From NCBI GenBank assembly GCA_017541265.1, contig JAFXZK010000011.1, forward strand, positions 1-34,405: DNA of 34,405 nt, written 5' to 3'. Within the stretch, counting starts at the first letter, position 1, and every line of letters starts with the position of its first letter. The notes below the pieces were generated by a model that had not been told where the DNA came from, made no database searches, and was given only the letters and a program-made list of their open reading frames with translations. A program made the translations under genes and the position numbers. Positions 1 to 34,405 of this stretch are shown here, piece after piece. This DNA is from Bacteroidaceae bacterium (GTDB lineage: Bacteria > Bacteroidota > Bacteroidia > Bacteroidales > Bacteroidaceae).

Positions 1-942
1 AGCCTTATCGAGCAGCTTCTCCACGTTCTCCCACATGCGGCGTGACTGCATGACGACATCGCCCTCGTGCATCACCTCTCCCTTGTTGTTGATGCTGGCT
101 GTTCCTGAGATGATGGCGTGGTTGCGGTCGCCAAAGCGTAGAAGCGTCCCTCTCTCGAAGGTGACGCCGTAGTCGCTGGTGCGGTTCAGGTGGGATGTGG
201 CATAGAGGTAGCGCTGCTGCTCCGGCTTGAAGCCCTTGAGGGCATAGCATCCCAGCTGTATCAGCGCCTTTGGGTCGGAAGGGTTTCCGCCGATGCCTGT
301 CGAAGCGATGTAGTGCGTCTCTGGTACCAGTCCGTGCAGGGCGAAGTTTTCCCAGCGTGCCACGACGAGTCCCTTATACTGTGTGTCAACATCGCGGACG
401 AAGAACCAAGTGCGGATGCAGTTGTCCTCGAGCGTCATGTCGTATGTCTCGAGGAGTTGTTCGTAGTCCACGAGGAGCTGTTCCGTCTGTCCGTAGCTGC
501 TTCCTTCGCTTGTCGTCATGCCCATCGTCCACAGGTGTTCGTAGCCGTTGTGGCGCACGAGGGTGGAGTGGAGGCTGTCGGCAGAGGGGGTGACTTCTGT
601 GCCGCGCTGCAGGTAAATCCATAGCGCGAGCTTGCTTCCGTCGAGCGGAGGCTGCTGAATGTACGAGACGGTGCAGGTGTCGTCCTGCCCCATAAGCGGC
701 CGTTGGTTGGTGGCATCAGATAGGAAGTAGCGCTTGAAGACGGGCTTGGCATCAGCCATCTCCTCTGCGGCAAACAGATGTGCCTCAGCCTGGCGGATGC
801 GGCGGAACTGTTCTTGGAAGGTTTCGCCTCGCGGTTCGACGTGCAGCATGGCGTGCCACTCCGCCGTTTTCCCCTTCGGAGCGAATGTTGTCAGCTCGAT
901 GGTGACACCGAGTTCTTTCAGGTATGTTTTGTTAAATTGCAT
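1..942 (-). CDS. Rid/YjgF-family (chorismatase-like) protein, C-terminus cut by window edge
   Basis: The frame is open from an ATG at 942 to the window edge: 314 codons with no stop. The N-terminus reads MQFNKTYLKELGVTIELTTF. Near the visible end is a Rid/YjgF-like signature: GTASI at the end of a strand, GEVMHEGDVVMQ, then RRMWENVEKLLDKA. A FFVRDVDTQYKGLV segment precedes it. Bacteroides genomes carry similar proteins of roughly 370-390 residues, usually annotated endoribonuclease L-PSP and structurally related to FkbO/Hyg5 chorismatases, so perhaps 60 residues are missing here. No signal peptide is seen, so a cytoplasmic location is expected. It starts 15 nt after the heme lipoprotein and is probably the last visible gene of that operon. 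The family assignment is fairly firm; the substrate is unknown, and a link to the redox operon is only positional. Confidence 0.8.
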   Translation of the reverse strand, partial: MQFNKTYLKELGVTIELTTFAPKGKTAEWHAMLHVEPRGETFQEQFRRIRQAEAHLFAAEEMADAKPVFKRYFLSDATNQRPLMGQDDTCTVSYIQQPPLDGSKLALWIYLQRGTEVTPSADSLHSTLVRHNGYEHLWTMGMTTSEGSSYGQTEQLLVDYEQLLETYDMTLEDNCIRTWFFVRDVDTQYKGLVVARWENFALHGLVPETHYIASTGIGGNPSDPKALIQLGCYALKGFKPEQQRYLYATSHLNRTSDYGVTFERGTLLRFGDRNHAIISGTASINNKGEVMHEGDVVMQSRRMWENVEKLLDKA

Positions 943-957
943 GGTGCGTTAGTGTGA

Positions 958-1698
958 TTATGGCGTGAGGCGGTCAATCCAGTCATCGATGAGGGAGGAC
1001 ACTTCCTCGAGGTTCGTCTTGAACTGGCTGCTGAGGATTTCCGTGTGGTTGTGTGAGAGCAGGTTCTCTCCGCCCTCGTTGAGGATGAGGTGCAGCAGAG
1101 AGCCTTCGGCGTTGCCGCTTTCCACACGCAGATAACCCTCGCGCCGTGTGCTTGGCACATCCACGAGGTTGGCCTGCGCATTGCCTTCCGTCAGGTTCAG
1201 CCCGGCTGCCGAACGTCCGCTTGCCCCGTGGCATTGTATGCAGGCACGGTTGAAGAGTCCTGTCTGCAGGACACCGAAGCGTCCCACATCCAGCGTTCCG
1301 AGGTCGAGACGGATGGTGTCGTAGGTGCTCCTGCCGGCATAGTCGGTCATGTTGATACTCGCAAGTGTGATGATGCGTTTGCGCAAGGAGTTGGTCAGCG
1401 CCAGCTCCACCGTCTGTACTTCACCGCTGAGGTTCGACAGGACGAGGCTGACGAGCGCGTCGTCTTCGGCAGAAGAGGGCAGGGCGCGTTGCAGGAGGGC
1501 GAACTTGCTGTCCGCCGTGAAGCCTGCCACAGCCAAAGTATAGTCGCCGCCTTCCCAATCGGACAGACCGCTCATCCGCGCTGTCATCTTCACGGTGTAG
1601 CCTTTTTCATCGACGGTATAGACCCGCTCGGCAATGTCGCCGCTGTCGCAAGCAGCAAACAGAACACATGCAGACGCAATTAAGAATATGGACTTCAT
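958..1698 (-). CDS. Mono-heme c-type cytochrome lipoprotein
   Basis: A 246-residue protein with a lipoprotein signal peptide (MKSIFLIASACVLFAACDSG, lipid Cys at about residue 17) and one covalent heme motif, CIQCH, in the second half. The layout after the heme site (GLNL, then SLLHLILNEGG, then an H.E....EVSSLIDDWI ending) resembles the small cytochromes c annotated as planctomycete-type cytochrome C domains, whose closing helix reads like LIxxWI. The N-terminal 130 residues are beta-rich and I do not recognise them. It is expected to be a periplasmic electron carrier anchored to a membrane. It lies downstream of an OprO/P-like porin and a di-heme oxidoreductase in the same orientation, which suggests it exchanges electrons with that enzyme; this is inference. 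The stop lies 15 nt before the next start. Confidence 0.8.
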   Translation of the reverse strand: MKSIFLIASACVLFAACDSGDIAERVYTVDEKGYTVKMTARMSGLSDWEGGDYTLAVAGFTADSKFALLQRALPSSAEDDALVSLVLSNLSGEVQTVELALTNSLRKRIITLASINMTDYAGRSTYDTIRLDLGTLDVGRFGVLQTGLFNRACIQCHGASGRSAAGLNLTEGNAQANLVDVPSTRREGYLRVESGNAEGSLLHLILNEGGENLLSHNHTEILSSQFKTNLEEVSSLIDDWIDRLTP

Positions 1699-1717
1699 TG
1701 GTGTTTTTCTCTTGTCT

Positions 1718-1797
1718 TTCGTTATAACGTAATGTCGTTATTTCGTTATGACGGTCTATCGTTATTACGTTATAACGACATTACGTTATGACGAGAA
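1718..1797. repeat. 8-bp tandem array, NNCGTTAT family, 10 units
   Basis: Exactly ten 8-bp units fill the gap between the porin stop and the heme lipoprotein start. Most read NNCGTTAT (TTCGTTAT, GTCGTTAT, ATCGTTAT, TACGTTAT); interspersed degenerate units read AACGTAAT, GACGGTCT, AACGACAT, GACGAGAA. The two halves also form an inverted repeat of AACGTAATGTCGTTAT, so the array could fold as a hairpin in the operon mRNA. Shorter arrays of the same family lie at 7177-7216 and 15836-15875. Confidence 0.9.
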
Positions 1798-1809
1798 GTT
1801 CTCTCTCTT

Positions 1810-3051
1810 TCAGAAGCTGTATTGCAGTTGCAGGAAAGCAGAATGTGTGCTGAGGCCGAGGTCGTCATTGTCGCGGTCGAGCTGTGTGGCGTGTCCGTAG
1901 CGTCCCGTGAACTGATACATGGCCGAGAGCTTCAGGTTGCATTTGTTGATGTAGTAGTTCACAACGGCAGCCGGCATGTTGAGGATACCGTCCCGTCCCG
2001 AGCCGTTGCGGTCGAGGAAGTCGTAGCGGAAGCCAGCCTGCAGGCTCTTCGTGAAGAAGTAACCCACCTGACCGTATGCGCCCCAGAAGTTGTAGTTCTC
2101 GCCTATCTTCTGCCGCTTCGTGAAGCTGACGTGCATCCAATAGCCTTCTGCGGCGGCGTACCAACGTCCATAGAGCATACTCCACTCCACGCCGATGCGT
2201 GTGTCGTTGGTGCTCTCGCTCTCACTCTCCACGTTGATGCCGCCGCTCACGCCAAAGAGCATGTGGCGACCGGAGAGCATCTTGCTGTTGCCCTGCGTGG
2301 CAGGCATGTTGCCCCAAGGCATGAAGGTGAGCCGTCCGGCATAGAGCAGGGAAGGGATGTGGGCATCATCGGAGAGTGTCTTCGTCGCCGTGTTCACACC
2401 GCTGCCGCTGCCGTTCCAGAGTCCCACCTCGTAGCCAATCATCCAGCTGTCCGGCTTCTTGTTGAGCTTCGCCTTGCCGTGGAACTGGAAGCCGAGGTCG
2501 AAGCCCATGCCGATGGACGGCGTTACGGCGTTCAGGCTGTAGGGCAAGATGACGGAAGCCGTCAGCGATGTTGGCAGACAGGGGAAGAGCGTTTCGCCCA
2601 GCGTCGTGAGGTAGGCGTGGAAGAACGGTGTCTTGAACTTGCCGGCGCGGAAGCGTGCGGCGGGCGAGACACGATAGTCCACCCAACCCTGCTGTAGCAC
2701 GTTGCCGCCGCTGGCTGCCGCGTTGATGCTCAGGTTATAGTCCAGTTTGCTGAAGGCTGTGCCAGTGAAGCCCAGGATGGCGTACGGCATGGAGAAGCCC
2801 GAGTTGGCCACATTGTCCTGGTTGTAGGCTTTGTCCAAGCCTTCGTCGTCGTAGTAATTGTACTGCCCTCTTGCTTGCAGGAACAGATAGGGCTTGAAGA
2901 TGAATTTGCCGTTGCGCGACTGGAACGTGAAACCTCTGTCGTCGGCAATGCCCAGTACGCCGTTCTCCATGTCGAAGCCCTGCTGTTTCTCCTCTGCCGA
3001 AAGTGGCAGAGCACAGAGGGCTGCCAATAATAAGATGTATGTCCTTTTCAT
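1810..3051 (-). CDS. Porin, phosphate-selective porin O/P-like
   Basis: A 413-residue outer-membrane beta-barrel. The N-terminus MKRTYILLLAALCALPLSAEE is a Sec signal peptide, and the mature protein has the OprO/OprP pattern: an early FKPYLFLQARGQYNYY strand, RAGKFKTPFF (the strand-turn segment typical of the family), FGAYGQ-type strands with alternating aromatics, and a closing strand ending in LQLQYSF with terminal Phe, as expected for BAM-dependent insertion. It should form a trimeric diffusion channel; the substrate cannot be told from sequence and phosphate is only the family name. It lies 53 nt downstream of the di-heme oxidoreductase in a probable operon with imelysin and heme proteins, so a role in supplying metal or small redox substrates to those lipoproteins is possible but not shown. 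Confidence 0.85.
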   Translation of the reverse strand: MKRTYILLLAALCALPLSAEEKQQGFDMENGVLGIADDRGFTFQSRNGKFIFKPYLFLQARGQYNYYDDEGLDKAYNQDNVANSGFSMPYAILGFTGTAFSKLDYNLSINAAASGGNVLQQGWVDYRVSPAARFRAGKFKTPFFHAYLTTLGETLFPCLPTSLTASVILPYSLNAVTPSIGMGFDLGFQFHGKAKLNKKPDSWMIGYEVGLWNGSGSGVNTATKTLSDDAHIPSLLYAGRLTFMPWGNMPATQGNSKMLSGRHMLFGVSGGINVESESESTNDTRIGVEWSMLYGRWYAAAEGYWMHVSFTKRQKIGENYNFWGAYGQVGYFFTKSLQAGFRYDFLDRNGSGRDGILNMPAAVVNYYINKCNLKLSAMYQFTGRYGHATQLDRDNDDLGLSTHSAFLQLQYSF

Positions 3052-3059
3052 TGTTTGTC

Positions 3060-3098
3060 GGATTATTCAGAATACTCAGATTATTCGGATTATTCAGA
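3060..3098. repeat. 9-bp tandem array (unit like GATTATTCA)
   Basis: Four adjoining 9-bp units, ATTATTCAG, AATACTCAG, ATTATTCGG and ATTATTCAG, lie between the di-heme oxidoreductase stop (3105) and the porin start (3051). The array occupies nearly the whole 53-nt gap and so forms the porin leader in the operon mRNA. Confidence 0.9.
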
Positions 3099-3104
3099 GC
3101 GCCT

Positions 3105-4622
3105 TCACAGACTCTCCAGGAACTTGACGAGTGCCGAGCGGTCGTCCTTCGCCATGCGTGCGAAGAGGTTCTTGCTGGCCTCGCCCTCGCCGCCGTGCCA
3201 CATAATGGCTTCCGTCAGGTTGCGTGCCCTGCCGTCGTGCAGGAAGTATGTGTGCGCGTTGACTTTCTCCTGAAGCCCGATGCCCCAGAGCGGTGTCGTG
3301 CGCCATTCGTTGCCACGAGCCAAGCCGCTGACGTAGTTGTCGTTCAGGCCGACGCCCATAACCTCGCTGCCCATGTCGTGCAAGAGGTAGTCGCTGTAGG
3401 GATGAATGGTTTGGCTGCCGAGCCACGGGAGTTCCGTGCCGTTGAGCAAAGTTGCGCCGCGAGGCCTTGTGTGCAATGTCGTGACGTGGCAGAGGTGACA
3501 CTTCGCTTCGTAGAACTTCTGTTCGCCGATGCTGATGAGTTCCCTTTCTGTGATGGTGCGCCCCTTATAGGCGGCGGGTTGCCTCGTGCTGCCCAACCGT
3601 CGTGCCGGCACGCCAAGTCCGTGCAGGTATAAATCGACATCCTCCATGTCCTCGGTAGATACGTCGAGTTTGTCATAGAGCAGTCCCATCATGGAACCCT
3701 CCAGCATCTGCGACTGTCCTTCGCAAATCTTTTCAGGGTAACGGCTGTTCGTTGCGCCCATGTCCGACGAGAAGCCCAGCTCGACGGTCAGGTCGGCGTG
3801 CTGTGCCTTGTTGCCCGAAAGACCAAGCTGACGGATGCCGCGTTCGGTGATGTAGTTGCAGCGGCCGCTGATGCCGTACTCCGAGTAGTTGGACTTCGCC
3901 GCAAGCTGCTCTATCTCGTTGCGGTCGAGAGCCATCATCTGCCCCATGCCGACGTGCCTCAATGGGATGCGAACCGTGCAGAACAGCTCTTCCGGGTTGA
4001 TGGGCAAGCCTGTCTCTCCGTAGCCCTTGTACCAGTCGGTGATGGTGTATTCGGGGTAGGCGAGGCTGTATGGCTCACCATCGGGGAAGGTGAACTGCTG
4101 TTCGTGCCAACGACATTCCAGCTTGCCTTCTGCCGTCACGCCATAGATGCTCTGGTCGTGCAGCACGCGCCCGTAGTTCTGGAAGAAGGCGCCGTTCTTG
4201 CGTGTCACATAGACCAGCATCGAGCTGAAGCCGTAGCTACCCGAGCCATAGACAGGCGTGCCGTCGGCATCGGTGCCCGTCTGTGTCCAGAGGGCAGGCT
4301 TCGTGCGTCCAGCATTGCGATGGCACGAGCCACAGGAATAGCCGGCATAGACAGGGCCAAGCCCTGCAGCCTGCGTCAAGGCATCGTCGTAGAGGCCGTC
4401 GCCATTGATGAAGCGGCGCGAGTTTGCCTTGATGTTCTCCACCCAGTCCGCTTCCGTGTCGTAGGCAAACGACGAGTTGATGAAGACCGTGCTGGTGCCT
4501 GCGCTCAAGGCATAGCCGTCCTGTGTCTCGAAGTCGGCAGCAGTGAAGCAGTCATCCTCCTTGTCGCAGGCGACAAGGAGGAAGGCGAGGAGTAGGATGG
4601 GCTTAATGGGTTTAATGGGCAT
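3105..4622 (-). CDS. Di-heme oxidoreductase lipoprotein (DHOR, DUF1111 / putative thiol oxidoreductase)
   Basis: A 505-residue lipoprotein (lipobox LLVAC, Cys19) with two c-type heme motifs: CGSCHRNAG at residues 97-105 and CHLCHV at 375-380. The conserved C-terminal segment AHTYFLHDGRARNLTEAIMWH matches the end of the DHOR family (PF06537), usually annotated as putative thiol oxidoreductase and related to MauG-like di-heme enzymes. The length is normal. It is expected to be membrane-anchored and facing the periplasm or outside, passing electrons through two hemes; the physiological substrate of the family is not established. DHOR genes are often next to imelysin genes, as here: the imelysin stop is 7 nt upstream. 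The start codon and residues 2-9 (PIKPIKPI) are encoded by a 9-bp tandem array, so the signal peptide begins inside a repeat. Confidence 0.9.
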   Translation of the reverse strand: MPIKPIKPILLLAFLLVACDKEDDCFTAADFETQDGYALSAGTSTVFINSSFAYDTEADWVENIKANSRRFINGDGLYDDALTQAAGLGPVYAGYSCGSCHRNAGRTKPALWTQTGTDADGTPVYGSGSYGFSSMLVYVTRKNGAFFQNYGRVLHDQSIYGVTAEGKLECRWHEQQFTFPDGEPYSLAYPEYTITDWYKGYGETGLPINPEELFCTVRIPLRHVGMGQMMALDRNEIEQLAAKSNYSEYGISGRCNYITERGIRQLGLSGNKAQHADLTVELGFSSDMGATNSRYPEKICEGQSQMLEGSMMGLLYDKLDVSTEDMEDVDLYLHGLGVPARRLGSTRQPAAYKGRTITERELISIGEQKFYEAKCHLCHVTTLHTRPRGATLLNGTELPWLGSQTIHPYSDYLLHDMGSEVMGVGLNDNYVSGLARGNEWRTTPLWGIGLQEKVNAHTYFLHDGRARNLTEAIMWHGGEGEASKNLFARMAKDDRSALVKFLESL

Positions 4623-4630
4623 GATTGGGT
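4597..4630. repeat. 9-bp tandem array supplying the DHOR start codon
   Basis: Units GATGGGCTT, AATGGGTTT and AATGGGCAT are followed by a partial GATTGGG. Read on the minus strand, the array contains the ATG (4620-4622) and codons for PIKPIKPI of the di-heme oxidoreductase, and ends next to the imelysin stop. The unit resembles the one at 5804-5849. Confidence 0.85.
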
Positions 4631-5799
4631 TATATCTTTCTTGGTTCTCCGTTCTTGAAGAGCAGGAACTCCAGGGTGTGGAAGCCGCGAATGCTTTGTG
4701 CTTCGGCTATTCCTTCATTCTCCTCGTCGAACTCTCCGCTCCAGTCCAAGCCGCTGAAGTCGCCGCTGGCAAGCACGTTCTTGATGGCATCCTGGTCAAG
4801 GGGCCATGAGTCCATGTTGGGGTCGAGGCCAAGCTCATCGACGGGACCGAAGAGGAAAGCCTCGCTCATCTCCCAAGGCTGACGAGCTGCCATCCATGCT
4901 GTTGCGGCGGCCTCGAAGGTGGCATTCGAGGGACTTGCTGCAAGGCTCTGTACTGCTGCGTGGAGGGCAGCGTTGGCATCGGCAAGATCCTTATAGGTGG
5001 GCAGCACGACGACGTCAACATAATCAGCGACGATGGCTTTCAGTTCCGTCTCATCGTCGAAGCTTTCGATTCTTGCCTTAAGTGTTTTAAGAACGGTTTT
5101 CAGGTTGTTGCAAGCTGTCATGGCGGTGAGGACACTGGGGTTGCCAATGTGGCTGCGGAAAGGAGCTGCCATGCCTTCGATAGCTGCAATGGCAGTGTTA
5201 ATGGCAGCATTCACTTGGCTGGCAAGTTCGCCTTGCCCATGAGACTGTAGGTAAGCGGCAATGCTGTGAGTGCCTGCTGCCTCGTTGTAAGTGCAATTGA
5301 AGGCGTTGCGGATAGAACGGATGTTGTTCGAGTAGTCCTGGATGGAGTGGTAGCTATACCATGACTCGACGGCATAGACAGCTTCGGTGTATTTCCCGTT
5401 CTCCCACTTGTCGCGTGGGTCGCCAATCTTGCTCTCGCCCACTTCATTGGCGATGTCTATGCAACCGTCGATGATTTGCTCGATACAGCTGTTGGGGCTG
5501 GTGTAGGCGCCTTTCACTTCCTTGAAAGTCACTTGATAGGCTTCTCCGCCGTCCAAGCCTTCGTTCCATGCCTTGTAGAGCGTTTCGGCATCGGTCTTCA
5601 GACGGGACGACACGGCTGCCGCATAGCTGCACCAGTTGGTCTGGTAGTCGGCATAGTTGGCATCCGTCTCGTTGATGATGACGTCGGCAGTGCCTTCGGG
5701 CATCGTGCCGCCGGGATTGACGACGTTTTCGTTCTTGCTGCAAGAGGCAGCGGTCAAAGCAATGGCAATAGTGCCAAGGATAAAGATGTTCTTTTTCAT
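4630..5799 (-). CDS. Imelysin-family lipoprotein (peptidase M75-like, iron-uptake associated)
   Basis: A 389-residue lipoprotein, MKKNIFILGTIAIALTAASC with lipid Cys20, followed by a helical protein. The imelysin signature GxHxxE is at residues 372-377 (G-F-H374-T-L-E377), close to the C-terminus as is usual. WxxxR-type helices and a paired four-helix layout fit the family (PF09375), which includes ICMP/IrpA and EfeO-like proteins implicated in iron or heme handling at the cell surface; peptidase activity is doubted for most members. It is probably a surface or periplasmic lipoprotein binding a metal or heme. Its position between an outer-membrane barrel (51 nt upstream) and a di-heme oxidoreductase (7 nt downstream) supports a shared role in iron or heme metabolism. 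A Fur-type box was not identified. Confidence 0.88.
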   Translation of the reverse strand: MKKNIFILGTIAIALTAASCSKNENVVNPGGTMPEGTADVIINETDANYADYQTNWCSYAAAVSSRLKTDAETLYKAWNEGLDGGEAYQVTFKEVKGAYTSPNSCIEQIIDGCIDIANEVGESKIGDPRDKWENGKYTEAVYAVESWYSYHSIQDYSNNIRSIRNAFNCTYNEAAGTHSIAAYLQSHGQGELASQVNAAINTAIAAIEGMAAPFRSHIGNPSVLTAMTACNNLKTVLKTLKARIESFDDETELKAIVADYVDVVVLPTYKDLADANAALHAAVQSLAASPSNATFEAAATAWMAARQPWEMSEAFLFGPVDELGLDPNMDSWPLDQDAIKNVLASGDFSGLDWSGEFDEENEGIAEAQSIRGFHTLEFLLFKNGEPRKI

Positions 5800-5803
5800 G
5801 TCT

Positions 5804-5849
5804 ATAATGGGGTTAATGGGGTTAATAGGCTTGATGGGGTTAATGGGTG
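5804..5849. repeat. 9-bp tandem array (unit AATGGGGTT)
   Basis: Five consecutive 9-bp units, AATGGGGTT, AATGGGGTT, AATAGGCTT, GATGGGGTT and AATGGGTGG, fill the gap between the outer-membrane barrel stop (5851) and the imelysin start (5799). They form the imelysin leader in a polycistronic mRNA. Confidence 0.88.
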
Positions 5850-5850
5850 G

Positions 5851-7155
5851 CTACTGGCTTTCAAATCTTCTCTTTCCTTTGAACCAGCCTGTGAAAGCTA
5901 CGCCCAGGGCAAATTCGTTCTCGCTGTGGTACTTGCCGCTGCCTATGCGACGCGTCGTGTAGTCCGCCTTTATTATTATATAAGGTATAGGCCGGTAGTT
6001 GAGGCCGAACGTCCACATCGAGGTCTTGAGGCGTGCCTCCATGACCTGCTTTGCTTCGCCCCGCTCCTGGGCGTTGTAGTACTCGTAGCGCACGAAAGGA
6101 ATGATGTCGGGCATCTTTGGGGCTGACACAAACCCTTTGAGCCTTAGGCCTCCCTCTATGCCACAGCTGAGGGCATGGCTGGCTATGGGAGCCGTCTTGC
6201 TGTAGGGGCTGGCATTGCTTTGGCGGACGTTGCGGGCGCTGAGCAGCGTGCTGTTGCCCACCTTGCCGCTCAGGATGTTGCCGCGCACGATGCCGTAGCG
6301 ATGCTGGTATTGTGCATCGACGCTCCACAAGTTGACGGGCACTTCGAAGCTGTAGGTTGTAAGCTTGTCGGCATTCGATGCTGCATTCTGACAATGGTAC
6401 CAGCTTGCACCCAGGCGCAGGCCTGGCACACCCGTGTAGTTGAGCCGCAGCACATAGCCTGGTGATGTGAAGTTGTCGGCCTCAAAGAAGCCTTGCTTAC
6501 CCTTCTTCACCCAGTTGTTGCGGTCGAAGCCGTTGGCATTGAGGCCTGCCACGACCTGTGCCTCCCAGTTGAACGATGCCCAGCGCTTGCCCACCTGTCC
6601 GAAGAGCGAGATGCCTGTCTCGTGCCAGGTGTTGGGGATGATGCTTGTCTCGCCTTCTGGACGGACGGTGCCGAAGAAGTTGATTGGCTCATGGTGTGCA
6701 TTGTTCTGTCCGACGGGCACAATGAAGTGTCCTGCGCGTACATTGAAGTACTGGTTGAGGTGATAGGTGATGTGGAACTGCTCGACGGCAACCTCTCCGC
6801 CCTTCTCAATCTCCGTCTCATACTCGCCGTTCTCCGTGTTCTCTATCTCGTAGGCAGTGCCAGTGCCGCCGCTCTCGAACTCAACCTCCACGCCGACGTT
6901 CCAGTGGCGGTTGAACTTGTAGTCGCCCGCCAGCACGAAGCGGGGGATGGAGATGGTGTTGCGGCGGACGCGCGTGTTGCCTTCGCTGCTGCCGTAGAAG
7001 CGGTTCGTGCCGTAGTCCTTGAAGGCGGCAACCGCCTCGCCATAGCCGCCGACGCGGAAGCGTTCGTAGGAGTCAATCTCTGTGGAGTCGGTGTTCCACT
7101 GTGCCGAGACTGCGGCGGAACAAAGCAGCATTGCCGATGCAAGAATTGTCTTCAT
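5851..7155 (-). CDS. Outer-membrane beta-barrel porin, first gene of the heme/imelysin operon
   Basis: A porin of 434 residues from the ATG at 7155 (MKTILASAMLLCSAAVSAQ, a clear Sec signal peptide). A GTG four codons upstream (7167) is possible, but the ATG gives the normal signal peptide. The mature part starts with RFRVGGYGEAVAAF and has alternating amphipathic strands (HWNVGVEVEFESGG, FNVRAGHFIVPVG, FGLNYRPIPYIIIKADY) typical of phosphate-selective or general Bacteroidales porins. The segment RAGHFIVPVGQNNAHHEP, in which an exposed-to-lumen helix would carry two His, is common in members linked to metal or anion uptake. A -7 box at 7246-7253 makes this the first gene of the operon that continues into imelysin and the cytochromes. 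The substrate is unknown. Confidence 0.85.
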   Translation of the reverse strand: MKTILASAMLLCSAAVSAQWNTDSTEIDSYERFRVGGYGEAVAAFKDYGTNRFYGSSEGNTRVRRNTISIPRFVLAGDYKFNRHWNVGVEVEFESGGTGTAYEIENTENGEYETEIEKGGEVAVEQFHITYHLNQYFNVRAGHFIVPVGQNNAHHEPINFFGTVRPEGETSIIPNTWHETGISLFGQVGKRWASFNWEAQVVAGLNANGFDRNNWVKKGKQGFFEADNFTSPGYVLRLNYTGVPGLRLGASWYHCQNAASNADKLTTYSFEVPVNLWSVDAQYQHRYGIVRGNILSGKVGNSTLLSARNVRQSNASPYSKTAPIASHALSCGIEGGLRLKGFVSAPKMPDIIPFVRYEYYNAQERGEAKQVMEARLKTSMWTFGLNYRPIPYIIIKADYTTRRIGSGKYHSENEFALGVAFTGWFKGKRRFESQ

Positions 7156-7176
7156 AATATAATTCACTATAATTCT

Positions 7177-7216
7177 CTCGTTATACCGTTATGTCGTTAT
7201 GACGTTATAACGAAAA
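7177..7216. repeat. 8-bp tandem array, NNCGTTAT family, 5 units
   Basis: CTCGTTAT, ACCGTTAT, GTCGTTAT, GACGTTAT and AACGAAAA occupy exactly 40 bp in the leader of the porin gene, between its -7 box and start codon. Unit order GTCGTTAT-GACGTTAT-AACG is shared with the array at 15836-15875. Confidence 0.88.
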
Positions 7217-7245
7217 GTGAAGTTAAACAAATAGTTTTTCGGCTG

Positions 7246-7253
7246 CAAAGGTA
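7246..7253 (-). promoter_or_regulatory. Bacteroidetes -7 promoter box (TACCTTTG)
   Basis: CAAAGGTA on the plus strand reads TACCTTTG on the minus strand and fits the Bacteroidetes primary-sigma -7 consensus TAnnTTTG. It lies about 90 nt upstream of the porin start, so the operon leader would contain the 8-bp array at 7177-7216. No clear -33 element was fixed. Confidence 0.6.
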
Positions 7254-7438
7254 GAGCTGATTCCGTGATGCTGCAATACGCAAAAATAAGTATTTTGCTA
7301 TAGTGGCTTGGAGGGGTGTACTTGGTTGTTATTATCTGAATACCAAATAATAATGACAAGTTCAAGGCTACAAACCAAGCACTACTTACAAAAAGGTATA
7401 TGACTATCCGCTACCAAGAAGGGGCGAAAGGATACCGA
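7254..7438. other. Intergenic stretch without recognised gene
   Basis: This part of the roughly 400-nt gap between the porin start and the GH115 stop holds no convincing reading frame. It is AT-rich. Around 7320-7365 it has an imperfect inverted repeat (TTATTAT facing ATAATAA) that could form a hairpin. Nothing else was recognised before the repeat element beginning near 7439. Confidence 0.5.
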
Positions 7439-7563
7439 TGGGAAGTGCCTGATTCCCAGATGTCTGGCAGAGGGTATAAAAAGTCCCTGTACTTATGGCG
7501 ATAAGTACAGGGACTTATAGCAATAAGTACAGGGACTTATGACGATAAGTACGGGGACTTATG
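7439..7563 (+). repeat. Dispersed element with 22-bp palindromic units, copy 1
   Basis: A flank containing AAGTGCCTGATTCCCA and CTGGCAGA is followed by AAGTCCCTGTACTTAT (7481-7496), a GGCG loop, its perfect 16-bp inverse (7501-7516), and two more inverse copies, separated by 6-nt linkers that share the order GGCG, AGCA, GACG with a second copy at 33525-33643 on the opposite strand. The first pair would fold as a strong hairpin. It lies just after the GH115 gene, whose TAA stop (7559-7561) is part of the last unit. A terminator or RNA-stabilising role is possible. Confidence 0.85.
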
Positions 7564-10500
7564 GCAGGGGCAACTTTGCGATTTTTCTCCCGTTATGGAT
7601 GTAGATGCCTTTTTGCAAAGGTTTATCTGGAAGTTTTCGCCCTTGCAGGTCATAGGTCTCATAAGACTCATAGGCCCCATAGGCCTTATGGTCAATTGCT
7701 GATGGTATCTCCTCTGCATCGATGCGCTGGAGGCGGAAGTGGTCCACCTTGAACCATCCGTGACTGTCGCTGGTGGAGCGTGTGCCGTCGGCCTTGAAGT
7801 TGCTGGTGCGGATGCCAAGCTTCAGGCTTTCGCCGTCCTTCAGCGTCACCATCACCGCCATCGGCTGGAGTGTCATCTTGCCTGCGCCCGAAGCGCCGTA
7901 GCCGGCAAAGGTGTTCGTCTCGCCCGATGTTTGCATGGATGCCTGGTAATCGCTCTCCTTGCCGTAGTACTGCACGTTCTTGTTGGCAAAGAGGCGGCAG
8001 TTGGCCATCTTGTCCTTCTGCACACCGAGCAGACAGGTCACGAGATAGGTGCCTGCGCCGAGCTTCGAGGCGGCGATGGTCTGTGACAGTTCGTAGGTGT
8101 TGGGCATAGGCTTGGCACTTGCCCAATAGACATTGATGCCCCACAGATGCTTGGCATCCTGGTTGACGCCCCACGAGTTGCCGTTCATCGTGCCTGTGGC
8201 TTTCCAACCTTTTGGCACGCCGCGCACCAGACCGCCTTGCGGATTGAGGGAGCCGCTTGTGCCGTACTCGAAATCGGGGTTGGTGAGAAGCTCTGTCAGG
8301 TCTTCCGTTCCGGTGCTGAAGGGGATGCTTGCCAAGGCACTGACGCAGAGGCCGGGGTCCATGAAGGAAATGCGGACGCTGACCGTCTTGTCCTCCGTGC
8401 TCGTATAGTGGACGGCGGCGGGGATGTAGCCTTGCGCCACCGTCTCATCCCAAGCCTCGGTGCGCTCCGTTTGCTTAATAGAGATGACCGATGCTGCCTT
8501 CCCTTCAACGGAGATGCCTATACGCAGGTCGTAGGCCGTGTTGAGGCGGAACGTCGGCAGGCAGCGCACCTGAATGACGTTGAGTCCCTTCTGCACGGGC
8601 AAGGTGTATTCGGCGTATGGCGCGGTGCCAGCAGATGTGTAGGCCTGCATGTCGAGCGGCCAGACGGTTGCTGTGGTGCCTTGAATGCCGAGTCCATTCA
8701 GTCTCTTGACCGTAGAGGAAGCCTGATTGTAGCATCCTCCGGCAATGATGCAGACATCAGGCTGCAGGATGCTGCTCTGCATTTCTGCCACATCGCTTTC
8801 TGTGGCGACGGCAGGCATCAAGTGCTGGCTCCAGTTGTTCGGTTTGTAGTCCATCATGCCCTGCCACTTGCCGCTGGCGATGCCAGAGTTGTACTTTGTG
8901 GTGAGCGTCTGTATCTCATTGAAGGCATTCTGTGCCTTTTGTGCATAGTCGAGTGCTTTCTCGCGCTGTCCTGCCCAAGCATAGACGAAGCTTTGGCGGG
9001 CACGGAGCAGCTTGATGTTCTGGTCGGTGCAGGCGCAGACGGGGTACTCAAGCAGCTCGTAGTAGGCATTGCGCAGCGACGAGGGGATGCGTGAGCGCAG
9101 TGCTATTACCTTATTATATAAGTCCTGATACTCCGCAATGCGTGCATCAACCTGTGCATTCGAGTGGTCGAAGTGGCAGAGTTGCACATGCTCCGGCTTG
9201 GCAGCAATGCCCAAGCGGTAGTAGGCCATCTTTATCTCGTTGATGGCGTCGGCATAGTCTTCGCCGAAGGTGCGGGCAGCCCAGTCGCGTGTGTATTTGT
9301 AAGCATGTTCCGGCGTCCAGCTGTTGATGTCCCAAGCCAGGTCCATGCAGAACTCCAGCTCCTCCTCGGCTGGCTTGATGTCGCCCACGTTGATAATCCA
9401 CTGGTCTCGAATGCCTTGCGCATAGCCTTTGCTTAATTCGTAGCTGCACAGCGAGGGCGAGATGCTGCTGAGCCAAAGGTAGGAGTCGGGCGAACCCCAA
9501 TAGGAGAGGTGATAGTAGATGGCGTTGCCGCCCGAGCGTGCCTGCTCTGCCTGGTTCGGCATCTGGCGGATGTAGCCGTGGTTGTCGTCCACCCACATCA
9601 GGGTGACATCCTCTGGCACTTGCAGTCCGGCGTTGTAGCAGTCGAGCACCTCTTTATAGGGAATGAATATCTGCGGGATGGTTGTCGGGTCGCCGATGCT
9701 GTCGGCAAGGAGCTGACGCTGGTAGGCGATAATCTCCGTCAGGGCGGCCACGCGCTCGGCTGTCGTGCTGTAGCCGTTGATGCCTGTGTCGTGAACGCCT
9801 CTCATGCCGAGCGTGTAGATGGCGTTCTTGCCTCGGCTCTCGCCCACGCGCTCTGCCCAGTAGCGCTTTATCATGTCGCTGTTCGTGCGCCATACCCAGT
9901 CTTCGTTGCCATGCCCGCCGAACTTGTCGCCCGTCTTGCCCCACTCGTATTCGTTGTCGCGAAGCATCTGTTCGCAGTGGCTGCTGCCCATGTAGATGTC
10001 GTACTTCATGATGAGCGGGATGTTTGTCTTCTCGAACCAGAAGGCACGAGAGCCGGCGTGCATGGCAGGCCAAAGCGTGTTGGCGCGCAGACGCAGCAGC
10101 AGCTCCATGATGGCACCGTAGGTCTTGGGGCCGAAGTTATTAAGGTTGGTGTCCATCTTCTTGGCTGCCCAGGGGCGAAGGCCGAAGTCTTCGTCATTGA
10201 GGAAGATGCCACGGAACTTCACCGACGGCGAACCGACAATGCGACGGCCGGGGGTGACATAGAGCTGCGTCTTCGTGGCTGGCGTCACGTCTGCCCAGTA
10301 TATCCAAGGCGAGACACCCATCATGCGGCTCAGCTCGAACATACCGTAAGCTGTGGCACGAGGCTGCGAACCAAAGATGACAAGGGCTTTCGCCACGCCT
10401 TCCATCGGATTGTCGACCGTCTGCAGACCGAATGCTTCCCACTTCCCCTCGACACCGCTCACGTCAATCTTGCCCTCGGCAATCAATTGGTCAACATGGC

Positions 10501-10801
10501 TTGATTGCCCGATAGTGCCTACGATGATGGGGTTCTTCAGGGACGTTGGCTCGGCCTTGTACTTCATAAAGGTCTTCTTCGTGACCGCCTTGAGGTCGGA
10601 GATCAGACATTCGATGACCGTCTTCACGACCTCTGCGTCCTGGTCGTCGTAGAGGATGATGGCTTTGTCGGTCGTTGTGGAGCCTGTAATGGTGAAACAG
10701 CCATCGACGGGAGTGGTTACCACCTGAAGCCCATCGGCCCAAGTAGGCAAAAAGGAAAACATCAGACAGATTACTGCCCAAAGAGTGCATTTTGCTTTCA
10801 T
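7559..10801 (-). CDS. GH115 family alpha-glucuronidase, secreted
   Basis: A protein of 1080 residues from the ATG at 10801 (MKAKCTLWAVICLMFSFLPTWA, signal peptide); a TTG three codons upstream (10810) is less likely. The body matches glycoside hydrolase family 115, which removes (4-O-methyl-)glucuronic acid from glucuronoxylan: KFRGIFLNDEDFGLRPWA, MELLLRLRANTLWPAMH, FGGHGNEDWVWR, YTLGMRGVHDTGI, VTLMWVDDNHGYIRQMP and YYHLSYWGSPDSYLW. C-terminal to the catalytic part are a beta-rich carbohydrate-binding-like section and a short tail, YDLQGRKLPDKPLQKGIYI, as seen at the ends of many secreted Prevotella enzymes. A 9-bp array in frame (7650-7690) encodes the AYGAYESYETY linker before this tail. 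No SusC/SusD pair is nearby, so it stands alone rather than in a visible polysaccharide-utilisation locus. Confidence 0.93.
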   Translation of the reverse strand: MKAKCTLWAVICLMFSFLPTWADGLQVVTTPVDGCFTITGSTTTDKAIILYDDQDAEVVKTVIECLISDLKAVTKKTFMKYKAEPTSLKNPIIVGTIGQSSHVDQLIAEGKIDVSGVEGKWEAFGLQTVDNPMEGVAKALVIFGSQPRATAYGMFELSRMMGVSPWIYWADVTPATKTQLYVTPGRRIVGSPSVKFRGIFLNDEDFGLRPWAAKKMDTNLNNFGPKTYGAIMELLLRLRANTLWPAMHAGSRAFWFEKTNIPLIMKYDIYMGSSHCEQMLRDNEYEWGKTGDKFGGHGNEDWVWRTNSDMIKRYWAERVGESRGKNAIYTLGMRGVHDTGINGYSTTAERVAALTEIIAYQRQLLADSIGDPTTIPQIFIPYKEVLDCYNAGLQVPEDVTLMWVDDNHGYIRQMPNQAEQARSGGNAIYYHLSYWGSPDSYLWLSSISPSLCSYELSKGYAQGIRDQWIINVGDIKPAEEELEFCMDLAWDINSWTPEHAYKYTRDWAARTFGEDYADAINEIKMAYYRLGIAAKPEHVQLCHFDHSNAQVDARIAEYQDLYNKVIALRSRIPSSLRNAYYELLEYPVCACTDQNIKLLRARQSFVYAWAGQREKALDYAQKAQNAFNEIQTLTTKYNSGIASGKWQGMMDYKPNNWSQHLMPAVATESDVAEMQSSILQPDVCIIAGGCYNQASSTVKRLNGLGIQGTTATVWPLDMQAYTSAGTAPYAEYTLPVQKGLNVIQVRCLPTFRLNTAYDLRIGISVEGKAASVISIKQTERTEAWDETVAQGYIPAAVHYTSTEDKTVSVRISFMDPGLCVSALASIPFSTGTEDLTELLTNPDFEYGTSGSLNPQGGLVRGVPKGWKATGTMNGNSWGVNQDAKHLWGINVYWASAKPMPNTYELSQTIAASKLGAGTYLVTCLLGVQKDKMANCRLFANKNVQYYGKESDYQASMQTSGETNTFAGYGASGAGKMTLQPMAVMVTLKDGESLKLGIRTSNFKADGTRSTSDSHGWFKVDHFRLQRIDAEEIPSAIDHKAYGAYESYETYDLQGRKLPDKPLQKGIYIHNGRKIAKLPLP
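7650..7690. repeat. 9-bp tandem array read in frame near the GH115 C-terminus
   Basis: Units CATAGGTCT, CATAAGACT, CATAGGCCC and CATAGGCCT lie inside the GH115 gene. On the coding strand they encode a Tyr/Gly/Ala-rich stretch (AYGAYESYETY) between the body and the C-terminal tail. Because the unit is 9 bp, changes in copy number would keep the frame. Confidence 0.85.
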
Positions 10802-10827
10802 ACCAAACAAAGTTTTTTAGTTTTGTG

Positions 10828-10835
10828 CAAAGATA
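10828..10835 (-). promoter_or_regulatory. -7 promoter box of the GH115 gene (TATCTTTG)
   Basis: CAAAGATA on the plus strand is TATCTTTG on the minus strand, matching TAnnTTTG, about 27 nt before the ATG at 10801. The leader would be short. Confidence 0.6.
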
Positions 10836-10946
10836 CACATTCTTACACAAAACATCATGCATGGAAGGGAAAAAAGCTTCTTAAGTGCTTATTTTTGCAC
10901 AAAGCAAGCATGAAATGGTATGATGTTTGCAGGAAAAGAACCTCCG

Positions 10947-12242
10947 TTATGGCACGAGCATCGAGCTATCGCCGTAGCTGAGGAAGCGGAAGTCGTGAGC
11001 GAGGGCGTAGTCATAGACCTTATGCCAGTCATCGCCGATGAAGGCGCTGACCAGCAGGAGCAATGTGCTCTGCGGCTGGTGGAAGTTGGTTATCATGCGA
11101 CGCACGATATGGTACTTGTAGCCAGGGGCAATGATAATCTGCGTCGAGGCGTGCAGCACCTCCTCGCCGCGTTCGTCCATATAGCGGAGTAGGGCAGTGA
11201 GGGCTTCCATTGTGGAGAGAGAGTTGTCGTACTCATACGGCATCCACTGGGGAACGTGAAGAAGCCCCCTCCCCGCTCCCCCTTTGGGGGAGTGCCACAA
11301 TGCCGCTGATTCTCCTCCCGCAGAGGCACTCCCCCAAAGGGGGAGCGGGGAGGGGGCAGCCAGCACTCCCATATAGTACAGACTTTCGAGGGTGCGGACG
11401 CTGGTGGTGCCGACGGCAATCGCCTCGCCATTGTGGGCAAGCAGCCGCTCGATGGTGCGGCGATGGACGGCGATGTGCTCGGTGTGCATGTCGTGTCCGC
11501 CGATGTCCTCGCTCTTGACGGGACGGAAGGTGCCTGCACCGACATGCAGCGTCACCTCCTCGCGCTCGATGCTCCGGGCATCGATGTCGGCAAGGACACG
11601 CTTCGTGAAGTGCAGGCCTGCCGTAGGAGCCGCCACGGAACCCTTTATCTTGGAATAGACGGTCTGGTAGGTTGTCTTGTCGCTCTCCTCTGTCTTGCGG
11701 TTGAGGTAAGGCGGGATGGGCAGCTCACCGACGGCATCGATGATTTCTGCCCAAGTGAGAGCCGCGTCCCATGTGAACCTAATCTCTTGGCTCGTGCCGT
11801 GCGTCCCGATGCGCTCCGCCGATAGTTTGAATTTTGAATTTTGAATTTTGAATTCTCTCGTAAGAAGCCCTTCCTTCCATTTCTTCGAGTTCCCCACAAG
11901 GCAGTACCATGTGCAACTGCCTTTCCTTGCAAAGTTCTCCTGATACTCCGCAGGGTCAGCAGGCTCAAGAAGGAAGATTTCAATCAAGGCCCCCTCCAAA
12001 TCTCCCCGAGGGGAGGCTTTCCTGAAATGCAGCCTCGCCTGAATGACTCGCGTATTGTTGAAAACCATCAGTGCTCCCTCGGGCAGCAGTGAAGGCAGGG
12101 AGCGGAACTGCGTCTCGCTGATGTGTCCGCTTTCATAGACTAGGAGCTTGCTGCTGTCGCGTTCGGGCAGAGGGAACTTCGCAATGCGCTCGTCGGGCAA
12201 AGCGTAGTCGTAGTCGCGTATCTGTATGTGTCGTGTGTCCAT
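10947..12242 (-). CDS. queA: S-adenosylmethionine:tRNA ribosyltransferase-isomerase QueA with in-frame repeat insertions
   Basis: QueA transfers the ribosyl part of AdoMet to 7-aminomethyl-7-deazaguanine in tRNA, making epoxyqueuosine. The family core is intact: YDYALPDERIAKFPLPERDSSKLL at the start, LMVFNNTRVIQARLHF, LPIPPYLNR, KGSVAAPTAGLHFT, TLHVGAGTFRPV, HTEHIAVHR, AVGTTSVRTLESLYY, MITNFHQPQSTLLLLVSAFIG and HDFRFLSYGDSS near the end. I chose the ATG at 12242, giving 431 residues; an upstream in-frame start (12314) would run through repeat DNA. Most QueA proteins have about 340-360 residues. The extra length comes partly from three repeats read in frame: residues about 75-87 (PRGDLEG), 129-139 (FKIQNSKFK) and 296-327 (a 94-bp palindrome). 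All lie in variable loops, so the enzyme could still work. Confidence 0.93.
   Translation of the reverse strand: MDTRHIQIRDYDYALPDERIAKFPLPERDSSKLLVYESGHISETQFRSLPSLLPEGALMVFNNTRVIQARLHFRKASPRGDLEGALIEIFLLEPADPAEYQENFARKGSCTWYCLVGNSKKWKEGLLTREFKIQNSKFKLSAERIGTHGTSQEIRFTWDAALTWAEIIDAVGELPIPPYLNRKTEESDKTTYQTVYSKIKGSVAAPTAGLHFTKRVLADIDARSIEREEVTLHVGAGTFRPVKSEDIGGHDMHTEHIAVHRRTIERLLAHNGEAIAVGTTSVRTLESLYYMGVLAAPSPLPLWGSASAGGESAALWHSPKGGAGRGLLHVPQWMPYEYDNSLSTMEALTALLRYMDERGEEVLHASTQIIIAPGYKYHIVRRMITNFHQPQSTLLLLVSAFIGDDWHKVYDYALAHDFRFLSYGDSSMLVP
11264..11357. repeat. GC-rich palindromic element, family A, inside queA
   Basis: Two 33-bp arms (11264-11296 and 11325-11357) are exact inverse complements. 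Each contains the inner palindrome CTCCCCCTTTGGGGGAG, with a 28-bp spacer. It is read through in the queA frame as a Pro/Gly/Ser-rich stretch. A near-identical element lies in queG at 28568-28670. Confidence 0.95.
11826..11853. repeat. 7-bp tandem array TTTGAAT x4, read in frame in queA
   Basis: Four perfect TTTGAAT units. Such AT-rich 7-bp arrays otherwise occur here between genes; this one is inside queA and encodes REFKIQNSKFK on the coding strand. Total length 28 nt is not a multiple of three, so its gain must have been adjusted by flanking changes. Confidence 0.9.
11984..12020. repeat. Half of GC-rich palindromic element, family C, inside queA
   Basis: A CCCCCTCCAAATCTCCCCGAG-like arm with a small CTCCCCGAGGGGAG palindrome. 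On the coding strand it encodes SPRGDLEG. It matches the right arm of the element at 22246-22321, which encodes PPRGDLEG in the wbqC-like gene. Confidence 0.8.
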
Positions 12243-12251
12243 AAGTGAGTG

Positions 12252-12259
12252 CAAAAGTA
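12252..12259 (-). promoter_or_regulatory. -7 box for queA (TACTTTTG)
   Basis: CAAAAGTA on the plus strand is TACTTTTG on the minus strand, fitting TAnnTTTG. It is only about 10 nt before the queA ATG at 12242, so the mRNA would be nearly leaderless if this is the promoter used. Confidence 0.45.
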
Positions 12260-12265
12260 CAACAA

Positions 12266-12345
12266 AATTAAGAATTAAGAAAGAAGAATTAAGAATTATT
12301 TCGTACCTTTGCACGAAGAAACTCTTAATTTTTAACTCTTAATTA
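12266..12345. repeat. 7-bp arrays facing both ways between queA and ypfJ
   Basis: AATTAAG, AATTAAG, AAAGAAG, AATTAAG and AATTATT fill exactly 35 bp (12266-12300). The ypfJ side holds the inverse type, CTTAATT, TTTAACT and CTTAATT (about 12323-12345). Read on each gene's own coding strand, both divergent genes therefore have CTTAATT-type repeats upstream. Confidence 0.85.
12304..12311 (+). promoter_or_regulatory. -7 box for ypfJ-type gene (TACCTTTG)
   Basis: TACCTTTG followed by CA matches the Bacteroidetes consensus, 47 nt before the ATG at 12358. It lies between the two 7-bp arrays. Confidence 0.65.
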
Positions 12346-12357
12346 TACTACAAACCT

Positions 12358-13227
12358 ATGAAACTGACAGGAAGAAGAGAAAGTACAAATGTGGACGACC
12401 GTCGCGGAATGTCTGCTACCAAAGCGGGCGGCGTCGGCATCGTCGGCATTATTATCGCCCTTTTGATGACATTCATGTCGAAGGGCAGCATCGACCTTAC
12501 GGACATCATCAGCAATGTTGGACAGCTGAGTAATGTGACAGAACAGGCTGAGGGCGGTCGCGAGTTCACCGAAGAAGAACAGGCGCTTGCCACGTTCTCA
12601 AAACAGATTCTCGCAGGCACGGAAGATGTCTGGACAGAGGAGTTTAAGAAACTGGGGCGTACCTACGAGCCGCCAAAGATGGTGCTCTACACGGGAAGCG
12701 TACAGACAGGCTGCGGCAACGGCTCGGCAAGCATGGGACCCTTCTATTGCTCCGCCGACCAATGCCTCTACATCGACCTCTCCTTCTTCACATCCATGAA
12801 GCAGCAGCTGGGCGCCGACGGCGACTTCGCTTATGCATACGTGATTGCCCATGAGGTGGGGCATCATGTGGAATACCTGCTTGGAACACTCGGTAAAGTG
12901 CATCAGCAGATGTCGAGGCTTAACGAGACAGAAGCCAATAAGCTGAGCGTCCGCCTGGAACTCCTTGCCGACTTCTATGCTGGTGTCTGGGCTTATCACG
13001 ACAACGAGATGTTCGGCAGCATCGAAGACGGCGACCTCGAGGAAGCTATTCGCTGCGCCCAGGTCATTGGCGACAACTACTTACAGGAGAAGGCGCGTGG
13101 CTATTCCCAGCCCGAGACCTTTACCCACGGCACCAGCAAGCAGCGCATGAAGTGGCTGAAGCTCGGCCTCCAGACCGGCGACATCCGTCGTGGCACCACC
13201 TTCCAGTGCAGCGACGCTGAACTCTAA
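12358..13227 (+). CDS. ypfJ: YpfJ-type neutral zinc metallopeptidase (PF04228)
   Basis: A 289-residue membrane-anchored protein. Residues about 24-42 (AGGVGIVGIIIALLMTFM) form one transmembrane helix after a short basic N-terminus (KLTGRRESTNVDDRRG, the usual RxSxNVDDRRG start of this family). The zinc motif HEVGHH is at residues 165-170 in AYVIAHEVGHHVEYLLG, and ELLADFYAGVWA supplies the likely third ligand region. YTGSVQTGCGNGSASMGPFYC and a closing RMKWLKLGLQTGD are also typical. The family is widespread and its substrate unknown. It is the first gene of a two-gene unit with the DUF2027 gene 14 nt downstream, transcribed from the -7 box at 12304-12311. Length is normal. Confidence 0.92.
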   Translation: MKLTGRRESTNVDDRRGMSATKAGGVGIVGIIIALLMTFMSKGSIDLTDIISNVGQLSNVTEQAEGGREFTEEEQALATFSKQILAGTEDVWTEEFKKLGRTYEPPKMVLYTGSVQTGCGNGSASMGPFYCSADQCLYIDLSFFTSMKQQLGADGDFAYAYVIAHEVGHHVEYLLGTLGKVHQQMSRLNETEANKLSVRLELLADFYAGVWAYHDNEMFGSIEDGDLEEAIRCAQVIGDNYLQEKARGYSQPETFTHGTSKQRMKWLKLGLQTGDIRRGTTFQCSDAEL

Positions 13228-13241
13228 AGACAGCAGTCACA

Positions 13242-13952
13242 ATGAAGATAGGTGACCAGGTGCGCTTCCTTTCCGAGGTGGGAGGGGGCAGAGTGAGTGG
13301 CTTCCAAGGGAAGAACATTGTCCTTGTCGAGGATGAGGACGGGTTTGAGATTCCGATGCTGATGACGGATGTAGTGGTCATAGGCAGCGAGGATTACGAC
13401 ATCGGAAAGGTGAATCCGATAGGAAGCAAGGGGCAAGAGGCTAGGAGCAATGCGAGGGATGATGCCGACCCCGAGCCGGAGGAGAAGCCGACTACGTTCA
13501 AGCCCAAGCCATTGGAACGGCGCGAAGGCGAAAGGCTCAACCTCTACCTGTCCTTCCTGCCCGATGAGGTGAAGGAAATCTCCAGCACGGGCTTCGAGTC
13601 GTACCTCGTTAATGACAGCAACTACTACATGCAGGTGTCGCTGATGAGCGCGGAGAATGCCAGTTGGCGGCTGCGCTTCTGCGGCGTCATTGAGCCGAAC
13701 AGCAAGCTCTTCGTCGAGGCTTTCGACCGCTCGCAGGTCAACGACTTGGAACGTCTTTGCGTGCAAGCCATCGCTTGGAAGCAGGACAAGCCCTTCCTGC
13801 TGAAGCCTGCCATAACAACAGAACTTCGCCTTAACTTGACGAAGTTCTATAAATTGCATGTCTTCCAACCCAATGAGTTCTTCAAGGAACCCAATTGGAC
13901 GGAAGACATTATAAGGGATGATAAGCCGGCAAGGGAAATGTTGAAAAGTTGA
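13242..13952 (+). CDS. DUF2027 protein apparently lacking its C-terminal Smr domain
   Basis: The 236 residues begin MKIGDQVRFLSEVGGGRVSGF, the Tudor/SH3-like start of Bacteroidales DUF2027 proteins, then a Pro/Glu-rich linker (about 68-90) and the conserved beta domain (LNLYLSFLP..., GFESYLVNDSNYY, LRLNLTKFYKLHVFQPNEFF). Relatives I recall continue for about 100 further residues into an Smr nuclease-like domain with a DLHI motif and HGKG. Here the protein stops after AREMLKS, and the TGA (13950-13952) overlaps the first unit of an 8-bp AT-rich array. No Smr-like sequence follows, since manC begins on the other strand at once. I infer a C-terminal truncation by repeat-associated deletion or expansion. 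Function unknown; nucleic-acid binding is possible. Confidence 0.82.
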   Translation: MKIGDQVRFLSEVGGGRVSGFQGKNIVLVEDEDGFEIPMLMTDVVVIGSEDYDIGKVNPIGSKGQEARSNARDDADPEPEEKPTTFKPKPLERREGERLNLYLSFLPDEVKEISSTGFESYLVNDSNYYMQVSLMSAENASWRLRFCGVIEPNSKLFVEAFDRSQVNDLERLCVQAIAWKQDKPFLLKPAITTELRLNLTKFYKLHVFQPNEFFKEPNWTEDIIRDDKPAREMLKS

Positions 13953-14040
13953 AAAGGTAAAAAGGTGAAAAATGAAAGAGTGATGTGTTAACCTCCTATG
14001 TTTTTTCACCTTTTTACCTTTTCACTTTTTCACCTTTTTA
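13943..14040. terminator. Convergent 8-bp arrays forming a long hairpin, possible bidirectional terminator
   Basis: The left array has GTTGAAAA, GGTAAAAA and GGTGAAAA units; the right array has TTTTCACC, TTTTTACC and TTTTCACT units. A perfect 22-bp inverted repeat pairs 13951-13972 with 14002-14023 across a loop of about 29 nt. The stop codons of both convergent genes lie in the arms: TGA at 13950-13952 and TAA (minus) at 14038-14040. AT-rich stems with T-runs could terminate in both directions, but this is inference. Confidence 0.7.
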
Positions 14041-15114
14041 TGATTTCGGGTCGCCGAACTTGGTGTCTGTGTGCATGCGGCGCATGGCTGCGACGTCGTG
14101 CCGCGGACAAATCATCAGGAACTCTCCCTCTTCTGCAATGACGTAGTCCTTTAGCCCTTTTACGACAGCTGTGTGACCTTCCGGCAAGCGGATGACGTTG
14201 CCCGAACATTCGTAGAGGAACGCTTCTGTGTTGAGCAGGACATTGCCTTCGCTGTCGCCCGGAATGTCTTTGCCGATGCTTGCCCATGTGCCGATGTCGG
14301 CCCAACCGAAGTGTCCGCGCTGCACATAGACGTGTTCACTGCGTTCGAGGATGCTGACGTCCATGTTGTAGTTGGGCAGGACATTGAAGCTTTCGGGCAC
14401 CAGTTTTGGGTCGTCACTCTCGGCTTCTGCCATCATGCGGGGTATCTCGATGCGGTATTCAGGCACGAGCATGAAGAGGTTATCGAGCATGACGCGCGTG
14501 CTGAAGCACAGCAGGCCGGTGTTCCAAAGGAAGTTGCCTTCCTGCATGAAGATGTTGGCGAACTCATCGTTGGGCTTTTCGGTGAACGACTTCACTGGGA
14601 AGATGTCGTGACAGAGCGGCTTGTCGTCGTCCGTCTGGATGTAGCCATAGCCTGTTTCAGGGCGTGAGGGTTGGATGCCCATGACAAGCAATCCATCGTT
14701 CTCGCTGACGAACTTCAGTCCGTCGAGCACATCCTGCCGGTACTCTTCCTCTTTCAGAATGATTTGGTCGGCAGGTGTGACGAAGAGTGTTGACTGCGGG
14801 TCTTGCTTGGCAATGAATACTGAACCCCATGCCACAGCAGCAAGCGTTCCACGTCGCAACGGCTCTTCCAGGATGTGCATGTCGTCCACTTCGGGCAGCT
14901 GCTCATAGACGAGCGGCAGATAAGCCACGTTTGTGCTGACGTAGATATGCTCCTTGTCGATGAACTTGGCGACGCGGTCGTAGGTCTGCTGCAGCAAGGT
15001 CCGTCCTGTGCCGAAGAGGTCGAGGAACTGCTTGGGCTTTACCGTCCGACTGATAGGCCAGAGACGGCTGCCGTTGCCTCCTGCCAGGATGAGGCAATAC
15101 TTGTTGTCTGCCAT
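14038..15114 (-). CDS. manC: Mannose-1-phosphate guanylyltransferase
   Basis: A 358-residue nucleotidyltransferase making GDP-mannose from mannose-1-phosphate and GTP, used for surface glycans and GDP-fucose. The pyrophosphorylase signature AGGNGSRLWPISR is at residues 11-23, followed by KPKQFLDLFG; FVTPADQII, PSRPETGYGYI, VKSFTEKP and NFLWNTGLLCF are the other active-site segments. The length fits the short single-domain form; there is no isomerase (cupin) domain, so it is not the bifunctional ManC/AlgA type. It ends in a repeat: the last residues DPKS are followed by a TAA within an 8-bp array. It starts 5 nt after the SGNH hydrolase stop, so it is likely co-transcribed with it. Confidence 0.93.
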   Translation of the reverse strand: MADNKYCLILAGGNGSRLWPISRTVKPKQFLDLFGTGRTLLQQTYDRVAKFIDKEHIYVSTNVAYLPLVYEQLPEVDDMHILEEPLRRGTLAAVAWGSVFIAKQDPQSTLFVTPADQIILKEEEYRQDVLDGLKFVSENDGLLVMGIQPSRPETGYGYIQTDDDKPLCHDIFPVKSFTEKPNDEFANIFMQEGNFLWNTGLLCFSTRVMLDNLFMLVPEYRIEIPRMMAEAESDDPKLVPESFNVLPNYNMDVSILERSEHVYVQRGHFGWADIGTWASIGKDIPGDSEGNVLLNTEAFLYECSGNVIRLPEGHTAVVKGLKDYVIAEEGEFLMICPRHDVAAMRRMHTDTKFGDPKS

Positions 15115-15119
15115 GAATC

Positions 15120-15815
15120 TTATTTGCGGAGTTTCTGAATGACGGGCAGCAGCAGGCTTTCCATAACGGCATAGCCATCAGCATTGGGGTGTACGCCGGG
15201 GTTGTCGTTGGCCAGTTCAGCCTTCATGGCAGTGCCTTCGGCATTGACCATTGCGCTGAAGTAATCGACGTACGGAATCTTGTTTGCTTCGGCATAAGCC
15301 TTGACGCGGGCGTTGAGGCTGCGAATCTTGTCCATGCTGTCGGTTACGGACGGACGCCAGCTAAAGCCGCCTGCGGGCAGGCAGCTGGTCAGGATGACCT
15401 TACACTTGTGGAAGCGTGCCAGCTCGACCATCGAGAGCACATTGCCGTAGGTCAGATCCTCGTTGTATTCGCCGGTGTTCTCTGCGATGTCGTTTGTGCC
15501 GTAGTTGATGACAACGACCTTTGGCTGGAGGTTGATGACGTCCTCGCGGAAGCGCAGGAGGAACTGGTATGAGGTCTGTCCGCCGATGCCGCGACCGATG
15601 AGGTTGTTGTCCTTGAAGAACTCAGGACGTGTGCGTGGCCAGCCGTCGGTGATGGAGTTGCCCATGAGAACGACGCGCTTCTCGCCCTTCTGGGGAGCGC
15701 CGAGTTCCTTGTTTGCGCCAGCGTAGCGCTTCCAGTTGGCAAATTCGTGTTTCTGTGCTTGGATGCCGAGAGCCATGCAGAGCAAGGCAATGGCGGTGAT
15801 GAGTCTTGTTTTCAT
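15120..15815 (-). CDS. SGNH/GDSL-family hydrolase, secreted
   Basis: A 231-residue protein with a signal peptide (MKTRLITAIALLCMALGIQA). The SGNH blocks are in order: VVLMGNSITDGW with catalytic Ser54, the Gly block RGIGGQTSYQFLLRF, the Asn block VVINYGTNDIAENTG, and the C-terminal His in NPGVHPNADGYAVM (His209). This arrangement matches the PAF-acetylhydrolase-like esterases frequent in Bacteroidetes, which deacetylate glycans or other esters in the periplasm or outside. The substrate is not predictable. It lies between the HIT gene (69 nt upstream, gap filled by an 8-bp array) and manC (5 nt downstream). Confidence 0.9.
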   Translation of the reverse strand: MKTRLITAIALLCMALGIQAQKHEFANWKRYAGANKELGAPQKGEKRVVLMGNSITDGWPRTRPEFFKDNNLIGRGIGGQTSYQFLLRFREDVINLQPKVVVINYGTNDIAENTGEYNEDLTYGNVLSMVELARFHKCKVILTSCLPAGGFSWRPSVTDSMDKIRSLNARVKAYAEANKIPYVDYFSAMVNAEGTAMKAELANDNPGVHPNADGYAVMESLLLPVIQKLRK

Positions 15816-15835
15816 GATTGTTGTTGTTATTAGTT

Positions 15836-15875
15836 GTCGTTATGACGTTATAACGTAATTTCGTTATGACGAGAA
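15836..15875. repeat. 8-bp tandem array, NNCGTTAT family, 5 units
   Basis: GTCGTTAT, GACGTTAT, AACGTAAT, TTCGTTAT and GACGAGAA, exactly 40 bp, lie just upstream of the SGNH hydrolase start, with the same final GACGAGAA unit as the array at 1718-1797. Confidence 0.88.
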
Positions 15876-15884
15876 TTTGTTTGA

Positions 15885-16277
15885 TTAGAACGCCTTGCGG
15901 ATGCTTTCGGCGATCTGCTCGAACTCCTCGGGCGTGAGCTTGAGGTGCGGATTGGTGAAGCGCATGTCGGCCTCGCTTTGCATCGGCACGAGGTGGATGT
16001 GGGCGTGGGGCACTTCGAGTCCGAGCACGCACTGTCCGACCTTGACGCAGGGGATGGCCTTCTTGATAGCCTTTGCCACCTTCTTTGCAAAGACTTGAAG
16101 TCCTGCCAGCTCATCGTCTTCGAGGTCGAAGATATAGTCAACTTCTCGCTTGGGAATCACGAGGGTATGCCCTTTCTGCAGGGGGCTGATGTCGAGGAAG
16201 GCGTAGTAGCGCTCGTCCTCAGCAATCTTGTAGCTTGGTATCTCGCCAGCCACGATACGGGAAAAAATGCTTGCCAT
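15885..16277 (-). CDS. HIT-family (histidine triad) nucleotide hydrolase
   Basis: A 130-residue cytoplasmic protein. It starts MASIFSRIVAGEIPSYKIAED, the standard N-terminus of Hint-type HIT proteins, and has FLDISPLQKGHTLVIPKRE and the histidine triad HAHIHLVP (His91, 93, 95). HIT proteins hydrolyse nucleoside phosphoramidates and acyl-adenylates as dimers. The C-terminal KLTPEEFEQIAESIRKAF helix is usual in Bacteroidetes members. It begins 8 nt after the greA stop; greA-HIT adjacency is common in this phylum. Confidence 0.95.
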   Translation of the reverse strand: MASIFSRIVAGEIPSYKIAEDERYYAFLDISPLQKGHTLVIPKREVDYIFDLEDDELAGLQVFAKKVAKAIKKAIPCVKVGQCVLGLEVPHAHIHLVPMQSEADMRFTNPHLKLTPEEFEQIAESIRKAF

Positions 16278-16285
16278 AGTCTTTT

Positions 16286-16753
16286 TTAGTCAAAGTTGAT
16301 GCTCATTACTTCGAGTTGGATGGTGCCCTGCGGCACTTTTATTTCGGCGATGTCGCCCACTTTCTTGCCGAGCAAGCCCTTTGCAATCGGTGTTTCCACA
16401 CTGAGCTTGCCGTTGCGGAAGTCGGCCTCAGTGGCACTGACAATCGTGTATTTCATCTTCATCTTGTTCTTCACGTTGCGCAGTTCGACGGTGGAGAGGA
16501 TCTGCACCGTGCTGGTGTCGAGGTGTGTGGTGTCAATAATCTTAGCCTCGATGATGGTCTTCTTCAGCATGGCTATCTCAGTCTCGAGTTTGCCTTGCCA
16601 TTCCTTTGCAGCGTCGTACTCTGCGTTCTCTGATAGGTCACCTTTGTCGCGTGCCTCTGCGATGGCAGCACTTGCGGCGGGGCGGTCGACGCTCTCCATG
16701 TGCTGCAACTTGGCTACAAGCTCGTCGTAGCCCTTTTGTGTCATATAAGCCAT
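16286..16753 (-). CDS. greA: Transcription elongation factor GreA
   Basis: A 155-residue protein of normal GreA size. The N-terminal coiled-coil starts MAYMTQKGYDELVAKLQHME and has the acidic tip region ARDKGDLSENAEYDAAKEWQ, whose Asp/Glu residues help RNA polymerase cleave backtracked RNA. The C-terminal FKBP-like domain shows VSATEADFRNGKLSVETPIAKGLLG and ends with IKVPQGTIQLEVMSI. It heads a minus-strand unit with HIT, SGNH hydrolase and manC. A -7 box lies at 16915-16922, giving a leader of about 155 nt that contains a short GC-rich hairpin (16826-16846). Confidence 0.97.
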   Translation of the reverse strand: MAYMTQKGYDELVAKLQHMESVDRPAASAAIAEARDKGDLSENAEYDAAKEWQGKLETEIAMLKKTIIEAKIIDTTHLDTSTVQILSTVELRNVKNKMKMKYTIVSATEADFRNGKLSVETPIAKGLLGKKVGDIAEIKVPQGTIQLEVMSINFD

Positions 16754-16825
16754 TTATAGTTATTGTTAGTTATACATTATCTATATTATATAAGGGCAAA
16801 GGTTGAGGAGCAAGCAAACTTCCTC

Positions 16826-16846
16826 TTTCTGCGCGAGGCGCAGAAA
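16826..16846 (-). other. GC-rich hairpin in the greA leader
   Basis: TTTCTGCGC and GCGCAGAAA pair perfectly around a 3-nt loop. On the mRNA strand a T-rich tract precedes rather than follows the stem, so it is not a standard terminator. It could influence greA leader structure. Nothing else was recognised in 16754-16914. Confidence 0.5.
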
Positions 16847-16914
16847 AAAAGAAGAATCCCGACCGCATAAGCCGGAACCCTCGTCCTTTTCCTTCTTCTT
16901 ATGTTTAGCGAATG

Positions 16915-16922
16915 CAAAGTTA
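16915..16922 (-). promoter_or_regulatory. -7 box for greA (TAACTTTG)
   Basis: CAAAGTTA on the plus strand is TAACTTTG on the minus strand, matching TAnnTTTG, directly downstream of the dprA terminator. Confidence 0.55.
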
Positions 16923-16955
16923 GGAAGAAATTTTGAATCTGCAAACTTTTCGCAT

Positions 16956-16999
16956 GAAAAAACGCCTGCCAAGGTAAAATTATATCTTATCTGACAGGC
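16956..16999 (-). terminator. Rho-independent terminator after dprA
   Basis: On the minus strand GCCTGTCA (16992-16999) pairs with TGGCAGGC (16964-16971), an 8-bp stem with one G-U pair and a loop of about 20 nt, followed by GTTTTTT. It lies about 43 nt beyond the dprA stop. Confidence 0.7.
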
Positions 17000-17041
17000 T
17001 TAACTGCCATTTTTGCCTCGAAAAGGAACCTTCCGGGGTGC

Positions 17042-18172
17042 TTATTGCCGGATTTTGTACTTGCCTCCGACAAGCATCTGCACAGCCCCTTTCATTTCGA
17101 GCGAAAAGAGGAGGCTCGACAGCTCACCAACAGGGATGTTCGTCTCGACAGCAAGGACGTTGAATTGCTTGCTGTCGTCCCGTGCAAGTGCCTGTAGGAT
17201 AAGCTGTTCCTGCTCGTTGAAATCGGCAAGGAACTCCTGCTGAATGCCTTCTTCGGAGAGTTGCTTCTGGTGCTGCACGTCGTCCGTCCAACCCATAGCG
17301 AGGCAGAAGTCTTCGGCACTGGTCAATAGTGTGGCGCAGTTCGAGAAGATGAGTTTGTTGCAGCCCGACGAGTAGGTGTCGTGGATGCGGCCCGGGAAAG
17401 CCCACACCTGGCGGTCGTAGCTCTGGGCGATATCTGCGGTGATGAGCGAGCCGCCTCTGGCTGCGCTCTCCACCACGATGACGGCATCCGCCACTCCTGC
17501 CACGATGCGGTTGCGCTGCACGAAGTTTCTTTTGTCGATTGCCGTTGCCGACATATACTCCGTCAGCAAGCCGCCTGCCGCCACCATCTGTTTCGCGGTC
17601 TCTCGATGGTGACGAGGATAAATCTGGTCGAGGCCGTGAGCAAGGACGCCGACGGTCTCCAAACCTTCCTCCAGGGCTGCCCGATGGCAGTTCACGTCCA
17701 CGCCGTAGGCCAGGCCGCTCACGACCAAGGCATCTGGGCAAAGCTGCTTCAGGTCACGGACGAACGAGTGGCAGAGGTCCTTGCCGTAGCCCGTGATTTG
17801 CCGTGTACCGACCATGCTGACGATGTGCCGCGCATTGAGGTCGGCTGTGCCGCGATAGTAAAGGAGAACCGGAGCGTCGGGACAGTCCTTCAGCCGTTGG
17901 GGATAGGTCTCGTCTTCCAAGCCCAGGCATTGAATTTTTCCCTTCCGGCAGAACGCAAGCTCCTCTTCGGCGCGTTTCAGATGGCTCTCCATCGAAGCCA
18001 GCGCGTCGAGCGTCTTTTGCGACGCCGAAGGCATCTGCTGCTTCATGGACTTGCGGTTCTCGAAGATGGCAGTTGCCGACCCCATTTCCTCGACAAGCTG
18101 ATGCAGGTTGGTGAGGCTCATCGCGGGCACCTGCGTCAGCGCCATCATGTATAAGGTTTCCTGTTCGGTCAT
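17042..18172 (-). CDS. dprA: DNA-processing protein DprA
   Basis: A 376-residue DprA/Smf. It loads RecA on incoming single-stranded DNA during transformation. An N-terminal helical region (residues 1-70) is followed by the Rossmann-like domain: IQCLGLEDETYPQRLKDCPDAP, LLYYRGTADL, the nucleic-acid-binding loop SMVGTRQITGYG, VVSGLAYGVDVNCHRAAL, GVLAHGLDQIYPRHH, LLTEY, RNFVQRNRIVAG and VVESAARGGSLITADIA. The C-terminal winged-helix-like part (about 300-376, ending LVGGKYKIRQ) is the DML1-type domain. Its ATG overlaps the thioesterase stop by 4 nt (ATGA), indicating translational coupling. A terminator follows at 16956-16999. Confidence 0.96.
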   Translation of the reverse strand: MTEQETLYMMALTQVPAMSLTNLHQLVEEMGSATAIFENRKSMKQQMPSASQKTLDALASMESHLKRAEEELAFCRKGKIQCLGLEDETYPQRLKDCPDAPVLLYYRGTADLNARHIVSMVGTRQITGYGKDLCHSFVRDLKQLCPDALVVSGLAYGVDVNCHRAALEEGLETVGVLAHGLDQIYPRHHRETAKQMVAAGGLLTEYMSATAIDKRNFVQRNRIVAGVADAVIVVESAARGGSLITADIAQSYDRQVWAFPGRIHDTYSSGCNKLIFSNCATLLTSAEDFCLAMGWTDDVQHQKQLSEEGIQQEFLADFNEQEQLILQALARDDSKQFNVLAVETNIPVGELSSLLFSLEMKGAVQMLVGGKYKIRQ

Positions 18173-18576
18173 TTCTCTTGGTAGTAGGGTTCAAGGTATT
18201 TCTCCAGGTCGAGGCAGCGGCTCAGCTTGCCGTGGACGAGGCAGACGACATCGACTGTGCCTCGGGCCGCCAGCTTCATGTCGGAAAGGCGGTATATGTC
18301 CTGGTGGAAGACGTAGCGGATGCCTTCCTGCTTGATGTTGAGGCAGGAGAGGAATTCATCGCGGCTGCGGAGCGGTGTCTTGTAGGCAATCGTGATACGC
18401 GCCACAACGGACACGATGTCCTGCGCCGTCATTTCGGCGAAGCTGATGCCTGCCGAGAGCAGGAACTCATGGCGCGTGTGCTCCATATAATGCTGGTAGT
18501 TGGCATTGTTGACGATGCCTTCGAGGTCGCACTCATAGTCGCGTACCTTCATCTTCAGTTCGTAAGCGTATTTCAT
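18169..18576 (-). CDS. Acyl-CoA thioesterase, 4-hydroxybenzoyl-CoA thioesterase (hotdog) family
   Basis: A 135-residue hotdog-fold protein of YbgC/FadM type. The motif RDYECDLEGIVNNANYQHYMEH contains the catalytic Asp-x-x-G-x-V-x-x-A-x-Y pattern, followed by RHEFLLSAGISFAEM and ITIAYKTPLRSRDEF, all standard in this family. It should hydrolyse acyl-CoA thioesters in the cytoplasm; chain specificity cannot be told. The last 4 nt overlap dprA. The gap of about 147 nt upstream, back to the DUF2851 gene, is largely taken by 22-bp repeats and I found no clear -7 box in it, so transcription from the DUF2851 promoter is likely. Confidence 0.92.
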   Translation of the reverse strand: MKYAYELKMKVRDYECDLEGIVNNANYQHYMEHTRHEFLLSAGISFAEMTAQDIVSVVARITIAYKTPLRSRDEFLSCLNIKQEGIRYVFHQDIYRLSDMKLAARGTVDVVCLVHGKLSRCLDLEKYLEPYYQEK

Positions 18577-18593
18577 TTCTGTGTGTGTTGGTC

Positions 18594-18682
18594 CATTGCT
18601 TTAGGTTCGTTCATTGCTTTGTCATGACTAAGCAATTGCTTCATCATGACCAAGCAATTGCTTCATCATGATAAAGCAACGG
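18594..18682. repeat. 22-bp tandem array with AAGCAATTGCTT palindrome
   Basis: Two nearly identical 22-bp units (18630-18651 and 18652-18673) each begin with the perfect 12-bp palindrome AAGCAATTGCTT and continue CATCATGA. A degenerate unit precedes them (18608-18629), with a further ATTGCTTT at 18595 and a partial unit after. The period equals that of the unrelated element at 7439-7563. Confidence 0.85.
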
Positions 18683-18723
18683 ACATAACGTGTTGTGTTT
18701 ATAATCTCTCCATGTCATTGTTG

Positions 18724-19941
18724 TCAAGTACCCTTTAAATATTCGTATCCGAACCTGCATCGGAGGCAGTCGATGCGGTCGCAGTACTGGCGTTTGAGCT
18801 GGATGAGCGCCTGGCTGTCGGCTGCCGTGCTGACCTTCAGACCGCAATCCTGCCACTGCCGCAGGATGTAGTTGTTCTCCGCGGGCAAGGTTTCCAGGAG
18901 GCGGATGGCTCGCTGGCAGATGTCCTCGTTGCTGGTGTGCCGGCCGTAGGCGAAGAGCAAAGGCACCACCGTATTGATGATGAGCAGGCGTCGGCTGGCA
19001 GCTGTGGTTCCCTTCACTTCCAGGCATTTTTGCAATTCCTCTATGCTCTTCGCCTCCAGCAGCTTGCTCATCTGCGTCTTGCCGCTGTGGTAGAGTTCCG
19101 CTATTTGCAGGATGCGCACGGAGGGGAAGTTGCCCGGGCGGGTGCGGAGGAAACGCCAGTCTTCCCGCTTCATCGGCTCGTCCAAGCTGAACTTGTGCCG
19201 GAGGAAGGCGAACTCCTGCTGGAGAAGCTCGACCTCCTTCGTGCTCTTCTGCGCTCCGACCTCTTTGATGAGACCCGCCATTCCGAGGAAGAGTGCCTCG
19301 ATCTGGAAGCGGTCGTCGCGGTGTTTGCCTGCCGCCGAGAGCGGAATCCTCATGGCCCAGCGCTCGAAGGCGTCGCCGTTGAGGCCGAAGCCGAAGCTGC
19401 GGCTCAGGGTGACAAACGTGGCGCGTTCCCAGTCGCCGCCAGTCCTCTCGGCCCTCTCGGCAACCTTTTCCGACCGCTCCTTCAGCCTCTCCACCAGCAA
19501 AGCGTCCATCCACTGGTGCGCCTTCATTGGCGGTATCGAAGGGATGATGCGGTGGCAGCGCGGATAGTCCTCCGTCCTGCAAAGCTCCTCATAACTCTGT
19601 CGAACCTTTTCAGGAATGTCGAGCCGTACCTGCGGCAACGTCTTTCCTTCCTGCGTCCTGACCGCTCCGTCAATTTCTCCTACGACGTGCAGGATGGCGC
19701 TGTTGTAGGCGGGGTCGCTGTCGTGACCGTGCCTGTACCAGTCCGACGAGCGCAGATGCACCTCGACATTGCCCGCCCAGAGCACACCGCCAAGCCGAAT
19801 CTTGGCGTTGAAGAAGTCGGGGCCTTGGTCGTGGTTGTGCAAACCCGGGTCGATGACCTCGACCGTCTGCCCGTCCTCCGTTGTGAGCGGTTTCAGGGGC
19901 AGTATCTTGTGCTTCCAAACATAGTGGAGCAGCCTTTCCAT
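18724..19941 (-). CDS. DUF2851 family protein
   Basis: A 405-residue protein matching the Bacteroidetes-wide DUF2851 family. Its start is MERLLHYVWKHKILPLKPL, followed by VEVIDPGLHNHDQGPDFFNAKIRLGG, WAGNVEVHLRSSDWYRHGHD, and ILHVVGEIDGAVR. The conserved Asp/Asn/His and VEVH positions resemble a nuclease-like fold, but no activity is established. The C-terminal half is helical and ends with a Cys pair (DCLRCRFGYEYLKG) as usual for the family. No signal peptide or membrane helix. It has its own -7 box at 19976-19983 and is divergent from dapB; the thioesterase and dprA follow on the same strand. Confidence 0.9.
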   Translation of the reverse strand: MERLLHYVWKHKILPLKPLTTEDGQTVEVIDPGLHNHDQGPDFFNAKIRLGGVLWAGNVEVHLRSSDWYRHGHDSDPAYNSAILHVVGEIDGAVRTQEGKTLPQVRLDIPEKVRQSYEELCRTEDYPRCHRIIPSIPPMKAHQWMDALLVERLKERSEKVAERAERTGGDWERATFVTLSRSFGFGLNGDAFERWAMRIPLSAAGKHRDDRFQIEALFLGMAGLIKEVGAQKSTKEVELLQQEFAFLRHKFSLDEPMKREDWRFLRTRPGNFPSVRILQIAELYHSGKTQMSKLLEAKSIEELQKCLEVKGTTAASRRLLIINTVVPLLFAYGRHTSNEDICQRAIRLLETLPAENNYILRQWQDCGLKVSTAADSQALIQLKRQYCDRIDCLRCRFGYEYLKGT

Positions 19942-19975
19942 CCTTATTTTTGCTCCGTTAACTTATTTTGTGAAA

Positions 19976-19983
19976 CAAAAGTA
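19976..19983 (-). promoter_or_regulatory. -7 box for the DUF2851 gene (TACTTTTG)
   Basis: CAAAAGTA on the plus strand reads TACTTTTG on the minus strand, about 34 nt before the ATG at 19941. Confidence 0.55.
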
Positions 19984-20005
19984 CGCAAAATCGCGCGAAA
20001 AGCAT

Positions 20006-20013
20006 TACTTTTG
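20006..20013 (+). promoter_or_regulatory. -7 box for the dapB operon (TACTTTTG)
   Basis: TACTTTTG followed by CA lies 22 nt before the dapB ATG at 20035 and back to back with the DUF2851 promoter, so the two divergent promoters share about 35 bp. Confidence 0.65.
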
Positions 20014-20034
20014 CATGAAAATTATTCTTAAGGT

Positions 20035-20748
20035 ATGAGAATTGCACTGATAGGCTACGGCAAAATGGGCCGTATGATAGAGGAAATTGCCCTTTCGCGC
20101 GGTCACGAAATCGTCAGCATCATCGACATCGACAATCAAGACGAGTTCGAGAGCGTGGCTTTCGCCAGTGCCGATGTCGCAATAGAGTTCACGACGCCCT
20201 GGACAGCCTACGATAACTACCTCAAAGCTTGGCGTGCAGGCGTGAAGGTCGTCAGCGGAAGCACGGGCTGGAAGAAAGAACATGGCGACGACGTGCGCAA
20301 GGCTTGCGAGGACGGCAAGACGCTCTTCTGGGCATCGAACTTCTCTGTGGGCGTCGCCATCTTCAGCGCCGTGAACGCTTATCTCGCGAAGATAATGAAC
20401 GGATTCGAGCAGTACGACGTGAACTTGGTTGAGACACATCACGTGCACAAGCTGGATGCCCCTTCGGGAACAGCCATCACGCTTGCCGAGCAGATTGTGG
20501 AGAACCTCGACCGCAAGGAGCGTTGGGGTCTGCACGAGACAGCTCCTGAGGTGCTCCGCATCGACGATATCCGCCGTGCAGAGGTGCCTGGCATCCACAC
20601 TATCACCTACGATTCGCCCGAAGACATGATAACCATCACCCACGACGCCCACTCCCGTCGGGGCTTCGCCCTCGGTGCCGTCCTCGCCGCAGAATACACA
20701 AAGGAGCATTCAGGGCTGCTCACGATGTCCGACCTCTTCAGCTTTTAG
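20035..20748 (+). CDS. dapB: 4-hydroxy-tetrahydrodipicolinate reductase
   Basis: A 237-residue DapB, second dedicated step of lysine and meso-diaminopimelate synthesis, NAD(P)H-dependent. The nucleotide loop IGYGKMGRM is at residues 6-14. VSGSTGW and ASNFSVGVAIF follow. The catalytic motif ETHHVHKLDAPSGTAITLAE has the proton donor His135/His136 and Lys139. The end HDAHSRRGFALGAVLAAEY is typical. It is slightly short, as usual for the Bacteroidetes form. First gene of a plus-strand operon; lepB begins 44 nt downstream across a 9-bp array. Confidence 0.97.
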   Translation: MRIALIGYGKMGRMIEEIALSRGHEIVSIIDIDNQDEFESVAFASADVAIEFTTPWTAYDNYLKAWRAGVKVVSGSTGWKKEHGDDVRKACEDGKTLFWASNFSVGVAIFSAVNAYLAKIMNGFEQYDVNLVETHHVHKLDAPSGTAITLAEQIVENLDRKERWGLHETAPEVLRIDDIRRAEVPGIHTITYDSPEDMITITHDAHSRRGFALGAVLAAEYTKEHSGLLTMSDLFSF

Positions 20749-20752
20749 ATAG

Positions 20753-20795
20753 CCCATAAACCCCATAAACCCCATAAAGCCCATAAAAACCCATG
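20753..20795. repeat. 9-bp tandem array (CCCATAAAC) ending in the lepB start codon
   Basis: CCCATAAAC, CCCATAAAC, CCCATAAAG and CCCATAAAAA are followed by CCCATGACC. The ATG of lepB (20793-20795) occupies the position of ATA in the repeat unit, so the start codon is one base away from the repeat consensus. Confidence 0.9.
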
Positions 20796-22244
20796 ACCAA
20801 GAAAAAGAAATACCAAGCCACAACAAAAGACTGGGCGAAAGCCATCATCTGGATTGCCCTCTACATTGCCTTCCTCTACTGGGTGGATGCCTGGTGGGGA
20901 ATCATCGTCATTCCCTTCATCTTCGACGCTTACGTCACGCGCCGCATCCCCTGGACTTGGTGGAAAAATGCCGAGAACCCTGTGGTGCGAACCGTAATGA
21001 GCTGGGTGGATGCCATCGTCTTTGCCCTCGTTGCCGTCTATTTCGTCAACATCTATTTCTTCCAGAACTATACCATCCCGTCGAGTTCGCTGGAGAAGAG
21101 CCTCCTCGTAGGCGACTATCTCCTCGTGAGCAAGATGAGCTACGGCCCCCGCGTGCCGCAGACGCCCTTGCACATGCCGTTGTGTCAGCATACCCTGCCC
21201 TTCGGTGGCAAGAGCTACATCGAGTGGCCGCAGTGGGAATACAAGCGCGTCACGCCCAAGCCCGTCACGCTGAACGACATCGTCGTGTTCAACTATCCTG
21301 CTGGCGACAGCATTGTCAGCAACCCCCGCTACCAGACGGAATACTATGCCATGTGCTATGGAATTGGCGCACAACTCTACCAGCAACAGACAGAAAGCGT
21401 GCCCCAACCGGAGAACATGACACCCCTGGAGCAGCGCAAATACTACAGCGCTGTGTATGAGTTGGGACGCCAATATGTCCGGCTTAACGAGCGTGACTTC
21501 GGCGAAGTGGGTTGGCGACCTGTTGACAGACGCGAGAATTATGTGAAGCGTTGCATAGGTCTGCCTGGTCAGACACTGGCGATTCGCAACCGCGTCGTGT
21601 ATCTCGACGGCGAAGAGAACCCTGCTCCAAAGAACGTACAGTTCAACTATCACGTCGACATGAACACCAGCTATCTCCCGGAGAAGCTTGTCTATGAGCT
21701 TGGACTCAGCATGAAAGACGTGCAGGACATGTATCAGACGGGTTGCATCCCCTTGACGCAAGCCGCCAAAGAGGCTTTGGAACAGCACACCGAATATGTG
21801 ACAAGCGTGACGCCTATCGAGAGCCGCGATGTGGAATCCCTTTATCCGCAGAACTGTTATACGGGTTGGACGTGCGACAACTACGGCCCCATTTGGATTC
21901 CGAAGAAGGGCGAGAGCATCAAGCTCACGTTGGAGAACCTGCCTGTTTACGAGCGTCCCATCCATGTTTACGAGGGCAACGACCTGAAAGTGACACCCGA
22001 GGGCGACATCCTTATCAATGGCGAGAAGGCTACGGAATACACCTTCAAGATGGATTACTACTGGATGCAGGGCGACAACCGCCATTGTTCCGCCGACTCG
22101 CGCTATTGGGGCTTCGTGCCCGAGGACCATATCGTGGGCAAGCCCATCTTTATCTGGCTCAGCACAGACGTAGACCGTCCCTGGTTCAGCGGACACCATA
22201 TCCGTTGGAACCGCCTCTTTAAGCTGGTCGATAATATCAAATGA
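20793..22244 (+). CDS. lepB: Signal peptidase I (large Bacteroidales form)
   Basis: A 483-residue membrane protease that removes Sec signal peptides. After a basic start (MTKKKKYQATTKDWAK) there are membrane helices at about residues 17-45 and 70-90. The catalytic Ser is in IPSSSLEKSLLVGDYLL (Ser99) and the general-base Lys in YVKRCIGLPGQTLAI (Lys252). The C-terminal box is YYWMQGDNRHCSADSRYWGFVP. Met, usual after the catalytic Ser, is Leu100 here. A long insert between the Ser and Lys boxes is normal for this phylum. The start codon lies in a 9-bp array, and the stop overlaps the next gene by 4 nt. The dapB-lepB-wbqC order is conserved in Bacteroides as I recall. Confidence 0.95.
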   Translation: MTKKKKYQATTKDWAKAIIWIALYIAFLYWVDAWWGIIVIPFIFDAYVTRRIPWTWWKNAENPVVRTVMSWVDAIVFALVAVYFVNIYFFQNYTIPSSSLEKSLLVGDYLLVSKMSYGPRVPQTPLHMPLCQHTLPFGGKSYIEWPQWEYKRVTPKPVTLNDIVVFNYPAGDSIVSNPRYQTEYYAMCYGIGAQLYQQQTESVPQPENMTPLEQRKYYSAVYELGRQYVRLNERDFGEVGWRPVDRRENYVKRCIGLPGQTLAIRNRVVYLDGEENPAPKNVQFNYHVDMNTSYLPEKLVYELGLSMKDVQDMYQTGCIPLTQAAKEALEQHTEYVTSVTPIESRDVESLYPQNCYTGWTCDNYGPIWIPKKGESIKLTLENLPVYERPIHVYEGNDLKVTPEGDILINGEKATEYTFKMDYYWMQGDNRHCSADSRYWGFVPEDHIVGKPIFIWLSTDVDRPWFSGHHIRWNRLFKLVDNIK

Positions 22245-22981
22245 AGACCCCCCTCCAACTCCCCCGAGGGGGAGAGACTGCCGCAGAAGTCCCCCCTCGG
22301 GGGGATTTAGAGGGGGTCGCCATTCCTTGCTGTTACCTCGCTCCTGTCTCTCACTATAGCGCCTACTATCGTGCCGACGAGGTGTGGCTTGAGGTGTGCG
22401 ACCACTTCGTGAAGCAGACGCTTCGCAACCGTTGCTACATAGACAGCCCTAATGGAGCGCTCGCCCTCACCATTCCCGTCGTCAAGCCAGAAGGCAAGAC
22501 GTTGATGAAGGACATACGCATCAGCGACCACGGCAACTGGCGACACCAGCATTGGGTGGCGCTCGAGAGCAGCTACAGACAGTCGCCTTTCTTTGAGTAT
22601 TATGCCGACGACTTTGCTCCGTTCTACGAGAAGAAGTGGGAGTTCCTTGCTGATTTCAACGAAGAGCTAATGATGTTGGTTACGTCGTTGCTCGATATTC
22701 AGAAGCCAATAAAGAGGACAACAAGCTACAGCCCCACCAAGTTCTCCGGACCCACCCCCATCCCCTCCCTTGTAGGGAGGGGAGCAGTTACCACTCCAGA
22801 CAGCTTTATCAGTGGCAGAACTATCTGCTCCCCTCCCTACAAGGGAGGGGTAGGGGGAGAGTCTGGTGGGTCTGGTGCTGTTTACTACCAAGTCTTCGCC
22901 TCGCGTCATGGCTTCCTGCCTGACCTCAGCATCGTCGATTTGCTCTTTAACCAAGGACCGGAGGGCGTGCTATGGCTGTAG
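22241..22981 (+). CDS. WbqC-family protein carrying two in-frame palindromic elements
   Basis: The 246 residues include the WbqC core: YLAPVSHYSAYYRADEVWLE near residue 32, CDHFVKQTLRNRCYIDSPNG, ALTIPVVKP, KDIRISDHGNWRHQHW, SSYRQSPFFEYYADDFAPFY and, at the end, YYQVFASRHGFLPDLSIVDLLFNQGPEG. WbqC proteins are linked to glycan or LPS biosynthesis; their reaction is uncertain. Two parts do not belong to the family. Residues about 3-27 come from a GC-rich palindrome (22246-22321) that joins the start codon to the core. Residues about 169-212 come from another (22745-22875) replacing or inserting into the variable loop before YYQVF. The ATG overlaps the lepB stop (ATGA), and the end overlaps rluA by 10 nt. 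Confidence 0.88.
   Translation: MKTPLQLPRGGETAAEVPPRGDLEGVAIPCCYLAPVSHYSAYYRADEVWLEVCDHFVKQTLRNRCYIDSPNGALALTIPVVKPEGKTLMKDIRISDHGNWRHQHWVALESSYRQSPFFEYYADDFAPFYEKKWEFLADFNEELMMLVTSLLDIQKPIKRTTSYSPTKFSGPTPIPSLVGRGAVTTPDSFISGRTICSPPYKGGVGGESGGSGAVYYQVFASRHGFLPDLSIVDLLFNQGPEGVLWL
22246..22321. repeat. GC-rich palindromic element, family C, at the start of the wbqC-like gene
   Basis: A CCCCCCTCCAACTCCCCCGAG-like left arm with inner palindrome CTCCCCCGAGGGGGAG faces a right arm TCCCCCCTCGGGGGGA followed by TTTAGAGGGGG. It is read in frame from codon 3 as LQLPRGGETAAEVPPRGDLEG. The right arm matches the half element in queA (11984-12020). Confidence 0.88.
22745..22875 (+). repeat. GC-rich palindromic element, family B, copy 1, inside the wbqC-like gene
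   Basis: Left arm about 22746-22786 and right arm about 22825-22875 are near-perfect inverse complements, each with an inner CCCTCCCTTGTAGGGAGGGG-like palindrome. The spacer contains TTATCAGTGGCAGAACTAT. In frame it encodes PTPIPSLVGRGA, a variable part, then SPPYKGGVGGESGGSG. The second copy is at 23453-23582. Confidence 0.95.
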
Positions 22982-24669
22982 CTGTTCATCCCCTCCCTGC
23001 CGAGGTGCAAGGCGCGTCTCCGCCTTGCCAATTCACCTATCCTTTCTGCTACGAGCCGCACCCCCTTTGCATCGCTGCCGCCAATGAGGTGCGCCGCTAC
23101 CTTGCCCAGCATCCCGAATGGCACGACGAGCTGCAACGCGGCAAGATGTTCGGGGTGTTGGTGGTGGAGGGGGCTTTCCTCGCTGCCTTTTCCGGCACGC
23201 TCGATGGCAAGACGCAGCACGACTATTTCGTTCCGCCTGTCTTCGACCTCATGGCTCCGGGCTGCTACTTCCAAGAGGAAGAGACTGCCATCAGCGACAT
23301 CAATCGGCAAATAGAAGCCTTGCAGAGCATCTCCGTAGGGATGCGCTCCTGCTCATCCGCTCTGCACCAAGAGATGCAAGCTGAGCTTGCCGCCTACAAG
23401 CAGCTCATGCAGCAGCACAAGGCTGAGCGCGATGCTTTGCGAAAAAGCTTCACCAGACCCACCCCCAGCCCCTCCCTTGTAGGGAGGGGAGCAGATAGTT
23501 CTGCCACTGATAAGGTCACCTGGGATGGTAACTCCTCCCCTCCCTACAAGGGAGGGGTAGGGGGAGGGTCCGGTGGGTCTGGCCTTGCTCGCCAGAGCCA
23601 GCACGAGAAGGCCGAGTATCGTCGCCTGAAGCAAGCATGGGAGCAGCGCATCTTCGAGGCGGAAGCACCATTAAGAGAAAGGCAACAACAAATTGTGCAG
23701 CTACAGAAGGAGCGCCACGAGCGCAGCATCGCCCTCCAGCAATGGCTCTTCCGTCAGTTCGTCTTCCTCAACGCCCTGGGTGAAGAGAAAGCCTTGCCCG
23801 AGCTGTTTGCCCCTGCCGTTCCCCCTTCAGGGGCTGGCGAGTGCTGTGCGCCGAGGCTGCTGCAAGCCGCCTACAAAGAGGGCTTGCAACCGCTCTGCAT
23901 GGCAGAGTTCTGGGTGGGCGACTCGCCAAAGGATGAGGTGCGGCACGACGGACATTTCTACCCTGCCTGCAACAGCAAGTGCCGTCTTATCCTGCGTCAT
24001 ATGCTCCAGGGGCTTAACGTCGAACCCAATCCTTTGCTTGCCAACCAAGAGCAGTTACTCTCGCAGCTACACATTATATATAATAATAAGGAGATGGCCG
24101 TCGTGAGCAAGCCGGCAGGAATGCTCTCCGTGCCGGGCAAGGACGACCAGCCCAGCGTGCAGGAAGCCATGCGGCAGATGTTCCCTTCTGCAACAGGGCC
24201 GCTCATCGTGCATCGCCTCGACATGGATACCAGCGGACTGATGCTTATCACTTTGACCGAAGAGAAGTACCACGAGTTGCAGAACCTCTTCCTGCATCAT
24301 CGCATCCATAAAGTCTATCATGCTTGGCTTGAGCATGAGATGCCTGTCGGAGAGGAGGGTGACATCAGCCTGCCCTTGCGACCGGACTTCGATGACCGTC
24401 CCCGACAGATGGTCGATAACGAGCATGGCAAGCCTGCACAGACACATTACCGCGTGCTTGAGAACAAAGACAGCCACGCCCTCGTTGAGTTGCGACCGAT
24501 AACAGGCCGCACCCATCAGCTCCGCGTCCATTGCGCCCACAGCCTCGGTCTTGGCAATCCCATCGTCGGCGACCGTCTCTACGGCAAGCCCGCCGAGAGG
24601 CTCATGCTACATGCCTACAGCATTACAATAGAAGGCAAGACCTTTACCGATCCCAATTATGAATTGTGA
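22972..24669 (+). CDS. RluA-family pseudouridine synthase with long N-terminal domain and in-frame palindromic element
   Basis: A 565-residue protein. The C-terminal third is an RluA-type catalytic domain: MAVVSKPAGMLSVPGKDD, then GPLIVHRLDMDTSGLML with catalytic Asp417, IHKVYHAWLEHEM, LVELRPITGRTHQLRVHCAH, and GNPIVGDRLYG. It should convert uridine to pseudouridine in rRNA or tRNA. The N-terminal about 330 residues are the extension known from Bacteroidales members (FTYPFCYEPHPLCIAAANEV, KMFGVLVVEGAFLAAFSGTLDG) followed by a coiled-coil region. Residues about 161-204 come from a family-B palindrome inserted in the coiled coil; the helical pattern resumes at QHEKAEYRRLKQAWEQR. The start overlaps the previous gene by 10 nt, and the TGA stop lies in a 7-bp array shared with the PHP gene start. 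Confidence 0.92.
   Translation: MAVAVHPLPAEVQGASPPCQFTYPFCYEPHPLCIAAANEVRRYLAQHPEWHDELQRGKMFGVLVVEGAFLAAFSGTLDGKTQHDYFVPPVFDLMAPGCYFQEEETAISDINRQIEALQSISVGMRSCSSALHQEMQAELAAYKQLMQQHKAERDALRKSFTRPTPSPSLVGRGADSSATDKVTWDGNSSPPYKGGVGGGSGGSGLARQSQHEKAEYRRLKQAWEQRIFEAEAPLRERQQQIVQLQKERHERSIALQQWLFRQFVFLNALGEEKALPELFAPAVPPSGAGECCAPRLLQAAYKEGLQPLCMAEFWVGDSPKDEVRHDGHFYPACNSKCRLILRHMLQGLNVEPNPLLANQEQLLSQLHIIYNNKEMAVVSKPAGMLSVPGKDDQPSVQEAMRQMFPSATGPLIVHRLDMDTSGLMLITLTEEKYHELQNLFLHHRIHKVYHAWLEHEMPVGEEGDISLPLRPDFDDRPRQMVDNEHGKPAQTHYRVLENKDSHALVELRPITGRTHQLRVHCAHSLGLGNPIVGDRLYGKPAERLMLHAYSITIEGKTFTDPNYEL
23453..23582 (-). repeat. GC-rich palindromic element, family B, copy 2, inside rluA-like gene
   Basis: The arms match copy 1 (22745-22875), but the spacer (23495-23532) is the reverse complement of the copy 1 spacer, with ATAGTTCTGCCACTGATAA shared, so the element is inserted the other way round. 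It is still read as PTPSPSLVGRGA...SPPYKGGVGGGSGGSG, the same frame as in copy 1. Confidence 0.95.
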
Positions 24670-24687
24670 ATTATGAATTATGAATTG
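24655..24687. repeat. 7-bp array (AATTATG) supplying the rluA stop and PHP start
   Basis: AATTATG, AATTGTG, AATTATG, AATTATG and AATTGAA. The second unit provides the TGA stop at 24667-24669 and the third the ATG at 24673. The array therefore encodes the C-terminal NYEL of one protein and the N-terminal MNYEL of the next. Confidence 0.92.
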
Positions 24688-25389
24688 AAGCTCGACGTCC
24701 ACACCCACACCATCATGAGCGGCCACGCCTACAGCACCTTGCAGGAGATGGTGACGGCTGCCCAGCAGAAAAAGCTCGACATCCTCGGCATCACGGAGCA
24801 CGCGCCAGGCATCCCCGGCACATGCCATCCTATCTACTTCCGCAATCTGCACGTCGTGCCACGGCAGATGGGCGGCTTGCGCCTCATGCTCGGCGCAGAG
24901 CTGAACATCCTTGACACAAAGGGGACACTCGACCTCGATGAATACTATTACCGTATGCTCGATATCCGCATTGCCGGTATCCATCTGCTTTGCTGGCAGG
25001 GTGGCACCATCGAGGAGAACACCGCCGGCATGATAGCTGCCATCCGCAACCCCTGGACGCAAATCATCTCACATCCGGGTGACGGTACAGCCGAACTCCT
25101 CTTCGAGCCGATTGTCTTAGCTGCAAAGGAAACGGGAACCTTGCTCGAAATCAATAACAGTAGCCTCAATCCCCGCCGCAATAAGGACGCAGCCCTCAAG
25201 AACAACCTTGAGATACTGCGCCTATGCAAGCGGTACGAGGTGCCTGTCATCCTGGGCAGTGATGCCCACATCAGCTACGACATAGCCAATTACAGTTTCA
25301 TCTGGCCTCTTCTCGCAGAGACGGATTTCCCAGATGCCCTCATCATGAACTACTTCCCCGATCGCTTCCTTGAGTACATTCACGCTTAA
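24673..25389 (+). CDS. PHP-domain phosphoesterase (YcdX-like)
   Basis: A 238-residue cytoplasmic metal-dependent phosphoesterase. The PHP motifs are LDVHTHTIMSGHAYSTLQEM (metal His10 and His12), DILGITEHAPGIPGTCHPIYF, LGAELNILDTKGTLDLDE, ISHPGDG and VILGSDAHISYDIANY. This matches the YcdX group, which binds a trinuclear zinc site; substrates are small phosphate esters and are not known for this branch. The start ATG and MNYEL come from a 7-bp array; an alternative later Met (24715, in TIMSGH) would lose the metal histidines, so 24673 is right. Last gene of the dapB operon, 14 nt from the convergent CotH gene. Confidence 0.93.
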   Translation: MNYELKLDVHTHTIMSGHAYSTLQEMVTAAQQKKLDILGITEHAPGIPGTCHPIYFRNLHVVPRQMGGLRLMLGAELNILDTKGTLDLDEYYYRMLDIRIAGIHLLCWQGGTIEENTAGMIAAIRNPWTQIISHPGDGTAELLFEPIVLAAKETGTLLEINNSSLNPRRNKDAALKNNLEILRLCKRYEVPVILGSDAHISYDIANYSFIWPLLAETDFPDALIMNYFPDRFLEYIHA

Positions 25390-25403
25390 TGGCAGCCTTC
25401 AGC

Positions 25404-28199
25404 TTATTTGACGCCTAAGCTCTTATAGATGATGATGATGGCGTCGCTAAGGTCTATCTCACCGTCGCCGTTCATATCAGCTACTGCCTCATTGAAGTTG
25501 GAAGGGACCTCGTGTAGCGAGTAATACGTCACCATGATGGCATCGCTGAGGTCAACCTCGCCGTCACCGTTCACGTCGCCCATAAACAGACTGGCATAGT
25601 CATCGCCCTGCTTGACAACCACACCATGATCATTGAAGAATACGGGGTGGTCGTCTTCTCCAAGAGTCTGAAACCAGACGGGAGTGTCAAGGTCCTGGTT
25701 GAGCAGGTAGCACAACTCACCGCTTGCCACTTGGTCTAATGTGACTTGAGTGGCCTTTATGTCTGGAGTAGTGGAGTAGCAGTTGATGGCAGTGGGTCTG
25801 CCGCGCAGCATGGCATCGCTCATATCCGAGTAATAGTAACCTTCGATGGTGCCGCTGCAGTAGCAGTTATGGGCTTGGCCGTTGGCAGCATAGCCAGTTA
25901 TCTGTCCGCTCTCTTTGCCTCCCTTTACAGGCCCGGTCACATAGCAGTTGATGAAGATGGGCGTGGCAGCTCCGCTCATGTTGCAGCCGAAGATGCCGCC
26001 TGCGTTCTGCTTCGAGGCTGTCACTGAACCCTCGTTGCCCAGACATTCCATTGTGACTGTGCCGCCGTTGTTGGAACCGCCGATGATGCCTACAAAGGCT
26101 GCGCCGCTGATGGAGCAGCTTTCGTCGAGCACGAAGTTCTTGATGGTGGCTCCGCCGCTGACGACGCCGAAGAGTCCTGCGTAATTGCTGCCCGTATCTA
26201 TCTTCAGGTTACTGAAGACGTGTCCCCCGCCGTCGAAGCATCCGACGTATGGATTGAGCTGGGTGCCGATGGGAGAGATGTTATAGCCCTGGAAGTCCAG
26301 GTCGGTCGTGACAATGCCATTGATGCCCGTATGGCCGTCGTTCACCAAGTCGGCAAAGTCCATCAGCTCTTCCGGCGTGGATATCACGAAGTCCGACTCC
26401 TCTGGAATGTCCGGAATCACTTCATATCCCAGCTTGTTGTCTATCCAGCGGATGCGCTCCTTCAGGTAGTTCTTGATGATGTCCAGCTCTCCCTGATAGG
26501 TGCCGGGCGCGAACTGCTGGAGCGTGAGGAGTTCCCCCAGATTGTCCCAGCGGGTGAAGTTCAGCTTTTGCGACTCGTCCAGCACCACACCCAAACTGTC
26601 CACGTATGCCCAGAGACTGTCGCGGGAGAATGCGCCACTCTCGCGCAACTGGCTCCAGATAGAGCGAAGTCTCTCCTGAGCGTAAGGGTCGGAAAGAATG
26701 CGGCTCACGAAGCTGCGTATGCCAGAGACGGCTGAACCATAATTGTAGAGCCAGTCTGGCTTGCCGTTCGCTGGATAGGTGCGCTGGTCGTTGTCCATTG
26801 AAAGGTCGAAGTCCCACACGGGGCCGAAATGGAAGAGGTCGTCGCCTCGCTCCTTATATAGGTACAGGCTCCACATGGCATCATTGTTGCCAGCAAATTC
26901 TCCTACGAGGAAATAGCGCAGGAAACTGTCCAAGTCCAACTTGTTGCGATACCCCTTATCGGGATGCAGGTAAACGGTACTCCAGAGGCTGGACTCCATA
27001 TCGTTGAATGCGTCGCAGATGTATGCGAACTGTTCCGGAGTGATGTCATTGTTGTCGGGAGACTTGACATCGACGGGAATGCCTTGGCTGCTGCTGAAGT
27101 GGTATTGTTCGCCGCCCGGGCTGGTTATCTCCAGCAGATAGCCGCCGCTGATGTTTGGCTCTTCGTTATCGCCAGGAAGCATCTCGGTGATGTCAACGCG
27201 ATTGCGGTCCACCGTCACCTGGTCGGCAAGCTGATAGTTGCCCTTGTACTCTCCGTTCACAATGACATCGACGTTCTGAATCCAAGGCGTATAGCTTAAA
27301 CCAAGCCGGCGGCTCATCTCGAAGGCAATGTTGTTGCGCATCAGGCTCTTCTCGCGCCAGTTGGGCAGAAGCGTCCACTTCTTGCACTTGCTGGTACTCT
27401 GCAGCGGAGAGCCTTTGAGCATGTAATGGCTCTTCCCGTCGTTGAACTTCAGGCGGTAGGGACGCTTCTTGAAAAGTTCATAACGGGAGCCGTTGCCACG
27501 TTCGCGGACAAGGGTCGGGTATTCTTGTATGCGGGTTCCTTCGTCGTAGATAAGACACATCTCGGATTCCAACTCATGCACCTTGTCGTAAGGCTCTATC
27601 CCCTCGTAGGTATGATAGGACAGGGTGGGCAGGTTGGTCAGCTGATAGAACTGGGAATCGTCGCCTGCGCCTGCATGACCATGGAACTCCAGCTCGGCGA
27701 TGTTGCAACGGCTGTCGGCTGGAGCGCACCAGCGGACATAGCGGAAGCCGCGCGAGACATGCACATCGGCATACGACATCTCGCCGATAGTTCCTTCCTC
27801 CGTAATCATATACAGTGGGACGGCATCCATGAAGTCCTCGCGATTGGAACCTTCGAAGAGGCCTAAGACAACACGCTTTGGCCCTACACCAGCATTGCGG
27901 GGACTCCATCCCACGCGAGTAATGATGTGAGGATAGCCCAAGTCCAGGCCTGCCCAAGCGTGCGACTTCTCGTAGGTGGCAACGTAGGTGGACAGGTCTT
28001 CGTCGAAGGCATTCGCAATAGTATTTACGGTGGACGAGGCGGATTGGGTATCATAGTCGTAGCCTTGCTCCGTTCCTATCACGGTGCCTGTCAGCTTATG
28101 GTCTTCGTCAATCGGCCTTTCCGCATGTAAACAAGCAGGACGTACAAGGCACAAGGCTATAATCAGAAGTGGTTTGTACAGATGTTTTTCGAGTGGCAT
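25404..28199 (-). CDS. Secreted CotH-kinase-domain protein with discoidin-like, GLUG and dockerin-like parts
   Basis: The 931 residues start with a signal peptide (MPLEKHLYKPLLIIALCLVRPACLHA). Residues about 30-175 look like an F5/8 type C (discoidin) domain: NAFDEDLSTYVAT, WAGLDLGYPHIITRVGW, FRYVRWCAP, NIAELEFHG. Residues about 195-590 match the CotH kinase-like domain: RPYRLKFNDGKSHYMLKG, WTLLPNWREKSLMRNNIAFE, NGEYKGNYQLADQV, GGYLLEI, FLVGEFAGNNDAMW and FGPVWDFDLSMDND. Residues about 620-800 are a beta-helix of GLUG-like repeats (GCFDGGGHVFSNLKID, NYAGLFGVVSGGATIKNFVL). The end carries two EF-hand/dockerin-like repeats (DVNGDGEVDLSDAIM and DMNGDGEIDLSDAII). It is exported and probably surface-attached; CotH phosphorylates proteins in spore formers, but no substrate is known here. 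Confidence 0.9.
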   Translation of the reverse strand: MPLEKHLYKPLLIIALCLVRPACLHAERPIDEDHKLTGTVIGTEQGYDYDTQSASSTVNTIANAFDEDLSTYVATYEKSHAWAGLDLGYPHIITRVGWSPRNAGVGPKRVVLGLFEGSNREDFMDAVPLYMITEEGTIGEMSYADVHVSRGFRYVRWCAPADSRCNIAELEFHGHAGAGDDSQFYQLTNLPTLSYHTYEGIEPYDKVHELESEMCLIYDEGTRIQEYPTLVRERGNGSRYELFKKRPYRLKFNDGKSHYMLKGSPLQSTSKCKKWTLLPNWREKSLMRNNIAFEMSRRLGLSYTPWIQNVDVIVNGEYKGNYQLADQVTVDRNRVDITEMLPGDNEEPNISGGYLLEITSPGGEQYHFSSSQGIPVDVKSPDNNDITPEQFAYICDAFNDMESSLWSTVYLHPDKGYRNKLDLDSFLRYFLVGEFAGNNDAMWSLYLYKERGDDLFHFGPVWDFDLSMDNDQRTYPANGKPDWLYNYGSAVSGIRSFVSRILSDPYAQERLRSIWSQLRESGAFSRDSLWAYVDSLGVVLDESQKLNFTRWDNLGELLTLQQFAPGTYQGELDIIKNYLKERIRWIDNKLGYEVIPDIPEESDFVISTPEELMDFADLVNDGHTGINGIVTTDLDFQGYNISPIGTQLNPYVGCFDGGGHVFSNLKIDTGSNYAGLFGVVSGGATIKNFVLDESCSISGAAFVGIIGGSNNGGTVTMECLGNEGSVTASKQNAGGIFGCNMSGAATPIFINCYVTGPVKGGKESGQITGYAANGQAHNCYCSGTIEGYYYSDMSDAMLRGRPTAINCYSTTPDIKATQVTLDQVASGELCYLLNQDLDTPVWFQTLGEDDHPVFFNDHGVVVKQGDDYASLFMGDVNGDGEVDLSDAIMVTYYSLHEVPSNFNEAVADMNGDGEIDLSDAIIIIYKSLGVK

Positions 28200-28221
28200 A
28201 TCTTTAGGTGTCTGTGTGTCT

Positions 28222-29199
28222 TTACTTTTCTAACCATCGTTCGATGTTGCGTTTGAGGCCGTCGTACTTGGCACGCTTGACGGCAGAGCCTTTGAAGAGG
28301 GTGCGGTACTGTTCTTCCGTAAGGCTTTGCCAGTCGTCGGGTGTCATCTGCAGAAGTGCTTCGGAGGGTTGGAAGGCAGGTTCAGCCGTGGGCTTTGCTT
28401 CGGCAAACTGCGGCGTAGCCCTCATGCAGCGGTCGCAGCCGTAGAAGGTGCGCTTCAGTTCTATCTCTTTGGGCAAGGGGCCGCGATGCTCGATGGTTTG
28501 ATAGCTGATGCAGCGGCGGGCATCGAGTCCTTCGGGCGTGAGGGCGGGGCAGATAGTCCCCCTAGAAGCCCCCTCCCCGCTCCCCCTTTTGGGGAGTGCC
28601 TCAATCTCGCTGGACAGGGAAGCTTTGGCGGCAATGGAGCACTCCCCCAAAGGGGGAGCGGGGAGGGGGCTTTGGAGAGGGCTGTCGTAGTGGTCGGCTT
28701 CGGCTGTCAGGAAGAGTTCGCCGAGGAATACTGTCGGTCCGTAGCCCGGCACACTGATGAAGCCGCCATTGGAGGTGACGATGCCGATGCCGCTCTTCCA
28801 AGCCCAATAGCGTTCCATGACGGGTGCGGTATCGACGAAGCATCGGCCTTCGAGTTCGCATGTCTGCATGAGTTCCTGCATCCGTTGCTTCATGACCTCG
28901 TGGTAGTCCTTGCCTTGCGCATAGAGACTGATGGCGGGCTGCTGATGCTGGGGCATGAAGTTCATGGCGAGGCTGACGATCGTGCGTACGCCAGGCACAA
29001 GGAGGTCGGGCTGCAGGCGCATCTCGACGTTGCGGCGCATGTAGTCCATCTCTCCGCAAAAGTCAAGGTCGAGCCATCGGCGGTAGCGAATGGCAAAGTC
29101 GTTCGCCACGGCTTCCGCCTTGGCAAAGCCACAGGCGACAAAACCCAGACGCAGGGCCTGGGCTTTGATGTCTTTGCTATTCAATAATACCGAACTCAT
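28222..29199 (-). CDS. queG: Epoxyqueuosine reductase QueG-like, iron-sulfur motifs disrupted by a palindromic element
   Basis: QueG reduces epoxyqueuosine to queuosine in tRNA with cobalamin and two [4Fe-4S] clusters. Family segments present are YRRWLDLDFCGEMDYM, VRTIVSLAMNF, FVDTAPVMERYWAWKSGIG (Asp123, the catalytic acid as I recall), GYGPTVFLGELFLTAEADHYDSP, LDARRCISYQTIEHRGPLP, RTFYGCDRCMRAT and FKGSAVKRAKYDGLKRNIERWL. After DHYDSP the family has a CGxCxxCxxACPTGA cluster motif. Here residues about 175-213 are instead the translation of a GC-rich palindrome, leaving only CPAL (Cys217). In the second motif, normally CDRCxxACPHN, the third Cys is replaced (CDRCMRATPQ, Thr262). The frame is nevertheless open over 325 residues. 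Probably inactive or altered; it could be treated as a pseudogene candidate. It overlaps the deacetylase gene by 23 nt. Confidence 0.88.
   Translation of the reverse strand: MSSVLLNSKDIKAQALRLGFVACGFAKAEAVANDFAIRYRRWLDLDFCGEMDYMRRNVEMRLQPDLLVPGVRTIVSLAMNFMPQHQQPAISLYAQGKDYHEVMKQRMQELMQTCELEGRCFVDTAPVMERYWAWKSGIGIVTSNGGFISVPGYGPTVFLGELFLTAEADHYDSPLQSPLPAPPLGECSIAAKASLSSEIEALPKRGSGEGASRGTICPALTPEGLDARRCISYQTIEHRGPLPKEIELKRTFYGCDRCMRATPQFAEAKPTAEPAFQPSEALLQMTPDDWQSLTEEQYRTLFKGSAVKRAKYDGLKRNIERWLEK
28568..28670. repeat. GC-rich palindromic element, family A, inside queG
   Basis: Left arm 28568-28600 differs from the queA element's left arm at one base; right arm 28639-28670 is nearly its inverse complement; spacer 38 bp. 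It is read in queG as SPLPAPPLGE...ALPKRGSGEG, a different frame from that used in queA, and lies exactly where the first iron-sulfur cysteines belong. Confidence 0.95.
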
Positions 29200-29791
29200 A
29201 TCCTTCCTGCTTTAGCCATGCGAGTGCTTCGGGAAGAGCGTGCTTGAGCTTGTCGATGCTCTTCAGTGAGTCGTGGAGCGTGATGATGCTACCATTGCGA
29301 GTGTAGCGCTTGATGTTGTTCACCACATCGTCGGCAGTGAGTAGACGGCTGTAGTCGCGTGTCACGACGTCCCACATTACGACTTTGAAACCGCAGTGCC
29401 GCAGTACACGATACTGCACCATGCCTATCCATCCGTGTGGCGGTCGGAAGAGCTTTGAATGGAAGATTTCGTTGGCCTTCACAATGTTGGACAGATATGT
29501 CCACGGCGTGTGCCTCGCCCCCGAGATGTGGTTGTAGGTGTGATTGCCGATGCTGTGTCCCCGCAGCCGCACCTCTTCGAGCAGGTGCGGGTACTTCGCC
29601 GCGTTGTCGCCCACCATGAAGAAGGTGGCTTTGGCATCGAAGCGGTCGAGGGTATCAAGGATGAAGGGCGTTGCCTCGGGGATAGGCCCATCGTCGAAGG
29701 TCAGGTAAACCACCTTCCTGTGCTGGTTTATTCGCCACAGGGCGTGGGGATAGAACCAGCGGAAGATTCTTGGAGGCTGCTCAATGAACAT
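29177..29791 (-). CDS. Polysaccharide deacetylase family protein (NodB domain)
   Basis: A 204-residue carbohydrate-esterase-4-type protein. Motif 1 is TFDDGP with Asp33-Asp34; motif 2 is HSIGNHTYNHI with metal ligands His84 and His88; motif 3 is LFRPPHGW. The later motif region reads VVMWDVVTRDYSR, and motif 5 is IITLHDSL. The metal-binding and catalytic residues are all there, so it should remove N- or O-acetyl groups from a glycan such as peptidoglycan. No classical signal peptide is visible; the N-terminus FIEQPPRIFRWFYPHALWR is basic and aromatic, possibly membrane associated. It begins in the stop of the DUF2723 gene (TAATG, 1-nt overlap) and overlaps queG by 23 nt. This gene order is familiar from Bacteroides. 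Confidence 0.93.
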   Translation of the reverse strand: MFIEQPPRIFRWFYPHALWRINQHRKVVYLTFDDGPIPEATPFILDTLDRFDAKATFFMVGDNAAKYPHLLEEVRLRGHSIGNHTYNHISGARHTPWTYLSNIVKANEIFHSKLFRPPHGWIGMVQYRVLRHCGFKVVMWDVVTRDYSRLLTADDVVNNIKRYTRNGSIITLHDSLKSIDKLKHALPEALAWLKQEGYEFGIIE

Positions 29792-32700
29792 TATTCTTCT
29801 GCTTCCTCCTCTTCTTCGTACTCTTCCTCATCGGCATAGTCATCTGCGGCATTCATACCGACACTGCCATAGAGACGGTTCTGTATGAGCTGGTTGTAGA
29901 TGTCAAGCTGCTTGGCGAGTTCCATCGTCTTGTTGTTGCCGGCACTCTCCAGGACACTTATCGCGCTGTGCATCTGGTAGAGGTAGTACAGGCAGTCCTT
30001 TTGGCTAAGCATGAGCATCTTTCCTGGCAAATTCAGATACCACTCCAGGTACTCGGCAGCCTGGGTGGCTATGGGATAGGCAATATCGCCAGCTTCCTTC
30101 TTTTTGCCCAGGGTATTCCAGACGCGGGCGAGTTCAAGCGAACCGCTGCTATAGCTGTGCGGTACGGTTGTTGGCGGAATGGCTTGCTCTGCCTTTGCCA
30201 CGACACGGGCAGCTTTGTCAAGTTTGTCTTCCTGAACAAGTCGCGAAGCCAGCATCGAGAAGATGCGGCGATGTGTGCCGCACATGCGCATGACGGTCTC
30301 GTCGAGATAGATGTCCGGCTTGTCAATGCCGCCGAAGGTGAAGCGCGTCATGAGGTTCTCGTACATCTTCTCGGTGTCGATGTCCTTGCCGCTCTTCTTT
30401 GTATTGAAGGGTGTGATGCGATAGGCAAGGCCTTCCTGCACGAAGAAGTCCTGGACGGTACCCTTGTTCTCGGGGCCGACCGTCATAGCCATGTAGATGG
30501 GACGTTCCCAGTTGCACTGGGCAATCATCTCGTACATCATCATCTCGCTCTTATAGACGGCACGCTTGCCCTTGAGGCTGATGTGCATCTTGTCTGGAAT
30601 GCTGTCGGCGGCTATCATCATGCCGCTGCGGCGGACGGCTTCCTTGTCGATGCTCACGACGATGCTGTCGGTGGGGATGAACCTCAGGTCGGGATTGTCG
30701 CTGAGCACCCAATTGTCGATGATGTTCTTGAGTTCGAAGGGATCGTCGCCAAGAAGATCTCGAAGCGTCTCAGGCTCGTCCTTGTAAGACTCGATGAGAC
30801 GTTCCAGAGTGCCTGGACGGACAGAGACACCTTCGCGGGTGCCTGCGACGTATTGCAGTCTGCTCCAGTGGATGGGCACAGCCGGTGAGTCGTAGGCGGG
30901 ACGCTTCATCTGGTCGATGTACCAGTCGGTTTGCAGGTAAGAGAGGTTGCAGACGCGGGCGTCGGTGCGGAAGCCTTCCGTCTCTTGGGCGTACCAAAGC
31001 GGGAAGGTGTCGTTGTCGCCGTTGGTATAGATGATGGGGTAGTCGCCTTTGGAGAGAGACTCGAGGTAGTTGCGGCCAAAGTCTCTGCAAGTGTAGCGGC
31101 CGCTGCGGTCGTGGTCGTCCCACGTTTGTCCTGCCATTTGTATGGGCACGAGGATGCAAAGGCAACTGAGGGCTGCACAAACTTTCTCGTTCTTGAGGAA
31201 CTTCTGAAGGTAGTAGGCAATACCGGCAACACCAAGTCCCACCCAAATGGCAAAAGCATAGAACGAACCTGCATACGCATAGTCGCGTTCGCGCGGCTGC
31301 ATCGGTGTTTGGTTGAGGTAGAGCACGATGGCGAGGCCCGTCATAAAGAAGAGGAAGAAGACGATGCCGAACTGCTTCTCTCCTTCGCCCAGGTTCTTCT
31401 CGTCGTTGACTTTCCCTTCGGCCGTCGAGCTTTGCTTCTTGAAGAGTTGCCAGAGAATGCCTATAAGACCGAGCAGCAAGGGCAGGCAGTAGAAGACGTT
31501 GCGACCCTTATTCTCGCGGAGTTCGGTGGGCAGCTTGCTTTGGTCGCCCAGGCGGAAGTTGTCGAGGAAGGGAATGCCGGAAATCCAGTTGCCGTGTTCC
31601 CATTCGCCGTTGCCTTGCAGGTCGTTCTGGCGGCCTGCGAAGTTCCACATGAAGTAACGCCAGTACATGAAGTTGACCTGATAGCTGAGGAAGAAGCGCA
31701 GGTTCTCGAGCTGGGTCGGTGTCTTCACCTGCACCATCTCGCCACAGCGCTCGTAGCTCTTGACGGTTCCCTTCACGCCGCCCATCCAGCTCTCGTAGGC
31801 TCCTTTATGAGCCTCGCTATACATGCGGGGGAAGAACATGTTCTGCTGATAGATATAGTCCGTCTTGTATCGCTGAATTTCGTAGCGGTCAGGCTCGTCG
31901 GCTGTCTGTTTCTCCTTGCGCTGATAGACGGGCGCGCCCTTCTCGCTGACGGGCACGCAGTAGTTGCCTTCGGGCTTGAGCAGCACCTGACTCGTGTAGG
32001 CCGGTCCGTAGAGGAGCGGACGGTCGCCATACTGTTCGCGACTCAGGTAGGTGCCCAGCGTGAAGATGTCCTCGGGCGAGTTCTGGTCCATCGGCGTGTT
32101 GGCAGAGCTGCGGATGACGATGACGGCATACGAGCTGTAGCCAATCATTATCATCAGCATACAGAGCAGCGAGGTGTTCATCAGGCGGGCCGAGACGAGG
32201 TCCTTCCCTTCTTTCTTCCAACGGAGAGCGAAGTAGAGCAGGGCAAGTACAATCACGCCAATGGCGATGCTCGTCCAGCCGTAGCCGTAGAACGGGATGC
32301 CCAACATGCCGACACTCAGCAGGTAGGAGAGTGTCATGCGGATGCGGCTCTTCTGCTTGATGGTTTCCCAGATGCTCCAGAGCACGATGCCTACGAGCAG
32401 GGCGATATAGACGATAACGCCTGTGTTGAAAGGCATATTGAGTGTGTTCACGAAGAGCAGTTCGAACCATCCGCCCACCTTCACGATGCCCGGCACAATG
32501 CCGTAGAGCACGGCGCAGATGAGCACGGCACTGCCCACCAGCGAGAGCAGCGCGCCCTTCATCGTGGCGTTCTTCACCTTTCTGTAATAGAAGATGAGCA
32601 CGAGGGCAGGCAGGCAGAGCAGGTTGAGCAGGTGGACGCCGATGCTCAGGCCCGTCAGGTAGGCAATGAGGATGAGCCAGCGGTCGGAGCCAGGTTCGTC

Positions 32701-33204
32701 GGCATGGTCTTCCCACTTGAGCATCAGCCAGAAGACAACTGCCGTGAAGAGGCTGCTGTAGGCATACACTTCGCCCTCCACTGCGCTGAACCAGAAGGTG
32801 TCGCTGAAGGTATAGACCAAGGCTCCGGTCAGTGCGCTTGCCTCCACCGTGATGAGTTGCGCGAGGTTCTGCACCTGTCCTTTCTCGCCAACCAGCTTGC
32901 GTGCCAGATGGCTGATGCTCCAGAAGAGGAACATGATACAGGCGGCACTGAAGAGGGCGCTCATCATGTTGACCATCAGAGCAACCTTCGTTGGGTCGCT
33001 CACAAATTGTGTGAACAGGTTGGCTGTCAGCATGAAGAACGGTGCCCCAGGCGGGTGACCGACTTCCAGCTTATAGGCTGTGGTGATGAACTCGGGGCAG
33101 TCCCAGAAACTTGCCGTAGGCTCTACCGTGCTGCAATAGACGTAGGCCGCAATGGCGAAAGTGAGCCAACCCATTAGGTTGTCCACAAGTCTGAAGTTTT
33201 TCAT
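29791..33204 (-). CDS. DUF2723 polytopic membrane protein (TMEM260/PMT-like glycosyltransferase family)
   Basis: A 1137-residue protein. The N-terminal half has many membrane helices and the family signature TVEPTASFWDCPEFITTAYKLEVGHPPGAPFF (residues about 26-57), in which the Asp/Glu near the first loop are the conserved acidic residues of PMT/GT-C-like enzymes. A luminal/periplasmic part follows, with DYPIIYTNGDNDTFPLWYAQE and helical TPR-like repeats towards the end. It terminates with an acidic tail (DDYADEEEYEEEEEAEE). The human homologue TMEM260 is an O-mannosyltransferase; in Bacteroidetes a role in protein or lipid glycosylation is inference. A -7 box is at 33237-33244. It heads a unit with the deacetylase, queG and possibly the CotH gene. 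Confidence 0.93.
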   Translation of the reverse strand: MKNFRLVDNLMGWLTFAIAAYVYCSTVEPTASFWDCPEFITTAYKLEVGHPPGAPFFMLTANLFTQFVSDPTKVALMVNMMSALFSAACIMFLFWSISHLARKLVGEKGQVQNLAQLITVEASALTGALVYTFSDTFWFSAVEGEVYAYSSLFTAVVFWLMLKWEDHADEPGSDRWLILIAYLTGLSIGVHLLNLLCLPALVLIFYYRKVKNATMKGALLSLVGSAVLICAVLYGIVPGIVKVGGWFELLFVNTLNMPFNTGVIVYIALLVGIVLWSIWETIKQKSRIRMTLSYLLSVGMLGIPFYGYGWTSIAIGVIVLALLYFALRWKKEGKDLVSARLMNTSLLCMLMIMIGYSSYAVIVIRSSANTPMDQNSPEDIFTLGTYLSREQYGDRPLLYGPAYTSQVLLKPEGNYCVPVSEKGAPVYQRKEKQTADEPDRYEIQRYKTDYIYQQNMFFPRMYSEAHKGAYESWMGGVKGTVKSYERCGEMVQVKTPTQLENLRFFLSYQVNFMYWRYFMWNFAGRQNDLQGNGEWEHGNWISGIPFLDNFRLGDQSKLPTELRENKGRNVFYCLPLLLGLIGILWQLFKKQSSTAEGKVNDEKNLGEGEKQFGIVFFLFFMTGLAIVLYLNQTPMQPRERDYAYAGSFYAFAIWVGLGVAGIAYYLQKFLKNEKVCAALSCLCILVPIQMAGQTWDDHDRSGRYTCRDFGRNYLESLSKGDYPIIYTNGDNDTFPLWYAQETEGFRTDARVCNLSYLQTDWYIDQMKRPAYDSPAVPIHWSRLQYVAGTREGVSVRPGTLERLIESYKDEPETLRDLLGDDPFELKNIIDNWVLSDNPDLRFIPTDSIVVSIDKEAVRRSGMMIAADSIPDKMHISLKGKRAVYKSEMMMYEMIAQCNWERPIYMAMTVGPENKGTVQDFFVQEGLAYRITPFNTKKSGKDIDTEKMYENLMTRFTFGGIDKPDIYLDETVMRMCGTHRRIFSMLASRLVQEDKLDKAARVVAKAEQAIPPTTVPHSYSSGSLELARVWNTLGKKKEAGDIAYPIATQAAEYLEWYLNLPGKMLMLSQKDCLYYLYQMHSAISVLESAGNNKTMELAKQLDIYNQLIQNRLYGSVGMNAADDYADEEEYEEEEEAEE

Positions 33205-33236
33205 CTATATATTATATGTAATGTATAAATTGCGTG

Positions 33237-33244
33237 CAAAGTTA
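33237..33244 (-). promoter_or_regulatory. -7 box for the DUF2723 gene (TAACTTTG)
   Basis: CAAAGTTA on the plus strand is TAACTTTG on the minus strand, matching TAnnTTTG, about 32 nt before the ATG at 33204. Confidence 0.6.
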
Positions 33245-33253
33245 CGAAAAATT

Positions 33254-33278
33254 ATTGAACATTGAACATTGAACATTG
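33254..33278. repeat. 7-bp tandem array (ATTGAAC x3)
   Basis: Three perfect ATTGAAC units followed by ATTGATA lie upstream of the DUF2723 promoter box. Unlike the other arrays this one is upstream of the presumed promoter rather than in the leader. Confidence 0.85.
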
Positions 33279-33360
33279 ATAAATTCTGCATTTCTTAACT
33301 CAATGGGACAAAAGCTTAATTTTTTTTAGCGAAATGCTTGCAAGTATCGGGGGAATGTTG

Positions 33361-33368
33361 TACCTTTG
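33361..33368 (+). promoter_or_regulatory. -7 box for tRNA-Val (TACCTTTG)
   Basis: TACCTTTG followed by CA lies 16 nt before the tRNA; TTGC at about 33340 is at a suitable distance to act as the -33 element. Confidence 0.65.
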
Positions 33369-33384
33369 CACCGCAATTCGCAAA

Positions 33385-33459
33385 GGGCGCTTAGCTCAGC
33401 TGGTTCAGAGCGTCTGCCTTACAAGCAGAGGGTCGGGGGTTCGAATCCCTCAGCGCCCA
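33385..33459 (+). tRNA. tRNA-Val (anticodon UAC)
   Basis: A complete cloverleaf of 75 nt. Acceptor arms GGGCGCT and AGCGCCC pair perfectly, with discriminator A at 33459. The D-stem is GCTC/GAGC. The anticodon stem TCTGC/GCAGA holds the loop CTTACAA, giving anticodon TAC, which reads GTA/GTG valine codons. The T-arm contains GGTTCGAATCC. CCA is not encoded and must be added. A terminator hairpin follows at once. Confidence 0.96.
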
Positions 33460-33462
33460 CGA

Positions 33463-33502
33463 AAACAGGGAGTGAGACTTAAATAGTCTTGCTCCCTGTT
33501 TC
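33463..33502 (+). terminator. Terminator hairpin after tRNA-Val
   Basis: AAACAGGGAG followed by TGAGACT pairs with AGTCTTG and CTCCCTGTTT, a stem of about 17 bp with one mismatch and a loop of about 5 nt, followed by a moderately T-rich tail (CGTTTAG). Confidence 0.7.
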
Positions 33503-33524
33503 GTTTAGATGTGGTGCGGAAAAA

Positions 33525-33643
33525 AAGTCCCTGTACTTGTCGTCATAAGTCCCTGTACTTATTGCCATAAGTCCACGTTCTTATCGCCATAAGTACAGGG
33601 ACTTATTTTGACATCTGCCAGGCGTTTGGGAATCAGGCACTTA
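33525..33643 (-). repeat. Dispersed element with 22-bp palindromic units, copy 2
   Basis: Read on the minus strand, this has the same order as copy 1 (7439-7563): a flank with AAGTGCCTGATTCCCA and CTGGCAGA, then AAGTCCCTGTACTTAT, GGCG, a degenerate inverse unit (ATAAGAACGTGGACTTAT), GGCA, a perfect inverse unit, GACG, and a last unit. It lies between the tRNA-Val terminator and the merR-type gene. Between 33503 and 33675 I see nothing else of note. Confidence 0.85.
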
Positions 33644-33675
33644 CCCTGGCGTGCTGTCGCCTATGTTGAGATGGT

Positions 33676-34020
33676 TTACAACTCACCCAGTTCGCGGCTG
33701 ATTTCTTTCAGTTCTTCGCGGACGGACTGCAGGCGGTTGATAATCTCGGAAGCGTCGCTGGCGGCCTTGCGGTTCTTGACGAGGACGGCCTTCGCGGCGG
33801 CAATCTTCATGCCGCGCACCTTGAGAAGGTTATAGACGATGCGCACTTCTTCGATGTCTTCCTTGGTATATTGGCGCACACCCCGTCCGCTCTTGCGGGG
33901 CTTGATGTTGGGGAACTCCTTCTCCCAGAAGCGCAACAGCGACTCTGCTACATTGAACTGCTCCGCCACTTCAGCTATGCCGTAGTATTTCTTTAGCTCT
34001 TTGTTCGGATTGTAAGCCAT
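33676..34020 (-). CDS. MerR-family transcriptional regulator
   Basis: 114 residues from the ATG at 34020 (MAYNPNKELKKYYGI). An in-frame ATG four codons upstream (34032) lies in a 7-bp array and would add MVND. The winged helix-turn-helix is clear: YYGIAEVAEQFNVAESLLRFWEKEFPNIKP followed by RQYTKEDIEEVRIVYNLLKVRGMKIAAAKAVL, the MerR DNA-binding domain. The remainder (about 80-114) is a short coiled coil for dimerisation. There is no effector domain or metal cysteines, so the signal is unknown. This gene is found next to alaS in many Bacteroidales. It is divergent from alaS and shares a 27-bp inverted repeat with it. Confidence 0.92.
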   Translation of the reverse strand: MAYNPNKELKKYYGIAEVAEQFNVAESLLRFWEKEFPNIKPRKSGRGVRQYTKEDIEEVRIVYNLLKVRGMKIAAAKAVLVKNRKAASDASEIINRLQSVREELKEISRELGEL

Positions 34021-34022
34021 GT

Positions 34023-34051
34023 CATTTACCATTTAATCATTTACCATTTAC
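34023..34051. repeat. 7-bp array (CATTTAC) at the merR start
   Basis: CATTTAC and CATTTAA units; positions 34024-34050 are the exact inverse complement of 34209-34235, which lie before alaS. The upstream alternative ATG of the merR-type gene falls inside it. Confidence 0.88.
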
Positions 34052-34083
34052 TATTGAACGGTAAGCGAAGAACTAATTTTCTG

Positions 34084-34091
34084 CAAAAGTA
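34084..34091 (-). promoter_or_regulatory. -7 box for the merR-type gene (TACTTTTG)
   Basis: CAAAAGTA on the plus strand reads TACTTTTG on the minus strand, about 64 nt before the ATG at 34020; the 7-bp array would be in the leader. Confidence 0.6.
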
Positions 34092-34135
34092 CGAAATAAA
34101 TTTGAATTAGGGATGAGAGATTAGGAACTTTTTTG

Positions 34136-34143
34136 TATCTTTG
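34136..34143 (+). promoter_or_regulatory. -7 box for alaS (TATCTTTG)
   Basis: TATCTTTG followed by CA matches TAnnTTTG and is about 96 nt before the alaS ATG. The leader contains the 7-bp array at 34209-34235. Confidence 0.65.
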
Positions 34144-34208
34144 CACACCTTTTAGTGAAAAAAGGACTCCCTTTAACCCTGCACTCCAAAAGGAGAGAGA
34201 AAAAATGG

Positions 34209-34235
34209 TAAATGGTAAATGATTAAATGGTAAAT
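34209..34235. repeat. 7-bp array in the alaS leader, inverse copy of 34024-34050
   Basis: TAAATGGTAAATGATTAAAT and the next seven bases are the perfect 27-bp inverse complement of the merR-side array. On their own coding strands both genes therefore carry the identical 27-nt leader sequence, ending 3 nt before the alaS ATG. Confidence 0.92.
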
Positions 34236-34238
34236 AAT

Positions 34239-34405
34239 ATGTTGACAGCAAATGAGATACGCGACTCGTTCAAAAAGTACTTCGAGTCCAAGGGACATGT
34301 AATCGTGCCTTCTGCTCCCATGGTAGTGAAGGACGACCCGACGCTGATGTTCACCAACGCCGGTATGAACCAGTGGAAGGACATCATCCTCGGCACTCGC
34401 GACCC
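34239..34405 (+). CDS. alaS: Alanyl-tRNA synthetase, N-terminal fragment (window edge)
   Basis: Starts with ATG at 34239 and is open to the window end (55 codons). [20 protein letters not shown] is the usual N-terminus of AlaRS, followed by [32 protein letters not shown], containing class II motif 1 and the conserved TNAGMNQFK-type segment. It charges tRNA-Ala. The rest lies outside the window. Confidence 0.97.

Follow-up and report, generated by a model that had tools for sequence, protein, structure and literature searches.

Palindromic DNA elements that we call family A have probably multiplied as non-autonomous mobile palindromes of REPIN architecture in one genus of uncultured gut Bacteroidota, where they would be tolerated as in-frame inserts of protein-coding genes. 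This reading draws on their copy number and distribution, their residence in frame within genes, their absence from most orthologues examined, their bias among reading frames and the covariation of their hairpins. Since a near-symmetric dimer with mostly open arm frames can leave the frame intact, a fraction of genic insertions would keep the reading frame; these would survive and be translated as disordered loops within tolerant loops or linkers, and gene-breaking insertions would be purged. The spread may proceed by single-strand transposition, with no target duplication, via a RAYT-class HUH/Y1 protein.

Two copies lie in adjacent genes of the window, i.e., the whole stretch of 34,405 nucleotides analysed here, which also holds palindromes of other types:

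22745..22875, plus strand: first palindromic dimer of family A (copy 1), lying in frame within wbqC
22749..22782, plus strand: unit 1 of copy 1, with tag GACCCACCCCC and hairpin CCCCTCCC-TTGTA-GGGAGGGG
22830..22863, minus strand: unit 2 of copy 1, inverted
23453..23582, minus strand: second palindromic dimer of family A (copy 2), opposite to copy 1 in orientation, inside the RluA-like gene in the same peptide frame
23456..23489, plus strand: unit 1 of copy 2
23537..23570, minus strand: unit 2 of copy 2, inverted
22241..22981, plus strand: WbqC-like gene, host of copy 1 (PF08889, E 1.2e-34)
22972..24669, plus strand: RluA-type pseudouridine synthase gene, host of copy 2 (PF00849, E 1.7e-31)
22240..22324, strand not given: CCCCCC..GGGGGG-type palindrome at the 5' end of wbqC
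11260..11357: palindrome of the GGGGGAG type within queA (gene at 10947-12314, minus strand, PF02547)
28564..28672: another copy of the GGGGGAG type, within a queG-like gene (28222-29199, minus strand, PF08331)

The common arms of copies 1 and 2, described in the initial annotation, are recovered as two direct repeats, one of 49 nt (92%) and one of 54 nt (93%), with a spacing of 707 nt. Compared whole, the copies match better as reverse complements (88% over 123 nt, 155 bits) than in the same orientation (80%, 111 bits), so one of them is flipped, as had been proposed. Despite this opposite orientation both are read in the gene frame as one peptide, ...PTPxPSLVGRGA...SPPYKGGVGGxSGGSG..., and open frames also cross both copies on the minus strand, in agreement with the earlier view of a palindrome that is open both ways. 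Each copy contains an internal inverted repeat (arm complementarity of 80% and 87%), and the folding of copy 1 as DNA (z = -8.5) and of copy 2 as RNA (z = -6.8) was in each case reached by 0/200 shuffles.

The family A element is a REPIN-like dimer, in which two inverted 34-nt hairpin units, each made of a GACCC-type pyrimidine tag and then an 8-bp hairpin, flank a variable spacer of 25-55 nt, with the tags outermost (45 dimers, three genomes). Dimers are mostly about 96-131 nt long and nearly identical in either orientation, and they encode, from unit to unit, a G/P/S/R-rich peptide of about 32-42 amino acids (39 dimers). Two of the three frames are open in arm 1, and all three in arm 2. Stem positions are paired in 97-100% of 111 units, and columns 16 and 32 of the unit, where the search pattern left any base combination free, covary, being C-G in 51 units, T-A in 59 and T-G in 1. 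The T-type and C-type arms are about equally common (59/111 and 51/111); a G-quadruplex was rejected as the conserved feature, because the C-type arm is G4-like by eye, whereas the T-type breaks the G-runs yet keeps the hairpin. In one orthologous pair (E18, L115) tag and stem have changed in concert in both arms. The flanking tag has the consensus C[AG]GACCC..., with GTAG and CGTC tags not matched, and of the 25 Rfam matches with E up to 1 not one reaches the gathering score. Target duplications, proposed earlier as a trace to look for around the copies, gave no signal in 45 dimers, the longest flanking direct repeat being 3.09 vs 3.11 in shuffled flanks.

The element is not limited to wbqC and the rluA-like gene: the genome of the window (G000) has about 30 family A places, single-unit copies included, in keeping with the idea of many copies elsewhere in the genome. 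With up to 2 mismatches allowed, the 19-nt hairpin core is matched 102 times there, against 0 for the reversed pattern; the count takes in a related family of hairpins whose loop is TTTAA/TTAAA. When relatives were searched with the element, 74 of the 139 genomes available for the genus were positive (0 with the reversed-pattern control), and one weak match was found among 343 other genomes of the order. Within the order sampled, family A is specific to one genus of gut Bacteroidota.

Counting copies inside and outside genes, we found most of them genic and in frame, with 69 of the 88 examined in four genomes lying in frame within Pfam-supported genes (G000 22/28, G045 16/20, G059 13/16, G146 18/24). 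Pfam support is either direct or via a scanned orthologue, the latter for L100, L105, L114, L115, L116, L308, L311, L315, L316 (2522), L317, L319 and L320. The counts cover 28 of the approximately 30 places in G000 (C34:28500 and C109:1275, with variant hairpin loops, are omitted), the places among the unit matches listed for G045 (28/36) and G059 (28/32), and 24/25 places in G146, where one at a contig end is omitted. Elements at gene starts (L107, L327) were not scored as genic, though their ORFs match Pfam, nor were those in frames with no Pfam match, namely E22, in a 738-aa frame, and L121 and L314, which are conserved between G059 and G146. The host genes, which include ArgS, AlaS, TsaD, MiaB, LpxB, MetH and topoisomerase III, have unrelated functions.

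Alignment of RluA orthologues, suggested in the initial annotation, showed an insert in 0/18 alignable sequences, and the orthologues of TsaD, ArgS and MiaB have short native loops in most cases. The sharing of one peptide by unrelated protein families, and its absence from most orthologues examined, support the earlier idea of a protein-tolerated element. In sister species the same protein loops often carry different palindromes, and in 20/23 expanded loops the inverted repeats score higher than in any of 60 shuffles, where 5 of the 20 are the starting family A copies and, for RluA, only 39/74 loci were placed. Several insertions are kept at one site in two or three species, and sites shared between genomes differ in sequence. 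The other palindrome families of these genomes are likewise found in frame within genes.

Palindromes in loops might also have arisen in place, through template switching or hairpin-primed copying, with their similarity reflecting a common mutational process. The several palindrome kinds in the same loops of sister species and the lack of a target duplication signal agree with such an origin, as do some sites in which native loop residues are seemingly replaced and not merely interrupted, which counts against plain insertion, since this would not predict replacement. We nevertheless consider it unlikely, because one and the same 34-nt unit, tag included, recurs across unrelated genes in four genomes, and in 74 genomes overall; the common spacer of the two window copies, in opposite orientation, requires a common donor; and the GGGGGAG-type palindrome of queA and queG is found again in a sister species (L129), where it occupies the loop of WbqC.

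If instead the inserts were modules useful to the host, with the linker or the hairpin retained for function (as flexible linker, regulation or tag), this would be domestication and not tolerance. The same-site insertions kept in two or three species and the single case of palindromy conserved through concerted change point in this direction, and were most in-frame insertions harmful, fewer in-frame copies would be expected than are observed. Such domestication is decidedly improbable, given that the host genes are functionally unrelated, that the insert is missing from most orthologues examined and that sister species carry different palindromes in the same loop. Random insertion into the genes of the window is expected to be genic and open in 13.5% of cases, intergenic in 5.3% and disruptive in 81%, and the in-frame share observed in three genomes (51/64) fits the 72% expected from random insertion and purging with full tolerance (p 0.21).

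Returning to tolerated mobile inserts, their use of frames suggests that they are translated in the host proteins: the TAG-containing tag-first frame is used by 0/56 arms (68 ORFs), and the tag-last frame, PSLQGRGWGWV, open but Trp-rich, by 2/66 (p ~2e-9 vs one third, with shared sites treated as independent). The avoidance of this open frame provides an argument for translation that is drawn from sequence only. Inserts might instead stay untranslated, through ribosomal bypass or removal of the RNA segment: their hairpins are highly stable (RNA z -6.8), and ribosomes skip hairpin elements in some mitochondria. This is very improbable here, since all counted copies hold the gene frame and avoid the stop-bearing one, and nearly all avoid the Trp-rich one, which a bypassed element would not need to do. 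That the insert is an ancestral domain, or an artefact of assembly, conceivable for a genome in 143 contigs, is contradicted by the unrelated families that carry the insert, its absence from RluA orthologues, its repetition in four separate genomes and the sequence differences at shared sites.

In the host proteins the inserts are probably disordered loops. In the RluA model (mean pLDDT 90.3) all 32 residues with pLDDT under 50 fall within 163-198, and the insert lies between helices 99-160 and 200-262, at a coiled-coil tip, where it is predicted to be the sole disordered part of the protein. The WbqC model (mean pLDDT 56.8) is too poor for inference; the insert scores lowest in it.

We suggest, tentatively, that the genus hosts REPIN-like mobile DNA with its main niche inside reading frames, that stop-free families are genic and stop-rich families intergenic, and that successive families share loops across species, as a leading route of loop gain and replacement. 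If the in-frame inserts are translated as proposed, each supplies about 35 residues of probably floppy chain, and mobile DNA is seen here to give rise to new loops in proteins. The 139 searchable genomes show stages of the process, with empty sites, filled sites, insertions that species have in common and loops since filled by other palindromes, and make it testable in this genus how proteins gain disordered loops, and whether selfish DNA adapts to coding sequence.

Palindromic elements that reside in reading frames are known chiefly from the Rickettsiales, which are obligate intracellular bacteria; in other groups intragenic REPs are scattered. Rickettsia palindromic elements (RPEs) and their Wolbachia counterparts are palindromic repeats of ~100-150 bp, found in frame within unrelated genes and encoding recurring peptides, and orthologous sites can carry different RPE families (PMC10969869, PMC3767692). 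Nearly half of the first R. conorii RPE set is described as genic (PMC10969869), the tRNA ribosyltransferase-isomerase QueA is among the proteins modelled (PMC3767692), and intragenic REPs are reported mostly in Opitutus terrae and R. conorii (PMC3733652).

The analogy to RPEs drawn in the initial annotation holds in function. Compared by description, family A shares with them the in-frame residence within unrelated protein genes (69/88 copies), a dimer length and recurring peptide that fit the 100-150 bp class, and the presence of different palindromes at the same loops in different species. It differs in belonging to gut bacteria of another phylum, in being a GC-rich tagged hairpin dimer, and in its share of genic in-frame copies, 69/88 vs the nearly half described for R. 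conorii (PMC10969869). The inverted pair of tagged hairpins, the variable spacer and the many copies are features of REPINs as described (PMC3733652); however, the family A tag is GACCC-type whereas that of REPINs is GTAG or CGTC, family A is mainly genic and REPINs mainly extragenic, and no RAYT gene was found adjoining a family A copy (4 Y1 genes, 17 RAYT-like loci). MITEs (PMC10969869) share the small size, the lack of autonomy and the inverted terminal arms, but family A has no target-site duplication signal (45 dimers). By analogy, family A can be called RPE-like in action and REPIN-like in build.

As for the REP-type transposase sought following the initial annotation, a RAYT-like HUH protein is statistically associated with the element, but no cognate link was found. 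The protein occurs in 19/19 genomes with at least 10 unit matches vs 68/120 others (p 7e-5), and across the 139 genomes 59 combine element and protein, 15 have just the element, 28 just the protein and 37 neither (p 1e-5, a statistic that ignores phylogeny). No family A unit (up to 6 mismatches) was detected at 17 RAYT-like loci, nor any family A hairpin (up to 3 mismatches) within ~1.5 kb of the four Y1 genes of the window's own genome, and one genome with 25 unit matches (G126) has no PF01797 match and only a distant relative of the RAYT-like protein (31% identity). Within its own reading frame the RAYT-like gene bears a distinct hairpin of GTAG type, and the protein may therefore be the partner of a different family. 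The protein has the HUH and WQ motifs given for RAYT/TnpA-REP subclass 2.4 but is longer than described there, with frames of about 330-515 aa (PMC6006769). It scores 33 bits against NCBIfam REP_Tyr_transpos (cut-off 80), and a search of solved structures gave weak matches only (best E 0.22). An IS200-type TnpA was rejected as the mover, being present in 13/74 genomes with the element vs 13/65 without (full-length TnpA, p 0.83). The window's own genome also encodes a canonical RAYT (L045), which scores above the NCBIfam cut-off, and the closest element and transposase gene are the TsaD copy and an IS200-type TnpA gene, ~1.6 kb apart.

The palindromic dimer under study, which we call family A, was re-found at both places where the initial annotation had put it, in each case inside a gene recognised by Pfam:

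22745-22875, family A copy 1, inside a WbqC-family gene
23453-23582, family A copy 2, inside an RluA-type pseudouridine synthase gene

The claim that one copy is flipped was borne out, the reverse-complement match being 88% over 123 nt versus a weaker 80% in the same orientation, and both copies do encode the same peptide, PTPxPSLVGRGA...SPPYKGGVGGxSGGSG. The flipped copies give the same peptide because their outer arms are approximately reverse complements, which makes the dimer near-identical from either side. Folding is much better than that of shuffled sequences for copy 1 as DNA and for copy 2 as RNA.

Each family A unit has 34 nt, with a pyrimidine tag (GACCC[AT]C[CT]CCCNN) ahead of a hairpin of 8 bp (CC[CT]CTCCC-TTG[CT]A-GGGAG[AG]GG). 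In 45 dimers from three genomes, two units are inverted with the tags on the outside, and the spacer between the units measures 25-55 nt. One stem pair covaries among 111 units (C-G 51, T-A 59, T-G 1), all combinations having been accepted by the search pattern without penalty. Tag type tracks stem type: TCT tags go with T-type stems in 57/111 units, ACC, TCC or CCC tags with C-type stems in 46/111, and other pairings make up 8/111. Between orthologous insertions in the beta-galactosidase gene (E18 in the window's own genome, L115 in G059, a genome of the same genus) the spacer is clearly homologous, and in both arms tag and stem have changed type in concert. Direct repeats flanking the dimers are no longer than in shuffled flanks (3.09 versus 3.11), so the search for target duplications around them gave no sign of any.

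About 30 family A places were found in the own genome by BLAST and inspection. Across the genus, 74 of 139 genomes match the unit pattern with 3 mismatches or fewer, the matches per genome ranging from 0 to 44, and the reversed pattern, used as control, matched in none of the 139. In a sample of the order (344 genomes, 195 genera) a single site outside the own genome matched, at 3 mismatches, and four same-family genomes from other genera had no unit. Where records with RluA orthologues are named, they are MAGs of uncultured Bacteroidaceae, Prevotellaceae, Muribaculaceae or Bacteroidales, and many take their names from ruminant hosts. We found no report of such elements in this lineage in the open-licence PMC literature.

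Family A resides predominantly inside genes. In the own genome, 22 of 28 examined places lie in frame within Pfam-recognised genes, the hosts being topoisomerase III, GH92, ArgS, a 2-hydroxyacid dehydrogenase, TrmO, TsaD, FeoAB, a fused Fe-S/pyridine-nucleotide oxidoreductase, GH123, an S9 peptidase, AlaS, GH35, a GT2-DUF4922-SpoIID protein, a Na/Ala symporter, a sulfatase, PrmA, an OTCase-fold transferase, UvrD, PLD, a helix-hairpin-helix protein, WbqC and RluA. The same holds for 16/20 copies in G045, 13/16 in G059 and 18/24 in G146, three further genomes of the genus, with hosts that include EPSP synthase, LpxB, MiaB, MetH, MnmA and UxaC. The count inside and outside genes that the initial annotation had proposed thus stands at 69/88 in frame within Pfam-supported genes, the support coming through a scanned orthologue for 12 of the 69. 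Among the remaining 12 copies mapped in the first three genomes, 8 touch the start or the end of a gene, 2 are cleanly intergenic, one falls at the end of a contig and one within a frame that Pfam does not recognise; E22, an element place in a 738-aa frame without Pfam match, is left out of these 12. At L037 (1577-3790, plus strand), a family A unit is carried by a protein of 738 aa that has no Pfam match at E up to 0.001. The topoisomerase III gene at L021 (1522-3579, plus strand) carries three separate in-frame inserts, whose peptides look like different palindrome families, and the stretch preceding the Tudor domain of UvrD/PcrA holds elements in three species (L041 812-3268, L120 518-2821, L315 2297-4696), which stand in tandem in G146.

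Random insertion simulated in the window genes was genic-open in 13.5% of cases, intergenic in 5.3% and disruptive in 81%, and the 51/64 in-frame copies of the first three genomes far exceed the simulated 13.5%. Random landing followed by purging of disruptive events, with in-frame insertions nearly always tolerated, predicts 72%, which the observed share fits (p 0.21); gene targeting is therefore not needed. What is needed for this share is high tolerance of in-frame insertions, or some cost of intergenic copies.

The frame counts enter sites common to several genomes repeatedly, making their p-values too small by some factor: in the tag-first arm the TAG-bearing frame is used in 0/56 cases (68 ORFs), and in the tag-last arm the open frame PSLQGRGWGWV is used in 2/66, both in FecR-like genes, the other two frames having 36 and 28 uses. 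The unit-to-unit distance falls in all three mod-3 classes, and the left frame varies with it such that the right arm avoids the Trp-rich frame (distance 0 mod 3, left frame 1 in 10/12; distance 1 mod 3, left frame 2 in 5/5). This avoidance is explained not by stops alone but by selection on the amino acids. Compared with their host proteins, the insert peptides contain more G, P, S and R, and less I, M, F and W. Frame use argues that the inserts are probably translated.

Alignment of RluA orthologues revealed the insert in 0/18 that could be aligned there, and 6 further orthologues are without the entire helical hairpin. The RluA-like protein, insert included, was modelled with AlphaFold2 from an alignment with 59 orthologues; mean pLDDT is 90.3, and all 32 residues below 50 lie within 163-198, the insert, which is predicted to connect helices 99-160 and 200-262 at the hairpin tip. 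The WbqC model is poor (pLDDT 56.8), the insert being its worst part.

Loop lengths were measured in the placeable orthologues of WbqC (41/41), TsaD (30/30), ArgS (25/30), MiaB (27/29) and RluA (39/74). Of the 23 loops at least 12 residues over the median, 20 hold an inverted repeat that scores higher than each of 60 mononucleotide shuffles; this is not a genome-wide rate, since the loops were picked because family A occupies them in one genome; without the 5 family A copies that led to them, the proportion is 15/18. These palindromes are of several kinds. The TsaD loop of genome G018 has an A-like element with a different hairpin loop, and WbqC L132 and TsaD L248 have GACCC-tagged dimers with TTAAA or longer hairpins. 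GCAAGGAGC / GCTCCTTGC-type palindromic arrays, which are another in-frame palindrome family, lie in sister-species WbqC, ArgS and TsaD loops (L048, L125, L218, L249), the GCAAGGAGC type being in WbqC L125, ArgS L218 and TsaD L249. The GGGGGAG-type palindrome of the window's queA and queG also occurs in a sister-species WbqC loop (L129). At some sites in ArgS, TsaD and MiaB, native loop residues are absent at the palindrome location. Rickettsia japonica is described as showing a similar swap of families at a single site (PMC3767692).

As the initial annotation had proposed, family A follows the logic of Rickettsia palindromic elements, residing in frame inside unrelated genes. It shares its build with REPINs, the dimers of REPs, and differs from REPs in its tag, in its mainly genic position and in lacking a RAYT (REP-associated Y1 transposase) neighbourhood. 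Intragenic REPs are already known, and Bacteroidetes are among the phyla named for CGTC repeats (both PMC3733652). Bacteroidetes also have genes of subclass 2.6, which are bordered by atypical structures that recur in the genome (PMC6006769).

Four Y1 (HUH) genes are present in the own genome, the Y1 protein of locus L045 exceeds the NCBIfam cut-off for REP-associated tyrosine transposase, and a large RAYT-like protein (frames of ~330-515 aa) occurs in 87 of the 139 genomes of the genus (E up to 1e-10). With phylogeny and genome size ignored, this protein is associated with family A (59 genomes with both, 15 with the element alone, 28 with the protein alone, 37 with neither; p 1e-5) and is found in 19/19 genomes with at least 10 unit matches versus 68/120 others (p 7e-5), and no association is seen for full-length IS200-type TnpA, which 26 genomes have (p 0.83). 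The distance between the TsaD copy and an IS200-type TnpA gene is ~1.6 kb. No family A unit was found adjoining the own Y1 genes or RAYT-like loci, and the RAYT-like gene holds a GTAG-type hairpin in its own frame, between the HUH and Y motifs, as likewise reported for TnpA-REP subclass 2.4 (PMC6006769). At L046 (1099-2487, plus strand) in the own genome, three GTAGCGGCGAGAACGCCGC-type hairpins stand in tandem between these motifs, and most homologues (L197-L213) have them at the same place. The GTAG-type hairpin repeat may be the true partner of the RAYT-like protein. In view of this hairpin and of the missing neighbouring units, movement of family A by the RAYT-like protein is kept as a tentative proposal, somewhat short of probable.

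Among 13 palindromes of the window, a small sample, genic position sorts with the number of open frames. For the 8 that have at most one open frame, the overlap with predicted genes is 0-25%, except for the 13936 palindrome (73%, spanning a gene end), and the 5 with 2-5 open frames are all inside genes.

Palindromes of the window
1707-1802, 7158-7229 and 15817-15880, CGTTATAACG-type short palindromic units, an intergenic repeat family with stops in nearly all frames
7456-7584 and 33522-33628, AAGTCCCTGTACTTAT-type inverted repeats, a second, mainly intergenic family in two copies
18609, 13936 and 34018, further palindromes with 0 or 1 open frame
queA 10947-12314 and queG 28222-29199, GGGGGAG-type palindrome, in frame in both, 2-5 open frames
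22240, palindrome with 2-5 open frames, as are the two family A copies

The two AAGTCCCTGTACTTAT-type copies are 88% reverse-complementary over 121 nt. Both GGGGGAG-type hosts are queuosine-pathway genes, and QueA is also among the palindrome-insert proteins modelled for R. japonica (PMC3767692).
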